This document shows positions 1 through 64,000 of a stretch of DNA of 64,000 nt, one piece after another. Position 1 is the stretch's first letter, and each line of letters opens with the position of its first letter. The notes below the pieces were generated by a model, which saw nothing but the letters and a program-made list of their open reading frames with translations, was not told the origin of the DNA and searched no databases. The translations under genes were made by a program, and so were the position numbers. Origin of the DNA: Sphaerosporella brunnea (lineage: Eukaryota > Ascomycota > Pezizomycetes > Pezizales > Pyronemataceae); contig VXIS01000002.1 in assembly GCA_008704415.1 (NCBI GenBank), positions 248,001-312,000 on the forward strand. Direction: 5' to 3'.

Positions 1-182
1 CGAATCTGCGTGTCGAGGTGGGCAGGCGCTGGAAGGCATCTCGCAAAATTATTATCTGCAGCTGCCCTCTCTCCCCGCACCACATGGTAGTAGTCGAAGA
101 ACATGGATGCATATGGTACCTTTTTCCGATACCTGAGAATCGACCCCGGAGAGAGAGGAAAAAATAGGCAGCAACAGGCAGA

Positions 183-239
183 AATAGGAAAAAATAGGAA
201 AAAATAGGAAAAAATAGGAAAAAATAGGGAAAAAATAGC
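183..239. repeat. 10-bp tandem repeat (GGAAAAAATA)
   Basis: Five to six near-perfect copies of a 10-bp A-rich unit. It lies in a gene-free stretch and gives spurious aromatic-rich ORFs on the minus strand. Confidence 0.85.
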
Positions 240-1777
240 CGCCCCGCATTTGGACGCGCAGGAACTTCAACCCCCAGCATCGTGATTTGTTGCATGCGCA
301 GCTGTAGATAGATAGATGTCGGACTTCTAGATTTCCCTGTACACAGCATTTGTGTGTTATCCATCTAATTCATCATGCGTGCTCTAGTGTACTCTGTACT
401 CGAAAGCAGAAGGCATACAGACAAGCATTCATGGCCGGTATCGATGTCAATGCCCGGTGGAAGCAAACGCGTTTAGCTCGATACCCTGCAAATCAGGCGA
501 TGGCCCCATCCGCCGTGCATCTCAGCCAGTTCTCCACTCTCAGCTCCGGCCACAGTCATAAAAAGAACAGCACGATTCGCTATATCAAGGAGGCCGAAGT
601 GTGTTGTCGAAACGGAGCGCGTTAGCGGGTCGCGATGTTTCATGTCGTGAGGCTGAGTGTGCCTAAAACACATCTACATGTCGTCCGTCTGGGCTGGGAA
701 GTGTTCGCAGATTAACCACAAAAGCTTCTTAAAAAACGTCCCTTCCAAAAAGTCCCTACTGAGGTCCTCCATCCCGAACACCAACCGTATTTCCGCGTGC
801 ACCCTTACCATCTGGCACTGAACGAAACCCGATATCGATGGTTGAAGCTTTTTCCTGTTTATATCACAAACAACACATCCTCAGCTACTACAGTACTTAA
901 CTACTGAAACACTTGAAGACCGCCCATTTAGAAAAACTGCATATTAATCAAGGCTGCGCACTCTCGGCGCCGGTTTCCCCTCCCCCAACATCTCCGTGTT
1001 GTACAGTTATCACGGCTCTAGTTCCCGTTTGACGAGTCTTTTGTTATACTAGTGCCTCAGGCATTCAGTTGATTCAATGGCATCTCAGCGATGAGGAGCT
1101 TCGCACTGATGCTCTACATCGCACATGAGCACAATGAGAATAGGTATCGAATGAAAGATCTGGTAGGCTCAACTTTTTGAAATCCATTCAAGAACTCCCA
1201 GTAAGCCGAACAATGAAGCGTTACCTGGGGGATGGCCCCACCAGCCGACATTGAATCGTCGGGACAAAGCGTTGATCTCTGGTCTTTTATCAACGGTGCG
1301 GGTTCTTGAGCATACGTATCGAGTGAAGCCGGCGGTGCTGTGGGCTTGTATAATGGAGGGGGTCTGGCTAGCACGGAGTACCGATTCTTTTGGGCTTGTA
1401 AAGCTTTCTCTGGCCTCTACCATCAAGTTTTCGCCTGTCGTCCTAATTCAATCTTTGGCCAGGTTGAACTCGAAGATGTCACGACGTATACCCGCGTTAC
1501 ACCAACGTTTGGAGCGCGGCCAAAGTATCGGCACAAACACCGCGTGGTGCGCGCGCAGATCCATCATCCCAGGATCCGAGAAAGCCGGTTTCAGGCCCGT
1601 GACTACCGAACACACGCGGTGAGCTGTGATCGATCTTTGGGCCAGTGGGTTGTGATCAACTGCCATTTCTATACCCCCCGCGACGTGCCCCTGCTCGAGC
1701 TGAGAGCCCCGGTTATAATCGCAAGGTATCAGCCCCCATCTCCACCTCCTAAACAACAACAACCCTCTCCCCAAAAA
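240..1777. other. Intergenic, no supportable gene
   Basis: Several short ORFs overlap on both strands, but none has a recognisable domain, coherent splice structure or low-complexity-free length. The last ~40 bases before 1778 are C/A-rich (CCTCCTAAACAACAACAACC), like a fungal 5' UTR leading into the next gene. The frame open from 1340 upstream of that gene is probably fortuitous, because a signal peptide begins exactly at the ATG at 1778. Confidence 0.5.
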
Positions 1778-2309
1778 ATGCTGAGGACCATAAGCACCTC
1801 CCTCCTCCTATGGCTCCTCCTCCTCCTCCCGCAGCTCACCCTCGCCGGCGAATTCGGCGAAACATACCCCCACTCCTTCGGCGACGTCAACATGTGCGTC
1901 CCCCCGCGCGACCACAGCAGCATCCCAATACCCCCCGCCGCATTCGCGACGATGGTGCAGACTTATCGCGCGCGTTTCGGCGCCAGGAAAGTCTTCCGCG
2001 AGCCTGAAGAGCTGGGCGCCTGCTGTAATGGCTTTTGTCTGAAGCTGCTCAGGATCGCGCCGCTGGAACGCGATGTCGAGTCCCCGTTTTTGGTGTCCGC
2101 GCAGATGCTGGAGGATGCCGTGACGCAGTTGGCCGCGTGTGTGCATCTGGCGAGTGAGGGGAGTGTGGCCTTGTATGGTAGGTAATCTCGGGCGAGGGGG
2201 GGTTAATGAATGATGCTGATATCATGCGGGTACAGAGCGGAATTATGAAGGAAGGGTTGTGTTGAGCTTTGGAAGGGATACGGGAGGAGGGGGCCTGGAG
2301 AGGTGTTGA
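1778..2309 (+). CDS. Small secreted cysteine-containing protein
   Basis: The ATG at 1778 starts a textbook signal peptide: MLRT, then a Leu-rich core (residues 8-20), with likely cleavage after LA at about residue 23. The mature part has few recognisable features: a Cys near the N-terminus (MCVPP), a CC-x3-C cluster (GACCNGFC), and one Cys in AACVHL. Read without splicing it stops at 2185 (135 aa). I prefer an intron at 2178-2235 (GTAGGT...TACAG, 58 nt), which keeps the frame and extends the protein to 157 aa, ending in a further Cys (GLERC). An even number of six cysteines would suit a disulphide-bonded secreted protein. I do not recognise the family; an effector-like role is only a guess from size and secretion. 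Confidence 0.6.
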
Positions 2310-2620
2310 TTTTTTTCCCCGTCCCTTTTTATTCGTCTACACGGCATTTGATGGCGTTTGTTTTTGGGGGATTTACCCAACTTGAACTCTAGAGAACAGG
2401 CGAGTCTCAGGCAAAGTATAATAATAATTTAATAGCTAAGTACTAGAGCCATAAAACATTCATTGTGAATATCATGTGGAAGATCACAACGTTCACCCCC
2501 CGATCCAGCAGCAGAAGGCCAACCCCCCCCCCCCCACCCCTTTCTTCCAGTCTCCCTATCCTCCATTCCACCACACCTCTTCCCCTCTCCCTCCTCTTCC
2601 TTCTCCTACTCTTCCTTCTC
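2310..2620. other. Intergenic spacer, convergent gene ends
   Basis: Spacer between the 3' ends of the secreted-protein gene (plus) and the J-domain gene (minus). It contains AT-rich sequence (ATAATAATTTAATAG near 2420), a C run near 2524 and a CT-rich stretch (CTCTTCCTTCTCCTA repeats, 2580-2640) that runs into the acidic end of the J-domain gene. Confidence 0.6.
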
Positions 2621-3499
2621 CTACTCTTCCTTATCATCCTCTTCCTCCGCCTTCCCCTCCTCTGCGTCCCGAAACCTTTGGCTCGCCCTCCTCAACCTCT
2701 TCGCCTCAGCCCGCATCGATCTGGCCTCGGCCAGGCGGTACTCAACCGGCCGCATTCTGTCGTGCCACGAGTGGCTCCCCGGCTTCACCCTCTTTGATAT
2801 CAGCCGCGCCAGTTGCTCTGCCGCTTGCTCCTTCATCGACGCTTGTTCTTCTAGCGCGGAGGCGCGCCGGAGCACTGAATTGATCACGAGATTGCTAGCG
2901 ATCGGGGGGGTGTTGGTGGTGAAGGTGAAGGAGAAACTTGAGCCCGGCTGTGTTGCAGCGTAGCTAGCCGCACGGCGGCCAAAAAAGGGCATAAAGGAGG
3001 AGGGGGGGTAGGGGTAGGAAGAGGAACCAGAGGAGGGGGGGTAGGGGTAGGAAGAGGAACCAGAGGAGGGGGGGTAGGGGTAGGAAGAGGAACCAGAGGA
3101 GGTGGTGGTGCTGGCGGCGACGGGGGCGGCATGAGCCCTACCGGAGGAACGAGGCAGCGCATGCTTCATGCACGTCGACACTTTAGACCGCTTAATAGGG
3201 TCATGAAGGACCTCATGGGCCGCCCTGATCTGCTTCGTACAAAGAAACGAGGTCAATATATATTTCCACGCACTCACTGAAACTCACTCGGTGCAAACCG
3301 TTCAAGAGGAAAAGGTGAAAGGGACCTTCTGAAAGATTGCGGTTTGCTTCTGCATGTCCTCCGGCCGGTGCTTGTCCGGGTGGTGTTGGAGTGCCAACGC
3401 CTTGTATGCATCCTTGAGTTCCTTTTCCGTGACCATAGGCCCAGCAAGGCCCATGACGCAGTAGGGGCAGTCGGTGCTGGTGGAAGATGAAGGCATCAT
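2621..3499 (-). CDS. J-domain (DnaJ-like) co-chaperone
   Basis: Two exons on the minus strand: 3499-3326 (58 codons, ATG at 3499) and 3229-2621. Joining them gives a J-domain whose helix II ends in the Hsp70-activating HPD motif (H40-P41-D42) and whose helix III continues across the junction as TAIFQK-IRAAHEVLHDP-KRS, the usual J-domain pattern. The intron donor is GTCCCT, GT-AG but weak. The protein is about 260 aa. The middle holds three copies of SGSSSYPYPPS encoded by a 36-bp minisatellite (about 3000-3105); the C-terminus is a long charged helix (RLAEARSMRAEAKRLRRASQ) ending in an acidic tail. J-proteins deliver substrates to Hsp70; the specific partner here is unknown. Cysteines C11 and C14 before the J-domain are unusual. 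Confidence 0.75.
2998..3105. repeat. 36-bp coding minisatellite (3 copies)
   Basis: Three near-identical 36-bp units (GGAGGGGGGGTAGGGGTAGG plus a 16-base remainder) inside the J-domain gene. They encode the Ser/Tyr/Pro repeat on the minus strand. 36 bp keeps the frame, so copy number could vary without breaking the protein. Confidence 0.85.
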
Positions 3500-3575
3500 G
3501 GTGTTGTTGGTTGTTGTTGGTTGTTGTTGGTTGTTGTTGGTTGTTTTTGGTTGTTGTTTGTTGTTGGATCGTAGA
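3497..3575. repeat. TTGTTGTTGG microsatellite at the J-domain gene start
   Basis: About seven units of a 10-bp G/T repeat begin immediately upstream of the ATG of the J-domain gene. In the transcript they form a CAA/CCAA-rich 5' leader. Confidence 0.85.
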
Positions 3576-3987
3576 GGCTGTGATGGTTGTGAAAGAAGAA
3601 AGGAAGGACGCCCGAGGAGCGGATTTTATTCTGGTTGGGTGAAAATTTAAAAGGAGGCTGTCTAGTCAAATTTGCAATGCTCCTGCAGAATATATGTAAG
3701 GGTGACGGCACTGGTGCTTTTCTATAGGTGAAGCTGGATGTTTCTTCTTGCGTGTTGCTTTCAAATTACCAAAATTAGCTCCTTTCACAGAACAAGGAAC
3801 TGCTAACCGTTGTATGGCTATGATTCGTTTTCAAGGCACTCTGTCGACAGTATTTCATAATGCCCAAACCCGTTAACCATTTCCCGGGCACGCGTCGAGG
3901 GCACGCGCCGCTGGATCAGTGACAGCGAGCGCTTAAAAAGAGAGAAAACTCAAGGGAAACGTAAGGGACCGCATCATACCTCAAGAA

Positions 3988-4080
3988 CACGTTAAAAAAG
4001 GCCGACTCCGACCGATGCTGGTTCTGCCAGTCCGATAAGTGCCAGAGCCGCGAGCATCTATTCAAGGAATTCATGCGCTG
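3988..4080 (+). pseudogene. LINE ORF2 C-terminal knuckle fragment
   Basis: An isolated open stretch reads KADSDRCWFCQSDKC then QSREHLFKE before a stop. It matches the zinc-knuckle tail found at 31.4, 42.8, 46.4 and 63.9 kb (for example CWWCNLSSIKTRDHLFKSC). It lacks RNase H and the last cysteine. It is a short, old, 5'-truncated relic of the same non-LTR retrotransposon family, about 24 kb from the main repeat block. Confidence 0.7.
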
Positions 4081-6491
4081 AGTCCCTCAAATCCGGGCAT
4101 AGTGGCGGACAGTAGAGCGAGAGTTGGGTTGGAAGCACCGGTCAATAGCAGGAGGAGAGGGCGACGCCTGCTATCCGACAGTTTCTGTGGGATACCAGAA
4201 TTCCGGTGGCGGGTAGAAGGCGGCGGGAGCACAGGTTTGCGAAGACTGATAGCAGCCAGTGGCTCAAAATATTTTTCTCAAGATGGCGTTTCGCGATCGG
4301 CACTTTCCATTGGAAACAATCTTGCTGTTCTGTTCGTCCGTGGCATTATTCCGATTTTCGATATCACCGCCGAAGATTGGAGAAAAAAGCTGCGCATGCT
4401 GTTACTGATGACAGGAAAAAAAACTGATTACCTAAGAACGGGGACTTTCCATGCTAAAGTGGGACGATTGATAGGACTGACTGTCGAGTTCACATGAACC
4501 AACGCTAGGATGCTGTTGGGGGAAGTCGTCAGTGGTGAGAGTTTATGATGAGATCAAGGTAGTCACTTACGGGACTGTTCGTAACACCGCCTTAGGCGGG
4601 ATGGTCTTCACGAGAGAACACTTGGAAGGACTGAGCATGTTGTGTCGTCATTTTTCGAGAACGATACAGACGATGCTATGTGAAAAAGGACAGGTTCTGT
4701 TCAACATCGGTAGATGCCTGCAAATGTCAGACGATGGGTAGGCGCATTGGGGTTTGTTAGGTGGAGTGGTGGATATCGGCAATGAATCAACTTTTTAACC
4801 CTCATTCGCACCTTTTTTCTTTTGTTCCTTGGCTCTTTCGGGATCATTGGTAGCGCTTTGTTTGTGTGAGCTTTCGATGCCTCACAGATAAGCCTAGTAT
4901 GCTTGCGGTTGTTTTGGCGGACAAGAAGCTGGAGAGCGTAAGTTGTGCGGGTACAGGTTGGAGTGGCTTCTCGAGAGACGTTAGCTTCTTCTACAGAGTG
5001 GCTAATATGGCCGCAATTTTCGCATCCTCTTCCAAAATCCGAAGTAGAAACCAGACAGACCTTGGTATATCTCCTTGTCTTATGCCATCGGAGGGAACGA
5101 AACCAAAGTTCCTGCCCAATAGCGGCGTACATTTCAGCTGTAGCCTCCAAGGGATCAACAGGCAGGAAGTAGACTTGAAGGCAAAGGCATCAAAGACCGT
5201 AAGAGCCAGGCGAATTTCCTTTTTGGGCACTGAATTTGATTGCTGTAGCAATCTCCGCAGCCGTGAAGGCGAACCATGGCAGTTCAGGTCAGGCCTGGTC
5301 TAAGATTTTCGACCTGTGGAGCACATCCCATGAGGGCTGGCAAGGGGCGCTGGCAGTGACGATGTCACATGTCTTTTTTCCTGGGCGTCCGACGTCTGCT
5401 CCTTTGCTTTCCAATTCTCTCAATCTTTTGGGTCTTGAACTCTCAATGGTGCTCCTCTAGACCGGTCAGCCTCTTGACATGTTTCAGTTGTTGGCGAGAC
5501 TTCCTCACGGTGCCATTCCCCCAGCTCTTCGAATACAGCATATCACAGGGGCCGAGTGCTGAACAGTGAGGTCTCTTAACAGCTCTGCGGTTGAGATGAC
5601 TCCGTGCCTGGCTGCACTGTGGTAGTTAGTAGAAGCCATCCCAGTATTCTTTCTCATCAATGCAACCAACCTTTCCGAGTAACAGCTTCCTCGGGGAGAG
5701 GAGAGGAAAGGAGAGGGTAGGGTAGCACGCTATGTCGGATGGATTGTGGTGTCAGCGATGCATAGGTCATGGCCTTTGCAATAGCCTTTGAAGGATCGGA
5801 GAATAGATGTGCGCAAGAGTAAGAGAATAAATAAGTGGAAGGACTATAGAATCAATAGGTGGAAGGACGAGAGAAGTAGATTGCAGGAGGATCAAAGACT
5901 TAACTGGTTTTGCAATTCTGCAGGATGCACCTATAGCAAATATGGGGGAGTGAATGGGCATTGTATAATGGCGGTTTTGACGGAAAAGAAGAGCATTCGA
6001 GCGCTTCCTGAAAGAGGTTCTCCGTGAGGGTAGTTGAGTAAAAGAGGTGGAGGCGATGTGTGTATTGAATATTCAGAGAACGGTGAGGTGATGTAAGGTG
6101 TGATGGTACTGGTGAAGTGTGTTTTTTCTCCAAGGGAAGTCCATGGCGGTCATTGGATGGGGGTGTGAACTATTATCCCTGCTCTATCACAGTCCAGTGT
6201 CCATAGAACAAAATAGCTTCCTTTTTCGGTTTGCAAACATTTGTGAAAGCGCTCGCAGTCACCTGGCTTTCACGTGATAGATACTACTCGGAATGTGATC
6301 TGTCAGCTCTGTCAGCTCTGTCAGCTCTGCCAGCCTTCAACACTCTCGGCGATTGGTGGGTTGTCCTTGCAGTGTTGGCTGCTGACGATTCCTATTATTT
6401 TCATTATAGGGAAAAGACTTTTTCTTTCATCTTTGGCGTTCCTTCAAACAGCCTCTCACAGCCTTCCTTCCCTTCAAACAGCGCCATCAAC
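4081..6491. other. Intergenic, no supportable gene
   Basis: Scattered ORFs up to ~150 codons on both strands have no recognisable domain and no convincing intron pattern. There are no clear repeats apart from A-runs. This may be decayed transposon DNA following the LINE crumb at 3988-4080. Confidence 0.45.
6300..6334. repeat. 9-bp tandem repeat (CTGTCAGCT)
   Basis: Nearly four copies of a 9-bp unit (CTGTCAGCTCTGTCAGCT, the last degenerate). Confidence 0.8.
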
Positions 6492-6800
6492 ATGAACTCG
6501 GACGACTCGCAGTTCCAGCAGATAACTCAGCTTCTGCACGTCTGGCAGGACCCCAAATGCTTCGGCAGAAGCAGCAACGACTCAATTCGGCTAACAGGCA
6601 ACGACAGAGATGAGTACGTCGACGCTTTCTATCTAGGCAGGTACTTTCAGCCGGGATTTAACAACAAAATTTTGCAATTAGAAATGTGCAGCGTGCCGTG
6701 CCGTCCGATGCTCCCGATTCCAGACAGCATCCTGCAACTTTGGCCACCACCTTACTCCGTTCATTGTTCCACGCTTCCCGCTCTGCACTTGATCCCTTAA
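6492..6800 (+). CDS. Doubtful small hypothetical protein
   Basis: The ATG at 6492 sits in good fungal start context (CATCAACATGA) behind a CT-rich leader with a duplicated CCTTCAAACAGC block. The 102-codon frame begins MNSDDSQFQQITQLLHVWQD. The frame is also open upstream to 6231. I recognise no domain. The C-terminal part (after about residue 60) is Pro/Leu-rich and may be read-through of an unseen intron, so the real protein could differ. It could equally be chance. Confidence 0.3.
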   Translation: MNSDDSQFQQITQLLHVWQDPKCFGRSSNDSIRLTGNDRDEYVDAFYLGRYFQPGFNNKILQLEMCSVPCRPMLPIPDSILQLWPPPYSVHCSTLPALHLIP

Positions 6801-9800
6801 ATCGTCCCTTTTCCGGCCTTCTGACCTCGCTTTTTGGTTGGTCTCCTGAACTCTGTTAAGAGATACGACGGCTCAACTTCTCAACGATACAAAAAAAGAT
6901 CTCCAGTACCTGCTGCCAAAAGATGCTGCGCCGGTTCAGACATGCCCGCTTGGATATGGACCTAAAGACTTTCCGAAGAGGACCTGCCGTCGGGCAGGTT
7001 TCACGAAACACGATTCCGCGATCTTGTCTGTCAAGGGGTCGTCCAATTGCTAGAACTTGAGCTAGAAACCGAGTGAAACCCAGTGAGTTATCTGGTAGCG
7101 GCTTGCTGGTTATTTGACTAGCCGGTCGCTTTCTGGTCGATCTGACGCGCTGAGAGTTCGCAACCGGTGGCTCACCTTTTTTTCCATACCAACTTTTATC
7201 AACGTTCCACATATTTCCGCCGGCACCTTGTCAAGGCGGCGCCCCTCAAAATCATGCTGCGCACCCTGGCGTAAGCCGGAGGGACTTGCTCAAGGAGAGC
7301 ATGAAGAATCATATCCGAACTGGAACGATATTTGACACCTTTTGGCTTACAGAAGCTGAAGAGTTCCAAGGGGCGCTATTACTGTGAAGCGGTGATGTGA
7401 AGTCTGGTCCAATTATCTGCGTAACGAGGTATTTACTGTTACCTGAGCCATGTATCCGAGTGATACAGCGTGACGAGCAAAAAAGCTTCAGATAGATGGC
7501 TAATTAGCAGTTAGTTTTCGAAGAAGGCATGTTCGGATTCCAGTGTGCACGCGATGGAAGCATTACATCGTCGGAATAAATGCCAATGTTGTGTGGCAGG
7601 AAAATCACCTGCTAGACAGAGAGGAACGCTCACGATAAGTAACGTGCAACAGAATCGCGAGCCCGAAAACCATGACGACGAAGACGACCAGACGACGGTG
7701 AGCCATGCCGTTCCCTACCACCTTCCTACAGAGATACCATACTAACAAGTGCTCCCGTATAGAAAAATCACCTGTTAGACAGAGAGGAACCCCTCAAGAA
7801 AAGGAAGCCTCCTAACGCTGCATTTTCTCTGCCTGCCCCCAATGTCCAGGGGGGTTTTTTTTTTCTTTGGGGGGGGGGAGGGAGGCTTCTGTTGCTGGAT
7901 TGGGGGGGGGGCGATTCTCAGGATATAAAAGGCGTGCTTTCTTCAAGCTAGATAGGTGGGTTTGCAGTTCTTTGATACTGTATTTTGGTAAACAAAGACC
8001 GTTGCTCGCAGGCTAGCGGCATTGCCCTTAGCAATAGTTGAAATTGTGACAACTTCACTTGGCTTGTGTGATGGGATGGTACTGATGAAGTGATTTCAAG
8101 GCTACATAGTGGATGTGGGCACAATGTGACAATAATTGAGTAGATAATTCGTCCCCGTCTGGATCTTGTGGTGTAGAGTAGAAGTACCTAGACTTCTACC
8201 AGCAGTAGCCGAGGCACACTTCCCATACATTAGGTATTGATTCCTTTTGCTCCGTCTTGTGCACGGCGGAGAGATTGTAGAGACGTGAGTGCGAGACGAG
8301 ACGAAACTGTCAACTTTTAATCCGGAAGGAGGAGTCAGTCGATGGATCAATGTGGTGTTTCTGCCCGCTCCTAGAAAAGCTCACGTCAACAGTTTAAGAC
8401 TGACTTATATTCAATTGGGGGGGGGGGGGGATATGAAACAACACCACATGTTGTCGGCTCGCCCTAACTAAAAGATTCAAGTGTTATGGAACGTTTATTT
8501 GGAATAAAACAAGTACAAGGAAGGATACGGGAGTAAAACAAACTGGAGAGGACGATACAGAGATGGGATGGGATGGGAATGATTATAGAGATAAGTTAGG
8601 TAGGAGGGAGTGAGGATTTGTGATGCGCCCGCCATCCATCCCTCCTCTATGGCCTGGCTTTTAATCAAACCAAAGTTACCAAACCCCAATCGCGCTGACC
8701 TCCCCATAAAGAAATTGGTTGGTTCAAGGTTTGTAGCTGCTGCTGCTAGACACGCCTGTCTCGTTCTTTGTGTGCGTAGCTACTTAAGTACCTGCCTATA
8801 TACTCATATGAGGGAGTCCCCCGCACTTGCATCCGCATCCGCAGGAAAAATATGCAGAACAGGCTCCGGATCGAAGGATAGTATGTATGTACCTAAGGTA
8901 TGTACAGGACTTATGATCTCTGACGCAGGTACGCAGCCCCAAAACTTTAACTACCACGTTGATTCTGGATCCTTGGGACGAAGGGACACAGATACCATTT
9001 CAAGCTCGCTCGCTCGCGAGGGTTTGAGATGAGACAGCTATGGAGTGTACTTATAGATGTGTGCAAATCCGTGTTGGTAGCACGAGAGAAACGTGGTTTT
9101 GTTGACGGGTGATGGGCAAGTTGGTCGTGTTTGTCCGACTTTGTCGGCTCGGGACCAATTACGTATTAGAATACCACTGGTCGGCTTACCACGAATAAGG
9201 AGTTTGGTCCCGGCCTGGATGGCAACTTGGTGCGGTGATGATCCCAGTCTGAAAACAAGCTTCCCAGCGCTTTTTTTCTTTTTCTTTTTTTTTTTTTCTT
9301 TTTATTTATTTATCCGTTTATTTCTTTTCGACACGAGGTCGGTGCTGGACGCCCAGATAGGAAACCGAATCTCACGGATCGGGTGCCCGGTGGGGAGCTG
9401 AGCTGAAAATGAGATCACCGGCGAGACGAGGTGGTTCAGCTGGTCTGGCTGGCAGGGATGCAGTTGAGCCCTTTTCCTGGCCCGCCGAAGTGAGACATCA
9501 AACATGCTGTTCCTCATGCTGCTTGCTGCGTGTGTACATTTCGGGGCACCGCGTGAGGACGCCAGCCAGCACTTCTGGAGAGTGCAGCCGAGATCTCCTT
9601 TTGGCTGCAAACGACAAACGGCCTGGGGACGAGCACATAAACAAGCAGGTAGGACGGCGAGAAAGCGTCCTGTTTGCGTAGGGAGAACGCGCCCAACCGC
9701 GGCTAGATACATCTATCCATGATTTGATTCCTCGAGCACTCACGGAGTCTAACTGCTTTGCCCCATCGATCCGAATATCGGCCGACTACATATCTTGGCC

Positions 9801-10570
9801 CGCAGCCACTATAACCCTCATGTCGATCATGACCATTGCAGCGATACACACATACCTACATAGACTGATACCCAGCTAGCCATGGCTTCGGCTATCGATC
9901 AAAGCGATGGGGTTCCCTACAAGGTGCTGACGGCCTAACTACCCACCTCCCTAACCCTGCCTGGCTGAACCGATCTATCTAACCACCCGTTCAGTCGCCA
10001 TTTCACCTTCGAGAGATTGTTTTGAGACATGCGTGCAGCTACTCGCGTTCGGTTCGGAGGGGAGAGAGCACCCCTCCCCAAAACAAACAAACCTGCCCAC
10101 ATAGAGTATGTTTGAGAAAACCGCCGCCTTGCCTGCCCTGCCTGCTGTGGAACCCACTGCGGTGAGACACGGAGGCCAATTGCCAATTCCTGTGAAAGGA
10201 TAGGCCCGATAGAACATGCGGCGTGCTGCTTTGCTTCGGCATCGTGCGCTAGGCCTGCTGATGGACAGTTGTCGATAGTTTCAATTTGTAGCGGCGGCAA
10301 GGAAGTAATTGGTCGGTGCACGGGTGGGCGAATGTGCTTGCCGGTTGGTGAAGTTTCTTTTCTGTATGTACAGCGTCCACCTGCAGCTTGCTATCACGCA
10401 TCTGGACGGACTTGTCTTTAAGGGCGAATGCCCACACCCCCCCCCCCCCCAGGTTGAAATAGGATGGCCCATCCCTCTGCCTCCTCCCCTCTCCCCTTCC
10501 TAACTCCCATCTATCCCTCCTTCTCCTCCTCCTCCTCCCCCCATTTCCTGTTTTCCAACCACCAGCCACA
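6801..10570. other. Intergenic, no supportable gene
   Basis: No domain-bearing ORF. Notable items: a ~30-bp direct duplication (AAAATCACCTGYTAGACAGA and the following bases) at about 7602-7632 and 7763-7792; G and T runs at 7850-7915; a G run at 8418-8430; and a T-rich tract at 9271-9320. The final 120 bases before 10571 are CT-rich (TCTCCTCCTCCTCCTCC), as expected of a fungal promoter/5' UTR for the ppo gene. Confidence 0.5.
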
Positions 10571-13500
10571 ATGGCCGAGAACGGATCCGGATCGAATGGA
10601 AAGACTGCAGTGTCCACTTGGGCTTCTGAACCGACGTCGGCACCTCTGGCCCCCGTCAGCACCCCCGTTGCGAAGCGACCCATAAAAACCGGACGCAACG
10701 ATGTTGAAGATACGTTCAGGAAGTTTGCATCGCTGATCCACGCGTCGAACCGGCCGCTACCGAACCGGTACGGCAGTGGCCAAGATGGACCCTCAGAGGA
10801 AGAGATGACGGGCATCCGCCATGATATTGCGGTGCTGAAGAAGGGCGGCTTCTTGAAGGAGTCGGTGCAGACCCTGTTGATGTTTGCGAATGGCAAGAGG
10901 AAGGGCTTGCCTGTTGATGACAAGACCATGATCGTGAGTTGCTGTGTTCTGTGTCTAGGCAGGAATTGCAGGGCTAATTGGTGCCCAGATGGAAAAAATG
11001 ATCCAATTGACCTCCCGGCTACCTCCTACCAGTAAACTGAGAGTCAAGCTCACCACTGCCCAAGTCGACACCCTGTGGGATTCGCTTCAGCACCCGCCGC
11101 TGTCCTACTGCGGACCGAAATTCACGTACCGCCAGGCCGATGGCAGCCACAACAACATTATGGAGCCGACGCTGGGCCAGGCGGGCTCGCCGTACGCCCG
11201 CTCTGTCAAGCCGATGACAAAGATGCCTGGTGCACCCCCAGACGCATACACGGTGTTCGATGCCATCTTCAGCAGAGGAAAGGATGGTGAGAATTACCGG
11301 CCCAGCAATAACAACATCAGCAGTATGTTGTTTTACATTGCTAGTATCATTATCCACGGTTAGTTTGTTTTCCTTTTTTTCTTTCTTTTTGTTCGGGCCT
11401 GAGAGTGATGTAGACCTCTTCCGGACGAATCGCGCCGACCCAACCATCTCTGATACCTCCTCGTACCTCGACCTGTCCCCGCTCTACGGTATCAATCAGG
11501 AACAGCAGAACTCGGTGCGGGCGTTTAAGGACGGAAAGCTCAAGAACGATGTCTTCGCCGAGAAGCGTCTGTTGGCGTTCCCGCCGGGTGTGTCTGTGCT
11601 GCTGCTCATGTTTGCGCGTTTCCACAACCATGTTGCGACTCAGTAAGTAGTCCGTCCGCAGTTAGTGAGTTATAGGAGCAACGAGAATTGGGAGAGTATA
11701 TAGCTCGTCCCTTAAAACTTCATCCCGGGATTCCCCAATTCCCGCTGCTCCGGCAACCACTTGTAATCACTCGAGATTTCAGATTTTTAACAGCGTTGCA
11801 GATTGAAGGAAATCAATGAAGGCGGACGCTTCGACCTCAAGTTCGATCGCCGCTGGCACAACGATGACCAGGAGACCAAGAATGCAAAGGCCCTGAAGCA
11901 GCAGGAGGAGGATCTATTCCAGACTGCCCGGCTCGTCACTTGTGGACTCTACATCAACTTTGTCCTCAACGACTACCTGCGCACGATCGTCAACCTGAAC
12001 CGCGTCGATACCACATGGACGCTGGACCCTCGCTTCGATCCGTCGAAGATGTACAACCCCGATGGTACCCCAGCTGGTGTTGGAAACATGGTGTCGGTCG
12101 AGTTCAACCTGGTCTATCGCTGGCACTCGTGTATCTCGAAACGGGACGACGAGTGGACGCAGGAGTTCTACAAAAGCCTGTTCCCTGGCAAGGACACCGA
12201 TAAGTTGACTCTTCAGGAGTTCATGGTCGGCGTACACATCTGGGAGAACTCAATCCCCGCCGATCCTGCTGAGCGTACTATTGAGAACTTCGTGCGCCAG
12301 CCCGACGGACACTTCAAGGACGACGACCTTGTCAAGGTCCTGATGGAGAGTATCGAGGATCCTGCTGGTGCCTTCGGCGCCCGCAACGTCCCCCACGTCC
12401 TGCGTCTGGTCGAGGTTCTCGGTATCGAGCAGACGCGTAAGTGGAAGGTCGCCTCGCTGAACGAGTTCCGTGAGTTCTTCGGTCTGGCCAAGCACAAGAC
12501 CTTCGAGAGCATCAATCCGGATCCCGTTGTTGCCAACACTCTGCGCCAGCTCTACGACCACCCTGACTTCGTCGAGCTTTACCCGGGTATCGTGGCCGAG
12601 GACGACAAGGAGCCCATGGTTCCTGGTGTCGGAATCGGTCCCACCTACACCGTCTCCCGTGCGATTCTCTCGGACGCTGTCACTCTCGTGCGTTCCGACC
12701 GCTTCTACACGGTTGACTACACCGCAGGTGCACTCACGAACTGGGGTATCGAGGAGGCATCTTCGAACCCGAACGTCATGTACGGCTGTGTAGGGTACAA
12801 GCTGATCCTGAAGGCATTCCCCAACCACTTCAAGTACAACAGCATCTACGCTTGCCACCCGTTGACGATCCCGCTCGAGAACCGCAAGATCTTCACTGCA
12901 TTGGGACTGGTCCATGAGTACGACTTTGAGAGGCCAAAGTTCATCCGCCCTCGCATTCCGGTCACTTCTTACGCCTTGACCAAGCAGATCTTGAACGATG
13001 ATACCAACTTCAAGGTCACCTGGGGCGCCGGCTTCGACTACATCATGGAGGCGCCTTTCATGCTTTCCGGCGACGGTGCGCCCTTCGCCACTATGCGCAA
13101 GTTCGTCGGCGACCGTATTTATCTTGCGGGTGTCAACTGGCGGTCGCAGATCCGCGCTTTCTACAAAGAGCTGACCGTCAAGCTGATCCGGAAGAAGGCC
13201 TACAGCATCACTGGAGCCGGCTGTTACCAGGTGGATGCAGTCCGCGACATCGGTAACATGGCGCAGACGATCTTTGCGGCGTCCATCTTCAACCTTCCAT
13301 TGAAGACCGAAGACCACCCTAAAGGTATCTACACTGAGCAGGAGCTGTACATGGTTCTCTGTGCCATGTTCATCGCCATATTCTTCGACATGGACTCCTC
13401 CAAGTCCTTCCCCCTGCGCCACGCCGCCTACGCCGCCACCCGCCAGTTTGGCGCTGTGGTCGAGGCCCAGGTCAAGGCTGTGAAGAGCTGGGGCTGGCTC

Positions 13501-14226
13501 CAGGGCGTCTGGGACCCTCTCAACATCCGCGGCCGCAACAAGTCCCCACTGCACGATTATGGCTACCACATGATCAGCCGGCTGCTGGAGTCGGGCGAGT
13601 CCCCCGCCTCCGTTACCTGGAAGTACATCGTCCCGACCGCCGGCGCCTCGGCCCCGAACCAGGCCCAGCTTTTCGCCCAGGTCCTCGACTTCTACCTCCA
13701 GGATGAGAACGCGCACCACCTCGCCGAGATCCAGCGACTTGCAGCCCTTGACACCGACGAGTCCTGGGAGACTATCAAGAAGTATGCGCTTGAGGGCGGC
13801 CGCCTCGCAGGCACCTTCGGCCTGTATAGACGCTTCGACGGCGCGTCCATGACCGTCCACGATGGCGCCCACCCCATCGAGCTAGTCAAAGACGACCTCG
13901 TCTTCGTTTCCTTCGTTTCCGCCTCCCGCGACCCCATCGTCTTCCCCGACCCTCTCGAGATCAGACTCGACCGCCCTGAAGAATTCTATATGCAGTACGG
14001 CGACGGACCGCACGAGTGTCTGGGCAAAGCCGCCAATATCATTGGGCTTACGACGATGCTGATGGAGTTTGGAAAGCTCCCTGGACTGAGACGCGCCCCT
14101 GGCCCCGCTGGAATGATGAAGACCATTCCGAAGCCGGGTGGGTTTAAGATTTATATGAAGGAGGATTGGAGCAGCTTTTGGCCGTTCCCGACGTGCATGA
14201 AGGTGAGGTTCGATGACATTATTTAG
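10571..14226 (+). CDS. ppoA: Psi-factor-producing oxygenase (linoleate diol synthase family)
   Basis: Four exons: 10571-10933, 10989-11358, 11414-11642, 11802-14226. All junctions are GT-AG and in frame, giving 1128 aa, the usual size. The N-terminal half is a cyclooxygenase-like haem peroxidase/dioxygenase domain. It has the IIIHDLF distal-His segment (H244), TSSYLDLSPLYG, and the YRWH motif (Y426, catalytic Tyr; H429, proximal haem ligand). The C-terminal third is a P450 fold with an I-helix-like segment GASAPNQAQLFAQ and the haem-thiolate motif GPHECLG (C1060). In this family the dioxygenase makes 8-hydroperoxides of C18 fatty acids and an intact P450 half isomerises them to diols (psi factors, which govern sexual/asexual development). 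Because the thiolate Cys is present, a PpoA-like diol synthase is more likely than a PpoC-like enzyme; the isomer made cannot be read from sequence. Confidence 0.93.
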
Positions 14227-14612
14227 GCTTTTCTTTTTTGGATTCTTTTCATGCCGGTTTTGAGTTTTTTTTTTTTTTTTTTTTGTTGGTTCAGTAAGGG
14301 TGTTTTGCTTTCTGTATTTTTGATAAGCCGTCAGTAATTGCGATTGGGTTATGAGCATGGTATGTACGGTATTTAGTCTAATGACGTCGACGTTGACAAG
14401 TACCACACGATCGTCTTTGCTATGCTACCTATTGAAGCGCGGTTGGTTGGGATTCCCCGGCTCTCCGCGCTCTTTTGATGAGTCTATCGATGGAAGGATC
14501 AGCACAGAGTCCAACGGACTAGACCAAGTGATCATGATACACTTATTATATAGCTTGGTGATTTCCAAACTCTTTAACAACTGGATTGGGGGGGGACGTG
14601 GACATATACGTC
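14227..14612. other. 3' flank of ppo gene
   Basis: Contains a T run (14264-14284) and no ORF of note. The minus-strand ORF here is a shadow. Confidence 0.5.
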
Positions 14613-14733
14613 GTCTGTTTGGCTCAGTTGGTAGAGCGTCGGTTTTATATGGAGAAACAGAAACAAGAAACAGATAACTACATGACTTCCGCATACCGGC
14701 AGACATCCAAAGGTTCGAGCCTCACACCGGACA
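14613..14733 (+). tRNA. Possible intron-containing tRNA-Ile(UAU), imperfect
   Basis: A good A box (TGGCTCAGTTGGTAGAGC, 14620-14637) and a B-box-like GGTTCGAGCCT (14712-14722) frame the gene. The anticodon stem TCGGT pairs with ACCGG, and the loop TTTATA gives anticodon UAU, with a ~44-nt intron after position 37. The acceptor GTCTGTT pairs with ACCGGAC with one mismatch. The T stem (AAAGG/CTCAC) is bad beyond two pairs and the variable region is long. It is either a tRNA pseudogene or a misfolded call. Confidence 0.4.
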
Positions 14734-15639
14734 GCTTTTGCTGCTGCTGCTTCTTTTCGCGGCCTGTGGGGGGGGGGGGGAGGCGGAGAAGGCGGAGAAG
14801 GCGGCGCCTGGCCATGGAATGATCCCATGGGGAGGCAGTGACACTCTTTTCCCGACCAAAATCTCCTTGGCCTACATCACCCCGCTTGGGTTGGATAACG
14901 GCTCGAGGCGTCCCCCATCCGACACCGTGACCCTGCGCTGAGACTGGCAATATCGTCGTCATCGTGGGGTCCTTCCTTCTAACTGAACTTTCCGGGAAGA
15001 GAAGGGGGGTCCCTCTGGAAAGAGACCTTGACTTGACGGATCAAGGAGTGAGATCCCGATTGGCGCGTGAGATTTTGAGATTTACCGCCGTAGCTCTTCC
15101 TCATTGACGACTAGCTCCTGTAACACGCACTCAGTGGTGATCACCGTCATTGCCATCCATTCCCTGTGATATCGCAAGAGGTGTCGGGTGGGTGAGTGGT
15201 GCAGGCGGCTATTAAGCCGCAGCCCGGTCGAAATTTCCCTGACTTCAACAGCGTGCGGACGGCGCAGAAAGCGGTCGGGGTGGTGGTAGAAGCGTGCGAA
15301 GTGGTGGGGACCCTGAGCAACAAGAAACCCGAGGTGGTGGGGAACCCTGAATGATTATATTTCCACAATACAATTGCCCCCCCCCCCCGCGGCCGCGGCT
15401 GCCTCAGCCAAGGTCCGCCTCAAGCTGCCTCAGTGAGAATCGCCGATGGCTCTTGTACACCCGTTCCTTATGCTGCTTGTCGCCAAACGTGGCCCCGTCC
15501 CGGTAGGCTTGGATGATGCGTCGGGTGCGTCTCCAATGCTTAAAAATGAGCGATGGTTTAACGGATTCCAACGCTTCTGGAAGAACCTGGCGGAGTCCTG
15601 AGAGATGTTAGTGTGAATTTTAAGCGCACGATGCGGGAG
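14734..15639. other. Intergenic, no supportable gene
   Basis: GC-rich DNA with a G run (14767-14779) and a C run (15378-15389). No recognisable coding feature. Confidence 0.45.
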
Positions 15640-16120
15640 GGTGGAATACCGGTGAGAGTATATGTGCAGTGCTTGCAGGCATAGAGCTTGCAAGCGTCCC
15701 AGTAATATTCTATCCGGTTCATTTCACAATGATATTTTGGATAGAACATATAATGAGATGCCCCGCATCCTCCATCGCTTCTTCGATCCGGCTCCGCTGT
15801 CCCTTGAAATTCGGCTGTGTAGATAGGATAGCCTCGCACAGCAGTTCCTGCCCTCCACTCTCTCAGCACATTCGGGGTTCTTAACCCGCTTCGGTTTTTG
15901 ACTGTGGTTTGGATTTGGGATACTGCACTGTAGAAGCAAGTCTTGTGGTTTGCGGTCAGTACAGGCGTGCAGGCGGACAGTGCAGGCTCACCGTCTATCC
16001 ACAAGCCACGCTCCCGCAAGACTCGTTCCATTCCCTTAGCCACCAGACCAGTCTCGGCCAGCTGTGCACAGATAAAACCCTTTACTTGGACGTGCCAGGT
16101 ATGATCGTGGCCAGTCAGGC
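15640..16120 (-). pseudogene. Broken DDE transposase (C-terminal part)
   Basis: Reading on the minus strand gives KGMERVLRERGLW, a Cys-containing middle (CTPVL...CFYS), then YPKYHCEMNRIEYYW (about 15750-15706) and the conserved tail pattern KHCTYTLTGI. This is the pattern of a widespread fungal DDE-type transposase in which the consensus is F-L-P-K-F-H-C-E-L-N-P-I-E-x-x-W-G. The conserved Gly after W is replaced and the frame does not continue to a proper C-terminus, so it is decayed. The minus-strand Lys/Arg-rich ORF at 16245-16574 may be its N-terminal remnant, but I cannot show this. Confidence 0.65.
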
Positions 16121-16904
16121 GCTTTCGATTTGAGGCGAGTAGCTTTTCATATCTACAAGGCCTGAAGAGATGTTAGCCGGATGTTTTTTTTTTATTACAG
16201 GAGGGCGCGCGGCCTGGGCATTTCAGATTGGAGCCATACCCTCTTTAAGAACATACCCTCTTTAAGAATTTGGATTCTCTTTGGACCAGATACTCGAGGC
16301 CAGTTCTGTTCCTGAGCTCGACGGGCTTCCGGTTCGTAGATTCCGCTTTCAGCAGTTTGTTGGGAGTTTGGCTGTGACTCCGATGGCGGGAGCGAGTCGA
16401 TGTAGCGCTGTAGGTCTTCCGCTTCGGCGACATCTCCACTTTCTTCATCTTCAACCTCATCCTGGCCGATTTCTTCTCATTGCTGTTGGTGGTCGCGGCT
16501 GTATGTATTTGCAAGAGCTTGGGGTCGGGGACCGGGGGGGCTGTAGTTGCAAGAGTTTGGAGTCGGGACAGCAAACAAGTGTCATGACGAAAGCGCTCCA
16601 GCCCGAGCTCCCTGTTCAGATGGCGGATGGCACCTGGCCAAAGCGGCTAGCACCTGGCCACAGCACAGCCGTGATCGTTTTGGGTGGTCCAAGCTTTTTC
16701 AAGTCCATCGCCTCACTCTGTTTTAATGGGCTCGCGAGATTGCGCGACCGGTGGAAACTCGCGTCTTATTTCTATAGAAGCGCATCTTGTTTGGTCAGAG
16801 TTCTCACTCGCTCACCACTCCATTATTGATTACCGTCAACATCTTCACCAACGGAGCCCGCCGAACTGCGGGTAGCACTACCATATTATCCCGGCGCCGA
16901 AGTA
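16121..16904. other. Intergenic, possible transposase remnant
   Basis: A T run at 16185-16195 and a duplicated ACATACCCTCTTTAAGAA (about 16233-16267). A minus-strand Lys/Arg/Ser-rich frame at 16245-16574 could be the N-terminus of the adjacent broken transposase. Nothing else recognisable. Confidence 0.35.
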
Positions 16905-17065
16905 TATTGCAAGAACGTAGTGCATCCAGCCAGTCACGACCGTTCAATCCATGCCAGCCACATCTTCACGAACGTAGCACGTCCAGCCAACCACAACATC
17001 CAAACCGTATTTCAAGAACGTAGTGCATGCAGCCAATCAAGCCATAAAGTACTTAGTACTTGTCG
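16905..17065 (-). repeat. Outlying block of the ACGTTCTTGAA repeat family
   Basis: Three monomers in inverted orientation (GCAAGAACGTAGTGCATCCA, CACGAACGTAGCACGTCCAG, TTTCAAGAACGTAGTGCATG), ending with AAGTACTTAGTACTTGTCGG. This is the same composite repeat that dominates 28.5-63 kb. It lies more than 11 kb away from that block. Confidence 0.9.
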
Positions 17066-17593
17066 GTGACTGACACGTGCCGTTCAGCGGGCAGTGAAGC
17101 TGGACGCGACGTGCTTGGAGTAAAACCTTAAACAGAGCGGGGAGATGGAGCCCCTGAGCGCTCGCTCTTCCCCCAGCCTCCCCAGTTGGTGGGTATCAGA
17201 CAGAGGACACGGTGCAACATGAGATCCGAAGAGCGTGCAACGTGTGCTGGACCGGGGTTGGATAAGGAAAAAAAAAAATCAAAATCAGTTCTTCGTTTCC
17301 GATTGTTGTGATGCTTCACAAATGGACGTCGCGCCGTCTCCACCTTGTCCCCAGAATTGACTTTTCACGTCGCGTCTTCCCCACTCCAGCTCGCGTCGAA
17401 AACACTTCCCATCCAGCAGCTTCACTGCCCGCTGAACCGTATACTTCGGCGCCGGTGAGATTGGCTTATTACGGGATAATAATAATAGACTATTCCACGC
17501 TCTCCCTGTGTAGTTACGCACCAGATGCGAATTCACCTGCAAAGTAGTGTTCTCATGGTGATGAGGCCTTTACGATAATGCAATGATATGTAC
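17066..17593. other. Intergenic, no supportable gene
   Basis: A 9-bp A run near 17271; otherwise no coding, repeat or RNA feature that I can support. It lies upstream of tRNA-Ser. Confidence 0.45.
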
Positions 17594-17674
17594 GGCATTG
17601 TGTCCGAGTGGTTAAGGAGAGAGATTAGAAATCTCTTGGGTTCGCCCGCACAGGTTCGAATCCTGTCGATGTCG
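17594..17674 (+). tRNA. tRNA-Ser(AGA)
   Basis: A full cloverleaf: acceptor GGCATTG/CGATGTC with two G-U pairs; anticodon stem AGAGA/TCTCT around loop TTAGAAA (anticodon AGA, reading UCU); an extended class II variable arm TGGGTTCGCCCGCA; and a perfect T stem ACAGG/CCTGT around TTCGAAT. Discriminator G73 as expected for tRNA-Ser. No intron and no encoded CCA. Confidence 0.95.
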
Positions 17675-18345
17675 TGTCGTTCCTTCTACTTTTTGTTTTA
17701 GTACTGCTCTAGCTACCGCTGGCCGAGGCAATGTATGAGATTTAGCCCCCCCCTTTACCCTCGTGTGTATGTATGTGACTGCATAGCCACACGCTCGCTC
17801 TTTTACAGCACGGACGTGGAGAAATGGAGTGAGTGATATTTGCACCGCTCAGAGATACAATTTTCAAGGCAGTGCTCAGCTGGTCTGTAAAGTGAGCTTT
17901 CGAATATCCATAACTTCAGGCGAAAGCTCTGGGCCTGGAAGGGAAAAAAGGGCTGATAGTACAGGAGGAGCTCATGGCGTCACGGTTACGCGATTACCTG
18001 TGGCCTGATGAGCTACATAGGGAGGGCGAGCATAAAATCCCGCCGCGCCTCTCCTCCTGGCTAAGGAGCATCTACAATTCTAACCTGATATCATACCTAG
18101 TCTTGTAACAAACGAAATAAAAATCCGTCCCACCCGATCGCGCTTGGTTGACAAGAATTCCCTCCTAACTCTAATAAAGTCGAAGAAAAAGGAAACAAAA
18201 ATAAACGTGGAAAAAAAGAAAAGAAAAAAAAGAAAAGAAAACAAAGAAAAAAGAAAAAAGAAAAAAAGAAAAAAAACCCCGAACATCTTCTATCGGAAGT
18301 TGAATTCTCTCCCCTTTTTTGTTCGCCAGTGGATATTGGGAGCCT
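17675..18345. other. Intergenic with A/G-rich tract
   Basis: Directly downstream of tRNA-Ser is a T-rich terminator-like stretch (CTACTTTTTGTTTTAG). 18180-18280 is an almost pure A/G purine tract (AAAGAAAAGAAAAAAAAG) just beyond the 3' end of the GcvH gene. No gene. Confidence 0.6.
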
Positions 18346-18991
18346 TTACGCCTTCTCAATGAAAGCCTTGTAATTCTCCTCCTCCAGCAAGCCCTCAGCC
18401 TCCAACACCTCGGGACCCGCAATCTTGACCTTTGCGACCCAGCCGTTCTCCTCAGGCGAGGCATTGATCAGGCTCGGCTTCTCGTTCAGCGCCTCGTTGA
18501 CCTCGACGACCTCGCCGTTAACAGGCGAGAGGATATCGCTCGCACTCTTGACGCTCTCGACAGCGCCGAAGGTCTCGCCGGCCACGGCCTCGGCGGCAAC
18601 AGACGGGAGCTCAACGTAGACGACGTCGCCAAGCGACGCGGCGGCGTAGGCTGTAATACCGATCGTAGCTGGGTTTGCGGCGTTAGTGAGACGGAACACA
18701 AGGGTAGGTAGGGTGGAGATGGAGGTGGAGCCGGGGAGTCGTCGGAGTCTTACCGGTGTTGGAGCCGTCCGCCGTGTCCAGCGAGATCCACTCGTGGGCC
18801 TTCGTATACTTCTTGATCACCTCTATCCCTCGTTAGCCCCCGCAGCGGCAGCGGTGCCCCAAGACGCCGGCGAATTGGCCAAACAAACCATTGACTCGTG
18901 TGGAAGCAGCGAAGCCACGTGCAATGAATCGGGGGGCAACACGGGGAGCGGCGGCGAAGCGGCTTGCGCGGAGGACAGTGCGGGCGAACAT
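18346..18991 (-). CDS. gcvH: Glycine cleavage system H protein, mitochondrial
   Basis: Three minus-strand exons: 18991-18889, 18822-18754 and 18668-18346, joined in frame with GT-AG introns, give 164 aa. The N-terminus is Arg/Ala-rich without acidic residues (MFARTVLRASRFAAAPRV), a mitochondrial presequence. The H-protein core follows: KKYTKAHEWISL, GITAYAAASLGDVVYVELP, the lipoylation site ESVKSASD (K98) and SPVNGEVVEVN. The C-terminal NGWVAKV and EEENYKAFIEK are family-typical. The lipoyl arm carries the aminomethyl group between the P, T and L subunits of the mitochondrial glycine decarboxylase complex. It is transcribed divergently from the bS6m gene. Confidence 0.95.
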
Positions 18992-19278
18992 GATTGCGTT
19001 GGGGGTGGTAGTTTGAGGGTGGGGGAATGAGTGTATTGAATTGAGGCCCTGGAATCCGGATTGAAGGAGGAGGATGATATCCTGTTTGGGTTTGGCCGCT
19101 TTCTTTTACCGGCAGAAAGATTTCTGGGGCTAGGGTTCGAATTCCTCGGCTGTTCGCGGGCCACGCAGCTGAAACAACAAAAAAAGAAACAACGGGTAAC
19201 ACCACACAGATCCTTTCCCCGCCCTGCAGCGTCGCGTTTCTTATCCGCCGCGTGCCAACAGTTACCGCTACGACAAAG
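18992..19278. promoter_or_regulatory. Bidirectional promoter between gcvH and MRP17
   Basis: The two start codons are 287 bp apart on opposite strands, so this interval must carry both promoters. Both products are mitochondrial, so co-regulation is plausible. I see no unambiguous factor site. Confidence 0.6.
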
Positions 19279-19661
19279 ATGCTCTACGAACTGATCGCCT
19301 GCGTACCTTCTCCCCCGCTCCCCTGCACCCCTTCTCTTCCGCTGATAGCCCCCCCTCCCAGGTGCGCCCCGGCTCCCTCCAGGAGGTCCGCGAACTCGCC
19401 AAAACCAGCGGGATGGCGATCCTCGCCGGCGGCGGCGTGATCCGAAGTCTTCACAACTGGGACACGATGCTTCTTCCCCGCCGCGTGCGCAAGCATCAAA
19501 CGTACTACGACCGCGGCCACTACTTCCTGATGCGCTTCGACTCGAACGCCGCTACGCAGAAGAGCTTGAGGGATGTGCTCGGTCTCGATCCGCGGATGGT
19601 GAAGTTCAGCGTGGTCAAGGTCGGCAGCAAGCTGGAGGAGATCGCCAGGAAGGGCGTCTAG
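19279..19661 (+). CDS. MRP17: Mitochondrial ribosomal protein bS6m (MRP17-like)
   Basis: Exon 1 is only eight codons (19279-19302, MLYELIAC) and exon 2 is 19362-19661; the 59-nt intron (GTACCT...CCCAG) is phase 0. The 107-aa product starts with the bS6 strand MLYELIACVRPG, followed by EVRELAKTSG, the conserved segment GGVIRSLHNWDTMLLPRRVRKHQTYY, and GHYFLMRFDSNAATQKSLRDVL. It belongs to the mitochondrial small ribosomal subunit. Its size matches fungal Mrp17 homologues. Confidence 0.92.
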
Positions 19662-19885
19662 GTGCTGGCGTGGGAGTGGGGATGTGTTGTACGATAGGAT
19701 TGCATTATCTGCCATCACCCACTTTCAAAAAGTTATTCGGCTACCCCCTGAAACTTCCAATCGAGCAATCGAGTGAGCCACAGTGAGCCAAGTCGTCACG
19801 CGTGCGTGCTTGTTTGTGTAGCTCCAACCCCGTCCATCACGCGCAATTCCATTTCATCCCATCAATCACAACTCAAGCAAACACA

Positions 19886-21349
19886 ATGTTGGAGTCCAGT
19901 GGGCTGCACGAGGGCCCAGACCACAAAGACATCGACTCCTGGCCGCAGCTAACTCTGACCTCCTTCAGCATTAGCCTCGCGTCCTCAACGCGTTCACGGT
20001 CACAGAGCGCAGCGTCGTCGTCATCATCATCGTCACACCCCGTCGACCTCTTCGACGTGTGTGGCACGCACGACCAGCCCGTACGCGTCGTCGGCCGCCT
20101 GCAGAAATGTGGCCGCGGTTGGAAAAACGCCGTCCGCTCTCCGCTCGTTTTTGACGAGGACCTGGTGATCCCGCAGGTGGAGACGTTTAGCATGGAGCTG
20201 GTGAAGGGCGTCGTGGTGATCTGGGTGCTGGGTGAGGCGGGCTGGTACAAGCTGCTTGAACCGAAGGAGGAGTACAGCGACACCTTCGAGATGCTGCGCG
20301 AAAAGGCCAGGATCTGGCTATGGATCAGGGAGTGGAGGGGGGGCCAGGACGTGCTGCGAGCGCTGGCGGGTGAGTTGGCGGTGACGAGAAGAGAGGCGAG
20401 AATGCGGCTGCAAGCCCATTGCCGCTTTCTGCTGACCATGATGTTGAAGCCCCCTGAAGGCGATGTGGAGCTGTGGAAGGGGACTAGGATGTGGGAGTTC
20501 TTGAGCACGGAGTTTGAGGTGCGTTCAATCCCTCCGACGGCACGGCCACGCTGATGATCGTAGGGATTGGTTGAGGAGGCGTTGAGCCTCTACGGTCTCA
20601 ACAAGAAGGTTACAAAGCAGAAAGAGAAAGCAATTGAGCCAGCACCACCACCACCACCGCCGCCTACACCTCCGCCGCCAGTAGAAGAAGAAGCTCCAGC
20701 AGCCGCCTCCCCCAAAGAACCAGTAGACGACCCCGGCAGCACCGCCGCCATCATCTCCTCCTCCTCTGACGGCGACGAAGAACCCGCAACCCCCGAACAC
20801 GACGACGACGACGACTCCGCTGCTATCGGCAAAACCGTCTCGACCAAAGGCCGCTCCGTGCTGCGTCCTAGCTGCAACGAAGTCTTGCTCGACGCCGAAA
20901 GCCTACCACCACTCACTACCACCACCACCTCCTCCTCCTCCCCCTCCCCCTCCTCCCCCTCCTCCACAGCTTCCGAACCCGCCTCGCCCTCCGACCTCCG
21001 CCTAAAGCGCCGACTACCAGTCGACCTTTGCTCTCCGAGCGGTAGCCAACCAAAGCGGACTCCCCTCTCCCCACCTCCACAGCACGTCAGCCCCCGAAAA
21101 AAAGAATGGAAATGCTCGCGCTGCAACTTCGTCGTGGCCAACGCGAAGTCTCGCGACGGCCGCCTGACGATCGAACGGCACTACGAGACGCACGGAAGAG
21201 TCGTCAGAGACGCTGAGCAGATCATCGAGATGGAGGCTGCGGCTGGCGGCGGCCACCGCCGGGTTGATCATTTGATGGAGAAGATCAGAGGCCTCAGTAA
21301 GCAGTGGGAGGAGGGCAGGCCCACCCCCATGAAGGGGTTGGGGGAGTAA
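19886..21349 (+). CDS. RFTS-like (DNMT1-RFD) domain protein with C2H2 finger
   Basis: Two exons, 19886-20518 and 20564-21349, separated by a 45-nt intron (GTGCGT...CTGAT..TAG), give 472 aa. Residues ~52-190 resemble the replication-foci targeting fold of DNMT1 and Raf2-like proteins: a beta-rich part (VDLFDVCG..., VRVVGRLQKCG), then VIWVLGEAGWYKLLEP and EEYSDTFEMLREKARI, corresponding to the family's W-Y-x-L-x-x-P-x-x-x-Y segment. A long disordered Pro/Ser/Asp-rich linker (about 235-375) precedes one zinc finger, C395-x2-C398-x18-H417-x3-H421, in a basic context. No methyltransferase catalytic motif is present. In fission yeast Raf2 an RFTS fold serves the H3K9-methylation complex CLRC; a heterochromatin role here is inference only. 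Start chosen at the first ATG in frame (CACAATGTTG). Confidence 0.6.
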
Positions 21350-22153
21350 GTGCGTGGACAAGTTCAAGTTGCGGTTGAAGGAGGAATAGTAGTACTAATT
21401 CGTACGGGTTCTTTTTTTTTCTTTTTTTTCTTCCTTGACGCTTTGTTGGAGTTTCTTTGTGCATCATTGGGGATTTCTGAAGGGAGAAGGGTGGAGGGAT
21501 ACAGCGTGTTCTTGCTTTGCGTGTGTACTTGTTTTTCCTTTTCTGTTTCCGTTCTCAATATCTGTACTCATGTGATAGATTACACCAGGAAATGAGTAGC
21601 GGCTGCCATTCAGCAACAAAATCCCTTCTAAAAATACAACCCTCCCACCTCCCGCTCCACAAAGGAAAAACAATTGCAGTAACTACAGTCGGTGCTTGCG
21701 CGCTTGCTAGCCAAAAAAAAAAAAAAAAAAAAAAAAAAAAGGTACAAAAAACTTTATATAAAATAATAGTAAAGAGGCGGCAAGCAGCAAGCAGCAGTTG
21801 TGATGATGATGATGATGGAATGGATATAACTCTAAAAAAAAATAAAAAAGAGTAGGTAGCAACGTGGAACGAAATCCCGTCCCGTCCCGACGTCGTAGCA
21901 AGAGAGAGCGACTGCGAAAATTGAAGATAAAAAGCACCACACCAGAAAATAAAAAGTAAAAAAAAGTCAACCGTCGAAAGTCCAAAAAAAAAAATGTCAA
22001 AGGTAAAGTAAAAAAAAAAAAGCAGGAAAAAAAAAGAAAAAAAAAGAAAAAAAAAACCGAGAATTAATGTGTATATTATAAAACAAACGGTGTAGTAGTG
22101 ATATAGTGCAAGTGCAAGTGTACCCCCATCACCCCATCACCCTTTCTTCCTTC
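21350..22153. other. Convergent 3' ends, A-rich
   Basis: Between the 3' ends of the RFTS-like gene (plus) and the ADF-H gene (minus). Contains a T-rich tract (21411-21432), a ~27-bp A run (21714-21740) and several more A-runs to 22055. No gene. Confidence 0.6.
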
Positions 22154-25100
22154 TTACAAAAAACAGCCCCGCACGAACACATCATACAATTCTTCTTCTA
22201 AGCCAAACACCCACGAACAACTGTTTATCGCATCGGCCATTAGCCCACCACCACTATAAGAAGGAAAAAGAGGAGGACATACCGCTAAGAACCTGCTTCT
22301 GCTCGGCACTGTTCTGACACGCGCACTGCAGCATCCCTCCCTCCCGCAGCATCAACCGAACGCTGTGCGGGAGCTCCTGCTCGTCCACGTCGGGCAGATC
22401 GATCTTCTTAACCTCGCTGGGGACGTGGTATCGGCGGGTCTGGGGTGCGTTCTACTCCAGTCAGATAACTATCAACCATCGCCTCGGCTGTAACATACCT
22501 CATCATCAGTGAGCGATAGGAACAGCCATCCATCCGAATCGATCTTCATGAACCTACGCTTCCACAACATGGTATCCGGAAGCTGGACGTTGATGGATCC
22601 GACGTGGAGATACTTCTTCTGCGCCGACTCGACCGGCGCCGGGGGCTTAGGCGGAGGCGGCGGCGGAGAGGGGTCCTTCCGCCGCGTCAACGACTCGCTC
22701 ACCCGCTTTAAAAAGCTCGGGCTCTTGGGCGACTTGATCGAAGAGCCGGAGCCGCTCCGGGAACGAGTGGTGGGAGATAGCATCTCCGGCACGTCGTCTA
22801 GGTCTTTATCCTTTGGGCTGCGAGAGAACAGTCTTGACCGTCCTTCTCGGTCCCGGCTGCTGTTTCTAGCGCTGCTGCCAGCATCCGTGCTGCTTCTGCG
22901 AAGCATAGATGTGGGCGCAGCGTAGTCAGTAGCCACGTCGAAGCTCTTTAGCGGCAACGCTGAGCTTTCCAGCGTTACCACTCTCTCAGTTGGTGATGAG
23001 AGCAAGTTAAGTGAGGGGTGCGATGACTGGGGCGACAGGCTCGGAGACATCATTTGCTTGTCGTCACGCGAGATCTTGGTCGTGACCTGAAGCTGGGGCC
23101 TGTTGTCTCTGTCGACAACCACCACGCTGGAGCGGATAGGCTCCTTGAGAGGGGGCGGCGGCATCGAGTTGCGGTAAGACAACGGCATCGCTCCGGGTGC
23201 GAGGCTCCCGCTCAATCCCGAGATGCTGCCCGCCCTCGGCGGCGACTTGTTGCTCATCGCACTCTGGGGCCGGTTGGCGAGAAACTCCGGGGTGGGCGAG
23301 TTACTCCTCACGCTGCCCCTGGAAGGCGTCCGCGGCGGGATGTTGAAGTTCTGCGCCGGCTTCTTCTGAGTAGAAGCGAGTTGCTGGAACTGCCTGATCC
23401 GTTGGGACACGCTGCCACCTCCTCCCCCCACTGTAACTTTTTTCGCGACCGCAGGCTTCGACTCCGGCCGCGCACTCTTTAAAAAAGGCGCCGATACAGA
23501 TCGCGCAGACTCGAGGACCGGCGTCTCGGTCACAGGGACGACAGTAGTCGACGAACGCTCCAATCGCTTCGTGCTCTTTGGAGGCGGCATCAGCGACGAG
23601 TCCGTGGCGCCGGCGGGCTGTTGGATGCCCTTCGCGTCGACGGCCGGAACCTGAGCCGGCTGCGTCGTTCGCGACTCATTCAATGGCGCCTCAAGCGACA
23701 CTGTGGACTCTCCGTCACTCTCCTCGTCGACATCATCCCGTACTTTAGTCGTACCTTCTATGAGTTTGTCCCCCTCTGCATCCGCCTCGGCAGCTTCGAC
23801 TTCCGGCTCGGTCTTGTCTGGCATGGTAGAGTCGAATTTATCTTTCTTTTTTTTCGCGTCTTCGTCTCCCGCCTCAGCTTCACCGTTTCCCGACGACGGC
23901 TCGTGATCCTCCACCTTGCGAGTGCTGTCGATCACTTCTGAAACAGCATCGGCGCTATTATCCTCATTTTCCGAGGGAAGGATTTCGGTTCCGTTAACTT
24001 TATCGAGACTAGTGTCTGAGTCGCGGATAGGGGCAGCCGTCACCGATTCTGTTGTGGCGATAGATTCGAGGGCATCGTCGTTGATGGGCATGGTCGAGAC
24101 GGTGGGAGTGTGGTCTCCAGAAAGCGGAGCGGTCGGCGAATTATCGTGCTCGTCGACCTTGTCTTGGAGTTTCCGTTCGGCTAGTTGCTGTTGTTGTTGT
24201 CTCCGTAATTGCAGTGCTCTCATCAACCGTTGCTTTTCCGGAGTTGGACCTTCAGCAGCAGTCCCTGCTGACTTGAGGGAGGCAGTGCTGGAGTAGATCG
24301 AGAAGGAGTAGAGTGAAGTGGGTGTGTCGGGCGAGGGGGGTAGTGTCGGTTGAGGGATTGAGTGGATGGAAGGGGCGGCAAGGGTAGTGGCTTTCGCGGA
24401 CGCAGGTGATTTCTTTAGCGGGAGATGGACGGATCGCGGGACAGCAGCTCGCAGTTCTTCGGGGGCGGACTGAGAGTTCGCGGGTTGTTGGTGGTGATGA
24501 TGGTGTTGTTGATGCTGATGCTTCGTTCGGTCGTTGGAGGCGGTGTGTGGACGTTTAGGGGCTTCTACATGAGGGACTGGGCGCGGGCCGAGCTTGACTT
24601 TTGGAACATAGGGATAATAAGAATAGATGTCCGCAGCCGAGGGGCGGGTGGCAGACGAAGTGGACTTTCGACGGGGGGGCTCCGGTGTGCTGGAGCTGCT
24701 TGTGCTGGAGAGGTGCAGATTGGTGGTGGAGGAAAAATCTCCTTTTGAGAGGAGGGAGGCAGTGGCAGTGAGGGTGGAGGAGGAGGAGGTGGTGGTGGTG
24801 GTGGTCAGATCCCTGTCTTTCATTGCAGGCACGGCGGACCCTCCCCCCTCGGGCGCGGAGCCAGCAGCCGTGTCGAGGGGGGGCGAGGTCACCACGAACG
24901 CGATGGCATTCGCGGCCGAGGCATTTGCGGCGGCGTTGGCGGCGTCCTTCCGCCGCTTCGCATGGCCGCCCCGCGTGTACGGCTTCGCTGGCCCGCTGTG
25001 CTGGTAGGTGCTGCTCGCCTCGCCCTCGTCGGCAGACTCGGCAATATCCGTCAGGCGGCGCTGGCGCAGGGAGCTGTTGGACGACGATATCGACGCTGTC

Positions 25101-25713
25101 GCTGCGTGCGTCGAGCACTCCGAATTGAGCGCGGAGTCGGTCAGCTCGCGCGGGTGCCCGACGGCGACGATGGTGTCGTGCGGCGACAGACACTCGGCGA
25201 CCAATTGAAAGTGGACCTGGGAGCGGGCTGGAGCACGCGGAGAAAACGAACATCACGAAAGTCAGTCAGGTGTTCCTCCTCCTCCGCCGCCGCCTCTTCG
25301 CATCTCTCGATTCGCGCTCTTTTTCCCACCGCCCAATTCGCAACCGCCACCGTAGTCTCGGATCCACTCACCTTTCAAAACCCGCGACGTCCCGTCCGGC
25401 ACATACTTGATCAGCACATTCCTCCTGCGGAACCGAATGAAGCCGTACAGCGGAGAATCGTCGGGCTCCATCAGCGCCGTCAGCCGCATCTCCTCGGTGC
25501 CGTTGCCCTTCTTCAGCAGCGCCACCTCGTCGCGCGTCACATACTTGATCCAGAACCTATTCGCGGGGCGCAAAAATCAGCCGACCACTTCCCCCTCCTC
25601 CTCCCAATCGCACATCCCCACACCGCGAGACCAGCTTACCACCCTCCAGGTTCCGCCTGTGCGTTCCCAAAGGCCTCCGACAACTGCGCAGAATCCAAGC
25701 CCTCCAACGACAT
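22154..25713 (-). CDS. ADF-H plus PH-like domain cytoskeletal protein
   Basis: Minus-strand exons 25713-25640, 25556-25372, 25227-22499, 22439-22283, and probably 22197-22154 (all GT-AG; the last is least certain), give about 1062 aa. The N-terminus MSLEGLD...GGWFWIKYVTRDEVALL, SPLYGFIRFRRRNVLIKYVPDGTSRVL and ARSQVHFQ is an ADF/cofilin-homology domain as in fungal drebrin/twinfilin-like proteins, a fold that binds actin. About 800 residues of Ser/Thr/Pro-rich, probably disordered sequence follow. The end (about 955-1048: KKYLHVGSINVQLP, WKRRFMKIDSDGWLFLSL, TRRYHVPSEVKKIDLP, LREGGMLQC) looks like a PH domain, suggesting membrane phosphoinositide or protein binding. An actin-membrane adaptor is my inference. 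If the last intron is not used, the frame runs on to a stop just after 22283 with MSSSFSFL. Confidence 0.75.
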
Positions 25714-28037
25714 CTTCCCATTGACGTTGACGGTGCTGCGAGTACTTCGTGGCTCCCACTGTCACTCCGGGGGGGGGGGGTGTGCGCGCGCGCGCGGCGA
25801 GCGACGACGACGGCGACGACGGGGGTGAGTGGGGAGAGGAGATCCGGTTATTGGTAGAAGGAGGACCCGAGAATCGAGTGTCGCCGGATGGTGCGTTCGT
25901 TCGTTGTGCGGTATTAAAAATACAAAAAGAAAAATTAATTAATTAATTAATTGCTGAATCAATCAATCAATTAATTTTTTTCAAATCTCTGTTTTTTTAA
26001 AACTTAAAACTTAAAACTTAAAACCTAAAACTTAATAAAAAATAAAAAACACACACACACACACACACGCAAAAAGCGATTGCTTCAAATGAATATGGGA
26101 TATGGGATATGGGATATCGACGTTGGATCTTCGTTCGTTGTGGTGGGTGGGTGGTACCGGTGAGGGGTTTGCAAGTGATGGGTCGCAGTAGTGAGTGGTC
26201 CGTGATTCGAAAAAGAAAAGAAAAGAGAGTGTGTGCGTCTGCGAACGTTCGGCTGGTAATAAAGAGCGTCGTATAAATTGGGTATGTATCGCGAGCTTGC
26301 TGCTGCTGCTGCTGTCGATGGTTATGATTGTGACATCGATGGATCGATCGACCAGGAAGTGGCACTTACTTCGCTCTACTCTCTTTCTCGAATTGGCGAT
26401 CTGCCCGCTGCGCACACACCACGTCCAGGGTTTGGGGAGAGGCAAAAAGGAAAAGGACAGTGGAAAGGGGTTTTGCTCTCTGGTCGTCTGGCAGAGGAGG
26501 CAAGAGCAGCGACGGGAGGAAGAAGTAGCGCACTATCTATTCTACTCTCTCTCCCTCTCTCTCTCCCTCTCCCTCTCCCTCTCTCGCATATCTCCACCTC
26601 ATTCATTCCCCCTACATCGTCACAGAAGTAAATCATTCCAGCCAAGAATCCTCGGCAAATGCACCGAGCAGGGGCCGGGCTTTTTTCATCCCATATCTCG
26701 CACTTTCCCCTCAACCCCTGATCCCAATCCAGGCAGCCCTTTTTTTGCCCTTCCTCTTCCTCGCGAGAACAGGGATCGCCACATGGCGCCCCTTCTCTCC
26801 ATCATCATCATCATCACAAGCCATACATCCTCTCCCATCGACCACCATGTCGACATATCGATACGATCGTGCAGAGCCGATGCGCCGATTGGTGCAAAAC
26901 AACCGGTCGTTGATCCGGGGACATATATATGCGAGCTCCGGCCCGCCCGCCCGCCCGTCCGCCAGTCATATCACATGGGTATGAAGTGAGTGAGTGAGAT
27001 TATGTGAAACGAGGATCGGTTCGATTTGTAACTTGTTGTTCCAGTTCCAGTCCCAAACTCACCCACAGACACAGCGGCACGTATTCATGTGAGGAGGCCT
27101 AGGCCAATGAAGCCGTGTGTACCTTGCAACTGTTGGATCCAATACTAGGGGTGGCGGGAGCCTGTGTGGATACCAACCCCCCCCCCTTCGAGAAAGCCTG
27201 GCGAATAATTCGGGGTGCTGGCAATACACGCACGCTTAGGGAGTCTCTTCCCGACCCGTGGCCATGGTGGCCAGATGAGATGCTCGGTTCTACGTTTTTT
27301 CTTTTTTTTCTGGATTTTTTCCTCGAGTGAGTTCTGCTAAATATCCTCTCCTCTGGCCATTATTCACAAGCATTCTGGCCATGCCATCCAATGGGGAAAA
27401 GATAATAATCAAATCTAGACCTTACAGCACAACTCCATCCCTCATGATCACTACTCCCACCACTCCAACATATCACACTTTACGTATGTACTAGTACAGC
27501 CACAGATCTTCAAATCGACATACACTCCACCGCCTGCCGTCCTGCATGAATTACCCCTTGTCCTTGCCACTCGCCCGACATGAAAAGCAAGGGGAAAAAA
27601 CTTTGATCTGAACCAAAAATAGAACCCAACGTCATTCACCTCCCAGCCCAGAGCAAGAAAGCACTGCACCGTGCGCACGTAACGCCAGCCGCCTACCTGG
27701 AAGCACAAGAGAGGAGCAGCTGTACTAGGGTACATGGGTCAGTCGGGCACCCTTCCTGAAAAGGTATCGTGGGTTTCCAGCCACATTCGCCACCTCAAGT
27801 GCAGGACGGTGATGACGATGCTTCTTTCTCAGCATTCGTGTCTCACACAACCACTGTTTGAGGCGGCATCAGTATTAGGGCTGTGGAAAGTTGGAACTTG
27901 GAAGCAACACACGTGAGGTCTGACAGCACCTTGCAGCCAGTGGTGACAAATACTACCACCACCACTCGGCCAGCTGGCATTGTTGTCTTCGCGTACACAC
28001 AACACAATACACAATCTTCAAGCACTGTGCTCGACGG
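25714..28037. other. Intergenic, simple-sequence rich
   Basis: Upstream of the ADF-H gene: G run then (GC)n alternating purine-pyrimidine at 25769-25798; (AATT)n at 25934-25953; TTAAAAC repeats at 25997-26027; (AC)n at 26049-26069; GGATATG triplication at 26097-26116; CT-repeats at 26543-26584; (CGCC)n at 26941-26957. ORFs on both strands are built from these runs. No gene supported. Confidence 0.55.
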
Positions 28038-28440
28038 CGGATGGAGCAGACGGTTTTATGGAAGGCGGTAGCTGATGCTACTAAAGACAAACAAAAGAGA
28101 CGGAGAACTAATACGTCTGTTATGGTCATGTTGTCCGACGAACGCTGTACAGAGGCAGTCCTAGCTTTCTTAGACAGTACCAAAGTTGGACTGTGGCCTG
28201 CTAAGGTCTAAATCTGTTTTCCTGATCCCACGCACATCTCCTTTGTCTTCTCCTATGTCTTCTCACGATTACCCCTAGTGCGCTCGTATAACAAGTGCGG
28301 ATTTCGTTGGTCTTTTTCCTTCAGGCCCCACAGTAGGACTCGAGCCTTGGGGTAGCGTTGATTCTGTGTTCTAAATACATGTCATGGCCGCACGCAGCCG
28401 AATACAATATGATTAAAACAAAAAACAAAGTTCGTTTTAC
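28038..28440 (+). mobile_element. 5'-truncated LINE, 3' end
   Basis: Begins inside the C-terminal tail of ORF2 (EQTVLWKAVADATKD ... DERCTEAVLAFLDSTKVGLWPAK, stop at about 28210), then the 3' UTR with GGCCCCACAGTAGG and the family-specific terminus TGTCATGGCCGCACGCAGCC then GAATACAATATGATTAAAAC and an A-rich tail. The same tail occurs, in either orientation, near 29.3, 37.7, 39.2, 41.5, 42.4, 46.8, 50.1 and 61.6 kb. Confidence 0.85.
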
Positions 28441-28554
28441 ACTTGTGCGGGAATAGCAGAACTGTGGTTATTGGATTGTCGCTGTTGCACACCAGGAGGA
28501 GACGCGCCCCCGGTGATGTCGATTTCCCCGGCTTAGTCAGAAAGCCACTGAACG

Positions 28555-29265
28555 TTGCGACTGGCTGGATGCACTACGTTCTTGAAATACGGTTTGAACG
28601 TTGGGGTTGGCTGGATGTGCTACGTTCGTGAAAATGTGGCTGGCACGGTTGAACGGTCGCGACTGGTTGGAGGTGCTACACTCGTGATTTTGCGTATGAG
28701 ATTATGAGGGCGCTGGATAAGATAAGAAAAAGATCTGGGGCGATCTATTATCTCATCACCGACAAGTACTAAGTACTTTATGGCTTGATTGGCTGCATGC
28801 ACTACGTTCTTGAAATACGGTTTGGATGTTGTGGTTGGTTGGGGGTGCTACACCTGTGATTATGTGGCTGGCACGGGTTGAACGGTTTCCCCGGCTTAGT
28901 CAGAAAGCCACTGGACGTTGCGACTGGCTGGATGCACTACGTTCTTGAAATACGGTTTGAGCGCTGCGGTTGGCTGGATGCACTGCGTCGGTGAAGGCGT
29001 TGCTATTGGCTAGACGTGCTACGTTCTTGAAGATATGGTATGAACTCCGATTGGCTAGACGTGCTACGTTCTTGCAATATGGTTTGAGCGCTGCGACTGG
29101 CTGCACGTGCTACGTTCGTGAAGATGTGGCTGGCACGGTTGAACGGTCGCGACTGGCTGGATGCACTACGTTCTTGAAATACGCTGCGGTTGGCTGGACG
29201 TGCTACGTTCTTGAAGTTATGGTATGAACTTCGATTGGCTGGATGCACTACGTTCTTGAAATATG
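28555..29265 (+). repeat. ACGTTCTTGAA repeat block
   Basis: At least ten monomers. Two classes alternate: ACGTTCTTGAAATACGGTTT...GGCTGGACGTGCT (~46 bp) and ACGTTCGTGAAGATGTGGCT...GGCTGGATGCACT (~57 bp). One long-form unit is included, with GATAAGATAAGAAAAAGATC and the AAGTACTAAGTACTT palindrome. Confidence 0.9.
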
Positions 29266-29899
29266 GTTTTTTTGTTTTGTTTTAATCATATTGTATACCC
29301 CATATAACGCATACCGCTATCTGGTGAAATATAGAGTTCCCGAGATCTCGGTTGTAACCGAGAAGGTGAATTCAGACGTCGGGCGCACAAAATCAATCGC
29401 TGGTGGCCACGGTGTAATCTCATGCGCAAAATCACGAGTGCGGCACCTCCAACCAACCACAACATCCAAACTGTATTGCAAGAACGTAGTGCATGCAGCC
29501 AATGGCAACGTCCAAGCCAAAAGGTACTTGTCAGTGATGATGGTGGGTGATGATGCGCGGGTGCCGGCTATGAGCTCACTCACCATCAAATGCCGCGGCG
29601 TGCAATCCTTGACAGCGTACAATCCTCCACAGCATCACATCGCTTCGCAAACCCCGGGCTGCAAACATCCGACCGCTGAACGCTGCATAAATGCCGCGTA
29701 GATATCATGATGGGCGCGGCCGCACCGGCAATCAGAACCAAACCCCGGGCCAGCAGAGTGGGCAGCGTCAGGACCAAACCCCACACCGTCTAGGACCGCC
29801 GCCGCCGAGCGTTCTCGGCAGATCCAGAGCGTGCCAGTGTGTTCTTGACGACCGGTTGCGCGACTTCCATTCGCTGTGGGTGGCAATTTTATATGTTTA

Positions 29900-30901
29900 G
29901 GCCCCGTTTGGCTGCCAGCCAGGAAAAAAATCGCAGTGATTTTCGCGCTTCGATTATTTCCACGCCTGCGAATTTCCACGGGTTTCCACAATCGATGGCT
30001 GTCGTCGGCGCTCGGCTGAACTGCCGTTTGGCAGCTGCCAGTGAATCGGAGTGACAATCACGTCGTTCGACACCCCAACACCACCAAAACCCATAGTCTC
30101 TCCACACAGCGCACGTTTTCACGACAGCGCAAGGCATCCCCCATCCCCAATCGCCAGTTCGTCAAGCAATCAACCGGTGTGTAGGTTAAACACTGCGACT
30201 ATCGCCGCGAGTTCACTGCACGAAGAGAAGCGCCCCCGCCGATTCGCTGTCGCCGAGCTATATCCCCCAATGCCCCGCAGCAAGCAAGCAAAGAGAGATG
30301 CAAGGGAGCCTAGTACAGAGCCCGGAGAATCAAGCAGTGCCAGTGGGGAGGAGGAACCCAGCGAGTCTGAGCCTGAAAATGATGGCTACACAACCAACCC
30401 AGATACCAGTAGGGCTGGCGTCGAGAATAGTGAGGATAATGCGGACCGCAGAAGCCTGAGGAACAAAAAGGTGAAAGCTAAAGCGGAGGGGAAGGGGAAA
30501 CCCATCGAAAAGGAGACAGAAAAGAAGGGCAAGGGCAAGAGGGAGGACAAGGAGGAGGCGGAGAAGGCGGGAAAGGCGAGGAAACGTGTGTTTAAAACTG
30601 ACGACATGGTGATCGCGTGTCTTTCAAAAACTACACCACATTAATGAGACGCTACTTGCTGTGCATATAATTGGGACTGTACATAGGGTTCTTCATAAAG
30701 GTGGATGACAGGGTGGATGGTGCTCGCGGTGGTGTTGGGGCTGAGAATCGCGAGACTCACGAAAAAAAAGTAGCTCCGAGCTACGTCCAATCGTTGATTC
30801 TTGAGATGGCCAAGAGGGGTGGCGAGCGGCGCGATTCGAATTGGCGATTGACGAAAAATCGCTACTAATTGCTATTGATTTTCGGGCAGCCAAACGGGGC
30901 C
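29900..30901. mobile_element. PIF/Harbinger-like non-autonomous element, 1.0 kb
   Basis: Inverted ends GGCCCCGTTTGGCTGCC with a 3-bp TTA duplication (29897-29899 and 30902-30904). TWA duplications and GG-starting termini suit PIF/Harbinger. It contains one frame, 30270-30644 (124 aa), starting MPRSKQAKRDAREPS and very rich in Lys/Glu, ending RKRVFKTDDMVIACLS. No DDE transposase is present. Confidence 0.75.
30270..30644 (+). CDS. Lys/Glu-rich ORF of the 1.0-kb TIR element
   Basis: 124 aa from the ATG at 30270 (open upstream to 30051 in the same frame). Acidic Ser/Glu-rich in the first half, then alternating Lys/Glu blocks. Unrecognised. It could be the decayed start of the DNA-binding (Myb-like) accessory protein that autonomous Harbinger elements carry, but no tryptophan-spaced Myb repeat remains. 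Confidence 0.35.
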   Translation: MPRSKQAKRDAREPSTEPGESSSASGEEEPSESEPENDGYTTNPDTSRAGVENSEDNADRRSLRNKKVKAKAEGKGKPIEKETEKKGKGKREDKEEAEKAGKARKRVFKTDDMVIACLSKTTPH

Positions 30902-32332
30902 TTAAGTTTTCGCTTGAAGCGAGATCTCGGGAACTCTATCTTTCACCAGATAGCGGTATGTGTTGTAGTCGAGTAGATGGGGTATTCGGCGGCTTGCGGC
31001 CATGACATGTGTAGAAGAGGAGAGACTATGCTACACCTTAGGTCAGCCTACTGTGTCTGCGGCCCTTCTCAGGAAATAGGGACGAGGAAATCGCACCAAG
31101 TGTATGAGCCGCACCAGAGATTCGTGAAAGGAGAAGCGCGCTTAGAGGAAAGACAAAGGAAAGAACATAAGAAACCATGCCAGTACTAGAGTACATCACG
31201 TCGCCCTGTTGGGCCATGTCGCGCCTTTGGTAGAGCCAAGGAAAGCCAACACTGCATCCGTACACCTATCATCGGCCAGCAGCGCGGCAGTGGTCGTTGT
31301 CGGCCACCGCTTGCCTGCCTTCCTTTGTTGCCTCGTTGACTGCCTTCCAGAGGACTCTCTGCTCATTCTTCCATCTCTTACAGGACTTGAAAAGGTGATC
31401 TCGGGTCTTGATGGAGCTCAAGTTGCACCACCAGCACTTATCATCCGGTCGACGACCGGTCTGGTGAAGGTATGGACCGGTAGGGGCCTTGCCTACCCGC
31501 AGCTGGTAGAAACGTGATGCGAGGGCCTTTCTGGTCTTAACCGCGATGGGATCGGCCTTTCTGCGGCACTTGTAGTACTTCGTGGGCACGCAGTGCTTGA
31601 CTAGCCAGGCTTTCCTGTCTGCGAGCTTAGCTTCGGTGACGCTTCTGGCCACATGGGCGAGCGATGCTGTGCCGAGGATCTCGCGGGTTCCTGAGCCGGC
31701 GTTGGGGTGACGTTCCGCAGCCTTCTTGGCCAGCTGATCTGCGAGTTCATTTCCTAGGACTTCATGATGGCCGGGCACCCAGCGATACTCCATCGCCCAG
31801 CCTGCGGAGAGGAGTGCTCCTTCGGCCTCCGCTATCTTGGGTAGGAGCCATTGGCCGGGGCCGGGTGTGGCTTTCTGTAACCTCCTGAGCGTGCGTGAAG
31901 ATGCGGACCTTTCCGGTGTGTGCCCGGCCGCAATGCCGAATAGTTCGGCGTCATAGGCCTCCTTGTCGTTGCCGATGAAGTTGGCTTTACTGGACCACCT
32001 CCCCGCCTCCCGCCTCGCGATTGTTGCGAGTCACTGCTGAGAAGCCACATTGTCCGTTTTCGAGCCTGGAGCCGTCCGTGTATACAACGATGGAGTCGGT
32101 TGGCTGTAGGTTCTTGCCACCTGATTGCGGCCTGTATCGCTTTCTTCTCCGTTTCCATAAAGACGGGGCCGCGAGGCTGGCTTTTTGAATCAGCCCAAAC
32201 GGCCCAGCCTGCTGTCGGGCCAGCCTGGCTGCCAGGGCTTTGAGTGATCTCCGGTGAAGACCGGCCACTGCGAGTGGCGGTGTTCAATCGGCGCCGACGT
32301 ACCTATCAAGATCTGTAATGTGATAGTAAACT

Positions 32333-32480
32333 CCTATCCATAAACCCAGAAGCAAGAGACTCGACGGCGCGAAAAGAGGGGTATGAGAAGGCGTGAGGTG
32401 TGGGTGAAGAATAGCAGAGGTGCGGGTGAAATTCGTGAGGTGCACGGGGAGCCGAGTGAAGTTTTACTGAGAGAGAGTCA
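32333..32480. mobile_element. Half copy of the CTACCGCATAAAC foldback MITE
   Basis: ATAAACCCAGAAGCAAGAGA and the next ~120 bases match the left half of the MITE at 50145-50410 (GACTCGACGGCGCGAAAAGA, later GGAGCCGAGTGAA). The right half is absent. Confidence 0.65.
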
Positions 32481-32519
32481 TCTTTTGGACCGTGCCAAGA
32501 ATCCCAAGACGACAACTCT

Positions 32520-32964
32520 AAGTACCTTTTGTCTTGGACGTTGCGATTGGCTGCATGCACTACGTTCTTGAAATACGGTTTCGATGTTGTGGTTGGTTGG
32601 GGGGTGCTGCACTCGTGATTTTGCGTGTGAGATTATGAGGGCGCTGGATAAGATAAGAAAAAGATCTGGGGTGATCTCTTACCTAACCGATCTCCCATCG
32701 CCCACAAGTACTAAGTACTCTATGGCTTGATTGGCTGCATGCACTACGTTCTTGCAATACGGTTTGGATGTTGTGGTTGGTTGGGGGGTGCTGCACTCGT
32801 GATTTTGCGTGTGAGATTACACCTGATCATGAGGATAAGATAAGAAAAAGATCTGGGGCTCTTATCCCACCATCACTGACAAGTACCTTTTGGCTTGGAC
32901 GTTGCCATTGGCTGCATGCACTACGTTCTTGAAATACGGTTTGGATGCTGTGGTTGGTTGGAGG
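32520..32964 (+). repeat. ACGTTCTTGAA repeat block (long form)
   Basis: Three long-form units: GGCTGCATGCACTACGTTCT ... GGTTGGTTGGGGGGTGCTGC, GATAAGATAAGAAAAAGATC, CAAGTACTAAGTACTCTATG. The last ends at GTTGGAGG, where the hAT-like MITE inserted. Confidence 0.9.
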
Positions 32965-33293
32965 CAGTGTTCTCGGTAGCCAGCCCGGCTGCCAGGGCTT
33001 TGAGTGATCTCCGGTGAATACCGGCCACTGCGGGTGGCGGGGTTCACTCGGCGCTGATAAACTTATCAGGATCTGTGATGTTATACTAAACTCCTATCTA
33101 GTGATCTCCTCCTAGTCATCATTTTACACGGCGAACATCTTTATGTACTTTTCATCTCATAGCAGTAGTTTGCATCACGGTAGTCGTATTTGCCGTCATT
33201 GTGGGCTGCAGCCCAAACAGCCGGGCGGGCTTTTTGATCAGCCCATATCCGCCCAACGCAGCCGGCTGGGCGGGCTGGCTGCTGAGAACACTG
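32965..33293. mobile_element. hAT-like MITE, copy 1
   Basis: Ends CAGTGTTCTCGGTAGCCAGC and the inverse of CAGTGTTCTCAGCAGCCAGC; 8-bp duplication GTTGGAGG at 32957-32964 and 33294-33301. CAGTG termini plus an 8-bp duplication are hAT hallmarks. 329 bp, no ORF. It differs from copy 2 (62436-62750) by a 14-bp insertion and a few substitutions. Confidence 0.88.
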
Positions 33294-33890
33294 GTTGGAG
33301 GTGCTGCGTGATTTTGCGTGTGAGATTATGAGGGCGCTGGATAAGATAAGAAAAAGATGGCGATCTCTTATCTCACCGATCTCCCATCGCCCACAAGTAC
33401 TAAGTACTCTATGGCTTGATTGGCTGCATGCACTACGTTCTTGAAATACGGTTTGAACGCTGCGGTTGGCTGGACGTGCTACGTTCTTGAAGATGTGGCT
33501 GGCACGGTTTGAGCGCTGCGGTTGGCTGCACGTGCTACATGTGGCTGGCACAGGTTGAACGTCGCGACACTTGTGATTATGTGGCTGGCATGGGTTGAAC
33601 GGTTTCCCCGGCTTAGTCAGAAAGCCACTGAACGTTGCGACTGGCTGGATGCACTACGTTCTTGAAATACGGTTTGAACGTTGGGGTTGGCTGGATGCAC
33701 TGCGTCAGCGAAGGCGTTGCTATTGGCTAGACGTGCTACGTTCTTGCAATATGGTTTGGACGCTGCGGTTGGCTGGACGTGCTACGTTCTTGAAGATATG
33801 GTAAGTACTTCGATTGGCTGGATGCAATACGTTCTTGAAATATGGTTTGAAGGTTGCGGTTGGCTGGATGCACCAGCAGAGTGTGCGACG
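33294..33890 (+). repeat. ACGTTCTTGAA repeat block
   Basis: One long-form unit followed by about eight short monomers of both classes; ends near CTGGATGCACCAGCAG. Confidence 0.9.
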
Positions 33891-34246
33891 TCTAGTCAGG
33901 GGGGATGAGGCCGCAAAACAACACCCAACGTCGACCGCTACTCCTCAGCAGAAAATCCAAAATAGTTTACTTAGAGTACATTAGGTGCAAGAGGGACATC
34001 TATCGAGTAGTTCTACGTGGTATTGTGGTGGGGCAGTGGCGGTTAGAAAAAAAGTAAATTTGTATGAGGGACCCGAATTTTTTTGCCTCAAAAATCACCG
34101 AAAACAGAGTTTCGAGTGATATTACATGGCACGACTGATTACATCGCATTCCATGGAGTTATGGCACCGGGAAGCGTAGAACTCACAGGCTACTGTGCAG
34201 GGCAAGGCAGCAGTGTCGCAGTGTCGCAGTGTAGACGTAGGCCGTA
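33891..34246. other. Degenerate transposon-end sequence
   Basis: The stretch ACACCCAACG ... AAATCCAAAATAGTTTACTT ... GGTATTGTGGTGGGGCAGTG is homologous to the flanks at 50023-50075 and 51212-51400, which form the 3' end of the old DDE element. Probably a diverged solo copy of that end. No gene. Confidence 0.5.
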
Positions 34247-34939
34247 CAGTCATTTGGCCTCACTTGGCAAACGGGTCAACTTTCTTTGCTTCGACATCTC
34301 CGATTTTTTCATCACTATCACCAATTACGCCTGTAGAAATCCAAGCGCAAAAAAATGTGAAGAGTAAACGCCGAGCTAGAGTACTTAGGACAAACATCAA
34401 AGAGCCAGCAGCCGTTAAGAATGAGCAAAATGCGCGGAAACACAAACCAACGAACGCCGAGAAAATGCAAAGCTACTGAGTCAGAGGCTGCTGAAGTGGT
34501 CGAGGCTGCAGTCTCCGGAGAAGTGGTTCCAAGGGCCGCTGGGAGCGCAATGCTAGAGGTTGCTGTGGGCTTGGTGAGAGAGACTGCTGTCCCGGGGGAA
34601 ATGGTGTTAAAGGCCGCGATACCAGGGACTGTTGTGGGAGCAGGACCACAGGCTGCTGGTTCTGGGGAAGGGCGCCCAGGGGCTGCGGCGGGAGTGGGGC
34701 AATGGGCTGATGGCTCCGGGGGAAGCGTGGCCAGGGGCGGCTGAGGAAGTGGAGCGATAGGCGTCGGGCCCGATGGGGGAGTGGTGGGAGGGTGTTGCGG
34801 AGGCGGGCAAGCTTGTGACGCCGCCCACCAAAGACTGCGACGCGTCCCGTTTGCCGACGCGCAGCCTCCTGTTGGCCCGAACCAAACCCTAAGCCCCTGC
34901 GCGAAGTGAGCCGGTGCGCAAAGTGGGGCCAAATGACTG
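34247..34939. mobile_element. Mariner-type non-autonomous element, 693 bp
   Basis: Inverted ends CAGTCATTTGGCCTCACTTG / CAGTCATTTGGCCCCACTTT with TA on each side (34245-34246, 34940-34941). TA duplication suggests Tc1/mariner. The interior is a G/C-rich degenerate ~27-30 bp repeat that on the minus strand encodes Pro/Ala/Thr-rich sequence (PPEPSAHCPTPAAAPG). A minus-strand ORF to 35034 overruns the element, so it is unlikely to be a gene. Confidence 0.7.
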
Positions 34940-35380
34940 TAATCAGAAGCGCGGGCAGTAGCGGAGAGGTGGGGGTGGGGGTGGGGATCAAAATCTTCGT
35001 CGGAAAGCTGGCCGCAGCGGTGCGGGATCATCACACAATATTAGGGGAATCCGGAGAAATTTGGCTAAAACAGCGGCTGCTGGCGGCACCAGCAAGGATG
35101 GGAGGACGTCGATTGGCAGAAGACAGGCGTCGTCTCGGCAGTGCGCGACCCGACAGCCAAAAGGTTAAACCGTGGAAACAACAGTCATCGCTGTGGCAGC
35201 AGCGGCGGGCGTTGGCTGGCATTTTTACTATCACGTATGCAGGCGGTCGGTGATTGTGGGCGGTGGGGTTGTCACTGTCCGCGCGCGACTCTGCCTTCGG
35301 TGCCGTGACCTCACTCTCCCGCCAACCGCAACTTAACAAAACTTTTCCCAGAAATGCCAAGACTCTACCCTAGATGCCGG
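34940..35380. other. No supportable feature
   Basis: Unique-looking sequence between a mariner-type element and a repeat block; GGTGGGGGTGGGGGTGGGGA at 34968-34988 is the only simple run. Confidence 0.45.
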
Positions 35381-35617
35381 ACACGCTACGTTTGTGAAGA
35401 CGTTGCGATTGGCCGGAAGTGCGACGTTCTTGCAATATGGTTTGAACGTTGGGGTTGGCTGGACGTGCTACGTTGTTGAAGATATGGTATGAACTTCGAT
35501 TGGCTAGACGTGCTACGTTCGTGAAGATGTGGCTGGCATGGGTTGACGGTCGTGACTGGCTGGATGCACTACGTTCTTGAAATATGGTTTGGATGTTGTG
35601 GTTGGTTGGAGGTGCTA
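35381..35617 (+). repeat. ACGTTCTTGAA repeat block
   Basis: Five short monomers. The block is interrupted at GGAGGTGCTA by the next MITE and resumes at 35926. Confidence 0.88.
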
Positions 35618-35925
35618 TGGTTGGGGACACCTAAAGACGGAGGGGTTTGGGTACCCTGACTTTGGACAGAGTATCCTCCACCAAAAAAAAGTTATTTTAA
35701 AAAATAACACTATCAGGGGCCTAGTTTTCGCTCGCTCTATCGACTGATTAACTCAGAATTTCCGAATTCTGCCTGGTTGTTGAGAAAATAGGACCCCTCC
35801 CCGGGGACAAATGTCAGTTATATGGTCAAAAAAGGAAGATTCACGCTCATCACTCGGCACTTTTGCATGTGTTACTAAGCGAAATGAATGTCAGAAATCC
35901 CACAGTGACTAGGAGTCCCCAACCA
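35618..35925. mobile_element. TA-duplicating MITE, TGGTTGGGGAC ends
   Basis: Inverted ends TGGTTGGGGACACCTA / TGGTTGGGGACTCCTA flanked by TA. Excision restores GGAGGTGCTACACTTGTGAT, exactly as in intact repeat units (for example near 43660). 308 bp, no ORF. Confidence 0.85.
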
Positions 35926-36130
35926 TACACTTGTGATTATGTGGCTGGCATGGGTTGAACGGTTTCCCCGGCTTAGTCAGAAAGCCACTGAACGTTGCGG
36001 TTGGCTGGACGTGCTACGTTCTTGAAGATATGGTATGAACTCCGATTGGCTAGACGTGCTACGTTCTTGAATATGGTTTGAACGCTGCGACTGGCTGCAC
36101 GTGCTAAGTTCGTGAAGCTGGGGGAGAAAG
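35926..36130 (+). repeat. ACGTTCTTGAA repeat block
   Basis: Continuation of the interrupted unit (CACTTGTGATTATGTGGCTG) plus four monomers. Confidence 0.88.
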
Positions 36131-36150
36131 CCGTAGGTAAGCAACCATTA

Positions 36151-36547
36151 GTGGTACTCAAGGTAGGCTGAAAAGGCCGGCTGGCTGGAAATCAGGTCAC
36201 GTTGAGTGGGTTCTATTGGCCGCAGGCCACGTGAGTTTTCCAGCCAGATTTTTCCATCCAGCTCCGAAAAATCAGGCTTGCTGGGCAACAAAGAGATCAG
36301 ATGACAATATTTTCACGTGACCACACGCTTTACTCAGCGAAATTTACTCCGCCCTAGAGCCCACGCTTTCCATACTGCGCGCAAGTTTTGATTTCGTCAC
36401 AGCCTGGTGGCATGACCCAGCCAGCCAGCCAGCACGTTTGCACAAAAGGTCGCTCAGAGTCTGCAGCCAGGCTGGAGCCTCCCATTGGATCTTTTGCGGC
36501 ACTCGATTTCCAGCCAGCCGGTCTTTTCAGCCTACCTTGAGTACCAC
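36151..36547. mobile_element. TA-duplicating MITE, GTGGTACTCAAGG ends
   Basis: Ends GTGGTACTCAAGGTAGGCTG on both sides (inverted), continuing for about 40 bp through CCGGCTGGCTGGAAATC, and flanked by TA. A half copy lies at 41650-41805. Confidence 0.85.
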
Positions 36548-37382
36548 TATTTTCTGGGTTGACAACCGCGCTACAGCAAAAATCAGTTGTCAACCGTGCG
36601 ATCATGTGCTTTTAGTAATACAGACAACGCGCTACATAGTGAGCGCAGTGAAGACTTCAACGCTCGTCGTCCTGCCACAAAGACCCCGCGTATTATCCCG
36701 CTGCGAAGACTGCAATATATCATTTTCTACATACAGAACCGAAAATGACTTCGGTTTTCAACGTTGTCAGCCTTCAAGCCACGGTATAAAATTACCTTGA
36801 GCCATGCAGCCTTTCAGTGCCCCAACGTTCCAGACGGCCTTCAAGCAAAAACAATGGATGATATGGTCAACAAGTCTCCTCAACGACTCAGCCTAGAGGA
36901 AGAGCGAAAGCTCTCGATGTCGAAATCCGATCAGAATGGGGAGCCTTCGAGAGACAGCACCCACCGCCATCGTCACTGTGGGACATGTACCTGCACAATT
37001 GATGTCTTGATGCAGCCAGCACCCATCGTAAAGCCCACCAGCTCGATTATGGAATAGTCCAGTTATTCAGTGTTTGCGGTCTGCCGCTGGCTCTCCTCGA
37101 TAACCCCATGTGGCGGAATTTACTGGTGATCGTGGCTGAGGAGTTCTGCTGGGGAAGCTGTCGAAGGCGAGAAATTGTGTGGGTGCGCAGAAACATTCAC
37201 AGGCCGGCACTCGCAGCTTTACCTTCACTCCTGAGCACTCGGACCATTTCCACTAGCTTTAAATTTCTTGTTCTAAATTATTTGGCTACGTGTCGTTGTG
37301 GCCTGCCCCAGGCCACGGAATCTCGCGTGGACGGTTGGCAACTGGTTGGCAACCGTTCTTGGCAGTTTCCCCCCCAGCTCTA
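36548..37382. other. No supportable gene; short inverted repeat
   Basis: GGTTGACAACCGCG and CAGTTGTCAACCGTGCG (36555-36600) can form a small hairpin. The remainder has only short unrecognised ORFs. Confidence 0.4.
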
Positions 37383-37712
37383 GTGAAGATGTGGCTGGCA
37401 TGGATTGAACGGTCGCGACTGGCTGTATGCACTACGTTCTTGAAATATGGTTTGAGCACTGCGGTTGGTTGGAGGTGCTACGTTCTTGAAGATGTGGCTG
37501 GCATGGTTGAACGGTCGTGACTGGCTAGATACACTACGTTCTTGAAGATATGGTATGAACTCCGATTGGCTAGACGTGCTACGTTCGTGAAAATGTGGCT
37601 GGCATGGGTTGACGGCCGTGACTGGCTGGATGCACTACGTTCTTGCAATATGGTTTGAGCGCTGCGGTTGGCTAGACGTGCTACGTTCTTGAAGATGTGG
37701 CTGGCATGGGTT
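37383..37712 (+). repeat. ACGTTCTTGAA repeat block
   Basis: Six monomers of both classes; its last 16 bases (GTGGCTGGCATGGGTT) are the target duplication of the next element. Confidence 0.9.
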
Positions 37713-38390
37713 TGTTTTGTTTTAATCATAATGTATTCGGCCGCTTGCGGCCATGACATATATATAGGAGAGAAGCAGACTACCCTTAGGCCTCACGGGC
37801 CTACAGACGGGCGTGCCTGGCCTGGCGGCTCTCTCAAGGAAAGAAAATCAAGGAAATCGCAAAAAGTATACAGAAAGGACTGTGTTTCACCCCCTCTTCA
37901 ACCCCGCACGTCCGGAGCCCGCTGCTCCTTCTCCTTCCCCTTCTCCTTCCCCTTCCCCTTCTCCTTCTCCTTCTTCTTCCTCCCCCCCGTGGGTTTGCGA
38001 GGCCAGTGCGGCTTGGAGTCAGCGGCTCCGCCTATGAAGACGTTGATGCTTACACCACCGCCCCGAGCCACTTGGGCCCAGGACGGGACGCTCTTCCCGG
38101 CTGACTGTGCCGCAGTGCGGCCCGAGGGCCGCCTGCGCTTCTTTCTCTCAACCTTCTTCCATCCCTCTTTCGCCTCAGCCTCATCGCGGGGGGGGTCGGG
38201 GTGTTGGGCGCATTGCAACCAGTGCGTCGCTCGGCCCTGCATGCTTCGAATGCATTAGGGAGGGGGGGGGAGATCTCCCGTGCGTGTTTCGTCGGTTTCT
38301 GCGCCGGGCTAGTGGGCCCGGAGCGCTTACGTTTCGACTTTGCCGCAGCGGGTGGAGCTGCCGACGTCTCCGCCGCCGTCATTGCGGGCG
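37713..38390 (-). mobile_element. ORF1-only LINE derivative, copy 1
   Basis: The family 3' tail (37713-37790) joins a short UTR and then, on the minus strand, a fragment of ORF1: KSKRKRSGPTSPAQKP (about 38330), GKSVPSWAQVARGGGVSINV (about 38080), IGGAADSKPH and a Lys/Glu/Gly tail (KKKEKEKGKGKEKGKEKEQ) with a stop at 37898. No ORF2 (endonuclease, reverse transcriptase, RNase H) lies between ORF1 and the 3' UTR. It is flanked by a perfect 16-bp duplication GTGGCTGGCATGGGTT (37697-37712 and 38391-38406). Copy 2 with the same architecture is at 60661-61977. Confidence 0.8.
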
Positions 38391-38480
38391 GTGGCTGGCA
38401 TGGGTTGAACGGTCGCGACTGGCTGGATGCACTACGTTCTTGAATATGGTTTGAACGCTGCGGTTGGCTGGAAGATGCGT
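38391..38480 (+). repeat. ACGTTCTTGAA repeat, two monomers
   Basis: Continuation of the block at 37383-37712 after the LINE insertion. Confidence 0.85.
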
Positions 38481-38489
38481 CTAATCTCA

Positions 38490-38800
38490 CACCTTGCCAT
38501 ACTCGTACCGCAGCACCGGCATCATGCAGGGGGCCACGCCATACTAGGTCATGTAGAATGCGTGCCGGACTCTTTTCCCTCCTACAAAATGTGTCACTGA
38601 ATCTCACTCGTTGAAGAGCTCTGCATCGTAGGCCCCCTTGTTCCTCCCGATGTAGGCTGCGGCATTCCTCCGTTTGCCTTGTTCGTTCAGCATCCGTCTG
38701 GGTCACGGCTGCGTAGCCACAGCGGCCGTCCTCGAGTCCGGAGCCATCCGAGTAGTGGGCGATCGAATTGCTGGTAGGCTTTTTGTGCATAGAGGCGGCA
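38490..38800 (-). pseudogene. LINE RNase H fragment
   Basis: On the minus strand SNSIAHYSDGSGLEDGRCGY (about 38790-38710) and YIGRNKGAYDAEL (about 38660-38620) are the first strands of the RNase H domain seen in the other LINE copies; the active-site Asp of YSDGS is kept. Frames shift in between and the rest of the domain is lost. Confidence 0.7.
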
Positions 38801-39239
38801 AGCTGCGTCTTTGCCCAGGATGACGACGGGCGCAGATGGTCGGGTAGTGGTGGTTGTGAACCTAGGAAGGGCGATCAGGGATGGAGCTTCCCCGTCGCGG
38901 GGGGGGACAGCGGTGCGTCGTCAAAGGCGTGGTCCCTAACAAAACGAAGCAGGTGTCGAGTCGAGGTGACCTGGTCTGTACGTATTGTGTGGCTGGCGCG
39001 GGCTTCGCGGATAAGGGGTCCGAGTGCAGTCGTAGAGGTGTTTTGTGCCGTACCTATTCACATCAACAGCAACTCGAACACCCGACAGGGACCCTCATGC
39101 CTCGCCAGACAACCGCTGACAGCGGGATCCGGCAAAACAGCTGTGGTGTTGTTACCAGGGGACAGGGGACGGTGGGGCTAAAGCGGCGAGTGCCGCTACG
39201 CACGGTCAAGGAAGGCTGCGCTCGCAATGGCGGAGACTT
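38801..39239. other. No supportable gene
   Basis: GC-rich; a short G run near 38900. Possibly decayed LINE ORF2 upstream of the RNase H fragment, but I cannot align it by eye. Confidence 0.35.
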
Positions 39240-39830
39240 TGTTTAAATCATACTGTATTTGGCCTCTTACGGCCATGACATGTGGGCTATACAAAATCTA
39301 CCCTTGGACCTCATGTGTCCACAGACGGGCGTGATTTAGGACAATAGGAAAGTACCAAGGAAAATTGTCTGTAGTAAACAAAGGAGAGACACACATCTGT
39401 CATAGCATTCTCACGGCTTCTCCGGCCATTTGCCAACCTGAGTGCACTCCAGAAAAACTAAGTTAGTCCATAGCAAGTACGGACCCGTCGGCGCCTGATT
39501 CAGGCGTAGCTGGTAGTAGCGTGCCGCTAGGGTCTTTGGGGCCTTCGCCACTTTGGTGTCCCATTTGGTCTTCCACTTGTAGTAGCTTTTAGACTTGATT
39601 TGTTGGGCCAGCCATGCATTTCGGTGGTTGGCCTTGGTGTTGGTGACATTCCGGCCAATGTGTGCCAGGGTAGTAATGTCAACCTCGTGGGTCGAATCTA
39701 GGCGATCTCTGGCCGCCGCGGAGACGAGCATGGGGTCTCGCAGCGGCGATAGAAGCGTGGCAACACACTTGTACGGTCACGCGTTGAAGCAGAGAGTCCG
39801 GCAGAGGCTGAGACTTCAAACAGCGGTCTT
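39240..39830 (-). mobile_element. LINE (minus), RNase H tail plus 3' UTR
   Basis: Tail TTTAAATCATACTGTATTTG, then a minus-strand ORF (39731-39411) reading ITTLAHIGRNVTNTKANHRN, AKAPKTLAARYYQLRLNQAP and TGPYLLWTN, which is the segment between RNase H and the knuckle in sister copies. The knuckle itself is missing: the frame jumps from LLWTN to the terminal KWPEKP. Confidence 0.72.
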
Positions 39831-40039
39831 CTGACTCTTCTTCTCTTCTTCTTCCCCAAGCAGTGTTGAAGACGAACCGCCTAGAAAACACAGATGACTG
39901 GGGCCTGGGGCCTCTCCGGAGCGCTGGGGCTGTTTGAGGTCGAAACAAAGGACCAGATTGGCGAGATTGGCGAGATTGGCGAGTGAGATCTCAAGATTCC
40001 AGGCGTATCCATGTCGAGCGCTGAGGCTATCCAAAGGCA

Positions 40040-40550
40040 CCGTTGCGATTATGTGGCTGGTCTGGTTGGAACGTTGCGATTGGCTGCATGCACTACGTTC
40101 TTGAAATACGGTTTGGATGCTGTGGTTGGTTGGGGGTGCTGCACTCGTGATTTTGTGTATGAGATTACACCTGATCATGAGGATAAGATAAGAAAAAGAT
40201 CTGGGGCGATCTCTTATCCCACTGACAAGTACCTTTTGGCTTGGACGTTGCGATTGGCTGCATGCACTACGTTCTTGAAATACGGTTTGGATGTTGTGGT
40301 TGGTTGGGGGTGCTGCACTCGTGATTTTGCGTGTGAGATTATGAGGGCGCTGGATAAGATAAGAAAAAGATGGCGATCTCTTATCTCACCGATCTCCCAT
40401 CGCCCACAAGTACTAAGTACTCTATGGCTTGATTGGCTGCATGCACTACGTTCTTGAATATGGTTTGAGCACTGCGGTTGGCTGGACGTGCTACGTTCGT
40501 GATTATGTGGCTGGCATGGATTGAACGGTCGCGACTGGCTGTATGCACTA
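40040..40550 (+). repeat. ACGTTCTTGAA repeat block (long form)
   Basis: Two long-form units (40080-40260, 40260-40440, with GATAAGATAAGAAAAAGAT and ACAAGTAC elements) and two short monomers, ending at GCACTA, where a MITE inserted. Confidence 0.9.
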
Positions 40551-40761
40551 CTATCGCGTGGCCCCCAATGTCGTTTTCTCCCCAGTGTCGCGCTGAAAAG
40601 TACGCTGGCTGGCTGAGAAATACGCGGGCAGCTTTGGCGGGGACCTCGCGTAGCAACCACCACTCAGAAACGTTGCCCGTTGCCATGCGTATTTCTGAGC
40701 CAGCCGGCGTACTTTTCAGCGCGACATTGGGGAAAAAACGACATTGGGGGCCACGCGATAG
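40551..40761. mobile_element. Foldback MITE (CTATCGCG ends), copy 1
   Basis: Ends CTATCGCGTGGCCCCCAATG on both sides (inverted); the two arms pair for about 65 bp, leaving a small loop. TA on each side. Excision restores GCACTACGTTCTTGCAATAT, the normal repeat. 211 bp. Confidence 0.92.
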
Positions 40762-41081
40762 TACGTTCTTGCAATATGGTTTGAACGTTGCGATTGGTTG
40801 GAGGCGCTACACTTGTGATTGTGTGGCTGGCATGGAATAGCGGTAAAGGCGTGCAGACGGTGACGGACCACCAAAAGGATGGGGGCTTATGTAACAATGC
40901 AACCGAAGAGCCTCAAGGAAGTTTGCGGTTGCAACGTACTAAAATCCGTCACCGGTGTGTGATCGTCACCGGTGTCTGCACGCCTCTACTCAAGAGAGCT
41001 GGCTCAACGACGGAGAGGCACATGACTATTTTCGCGTGACCACAAGCTTTACTCAGCCGGGGAGACGCCCCACGCTGCCTA
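40762..41081. other. Repeat monomer then unique sequence with direct/inverted motifs
   Basis: 40762-40840 is one ACGTTCTTGAA-type monomer. 40845-41000 has GTGCAGACGGTGACGGA near the start and the inverse-like TCACCGGTGTCTGCACGCC near the end, so it may be a further small inverted-repeat element. No gene. Confidence 0.45.
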
Positions 41082-41292
41082 CTATCGCGTTGCCCCCAAT
41101 GTCGTTTTTTCCCCAATGTCGCGCTGAAAAGTACGCTGGCTGGCTCAGAAATACGCATGGCAACGGGCAACGTTTCTGAGTGGTGGTTGCTACGCGAGGT
41201 CCCCGCCAAAGCTGCCCGCGTATCTCTGAGCCAGCCGGCGTACTTTTCAGCGCGACATTGGGGAAAAAACGACATTGGGGGCAACGCGATAG
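41082..41292. mobile_element. Foldback MITE (CTATCGCG ends), copy 2
   Basis: Same length and ends as copy 1 (CTATCGCGTTGCCCCCAATG), TA on each side, interior in the opposite orientation to copy 1. It sits only 320 bp from copy 1. Confidence 0.92.
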
Positions 41293-41482
41293 TACACCGC
41301 GCGACACGTCGCTGCTCTCTTCCCAGGTTGCGCGACATCCCACGAATTACCAAAAAAGCGCGGACACGAGGGAAAATTTCCACCTATATAAACGCGGTGG
41401 AAAAGTTTGAGAATTCACGATAGATGCTGTTTTCAATATTGGCGGATTTTTTTGTGGCTGTTTTTCGATTTTGCTGTGGCTT

Positions 41483-41640
41483 TGTGTGTTTTAATCATCT
41501 TGTATTCGGCCGCTTGCGGCCATGACATATGTAACAGAGAAGACTATGCTACCCCTTCGGCAGAGCCGACTGCTGAGGCCTGCGGCTCCTCTAAGGAAAG
41601 GACGCTGTCGGTGCGATGTGTTGTTGTTCGCTCCTGAGGC
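41483..41640 (-). mobile_element. LINE 3' tail fragment (minus)
   Basis: GTTTTAATCATCTTGTATTC then GGCCGCTTGCGGCCATGAC and ~110 bp of 3' UTR; no ORF2 left. Confidence 0.8.
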
Positions 41641-41649
41641 TCGCGCTGC

Positions 41650-41805
41650 GTTTTGATTTCGTCGCAGCCTGGTGGCATGACAGCGACGTCGACCAAAAAG
41701 TTTGCAGAAAAGGTCCCTCACAGTCTGCAGCCAGGCTGGAGCCTCCTATTGGATCTTTTGCGGCACTCGATTTCCAGCCGGCCTTTTCAGCCTACCTTGA
41801 GTACG
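41650..41805. mobile_element. Half copy of the GTGGTACTCAAGG MITE
   Basis: GATTTCGTCGCAGCCTGGTG through GCCTACCTTGAGTAC matches the right half of the MITE at 36151-36547; the left half is missing. Confidence 0.75.
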
Positions 41806-41814
41806 TACCCCTAT

Positions 41815-42407
41815 TGAACAGTCGCGACTGGCTGGATGCACTACGTTCTTGAAGATATGGTATGAGCTTTGATTGGCTAGACGTGCTACGTTCTTGAATA
41901 TGGTTTGAACGCTGCGACTGGCTGCACGTGCTACGCTCGTGAAGATGTGGCTGGCACAGGTTGAACAGTCGTGACTGGCTGTATGCACTACGTTCTTGAA
42001 ATACGGTTTGAGCGCTGCGGTTGGTTGGCGTGATTTTGCGTATGAGATTATGAGGGCGCTGGATAAGATAAGAAAAAGATCTGGGGCGATCTATTATCTC
42101 ATCACCGACAAGTACTAAGTACTTGATGGCTTGATTGGCTGCATGCACTACGTTCTTGAAATACGGTTTGGATGTTGCGGTTGGTTGGGGGTGCTGCACT
42201 CGTGATTTTGCGTATGAGATTATGAGGGCGCTGGATAAGATAAGACAAAGATCTGGGGCGATCACCGCCCACAAGTACTAAGTACTTTATGGCTTGATTG
42301 GCTGCATGCACTACGTTCTTGAAATACGGTTTGGATATTGTGGTTGGCTGGACGTGCTACGTTCGTGAAGATGTGGCTGGCATGGGTTGAACGTCGCGAC
42401 TTGGCTG
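41815..42407 (+). repeat. ACGTTCTTGAA repeat block
   Basis: Four short monomers, two long-form units, and two more monomers. Ends with the 17-bp copy of the LINE target duplication ACGTCGCGACTTGGCTG. Confidence 0.9.
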
Positions 42408-43589
42408 TTTGTTTGTTTTAATCATATTGTATTCGGCCGCTTGCGGCCATGACATATATAGAAGAGAAGAGACTATGCTACACCTTAGGTCGGAGCCTAC
42501 TGTTGGTGCCTGCGGCCCTTCTAAGGAAATAGAGACAAGGAAATCGCACCGAGTGTGTATGAGTCGCACCAAGGAGATCCGTAATAAGGGGAGAGCACTT
42601 AGGGAAAGGACAAAGGAGAGACCATTTCAATACATCATGCAGCCCCGCTGGGCCATGTCGCCACTTTGGTAGAGCCTAGGAAATCCAACACTGCTTCCGT
42701 GCACCTATCGTCGGCCAGCAGCGCAGTGGTCGTCGCTGTTGGCCATCGCTTTTGCCCATCGTCCTTCGTTGCCTCCCTCACTGCCTTCCAGAGGACTCTC
42801 TGCTCCTTCTTCCACCTCTTGCAGAATTTGAAAAGATGGTCTCGGTTTTGGATGGAGCTGGAGTTGCACCACCAGCATTTGTCGTCCGTCCGGCGGCCCG
42901 TCCATAGGAGGTAGGGGGCCGTCGGTGCCTTGTTCAGCCTCAGTTGATAGAACCGCGAACCGAGAGCCCTCGGGGCCTTGGCCGCGACATGCATCTCGGT
43001 CTGCTCGCTTGGCAAGGGTTATGTCTCGACTGATGTTGGCTAGCGAGGCAGTTGCGATAATGTCGTTCGTTGTCGGTGGGCTATGGAGGGTCGCCGCTTT
43101 CTTGGCGAGCTGGTCCGCCAGCTTGTTGCCTGTGACGTCTTTGTGTCCGGGTACCCATCGGTACTCCACCCGCCATCCTTGGGCTGAAAGCTGCGCTTCG
43201 GCGTGGGCGATGCGTGGGAGTAGCCATTGGCCTGGGCCGGGTGTGCCATGTTGTAGTCGTTTTAGGGCCGCTTGCGCGTCTGTAAAGAGTCGGAGGCACC
43301 CTGTCGGGTTGTTCTGGACGGAGGGGGTTGTTCAAGCCCTGCAGCAATGCCGAAGAGCTCCGCGTCGTAGGCCTCCTTATTTGCCCCGATAAAGGCAAAG
43401 GCCTCCTTCCATTTGACGGGCTCAGTGTTGAACTGGGACACGGCGGCGTATCCACAGTCGCCGTTCTCCAGCCGGGACGCGTCCGAATACACGGCGATCG
43501 CATTGTCGCTAGGCTCCTGGTACATGATAGCGGCCGCTAGGGCTGCATCCCGTTCGTGCAGCCAGACGGTGTAGGGACGGAGGGCCTGG
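42408..43589 (-). mobile_element. 5'-truncated LINE (minus) with target duplication
   Basis: From the 3' tail at 42408, through a ~250-bp UTR, to ORF2 (minus): tail TKVATWPS, knuckle CWWCNSSSIQNRDHLFKFC (about 42860), KAPRALGSRFYQLRLNKAPT, EYRWVPGHKDVTGNKLADQL (about 43160), ANKEAYDAELFGIAAGL (about 43390) and NAIAVYSDASRLENGDCGYA (about 43500). A few frameshifts. Flanked by ACGTCGCGACTTGGCTG (42391-42407) and ACGTCGCGACTGGCTG (43590-43605), one base different. Confidence 0.87.
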
Positions 43590-43940
43590 ACGTCGCGACT
43601 GGCTGGATGCACTACGTTCTTGAAATACGGTTTGGATGTTGTGGTTGGTTGGAGGTGCTACACTTGTGATTATGTGGCTGGCACGGGTTGAACGGTTTCC
43701 CCGGCTTAGTCAGAAAGCCACTGAACGTTGCGACTGGCTGGATGTACTACGTTCTTGAAGATATGGTATGAACTCCGATTGGCTAGACGTGCTACGTTCT
43801 TGCAATATGGTTTGAGCGCTGCGACTGGCTGCACGTGCTATGCTCGTGATTATGTGGCTGGCATGGGTTGGACGTCGCGACTGGCTGGATGCACTACGTT
43901 CTTGAAATACGGTTTGAACGCTGCGGTTGGCTGGACGTAG
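43590..43940 (+). repeat. ACGTTCTTGAA repeat block
   Basis: Six monomers; ends in GGCTGGACGTAGAG, where unrelated sequence starts. Confidence 0.88.
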
Positions 43941-44338
43941 AGTCGCTGATGATCAAGCATCGAGTACTGAGCTGTGAGTACATGTGTTGTCAAGCTCCGA
44001 TTTACCACCCGCTGATCCGTTTTTTTCTTCGCCGCTTGTCCCAACCGCATGATTTCCAGCTTTTCAGAATCCTTTCTTTGCGCTCAATCGAACGACTCGG
44101 AGCTTCTCGAAACTTTGCGACGTTGCCTTTTCTGTAGCTGGGAGCTATTAGCTAGGCAGCGAGATAGCGGGTACGTTTGTGCTCCTAACTTGACCAGTTT
44201 TTGAGATATTGACTTGATTTTCGTGTTTAGAGGATCGCCTCGTCTTGCTCTATCGAACCGCGCTGTCCGCTTTGCTGCATCACCAAACCCTGCTACTCCA
44301 AGTCTTGCCGCCAGCCTGAGCTATACATTTACCTCCCG

Positions 44339-44656
44339 ATGCCTCGCCCATCCAAAAGAACACTTCACATTAGGAAGGCTGGTTTAAACTCAGCCGAGTC
44401 AGGAAAGAGAAGGCGCCTTAAAGCTTCTGCTGAGGGTGAGGCCCAGACTCCGGTGCTGCAGGACACCGGAGTGACTGACTCAGAGGGTGACTTGGAGTCG
44501 GACGTCTCCAATAAAGAGGTGGAGCTCAGTGACCCGGAGGACGATGTTTTGGAGCTCAAACAACCTGCTCGGGGCTGGGCCCAGGCTGAGCGACGGCTGC
44601 CCGGATATTTAATAGCAAAATACGGGCATTATGTACTGTCACTCGTCTCAATCTAG
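44339..44656 (+). CDS. Doubtful ORF, possible transposase N-terminus
   Basis: 105 aa starting MPRPSKRTLHIRKAGLN in acceptable context (CCCGATGCC). A basic start is followed by an acidic Ser/Asp/Glu-rich middle. Basic-then-acidic leaders of this sort are common at the N-terminus of fungal DDE transposases, and remnants of one occur at 15.7 and 51.5/59.5 kb. I cannot show that this is the matching N-terminus. Flanks 43941-44338 and 44657-45140 hold nothing else that I recognise. Confidence 0.35.
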   Translation: MPRPSKRTLHIRKAGLNSAESGKRRRLKASAEGEAQTPVLQDTGVTDSEGDLESDVSNKEVELSDPEDDVLELKQPARGWAQAERRLPGYLIAKYGHYVLSLVSI

Positions 44657-45144
44657 TGATCTAAGAAGATTATATACCATTCTTTCGTAAGGTGAAATTT
44701 CAGTTAAATTCGTAAACTTATCCAACATTACGTCAAACTAAAGAGAACGAGTGATCCGCATTTAAAACAAGATCCGTCGCGTAACCTCATGCCCACCATC
44801 AGGCCCAGACTCTAGAGCCGTCGAAAATGACTCCATCTCTTCCCAAAAATGCAATGCGTCGTCCTCTGCGCGACTCTAGATGGGGTTCAGGCGGGTGAAT
44901 AAATTTTGTCGAGATTTATACTACACATTGACGACGGGCCACATCATTGCCATATTTTTCAATAAAGGCAAGTATAGTGGTGTGCTCCTCTCCTCGGGCG
45001 TGTAACTATGATTGTTGACAACGGTGACGGGGTCAAGGTGGCACGCGACAAGCCTGAGCACTGCCAGTCCGTCGCGGACGCCACCTTCGACGAAGCACCG
45101 ACACGCCCCCCCCCTTTTAGAGGCTGGCGCCACCACTCGCTGCC

Positions 45145-45540
45145 AGCCACGAACGTAGCACGTGCAGCCAACCGCAGTGCTCAAACCATATTCAAGAACG
45201 TAGTGCATCCAGCCAGTCGCGACCGTTCAATCCATGCCAGCCACATCTTCACGAACGTAGCACCTCCAACCAACCACAACATCCAAACCGTATTTCAAGA
45301 ACGTAGTGCATGCAGCCAATGGCAACGTCCAAGCCAAAAGGTACTTGTCAGTGATGGGAGATCGGTGGGATAAGAGATCGCCCCAGATCTTTTCTTATCT
45401 TATCCTCATGATCAGGTGTTATCTCATACGCAAAATCACGAGTGCAGCATCCAACCAACCACAGCATCCAAACCGTATTTCAAGAACGTAGTGCATGCAG
45501 CCAATCGCAACGTTGAAGCCATAAAGTACTTTGAGTGTCG
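45145..45540 (-). repeat. ACGTTCTTGAA repeat block, inverted
   Basis: Same composite repeat on the opposite strand: CACGAACGTAGCACGTGCAG, TTCAAGAACGTAGTGCATCC, one long-form unit with GATCTTTTCTTATCTTATCC and ATCCAACCAACCACAGC. Followed at 45541-45600 by GTCGAGTGACAGG and the palindrome TGTCGCGCGACA, shared with 59690-59735. Confidence 0.9.
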
Positions 45541-45599
45541 TCTCTCTTAGTAATTGTCGAGTGACAGGTTATGTGTCGCGCGACAGGGCACCCGACTGA

Positions 45600-46868
45600 G
45601 CAGCTAACCATCTCAGAAAGTGTCAGGGCTGCTTGTCACAGGCCTCGCGGCCGCGTGATCATAGAATCGGTGGAGGGCGCCACACAAGCCGCAACTATAT
45701 GGCAAGAGCCCACAAACAACGCGATTGCTGTCTACACGGACGGTCGAGACTTGAGGATGGAAGCTGCGCATATGCGGCGGTCACAGCGAGCCAAAAAGAT
45801 GGTTGGGTAGCGCCAAATACATCGGCAACAACAAGGAGGCCTACGACGCCGAACTGTTCGGTATCGCAGCAGGTCTCGAACTGGCGCTCTGTCGTCTCCC
45901 CGCGGACGCACTCTCAGGGACGGTTCGCATCTTCACGGACGCGCAGGCCGCCCTTGGGAGGCTACGTAACGACTTGCCCGGCCCCGGACAATGGCTGCTG
46001 CCCAGGATCGCCCGCGCCGAGGACGCCCTGTCAACAAAGGCTGGTCGGCAGAGTTCCGCTGGGTGCCAGGGCACCACGGCATCCTCGGGAACGAACTCGC
46101 TGACCAGCGGGCCAAGGAGGCCGCATAGCACCGCGACGGCTGCGGCACCCTCGGATCGGAGGCCCCCGAGGTGCTCAATACGGCGTCACTCACAAATGCC
46201 GCTAGAGCCACTACCCAGGCCAAACGACAAGACCGCGTCACTTGGCTCAAGATGCACTGCGGCGACAAAGTGTACTACAAGAATCGACGCCCGGCCAAGC
46301 TCAATCCAACGGCAGCCAAGGCGCCTAAAGCGCTCGCATCCCGCTTCTATCAGCTCTGACTGAATAAGGCACCGACAGTCCCCTACCTGCTATGGACGAA
46401 CAGGAGGACGGACGACAAATGCTGGTGGTGCGGACGAGGCGCCACGCAATCCCTCAGCCATCTTTTCAAGTTCTGCAAGAGGTGGAAGGCCGAGCAAATG
46501 GTACTGTGGAAGGCGGTCAAGGACGCCACCAGAGAGGGTGGTAGAACAAAATGCTGGCCATCCACTTCGGTGGTTGACTTGCTGGCGGATGACAGATGTA
46601 CTAGTACGGAGGCGGTTTTGGATTTGCTTCGTGATACAAAAATTGGCTGCTGGCCCGACAGGGGCATCATGTAAAGGCCTCTATCTCCTAGCTGTCTGAC
46701 GAATCTCCTTGGTGCGCTCATATTTAACCTCTTTCCTTCGTCCATTTCCTTAGAAGGGCCGCAGGCCCCGGTAGTGGGTTCCCAGTGGCCCAGGGGGTAG
46801 CATAGTCTCTTCCTTTCTACATATGTCGTGGCCGAAAGCGGCCGAATACAATATGATTAAAGCAAAAA
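45600..46868 (+). mobile_element. 5'-truncated LINE (plus)
   Basis: RNase H: NAIAVYTDG (about 45718), NNKEAYDAELFGIAAGLELA (about 45827), VRIFTDAQAALGRLRNDL (about 45925), PGQWLLPRIARAEDAL, then after a frameshift the GH-motif region around 46060. Then KAPKALASRFYQL (46318), a stop, CWWCGRGATQSLSHLFKFC (about 46420), and the tail CLLRDTKIGCWPDRGI. 3' UTR and terminus GAATACAATATGATTAAAGC at 46840-46868. Several frameshifts and at least one in-frame stop. Confidence 0.85.
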
Positions 46869-47225
46869 ATCCTACCGCAAAGAAGCTTTTATACACGTCT
46901 AGACTGTGATATTTTTTGGCCCTATGATTAGAATCGAACGCAAGCGAGGCGAAAGATTCGATCCCTATCTCAATCTGTGCCCAACACAATATTAGAGCCG
47001 CACAGAGCCGCTGTCCGCCCGCTCCCAAAACATGTGATTTTCTACCTCCACCACAACGCAACCAAATTGAATGGGGAGAACATCGAATTGCTGCCCGCCT
47101 CTCGCTCTATCGCTTAATTTTCTTTAGCTAAAATCCTTTTTTTTTTTTATTGTGGTGCGCAGTGAAGGTCGGCGTTTGGGGGGGGGGGGGTTGTTGCCCG
47201 TGTCGACCCTATGCCACGCCACCCC
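46869..47225. other. No supportable feature
   Basis: Unique-looking spacer between a LINE and the satellite-like array; a G run at 47180-47190. Confidence 0.45.
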
Positions 47226-48385
47226 AGCTAAGTCTACGTTCGTGAAGACGTGGCTGGCACGGTTGAACGCTGCGGTTGGCTGGACGTGCTACGTTCTTGA
47301 AGATGTGGCTGGCATGGTTTGAGCGCTGCGGTTGGCTGGACGTGCTACGTTCTTGAAGACGTGGCTGGCATGGTTTGAGCGCTGCGGTTGGCTGGACGTG
47401 CTACGTTCTTGAAGACGTGGCTGGCATGGTTTGAGCGCTGCGGTTGGCTGGACGTGCTACGTTCTTGAAGATGTGGCTGGCATGGTTTGAGCGCTGCGGT
47501 TGGCTGGACGTGCTACGTTCTTGAAGACGTGGCTGGCATGGTTTGAGCGCTGCGGTTGGCTGGACGTGCTACGTTCTTGAAGATGTGGCTGGCATGGTTT
47601 GAGCGCTGCGGTTGGCTGGACGTGCTACGTTCTTGAAGACGTGGCTGGCATGGTTTGAGCGCTGCGGTTGGCTGGACGTGCTACGTTCTTGAAGACGTGG
47701 CTGGCATGGTTTGAGCGCTGCGGTTGGCTGGACGTGCTACGTTCTTGAAGATGTGGCTGGCATGGTTTGAGCGCTGCGGTTGGCTGGACGTGCTACGTTC
47801 TTGAAGACGTGGCTGGCATGGTTTGAGCGCTGCGGTTGGCTGGACGTGCTACGTTCTTGAAGACGTGGCTGGCATGGTTTGAGCGCTGCGGTTGGCTGGA
47901 CGTGCTACGTTCTTGAAGATGTGGCTGGCATGGTTTGAGCGCTGCGGTTGGCTGGACGTGCTACGTTCTTGAAGACGTGGCTGGCATGGTTTGAGCGCTG
48001 CGGTTGGCTGGACGTGCTACGTTCTTGAAGACGTGGCTGGCATGGTTTGAGCGCTGCGGTTGGCTGGACGTGCTACGTTCTTGAAGATGTGGCTGGCATG
48101 GTTTGAGCGCTGCGGTTGGCTGGACGTGCTACGTTCTTGAAGATGTGGCTGGCATGGTTGAACGCTGCGGTTGGCTGGACGTGCTACGTTCGTGAAAATG
48201 TGGCTGGCATGGGTTGAACGGTCGCGACTGGCTGGATGCACTACGTTCTTGAAATACGGTTTGAGCGCTGCGGTTGGCTAGACGTGCTACGTTCTTGAAT
48301 ATGGTTTGAACGTTGGGGTTGGCTGGATGCCCTACGTCAGCAGTGAAGGCGTTGCTATTGGCTGGACGTGCTACGTTTGTGAAGA
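47226..48385 (+). repeat. 56-bp tandem array with trimeric higher-order pattern
   Basis: About 17-18 head-to-tail copies of a 56-bp unit that begins ACGTTCTTGAAGAYGTGGCT and ends TTGGCTGGACGTGCT. The core copies differ almost only at one base (GAT or GAC before GTGG), and this follows a GAT-GAC-GAC order over most of the array, giving a 168-bp higher-order period. The last 200 bp decay into the mixed monomer classes seen elsewhere. Confidence 0.93.
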
Positions 48386-49054
48386 TGTCGCAATCAGCAT
48401 CCCGGTAAATAACGTGGCCGGCCCCCCAAACCCAAACCGATGGAGACAGCGGGGAGGCGGCGACAAGAACGTGATCCAAGCCGTCTCCTTCTGTCTCCCG
48501 GCGCCCCGGCATTTTTGGCTTTCATGGCCGCACCAAAAAAAACGGGCAGGTGCATCGATCTCTTCCCAGCATAATTTTTCCAGGCCGCGCAACTGCGTTA
48601 TTACCGAGAATCCTGCGGTAAGCGGCTGGTAATGAGTTGCGGGCAAAAAGTAGGTATATCGTGCTCTCTTCCCGACATTCAGGGCCACTGTTCACACCCC
48701 CGTTTTGTGCCCGGGAGACCACCGTCTACAAGAGCAGAAAATGCTGGGCTGCCAGCGGTGATGGAATTCTTTCCTGCATGGAAATAGGCTCATGGTTGGT
48801 GCTTAGGCAGCCGGTGAGGGGAGGAGATATACTTGGTCTGTGTATGTGGACGCGACCTCATCCCCCCGTCTCGACGCCCCTAGCCACCACTCCTTCTTGC
48901 CATCATTCGCAGCACGTAAACAAGTGTTTTTAGCCGTAACATCTACCAAGAGAGCGCGATGTCAAAACTCAACGCCAATTATCTCATGCCCGATTGCTTT
49001 GAAAGTGGGGCGTTGCTTGTGCCAACCGCTGTGTAGAGTAGGTACTTTCACTGC
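48386..49054. other. No supportable gene
   Basis: Unique-looking sequence; short ORFs on both strands without recognisable features. Confidence 0.4.
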
Positions 49055-49995
49055 GCAAGCTCTCTCATTGGCTGCATGCACTACGTTTTTGAAATACGGT
49101 TTGGATGTTGTGGTTGGTTCAACTTGGTTGCGTGCTGCACTCGTGATTTTGCGTATGAGATTATGAGGGCGCTGGATAAGATAAGAAAAAGATCTGGGGC
49201 GATCTATTATCTCATCACCGACAAGTACTAAGTACTTCATGGCTTGATTGGCTGCATGCACTACGTTCTTGAAATACGGTTTGGATGTTGTGGTTGGTTG
49301 GGGGTGCTGCACTCGTGATTTTGCGCATGAGATTACACCTGATCATGAGGATAAGATAAGAAAAAGATCTGGGGCGATCTATTATCTCATCACTGACAAG
49401 TACCTTTTGGCTTGGACGTTGCCATTGGCTGCATGCACTACGTTCTTGAAATACAGTTTGGATGTTGTGAGATAAGACAAAGATCTGCTCTTGTCCCACC
49501 GCCCACAAGTACTAAGTACTTTATGGCTTGATTGGCTGCATGCACTACGTTCTTGAAATACGGTTTGGACGTTGCGGTTGGCTGGACGTGCTACGTTCTT
49601 GAAGATATGGTATGAACTCCGATTGGCTAGACGTGCTACGTTCTTGAAATATGGTTTGAGCGCTGCGACTGGCTGCACGTGCTACGTTCGTGATTATGTG
49701 GCTGGCATGGGTTGACGGTCGTGACTGGCTGGATGCACTACGTTCTTGAAATACGGTTTGAACGCTGTGACTGGCTGGACGTGCTACGTTCTTGAAGACG
49801 TGGCTGGCACGGTTTGAGCGCTGCGGTTGGCTGGACGTGCTACGTTCGTGAAAATGTGGCTGGCACGGTTGAACGGTCGCGACTGGCTGTATGCACTACG
49901 TTTGTGAAATATGGTTTGGATGTCGTGATTAGTTGGAGGCGCTACACTCGTGATTTTGCGTATGAGATCAGGAGGGCGTTAGATAAGATACCTGG
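49055..49995 (+). repeat. ACGTTCTTGAA repeat block
   Basis: Four long-form units (about 49070-49520) followed by about eight short monomers of both classes. Confidence 0.9.
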
Positions 49996-50075
49996 CCATC
50001 TGAGTCCGGGTAGCGCGACAAGGCACCCAACGCCCTCTCCACAAAAAATTAAAAATAATTTATTACGCGTACATT

Positions 50076-51211
50076 TTTTTGTTTTAATATTGTATTCAGC
50101 CGCTGGCGGCCATGACAAATGTGAGAGAAGTGATTATGCTACCCCCTACCGCATAAACTCGCAAGCAAGAGACTCGACGGCGCGAAAAGAGTAGTAGGAA
50201 AAGGCGTGAAAAATAGCAATGTGCACCGGGAGCCGAGTGAAATTTGACTGCCCAAGTGTGTTGCGGCGCCGTTGCCGGTCACGGTCGCGCGTTTTGAGAT
50301 CTGTTGACCACTGCATAAAATCTGCGAATCAGGCAGTACTTTCCACCACCACCTCCTATTATTATGCTTTCGCGCCGTCGAGTCTCTTGCTTCTGGGTTT
50401 ATGCGGTAGGACATGAGGTCCTACTACCAGGGCCTGCGGCCCTTCTAAGGAAAAATAGACGAGGAAATCGCACCAGATAGTGAAAAGAGTGAATCGAAAA
50501 CCCAAAACCTCCTCCAACCCTTCAGTGAAAGTGAACCCTTCATCGACTTGACGTGCTCCTTCCCCGACCGACCTACTACCATGCGCATTCTTCCGCCCAT
50601 ATGCACGCCCGCTTCTAACGCCCGAAAGATCTCAAGCATCGCTGTGCCCTCGATGTCCGGGATATTTCACCCTCAGGAACGTGGTCTCTTTGCTGCCTAA
50701 GACCATGATCCCCACACTACAATCGGCCCCGCTCGGGGCACCGGAAGAGTCCAAGTTACCGGCGACTGCAATTTGTGGGGGTTAGGTGCCTCTGCCTACC
50801 CACAGAGGGGGCCCCACTCATTGCCGGGTTGCGGACTTAGGTCGATCGGTATACGCGCACACGCTCAGGAGTTATCGCTCGCTCGCTTCGCACGATATAG
50901 TTATAGTTCCGTTCCGTCTCGATGGGGCGCTCACTGCAAGCGCTATCGCCTTGCTAACTGGCGTCAAACGTTCATTCCGACGAGTTGCCATGCGGACTAT
51001 CGGCTGAGGTTAATACTGAGTGGTAGCAAGCGAATCGCGGGGGCAAATGAGTTGTTGAATCGAAGCCGTACACTCTACCTCGCCTGGTACAGCGGACACA
51101 CACACACACCACAAAAACATCGTGAAGCCAAAGTGTGCGGGGTTTTCGGTGTGCCGACGCACAGGCTTGACATTTCCGGGCGGTTAATGTAGTTGTCGAA
51201 GGTTGTGTGTG
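50076..51211 (-). mobile_element. LINE-tailed insertion with 15-bp target duplication
   Basis: Starts with the LINE 3' tail (TTTTTGTTTTAATATTGTAT) and 3' UTR, interrupted by a foldback MITE. Beyond about 50460 the body does not resemble LINE ORF2. Flanked by perfect TATTACGCGTACATT copies (50061-50075 and 51212-51226), so the whole 1.1 kb integrated as one unit. Confidence 0.8.
50145..50410. mobile_element. Foldback MITE (CCTACCGCATAAAC ends)
   Basis: Arms CCTACCGCATAAAC ... AAGCAAGAGACTCGACGGCG pair over about 45 bp. It lies within the LINE 3' UTR: sister LINEs run directly from GCTACCCC to the GGGCCTGCGGCCC segment. Target duplication not clear. Confidence 0.75.
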
Positions 51212-51610
51212 TATTACGCGTACATTGTGTTAAAGGGCAGCATGTGTAGAGTTATTCTGTGTTGTGATTTGGGGGCGTTGTGGTGGAGCAGTAGCGGATG
51301 GAAAAAAAAAGTATGGGCGGCTGAAATTTTTGGACCTCGCGCAGAGCCTCACAAATTACTAAAAATGGACAGAACGAGTGGCATTACATGAGTACGTAAA
51401 TAAACGAGATAAAAAAATACAAATCATGAAAAAAAAATCTTCCATGTGAGGCCGATACTCTCTGCTCGTCAGATAAGCCATTCATGTACGCCAGCATTTA
51501 CCGCTTCGCCCGCTCTGCAAACCGCCGAATAGTCGTTAAGCTCACAGAATCCATAGCCACTATCACAGTCTTTTCAAGTTCGACAAACGTATACTTCCCT
51601 GTGGTGCACG

Positions 51611-51916
51611 AAACCCGTATAAAAAAGTTATACAAGAGTTATACAGCGCGCCCTGTATAAAATTGGGGTGCGACACATAAAGGCGTGTTATACGGATCGT
51701 CCACACAAAATATACAGATTTTATACAAAATTTATACAGAAGTTATACGGATTTTACCCCCGTTATACGGACAGCGTATACAGGCAGTTTATACAGAGTA
51801 GCTAGACAGACAGTTTATACAGAGTAGCTATACAGACAGTTTATACAGAAGTAGTATCCAACGTGACTCCATTGTATATATTATATACAGAAATAAAAAC
51901 AGAAACAACACACCAG
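51611..51916. repeat. Left subterminal repeats of the tnp2 element
   Basis: More than a dozen TATACAG/TATACGG/TATACAA motifs, including three tandem 26-bp units (CAGTTTATACAGAGTAGCTA plus TACAGA, 51784-51848). The right end has the same motif class (59411-59500). Subterminal motif arrays are transposase-binding sites in CACTA elements. Confidence 0.85.
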
Positions 51917-53456
51917 TCAAAAACCTCCACTGGCGCACCCATTGTCATTTTCAAAACCCATTGCATGATGAAATGCTTCCCGCGCGGTCCGGCAATCCTT
52001 ATTTGCCGCTGCGAGTGAATTGATTAGCGTTTTCTCAGCCTGCTGGTACGCATTGTCAGAAGTTTTGGCAGCGAACCCTTTTTTCCGCCCCGAGCGCCGC
52101 AGTCCATTCTGTGTGGTGCCGGCATCATCACAGGCAGTGTTTGTGGCCGCAATATCTGCAATTTGGCTGGCATCAACTAGTCCCCCAGCAATAGAAGCTG
52201 TGATTGCAGCAGCAGCAACCTCCTTTCTCGGCCGGCCCCGCTTCTTAGGAGTTGAAATCACCGCACTGGCATCACATGCAATGGGAGCTGCTATGGGCGA
52301 GGCAGGATGCTGTCAAACCAGTGAGAATCTTGTATATCAGCGAAACAAAGTATATACATACCGAAAGAGGTGAAGTCATATCCGTTGGCAGCGGCTGGGA
52401 GGCAGCCAGCACTGAAGCCTGTGAACAGTATTAGATAGCTATAGACAGAATGCGAGTGGGAGCCGGACTGGAAGAGGCGAAGGTATATCCACCTGTGGCA
52501 GCGTGGTGACAGCCAGCGCCGAGACCTGTGAATAGTGTTAGAGAGTGACGGACAGAACGCAAGATGGAGATTGACCGGAAGAGGTGAATGTATATCTGCC
52601 TGCGACGGCAGAGAGACATCCTGCGCGGAGGCCTATGAATATTCTCAGATAGCTATGGACAGAAGGCAAGTGGAAGACAAACTGGAAGAGTCGAATTTAT
52701 ACATTTGTGTGGCTGCGTAGGGGTGGTTGGACCCCCAGTAGAAAACTGAGTTGTACGGTTTGGGCGTCGCAGTGGAGGTCCTTTCTTAACAGTAGAGCGT
52801 CGTTGTTTAACGCCCTCAGAGCGTAAAACCCGCGGAGTGGGTACAATACCTGCTGCTTTTCGCCGAGCCTGTTCTTCATTCCGGTGGTTGACTTCACAAA
52901 GTGACTTCATTATACCAGCAGTGGTTTTTCTCGTCCAGCCACGTCTGGCGGCAAACTCTTTTGCAGCGGTGCACTCCATTGCCACCCACTCCTCTGGATC
53001 CCACTTCGTCCATGCAACATTTAGTTGCTTCCCAAAACGGCCAAGATAGTCTCGGACCTCTTGGCGGCAGAGCTGAACTGCGCTTCGATCCTCAGGGTGC
53101 ACTCCCATTGAAGCATTAAGGGCTCGAGTATTAGTCCAATGCCAGCTTGCATCTTCAGGCTTGCGACCGGGGTTGGTTGTATCTTGTGCCACCGACAAAA
53201 AGATGTTTGTCTCCGATTGGCTTGGAGATACAGCCTGAGGAGTTTGGCTTAGCTGGGGGAGCAGCAGTGGCAGTTTGTGCGGTACCTGAGTGGAGGTGGG
53301 GACCAACGGTTCCTCAGTGCCAGTAACTGGTATGGGTTGCTGCTCGCTGAGCATTGCAGCTCGGAACTGTTGAAACTGTGCAAATTCAGCAGAATCAAGT
53401 TCAACCTGAATGGTACCATTATGCGGACGTGGTGACTGATTTGAGGAGCTTGACAT
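51917..53456 (-). CDS. tnp2-element accessory protein with AT-hook
   Basis: Five minus-strand exons: 53456-52683, 52632-52576, 52525-52469, 52418-52362 and 52309-51917. All introns are GT-AG and phase 0; the total is 445 aa. Exon 1 encodes MSSSSNQSPRPHNG, a Gln/Pro-rich stretch and a Trp-rich segment (SWHWTNTRALNASMG, VAWTKWDPEEWVAMEC). Exons 2-4 are 57-nt repeats, each encoding 19 residues of the pattern S-x-x-x-V/A...LP..D-(I/M)-x-S-P-L. Exon 5 has an AT-hook, PKKRGRPRKE (about 336-345), and RRSGRKKGF. A minor-groove-binding accessory protein, comparable in role to TnpA of CACTA elements, is inference; I recognise no homologue. An upstream in-frame ATG at 53483 would add nine residues. Confidence 0.7.
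52362..52690 (-). repeat. Tandem 107-bp exon-intron units (3 copies)
   Basis: Exon starts fall at 52632, 52525 and 52418, an exact 107-bp period. Each unit is a 57-nt exon plus a ~50-nt intron with the shared intron body TTGCGTTCTGTC and acceptor TTCACAG (ATTCATAG in the first). The end of exon 1 and its intron (CGACTCTTCCA then GTTTGTCTTCCACTTGCCTT) also fit the repeat, so it began at the exon 1/intron boundary. Confidence 0.85.
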
Positions 53457-53697
53457 AATGGTAATAAAGGTAATAGTACGCACTTAAATGGACAGTGCTG
53501 TGGAAGGGGTAGATGCTATTGTTGTTGAAGTCACAACAGTTAGGATAGTCGTATAGTAGAATTCAGTGGAGGAAAGAAGAAGTACCATGGCGTAATGCGC
53601 CGGCTTCAGACGGCAAGGTGAGGGATGACGTCAGACTGTTACGCTCCGCGGGTGACCAAGTTGCTTTGTAGTCTGAGTCTAGTACCACTGACTGAAT

Positions 53698-54373
53698 ATG
53701 TTTCACCATAAACGTACACCCGCACCTTGCATCGCAACAATGCCAAACCAGTTTATGAGCCCACAGATTGCAGACCAAACAGGAGTGAGTGTGAAATCCA
53801 CTGAGCAAGCGCAAGCTGATGAGAGGAAAGAATACAAATTGTTCAATTCACTCGCCAAAATCGCGATCCCACAACCTGTATGCCACACAGCTTGAAGCTG
53901 ACCACACAGACGAAAACGGTGGTTGGCACGGAGCATCTGACGTTGATGCAACACAAGTGAGGGAGGTGGAGGCAGATGCTGTCCTATCCACAATGGTTGA
54001 TTCATTGATATCGAGGGAAGACGGCTGGGAGGAGTATTGGGAGGAGTATTGGGAGCTGTGTGGACTACCCCAGCAGAAGCTGTCATGTCGCCGGCGGTTC
54101 CTGGGTGTCAATGAGGCACGCAGACTGCGAGCTCAGGCATTGGAGCATGAGGTCCATCAGTTGCCAGGACAGCCAAAGGAGATGGGGCAGTGTGGAAGGC
54201 AAAGACAAGGTGCTACATCCCTGGACACCTGCGAGCTTGACAAGCAGAGCCAAGCAACAGTGGAAGTCAATGTTCAGTCTTTGCAGGCACTGGTAGCAGC
54301 TGTACACCAACTACAGCAGACAGTCGCTGCACTTGTACCAGACAGAACGAACAGGTATACAGATGGAAGGTAG
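53698..54373 (+). CDS. tnp2-element small accessory protein
   Basis: Two exons, 53698-53784 and 53891-54373, with a phase-0 GTGAGT...CACAG intron of 106 nt, give 189 aa. It is acidic and helical: LEADHTDENGG, the near-repeat WEEYWEEYWELCG, then RRRFLGVNEARRLRAQALEH and a C-terminal hydrophobic heptad pattern VNVQSLQALVAAVHQLQQTVA that looks like a coiled coil. It is transcribed opposite to and between the two minus-strand genes. Unrecognised. The start could also be the second ATG (MPNQFM), and a single-exon version from 53819 is possible. Confidence 0.55.
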
Positions 54374-54579
54374 AGGCAAGTCAGGTAGTGAAGGACAAGG
54401 TAGAGGCAGGACAGCTGTTGGGAAGACAACGTTGGTGGACAAACTGAAAGGAAATCAAATCCAGTGTTACAAAAACTTGACGTCATTCAATGTGAAATAA
54501 ACCACGGCCAAATCAGTACCAGTAAAAACATCAAAGCAAACAAAATGCATTTGCAACGTGTTTGTAACCTCAAATAATA

Positions 54580-57500
54580 TCAGAGAAGCAGCGAAGTAAT
54601 ACCATTAAGCAGATATTGGTTGCCATTCCAAACGAACAACCCCATTAACTCTTTGATGCTCTGCAGGGTTGCCATTTGCATTGCTCCTTCACGCACAATG
54701 TGTACCAGCCGTCCATCCTGTACTACATGAAGAACCCGCATATAGGCAACCTTTATTCCGTCTGGATAATTTGGGAGGGGTGGTAGCTCAAAGAAAAATT
54801 CTACCCGTCCAAAAGAGGAGATGATGTTGAGGGATCCAGGTTTGCAGTGTTCAAAACGCACGAGGGCATTGCTCCGCTTAGAATTGCTCCGTCTCATTTG
54901 CATTGACACCACTCGACATATCTTGTGCGTGCTTGTATTTTGAAACAATGCACCAGCCCAGCGGATACATGTTGTAGGAAGGGTACTTGTATCCAAAAAC
55001 TGTCTGGAAATATGTAGGATGTCCCGAGCTAGGCAGTGAAGCTCAGCATCCATTAAGGTGTGCTTTCGTGCGGGGGCAGTAAAACTTGGACATTGATCAG
55101 CTGTGATTGTGGGGTGTTGTGTATCGGTGATATCTAAATTGTCGATGAGACCTTGTACCAGACGGTGCGTCGAATTTGAATCATTCCAATGCTGTTCGCC
55201 TTGCGCTTCCGATGTGTATACCTCATGAAATGGATCTGTTGGCAATACATAACGTAAATGATGTGCTTGTTCCAGCTGCACCAATCGATTTGCCATATTT
55301 TGATTTGCAGCAGAGTGTGACTTTGCTGTATCCGCTACCATGCCACAGACGCTGCAATGTAACATTAGTTTCATGTGTTGCCTTTGTAGGGTTATAATTG
55401 TGAGACTTACCGCTCCATTGGCCATTGCCAAAAGACATATGCTGGGCCAAGATCCACAATAGCATCCTTCATATGGAGAAGCTGGTGAAAGGTTGGAAGA
55501 CACACCCTGAGTCGATCCCATTGCTTGCAGTAAAACCGTGCTTCATAGTAATGAGAAAAGCTGTTCAGGAGGCTACCTATTTGTTTTTGTTCTGTCCTTG
55601 TAAGGGATGGCTTCTCGAGCAGCGTAATTGCATCGACAAGATACAAAAACCCGTTGTAGTCCTCTTCAGGGAGCAGTGTCTTCAGGAAAATTGGTGCTGC
55701 CTGCTTGGTAACAATGGCCCACTCCGCAGCTTTCAGCTCATGGCAGTGTCGAGTGAAGTTTCGCAGGGGATCACCAAACGCAAAAGGGTAGAAGCCGGCA
55801 CTGTCTTCAAATGCGTTCCCTACCACCGTCCAGTCATCTGGTACAATATTCCATGGATCATCTGTGATGATAAACTTTGCCATCTTTTCCGAGCCCTTTT
55901 TTGCTGGCTTCCGTTCTGCATTTAATTGTTCTTGTGATGGGCTTACAGTGTCCGTAGTACCAGCCTCCTCAACGTCTGCCAGTAACTCTGCATCACCATT
56001 CAAGTCTGATGTGCCGTGAAGCTCATCATAATCTGTGTGCATTTCACTTTTGCCAGACACAGTACTTCGTCTTTTCACGTTGCTACTGAAAAATACACCG
56101 CGAAAGTGTCGAAAGAGCGCTGGCACCACATTCTCATACATTAAATGCATGAGATCTGGTGGAAAACTTCGAGGAAAATCAAGTGATCGCAGCTGCTGCA
56201 GGATTGTTGGACCTCGGATACCGTGTTTTTTCTGACAGGAGTCACACATGTCCTTGGCGATATGCCTTGCAGTGGCTCGAAATAAGTTGTCTTTCCGAAG
56301 TGGCAGTTGTGTGGGATTGAGTGTCGCCCAAGGATATTCGCTTCCTGGTCGATTTTTTGCCTCGTCTGGAGCATCGGCTGGTGGTGTGAATGGACAATAT
56401 ATGGACCCATTCCATATACCCCGGGCACTACAATACTCGCAGTAGGAGTAGCAGCGATTCCCCATGGTGTGCATAAGCTTAGCACGTCCAATCATGTCTG
56501 CACCAACAATCGTAATGTATGCGCGCATGCTGAATGATGCTCCTGCTCCCAAGTGCATCCGAGCAGCGTTATACGCTGGCAATCCCTCTCCAAGCTTTTT
56601 GAATTCTTGTACCAAGGGGTACAGGAACGAATCGACATCTTGTGGCTCTTTGGGACCAGGAATAAAGCCAACAAGCATCATATTTGACTTTTTCAACCGA
56701 ATTTCCGGGGGTAGATTTAGGTTAATCAGTAGTAGAGGCCAAATATAAAAAGCACGCCGCGATTTAAACACCTTAACGCCATCTGAACTGAGAAAGAAGG
56801 CAAGGTCGGTGTCTTGCGAAAACATCGGTCTCTGTGCGCTGTCTTTTTTCTGTAGTTCATGCATCAAATCTGCAGACCAAAAATCCGAGCATTGTCCATT
56901 CTCGCGGGCTGCGCCAGCCATGTTGCGATACTGAAGCATCAGGTTCGCCCTTTTTGCATCGCTCCACGCCAATTTTATTCGGTGGGCTACCGGGACATAC
57001 GTATGTTGTGCAAATGGCTTTCGTGAACTTCGTGCACCACTAGATGCTCTGAAGTCTTTGGTTTCCTTCCAGCGAGGATGGCTGCATATCGTGCACTGCG
57101 TTGCATCTGAATACATGGCATATGACATGCAACTGTTGATGCAACAGTCATATTGCACAGCCTTGATGCCAGTACGCTGTTCCCTGTACTTGGTAACTGT
57201 GCGCTCGTCGAATGGTGCTAGCTCTTTAGGCAGCACACTTCGTAAAACTGCATTGATTTTCTGTATGCATCTTCTTGGGATTCCAAATTCTGCATAGATA
57301 TTTGAGAGCGAGAAGGTGAGTATTTCTTGGGCAGACAAGCTGCGTCCGCATGGCTTTTTGTAATCGAATGCGTCCGCTTCGGTAGTGGCTTGCTGGGATG
57401 GCAACAAATCTTCTTCATCTTGGAAATCATTGGCGGTCTGACCAGATAAACAGGTATCTCCTTCGACATCTTGTTTGTTGTGACCCTCGCCTTTACCTTC

Positions 57501-58248
57501 ACCCTTGCTCTCAACCTGGTTTATGTCTTCGTCTTCCAAAGTGTCTTCCCCATGTTCCTCTTCTTCCTCTTCTTGAACATATCCCCGTCCCATTATACCA
57601 AGGAACATTCCGTTCTCTTCAAGGTACTGCTCTTCAGCCTCCTCATCGTTTGCAGCTTCAGGTTGTAACTCCAACGTGCTCTCTGGCAGCTCGGGCAGGT
57701 ACGAATCATATTCATTGTGGAGCTCTTGCATTACAGCCTCATATTCGTCCTCTGTGAGTTCAGGCAAGGGTTCTACATCTGCTATTTGTTATTATGGCTA
57801 TTGCATTCCACATCTGACTCACTTGTGTTCTACCTTTCACAGGCTCCAATGAGTCTGGTTCTTCTGACTGTGTCACTGTCCGTCTTTTTACTCGTGCCTC
57901 CCTTTTTCCGTCATTCACACGCTTGCATGGCACCTGAAGGGTTGGTAATTCCAGATACTGCGAATGTGACTGCTTTTCCACCAAGTATTGAGGTTGCTTT
58001 TCCACCAGGTACTGAGGTTGCTTTTCCACCATGTCATGCCATTGATTTCCGACTGGCACTGCAGTGCCTTTCCGTGGGTACTGGTGTTGTGGCTGGGCTG
58101 ACGGCTGCACAACATCTCCAGTGATGTTTTCGATGATATCTTGTTGCTGTTTTGCCAGGTGTCGAGTCCACTCTGCCTTTGATTTCACAACGTGACGAAA
58201 TTTCGCAAAGGAGCACATGCAGATCCGGGGTTCAAAACTGGTGGACAT
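54580..58248 (-). CDS. tnp2-family transposase
   Basis: Three minus-strand exons: 58248-57834, 57778-55411 and 55351-54580, joined in frame to 1184 aa with no stop. The N-terminus carries a Cys/His region (RICMCSFAKFRHVVKSKAEW, TRHLAK) as in fungal tnp2 proteins, followed by an acidic linker. The core shows YDCCINSCMSYAMY with TICSHPRWK, FFLSSDGVKVFKSRRAFYIW, LLINLNLPPEIRLKKSN, VGFIPGPKEPQDVDSFLYPL, ITIVGADMIGRAKLMHTMGN and CYSYCEYCSARG, which are the tnp2/DDE hallmarks (Asp in SSDG and GAD). FPPDLMHLMYENVVPALFRH, FWQWPMERVCGM and the end segment follow. All key residues are present, so it may be active. It would cut and paste this element by binding the ends and subterminal repeats. Confidence 0.9.
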
Positions 58249-59500
58249 ATTGTGTGTGGTGATGGGACAGTGCGCACCGGTGGGTTTCGTTGGAGTCTGT
58301 AAGGATCCTTGGCTGTCCTGGCAATTTCTCTGAGGGTTTCTATGTTTTGAATTAGCACATTGAAAAAATTTGGCAGCACTTCGTTACCACCAGAGGTGCA
58401 GCAACAGGCCGCAACAACCCCGGAAAACTATTGCAATGAAAGTGCATACAAAATCAGGTTGCCTTTATCAGGCCACCTTTCTCTTAAACGCACAAGACAA
58501 CAGTGAAATGTTCTCACCTTTGAACGATTCCTCACTATACACTTTGCCTACTAACGCAGCACCGAGTTCGGCAGGTGTACGTACCGGTTTTCCGTTCCTC
58601 TGGGGTTTTTGGGAGTCCTTCCGGGTCCTTTAGGGTCCTTGGCGGTCCTTCGGGGTCCTGGCAAGTCCTGGGGGTTCCTACATACACGATTAGCACGTTG
58701 AAAAAAATTTGGCAGCATTTCCCCCTGCATTTTGCTTCGCCAACATTGAAAAGCGGCCATCTGGCAGCACTGATCGCTGTTGGGAGCGTGGGTTGTGTCC
58801 TTACCTCTTCACAATCACTCTTCTCCTCTTACCGGTACTTGAAAACACGCCGGCAAAACACCGGTTGAGGGTCTGACCGGCAGGCAAGCCCGCGCTGGGG
58901 AGACTATGGAAAAACCGCTCGCAAGCAAGCTTGTTTTCCCGCCTCAGGTGTTTTCAAGCACCAGTACTTCGTCCTAGGGGTTCTGTCGTCACGGTGCTGA
59001 GGCTGGCTGCGGAGGCTGGCTGCGATGGCTGGCGTCACGGTGCTGAGGCTGGCTGCGTCACGGTGCTGAGGCTGGCTGCGTCACGGTGCTGAGGCTGGCT
59101 GCGATGGCTGCTGCGATGGCTGGCTGCGATGGCTGGCGTCACGGTGCTGAGGCTGGCTGCGGAGGCTGGCTGCGGAGGCTGGCTGCGATGGCTGGCGTCA
59201 CGGTCGCGCAACACCGGGTGTGTGTTCAACGCAGCGTGGTTGCGGGTTTGCAGTCGGTGTTGAAAAATTTTAGGGGGTATCGGGCAGCGTGGTTGCGGGT
59301 CGGTGTTGAAAATTTTTAGGTGTATCGGGCTTGCGCAACGCAGCGTGGTTGCGGGTTTGCAGTCGGTGTTGAAAAGTTTTAGGGGTATCGGGCTTGTGCA
59401 ACGCAGCGGGTCTCGCATATACAGAATCTATACAACTGGGCCCGACGCTGTATATCTTTTTGGTGGGGACCTGTATAAGATATACAGTTTCTATACAACG
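58249..59500. repeat. Right subterminal region of the tnp2 element
   Basis: No ORF. Successive repeat fields: GGGTCCTT-type octamers (58600-58680, e.g. GGGTCCTTTAGGGTCCTTGG); a duplicated AAAAAATTTGGCAGCA (58363, 58704); a minisatellite of GGCTGGCTGCGATGGCTGGC / GTCACGGTGCTGAGGCTGGC (58998-59205); three ~55-60-bp copies containing GCAGCGTGGTTGCGGGTTTG and CGGTGTTGAAAA (59229-59395); and TATACAG motifs to the terminus. It probably holds transposase-binding sites and the transposase promoter. Confidence 0.8.
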
Positions 59501-59754
59501 CGTGTACCACAGGGTACTTGCAGTCCGCACGAGTATATTTTTTCAATTCCGCCCAGTAATACTCGATGTAGTTGAGCTCGCAGTGAAATTTGCTTGCTGC
59601 TGTAGGGGCCAGAGAGTATTGCCGCTATAGAATAGACAGACTAGACGTAGGCTTCGTAGGTGCGGTCGTCGGGTGGGTCGTCGGGTGTCCTGTCGCGCGA
59701 CACATAACTTGTCACTCGACAATTACGGAGAGACTCATCTTTTGGACCGTGCCA

Positions 59755-60650
59755 AGAATCCCAAGACGACACTGTAAGTACTTCATGGCTTGAACGTTGC
59801 GATTGGCTGCATGCACTACGTTCTTGAAATACGGTTTGGATGTCGTGGTTGGTTGGATGCTGCACTCGTGATTTTGCGTATGAGATAACACCTGATCATG
59901 AGGATAAGATAAGAAAAGATCTGGGGCGATCTCTTATCCCACCGATCTCCCATCACTGACAAGTACCTTTTGGCTTGGACGTTGCAATTGGCTGCATGCA
60001 CTACGTTCTTGAAATACAGTTTGGATGTTGTGGTTGGTTGGGGGTGCTGCACTCGTGATTTTGCGCATGAGATTACACCTGATCATGAGGATAAGATAAG
60101 AAAAAGATCTGGGGCGATCTATTATCTCATCACTGACAAGTACCTTTTGGCTTGGACGTTGCCATTGGCTGCATGCACTACGTTCTTGAAATACAGTTTG
60201 GATGTTGTGGTTGGTTGGGGGTGCTGCACTCGTGATTTTGCGTATGAGGGCGCTGGATGAGATAAGACAAAGATCTGGGGCGATCTCTTGTCCCACCGCC
60301 CACAAGTACTAAGTACTTTATGGCTTGATTGGCTGCATGCACTACGTTCTTGAAGATATGGTATGAACTCCGATTGGGTAGACGTGCTACGTTCTTGAAA
60401 TATGGTTTGAGCGCTGCGACTGGCTGCACGTGCTACGTTCGTGATTATGTGGCTGGCATGGGTTGACGGTCGTGACTGGCTGGATGCACTACGTTCTTGA
60501 AATACGGTTTGAACGCTGCGGTTGGCTGGACGTGCTACGTTCTTGAAGATGTGGCTGGCATGGGTTGACGGTCGTGACTGGCTGCATGCACTACGTTCTT
60601 GAAATACGGTTTGGATGTTGTGGTTGGTTGGAGGTGCTACACTTGTGGTT
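59755..60650 (+). repeat. ACGTTCTTGAA repeat block, tandem ~180-bp units
   Basis: Three consecutive long-form units spaced ~180-187 bp (GATTGGCTGCATGCACTACG at about 59798, 59984, 60163), then about six short monomers. Each long unit has GATAAGATAAGA before and TCTTATC or TATTATCTC after GATCTGGGGCGATC. Confidence 0.92.
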
Positions 60651-60660
60651 TTGCGCATGA

Positions 60661-61977
60661 CCCACATGTGCCTCCTCCTGGCATGGCGGCGCGCTCGATG
60701 CGGAGATGTAGGACGCAGGCTCGGACTCTCCTCCGGCCGCTCCCACCCCCGCCATCGAGGAAGACTTGAGACGGCATATCGCCGCCCTCAAGGAAGGACA
60801 AGATGCCAGCATGGCCAGATTGGCCACAATCGTACTTGGGCTGAAAGGAACGGTCGATAAGCTTTCTGCGCAGAACGGAGAACTTCTGGCTCAGAACGCA
60901 GATCTTCTGGCTCAGCTCAGAGCGCTCGAAAGAACCTCTCAAGTTATCGCGACACCTCGATATATCCGCGCACGTCGCCTCCGCCGCCTATGCCGCCTAT
61001 GCCGTCTCAACGATGGGCTGCGAATGCGGACACCCAAACGCCGCCCCCGGCCCCGCCTGCCCCGCCAACAACCACGGCGACGCAAGCGACGCAAATACCA
61101 CTTGCGGCTGAAAAATCGAAACGCAAACGCTCCGAGCCGTCTAGCCCGGTGCAAAAGCCGGCGGGAAACCTCTCCCCCCCTTGCTGGGCACGGTTACGCA
61201 CTAGCTCCTGTGCGACCGACGCCTAGCACGCAAGCCGCTCCAGCCCCGAAGTCCCCCAACGGTGAGGCTAAGGACAAAGGGGATGGAAGAAGGTCCGAGA
61301 GAAAGACGCGCAGGCGGCCCTCGGGCCATACAGCGGCACAGCCGGGAAGAGCGCCCCGTCCTGGGCTCAAGTGGCCGGTGACGGAGCCGTGTGCTTCAAC
61401 TTCTACATAGGTGGAGGAGCGGGCAACACCAAGCCACGCACGACGCGCAAACCCCGGGGGGGGAAAAAGAAGGAGAAGGGGAAGGGGAAGGAGAAGAAGT
61501 AGGAGTAGGAACAGCAGGAGTTGGCTACAGTCTTTTCCGTCTCGATTTCTTTGTCTTCTTTCCTTAAGAGAGCCGCAGGCCCCGGCCGTAGGCTTGTTCC
61601 TAAGCGGTAGCACAGTCTCTCTTCTACATATGCCATGATCGCATGCGGATGCAATATGATTAAGGGCTCGTCTGGATTCGCGGTGTTTAGGAGATTGGCC
61701 AAAATATCATTAGGGGTGAAATGAGAGTGTGTGGCGAAATGAGCCCCGTCAGTATCGCTGTGATGTCGCCGTCAACCACCGCTCCCGCAACCACCGCTCC
61801 CGCAACCACCCTGCCCGCTTCTACAAGAGACGACCCCACCGCCCGGCTGCGGCCCCGTCACTGCTCAGTTCCTGCGGCCGAATCCAAACGACCCCCTCTT
61901 TAGCAAAAATAAATTTTGGCCAAATGACCATTATCTCCTAAATACCGCGAATCCAGACGGGCCCTAAAACAAAAAAA
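60661..61977 (+). mobile_element. ORF1-only LINE derivative, copy 2
   Basis: 5' part: ORF1 with a coiled coil (DLRRHIAALKEGQDASMARL, LSAQNGELLAQNADLLAQL), then after frameshifts KSKRKRSEPSSPVQKPAG (about 61117) and PSWAQVAGDGAVCFNFYIGG (about 61350) and a Lys/Gly tail with a stop at about 61501. The LINE 3' UTR and tail (GCAATATGATTAA) follow directly, with no ORF2. Flanked by TGCGCATGA/TGCGTATGA (60652-60660, 61978-61986). A MITE sits in its tail (61664-61964). Confidence 0.8.
61664..61964. mobile_element. PIF/Harbinger-like MITE in a LINE tail
   Basis: Inverted ends GGGCTCGTCTGGATTCGCGG / GGGCCCGTCTGGATTCGCGG, about 32 bp with TTTAGGAGAT; TAA duplication (61661-61663, 61965-61967). Excision restores AATATGATTAAAACAAAAAA, the tail seen at 28411. 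301 bp. Interior has CCGCTCCCGCAACCA tandem copies. Confidence 0.9.
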
Positions 61978-62435
61978 TGCGTATGAGATTAAACCTGATC
62001 AAGAGGGCGCTAGATAAGATAGGAAAAGATCTGGGGCGATCTCTTATCTCACCGATCTCCCATCACTGACAAGTACCTTTTGGCTTGGACGTTGCGATTG
62101 GCTGCATGCACTACGTTCTTGAAATACAGTTTGGATGTTGTGGTTGGTTGGGGGTGCTGCACTCGTGATTTTGCGTGTGAGATTATGAGGGCGCTGGATA
62201 AGATAAGAAAAAGATGTCGATCTCTTATCTCACCGATCTCCCATCGCCCACAAGTACTAAGTACTCTATGGCTTGATTGGCTGCATGCACTACGTTCTTG
62301 AAATACGGTTTGAACGCTGCGGTTGGCTGGACGTGCTACGTTCGTGAAAATGTGGCTGGCATGGGTTGACGGTTGTGACTGGCTGCATGCACTACGTTCT
62401 TGAAATACGGTTTGGATGCTGTGGTTGGTTGGAGG
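61978..62435 (+). repeat. ACGTTCTTGAA repeat block
   Basis: Two long-form units and two short monomers, ending GGTTGGTTGGAGG at the hAT-like MITE. Confidence 0.9.
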
Positions 62436-62750
62436 CAGTGTTCTCAGTAGCCAGCCCGGCTGCCAGGGCTTTGAGTGATCTCCGGTGAATACCGGCCACT
62501 GCGAGTGGCGGGGTTCACTCGGCGCTGATAAACTTATCAGGATCTGTGATGTTATACTAAACTCCTATCTAGTCATCATTTTACACGGCGAACATCTTTA
62601 TGTACTTTTCATTTCATAGCAGTAGTTTGCATCACGGTAGTCGTATTTGCCGTCATTGTGGGCTGCAGCCCAAACAGCCGGGCGGGCTTTTTGATCAGCC
62701 CATATCCGCCCAACGCAGCCGGCCGGGCGGGCTGGCTGTTGAGAACACTG
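62436..62750. mobile_element. hAT-like MITE, copy 2
   Basis: Ends CAGTGTTCTCAGTAGCCAGC / CAGTGTTCTCAACAGCCAGC; GTTGGAGG duplication (62428-62435, 62751-62758), identical to that of copy 1 at 32965-33293. Confidence 0.88.
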
Positions 62751-63125
62751 GTTGGAGGTGCTGCACTCGTGATTTTGCGCATGAGATTACACCTGATCAT
62801 GAGGGCGCTGGGGCTCTTATCCCACCATCACTGGCAAGTACCTTTTGGCTTGGACGTTGCCATTGGCTGCATGCACTACGTTCTTGAAATACGGTTTGGA
62901 TGTTGTGGTTGGTTGGCGGTGCTGCACTCGTGATTTTGCGTATGAGGGCGCTGGATAAGATAAGACAAAGATCTGGGGCGATCTATTATCTCATCACCGA
63001 CAAGTACTAAGTACTTCATGGCTTGATTGGCTGCATGCACTACGTTCTTGAAATACGGTTTGGATGTTGTGGTTGGTTGGAGGTGCCGCACTCGTGATTT
63101 TGCGCATGAGATTACACCTGATCAT
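62751..63125 (+). repeat. ACGTTCTTGAA repeat block
   Basis: Two long-form units, the first shortened; ends GATTACACCTGATCATGGTC where LINE sequence begins. Confidence 0.9.
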
Positions 63126-64000
63126 GGTCGGTCGGCTAGGAACCTACGAGCGGAGCCATCGCAGTTTACTCGGACGGATCTAGGCTCGAAGACGGGTGCT
63201 GCGCATACGCCGCGGTCACGCTCGGAAGCCACGACCGCCAGTGGCTACTCTGAGTAGGGACCGCCAAGTACGTCGGCTCCAACAAGGAAGCATACTATCG
63301 CGTGGCCCCCAGCTGCGTTTTCTCCCCAGCTGCGCGCTGAGATGTACGCTGGCTGGCTCAGAAATACGCATGGCAACGGGCAACGTTTCTGGGTGTTGGT
63401 TGCTACGCGAGGTCCCGCCAAAGCTACTCGCGTATTTCTGAGCCAGCCAGCGTACATCTCAGCGCGCAACTGGGGAGAAAACGCAGCTGGGGGCCACGCG
63501 ATAGTACAGGATTCCGGGCCGGGACAGTGGGTCGTCCCTAGGATCGCACTCGCTGAAAAAGCCATTCTGGACGCGGGCTGGACCGCGGAGTTCCGCTGGA
63601 CGCCAGGCCACAAGGACGTTCCCGGCAACGAGCAAGCCGACCGCCTCGCCAAGGGCGCTGCCAGATGGCAATCCCCGTCCGAGGCCCCCGAGGTGCTCGC
63701 CACCACGTCGCTCGCCTACATCACTAGCGCTGGCACTTCGGCCAAGCGGCAAGATCACGACCGATGGCTTGCCGAGCACTGGCGACCGAAGAACTACTAC
63801 AAGAGAGCCAAGGGTAGCAAGACCGCTTTCAAGACCGCGAAGGCCGTGGCGGCGCGCTTCTTCCAGCTGCGGCTACAAAAAGCCCCGACGGCCCCCTACC
63901 TGCATCGGACCGGGCGCCGAGCGGACGATAAGTGCTGGTTCTGCCAGAAAAAACCGCCGCAGACCCGAAACCACCTCTTTAAGACATGCCGACGGTGGCG
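63126..64000 (+). mobile_element. 5'-truncated LINE (plus), runs off the window
   Basis: RNase H: AIAVYSDGSRLEDGCCAYAA (about 63155), YVGSNKEAY (about 63268), then a MITE (63295-63504), PGQWVVPRIALAEKAI, EFRWTPGHKDVPGNEQADRL (about 63590), KAPTAPYLHRTGRRADDKCW (about 63880) and the knuckle CWFCQKKPPQTRNHLFKTC (about 63932-63990). Roughly 40 codons between NKEAY and PGQW, present in the copy at 45.8 kb, are missing. Downstream end not in window. Confidence 0.85.
63295..63504. mobile_element. Foldback MITE (CTATCGCG ends), copy 3
   Basis: Ends CTATCGCGTGGCCCCCAGCT, TA on each side, 210 bp, inserted in LINE RNase H. It differs from copies 1 and 2 by paired changes in both arms (AATGTCG to AGCTGCG), so both arms changed together. 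Confidence 0.92.

What the first reader, a model, noticed from the sequence alone, without database searches (positions are those of the whole stretch)
51592..59519. Apparently intact tnp2-type transposon with unusual ends and a 5-bp target duplication
Seen: 14-bp inverted ends CCCTGTGGTRCACG, perfect TACTT on both sides, a transposase of 1184 codons without a stop, and two further spliced genes. Known: CACTA/EnSpm elements carry tnp2 transposases, start CACTA/CACTG and duplicate 3 bp. Inference: this is a distinct, possibly active lineage with its own accessory genes. Most other elements in the window are decayed, so an undamaged one implies a recent insertion.
Basis: partly seen in the sequence, partly recalled or inferred. 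Interest (0 to 1): 0.9.

Follow-up and report, generated by a model that had tools for sequence, protein, structure and literature searches.

The report
Fungal jumping gene with five-base footprint
A cup fungus carries an intact-looking 7.9-kb jumping gene whose cutting enzyme belongs to a well-known family, but whose ends and five-base insertion footprint differ from the usual pattern of that family.

Summary
Confirmed and sharpened. The element is window 51597-59514 (7,918 bp), with 14-bp inverted ends and TACTT on both sides. Two paralogous target copies lack it and carry one such 5-mer, fixing boundaries and the 5-bp duplication. The host is Sphaerosporella brunnea. The transposase gene (three exons, 1,184 codons) matches Pfam Transposase_21 (tnp2); its predicted fold resembles RAG1. 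A second gene (437-aa NCBI protein) lies beside it. Both recur in a full-length element on C21, flanked by AGTTG; dN/dS is below 0.4 for both. Of nine elements with paired ends, five have perfect 5-bp duplications, one a 5-mer with a mismatch, two 4 bp, one 3 bp; mismatched pairs give 0 of 72 at 5 bp. CCC ends are known in animal tnp2 (TRC) elements, with 2-bp duplications. I read it as a new variant of the CACTA/CMC kind that works like a two-protein CACTA element with a Transib-like 5-bp stagger. Movement is not shown.

The parts
51592..51596 (.). Left target-site duplication TACTT
   Evidence: a single 5-mer at this place in two paralogous empty sites
51597..51610 (+). Left terminal inverted repeat CCCTGTGGTGCACG
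   Evidence: 24 exact genome sites of the degenerate pattern against 1 control
51597..51896 (.). Left subterminal array of TATAC/GTATA motifs
   Evidence: 18 motifs in 300 bp; element interior mean 0.66 per 300 bp, maximum 5. C21: 11 and C8: 17 in the corresponding 300 bp
51917..53456 (-). Accessory gene (spliced; last exon with AT-hook-like RGRPRK); NCBI model FN846DRAFT_885697, 437 aa; exon borders not mapped by me
   Evidence: dN/dS 0.18-0.37 against C8, C191 and C21 copies; AT-hook match below the Pfam cut-off
53819..54373 (+). Plus-strand ORF, 184 aa, possible third gene; unproven
   Evidence: No match in C21; one metagenome relative P0035
57834..58248 (-). Transposase exon 1
   Evidence: the corresponding exon is used in an NCBI protein that matches the C561 copy
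55411..57778 (-). Transposase exon 2, with Transposase_21 domain, D329, D424, C443-C446, H761-H765, E785 (numbering of the 786-aa ORF 57767-55407)
   Evidence: predicted RAG1-like fold, residues about 145-786
54580..55351 (-). Transposase exon 3 (C-terminal part)
   Evidence: no Pfam match for the ORF 54580-55521; C21 counterpart a 253-aa open stretch
59365..59514 (.). Right subterminal TATAC/GTATA motifs
   Evidence: 6 motifs in 150 bp
59501..59514 (-). Right terminal inverted repeat, CCCTGTGGTACACG on the minus strand
59515..59519 (.). Right target-site duplication TACTT

Best explanation
It is an autonomous-looking cut-and-paste DNA transposon whose transposase belongs to the tnp2 (Transposase_21) branch of the CACTA-Mirage-Chapaev-Transib group. 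Shown: exact ends, a 5-bp target duplication against two empty sites, an open 1,184-aa transposase with D, D and E in the expected motifs, and a second conserved gene beside it. Inferred: the transposase pairs the two CCCTGTGGT ends, cuts the element out with a RAG/Transib-type DDE active site, and joins it to target strands staggered by 5 bp (4 bp in some relatives); repair then leaves the duplication. The accessory protein (a predicted helical stretch shared with its three database relatives, plus an AT-hook-like motif) would bind the TATAC arrays just inside the ends, as TNPA does in maize Spm (array binding recalled). Short elements with the same terminal bases would be moved in trans by relatives.
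Against: No expression, excision or transposition data. 4 of 9 paired elements lack a perfect 5-bp duplication. The short elements share little more than the terminal bases with the two coding elements, and the four tested lack the TATAC arrays, so they are not shown to be moved by this transposase. The C561 and the C8/C191 copies each have one in-frame stop in the part compared. The accessory protein has no recognised DNA-binding domain above a cut-off, and its model is poor (mean pLDDT 49.1). The RAG1-like fold is a prediction, at 6-9% identity to the RAG1 rows.
Confidence: 0.85

Rival explanations
1. An ordinary CACTA/EnSpm element with a misread boundary: the true ends lie inside or outside and the duplication is 2-3 bp.
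For: tnp2-type elements in the passages read have 2- or 3-bp duplications.
Against: Two empty sites place the break at 51596/51597 and 59514/59515 with a 5-mer present once; AGTTG flanks in C21 at the same end sequence; 0 of 9 elements have identical flanks at 2 bp.
Confidence: 0.03
2. A member of the Plavaka group of fungal transposons.
For: The transposase scores just above the Pfam Plavaka cut-off (27.7 against 26.3 bits); 6 of the 28 aligned rows match it at E 0.01 or better.
Against: Kojima 2025 reports 2-bp TSDs with TGT..ACA ends (PlavakaA) and 2-3 bp with CATCA..TGATG ends (PlavakaB) (passages); here 5 bp and CCCTGTGG. The tnp2 model scores far higher (61.5 bits), and the C21 transposase exon is not listed for Plavaka at E 1.
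Confidence: 0.1
3. The same kind as Sly of Neurospora crassa or a Repbase fungal EnSpm family whose ends I could not see, so that the 5-bp duplication is already recorded.
For: Sly1-1 is an ascomycete CMC element with two genes, C(2)C and H(3)H motifs, TIRs and TSDs; the passages do not state its TSD length, which the legend places in a figure. Repbase and Kojima's supplementary files could not be searched.
Against: The two Sly genes have homologues that are adjacent and divergently transcribed, an arrangement the authors call conserved; here the genes run the same way. No passage I read gives a 5-bp TSD for a tnp2 element (after searches).
Confidence: 0.2
4. A decayed or domesticated remnant rather than a transposon capable of movement.
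For: No near-identical full-length sister copy of the window element was found in the assembly.
Against: Perfect TSD and open genes in two diverged full-length copies; purifying selection; near-identical sibling fragments; no RIP-like direction of substitutions.
Confidence: 0.15

Closest known systems
CACTA/EnSpm (maize Spm; fungal CNIRT6)
   Same: Transposase of the CACTA/CMC kind; in Spm two proteins, TNPA and TNPD, are needed; subterminal TNPA-binding arrays in Spm (recalled)
   Different: Ends CCCTGTGG, not CACTA/CACTG; 5-bp instead of 3-bp duplication (CNIRT6: CACTG and 3 bp; CACTA 3 bp)
TRC elements of animals (SmTRC1 of Schistosoma, Tribolium, Aedes)
   Same: Transposase_21 and ends beginning CCC
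   Different: 2-bp duplications; the rest of the end sequence differs; another kingdom
Sly1-1 of Neurospora crassa
   Same: Ascomycete CMC element with two genes, TIRs and TSDs
   Different: 11.5 kb; gene arrangement divergent; TSD length and end sequence not in the text passages
Plavaka (A and B)
   Same: Fungal, same larger transposase group; weak Pfam match
   Different: TSD 2-3 bp and other ends
Transib / RAG1 / ProtoRAG
   Same: 5 bp duplications, typical of Transibs; predicted fold, about 430 residues aligned to RAG1
   Different: Sequence kinship to RAG1 not tested here; tnp2 profile; ends CCC instead of the CAC-starting Transib end (recalled)

Membership tests
CMC(T) transposase group (CACTA-Mirage-Chapaev-Transib) | DDE core with C(2)C and H(3-4)H between second D and E | tested here: met
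   D329, D424, CEYC 443-446, HQLLH 761-765, E785; criterion
CMC(T) transposase group (CACTA-Mirage-Chapaev-Transib) | TSD of 2 to 5 bp | tested here: met
   5 bp here; range
CMC(T) transposase group (CACTA-Mirage-Chapaev-Transib) | CA..TG termini 'in most cases' | tested here: not met
   CC..GG here; the source words it as usual, not required
CACTA/EnSpm in the strict sense | Transposase_21 (tnp2) transposase | tested here: met
   E 8.4e-17, 61.5 bits over cut-off 28.6
CACTA/EnSpm in the strict sense | Ends begin CAC (CACTA/CACTG) | tested here: not met
   CCCTGTGG at both ends
CACTA/EnSpm in the strict sense | 3-bp TSD | tested here: not met
   5 bp with two empty sites
Plavaka | Plavaka transposase profile | tested here: inconclusive
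   27.7 bits against cut-off 26.3 for the window; not listed for C21
Plavaka | 2-3 bp TSD with TGT..ACA or CATCA..TGATG ends | tested here: not met
Transib/RAG | 5-bp TSD | tested here: met
Transib/RAG | RAG1-like catalytic core fold | tested here: met
Transib/RAG | CAC-starting, RSS-like ends | tested here: not met
   CCCTGTGG; the Transib end is recalled
TRC (animal tnp2) | Ends begin CCC | tested here: met
TRC (animal tnp2) | 2-bp TSD | tested here: not met
Sly (Neurospora) | Same TSD length and ends | not testable with these tools
   Not stated in the passages; the legend places them in a figure

The most novel reading that the evidence does not exclude
A separate superfamily-level branch of tnp2 transposons in Pezizales, defined by CCCTGTGGTACACG ends, a RAG/Transib-like 5-bp (sometimes 4-bp) strand-transfer stagger and a dedicated TATAC-binding accessory protein. 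It would join the two-protein CACTA layout with RAG-type chemistry, and could be used to ask whether the 5-bp stagger is ancestral to the whole group.
Probability: 0.25. Interest if true: 0.65.

Novelty: new variant of a known kind. Interest (0 to 1): 0.5.

Why it matters
TSD length reports how far apart a transposase joins its two ends, and it is one of the features used to classify superfamilies. A tnp2 transposase with a 5-bp stagger and a RAG1-like predicted fold narrows the gap between CACTA elements and the Transib/RAG branch that gave rise to V(D)J recombination. Two full-length elements with open genes, an identifiable partner protein and motif arrays would make the stagger and the role of the second protein testable.

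Tried and rejected
Misread ends: rejected by two empty sites. Plavaka membership: weak profile match only, ends and TSD differ. RIP as the cause of copy divergence: the direction of transitions is symmetric (window to C561: C>T plus G>A 99, T>C plus A>G 97; C8 53 and 52; C21 28 and 26); the RIP indices of the element are 0.72 and 1.37 against 0.76-0.83 and 1.19-1.24 in its flanks. Three genes: the third is kept as unproven. Literature search for the end sequence CCCTGTGG: 56 papers, of which the 15 listed were unrelated by title. Allowing two mismatches in the end pattern gives no excess over control, so remote ends cannot be found that way. The sister tnp2 family C446/C523/C420/C131 (about 99% identical) could not be read to its ends. 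The right end of the C169 element was not found in the 616 bases read up to its contig end. The accessory protein model was too poor to search with. Ten of the 24 exact end sites had no facing partner in the exact and one-mismatch listing and were left out of the TSD count. Passages of PMC6164635 and PMC4455052 gave no TSD length for tnp2 elements.
Full report
The observation. Window 51597-59514 is bounded by 14-bp inverted ends and by TACTT on both sides. The 64-kb window is contig C112:248001-312000 of a 50.6-Mb genome in 640 contigs. An NCBI protein of Sphaerosporella brunnea (FN846DRAFT_885697) is 100% identical to the accessory query over 97% of it and lies on a contig of 425,053 bases, the length of C112. 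A second NCBI protein of that species matches the C561 copy in every aligned residue apart from one gap that looks like an annotated intron and one residue where two aligned pieces meet. The host is therefore S. brunnea, an ascomycete of the Pezizales.

Boundaries and duplication. The left flank matches two other places (C182, 83% over 139 bp; C156, 89% over 107 bp) up to the insertion point. The right flank matches 15 other places, among them the same two. Aligned with the window flanks (one TACTT kept), both carry a single 5-mer at the junction, TATTT and TGCTT. This shows insertion, exact boundaries and a 5-bp duplication. The target is a remnant of another element: the C182 paralogue matches DDE_3 at 3.7e-5, below the curated cut-off (24.1 against 28.6 bits).

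Other elements with these ends. The end pattern has 24 exact genome sites against 1 reversed control. I took every facing pair within about 8 kb in the exact and one-mismatch listing, nine elements including the window: 14 of the 24 exact sites belong to these nine, 10 are single. Flanks: window TACTT, C21 AGTTG, C152 AGGGG, C223b AAAAT, C615 GTGTG (perfect 5 bp); C223a TTTTG/TTTCG; C434 GTAT and C519 AACA (4 bp); C556 AGG (3 bp). At 5 bp, 5 of 9 own pairs and 0 of 72 mismatched pairs are identical; at 4 bp 2 of 9 and 0 of 72; at 3 bp 2 of 9 (one of them also a 5-bp case) and 1 of 72. So 5 bp is the main length and 4 bp may be an alternative. All four imperfect cases are short elements. The seven short elements (0.8-2.3 kb) resemble one another and not the two coding ones beyond the terminal bases, apart from one 97-bp match between C223a and C21; by eye one of their ends resembles the left end of the decayed C169 element.

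Genes. The transposase gene has GT-AG introns of 55 and 59 bp and codes for 1,184 aa. The second intron falls in the codon after the proposed catalytic E. The accessory gene lies downstream in the same orientation; the NCBI model gives 437 aa and ends with the same residues as the last window exon. The C21 element (7,065 bp) repeats this order, with stop-free stretches of 964 and 253 aa for the transposase and 460 and 133 aa for the accessory gene. dN/dS of the transposase is 0.12 (C21; dS is saturated at 2.3), 0.21 (C561) and 0.30 (C601); of the accessory gene 0.36-0.37 (C8), 0.37 (C191, last exon) and 0.18-0.35 (C21; dS saturated for the first part). The C561 and the C8/C191 copies each have one in-frame stop in the part compared. 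The plus-strand ORF 53819-54373 has no counterpart in C21; the C8 and C561 fragments stop short of it on either side. One metagenome protein shares 67 of 127 aligned positions, so it may be a gene of some members only.

Transposase kinship. Pfam gives Transposase_21 at 8.4e-17 and Plavaka at 2e-6; all 28 aligned rows, the window included, match Transposase_21. D295 and D329 are invariant in 28 of 28 and D424 in 27 of 28 (one gap); E785 is E in all 11 rows with a letter there. In a tree of 30 rows, the window, C561, P0001, C21, P0002, C169 and P0007 form a clade with 100/100 support; the other S. brunnea tnp2 rows (C24, C357, C273, C423; C420, C635) fall elsewhere. The tree is unrooted (midpoint for drawing), has three long end branches, and has no named EnSpm or Plavaka references.

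Ends and the accessory protein. TATAC/GTATA motifs number 18 in the left 300 bp and 6 in the right 150 bp of the window element, against a mean of 0.66 and a maximum of 5 per 300 bp inside it and a maximum of 3 outside it in the window. C21 and C8 show the same clustering on the accessory-gene side (11 and 17 per 300 bp); C21 has 2 in the last 150 bp at its other end; four short elements tested have 0 or 1. Maize Spm has TNPA-binding subterminal arrays (recalled; need for TNPA and TNPD). The analogy is inference.

Age and activity. Over long stretches the window copy is 84-89% identical to its nearest relatives; the last 98 bp at the right end are 97% identical to C601 and C111. Those siblings are cut by contig ends and are 99.5% (C561/C601, 1,922 bp), 100% (C8/C191, 822 bp) and, with 39 gap positions, 95.6% (C111/C601, 932 bp) identical to one another. 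The first two values are as expected of recent copies collapsed in assembly. No RIP-like direction was seen. Activity is possible but not shown.

Literature. Read as passages: PMC12730594 (Kojima 2025; section 22 in full) gives Plavaka TSDs of 2-3 bp, EnSpm 3 bp and 2-5 bp for the whole CMCT group. PMC1636069 gives CCC ends with 2-bp TSDs for animal TRC elements. PMC12810828 gives CNIRT6 (CACTG, 3 bp) and CNEST (CACGG, TA). PMC4592977 describes Sly1-1. PMC4411706 gives 5 bp as typical of Transibs. PMC4158355 gives 3 bp for CACTA. In the passages read after searches I found no tnp2 element with a 5-bp TSD; Repbase, subscription papers, figures and supplements were out of reach, so priority is not established.

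Verdict. The element is a new variant of a known kind: a tnp2 transposon that works like a two-protein CACTA element but fails two strict CACTA criteria, end sequence and TSD length.

Noticed in passing
window 52360-52718: Three copies of a 145-bp repeat at 107-bp spacing (70-72% alike) inside the accessory gene, which appear to repeat exon-intron pieces; unit-by-unit splicing not mapped.
   Followed up: no
window about 58300-59200: The stretch upstream of the transposase start has more than 30 matches elsewhere in the genome, many without the rest of the element and some in its relatives; a GC-rich minisatellite lies at about 58990-59220.
   Followed up: no
L078-L082 (C22, C623, C223 twice, C201): Five CCCTATGGTACACG sites share the flank ATGAAAG, so they probably sit inside another repeat rather than at independent insertions.
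   Followed up: no
L048-L051 (C131, C446, C523, C420): Another tnp2 family with four copies about 99% identical over 2.3 kb or more, a candidate for recent transposition; its ends and TSD were not reached.
   Followed up: partly
window 19802-20554: ORF with a DNMT1 replication-foci domain (7.1e-7), perhaps part of a cytosine methyltransferase gene.
   Followed up: no
window 11803-14226: ORF with an animal haem peroxidase domain (2.5e-20).
   Followed up: no
C169:67858-73180 (L057, L070): Decayed relative with a CCATGTGGTACACG end, a tnp2 gene with stops and a remnant of the accessory gene in the same order.
   Followed up: partly
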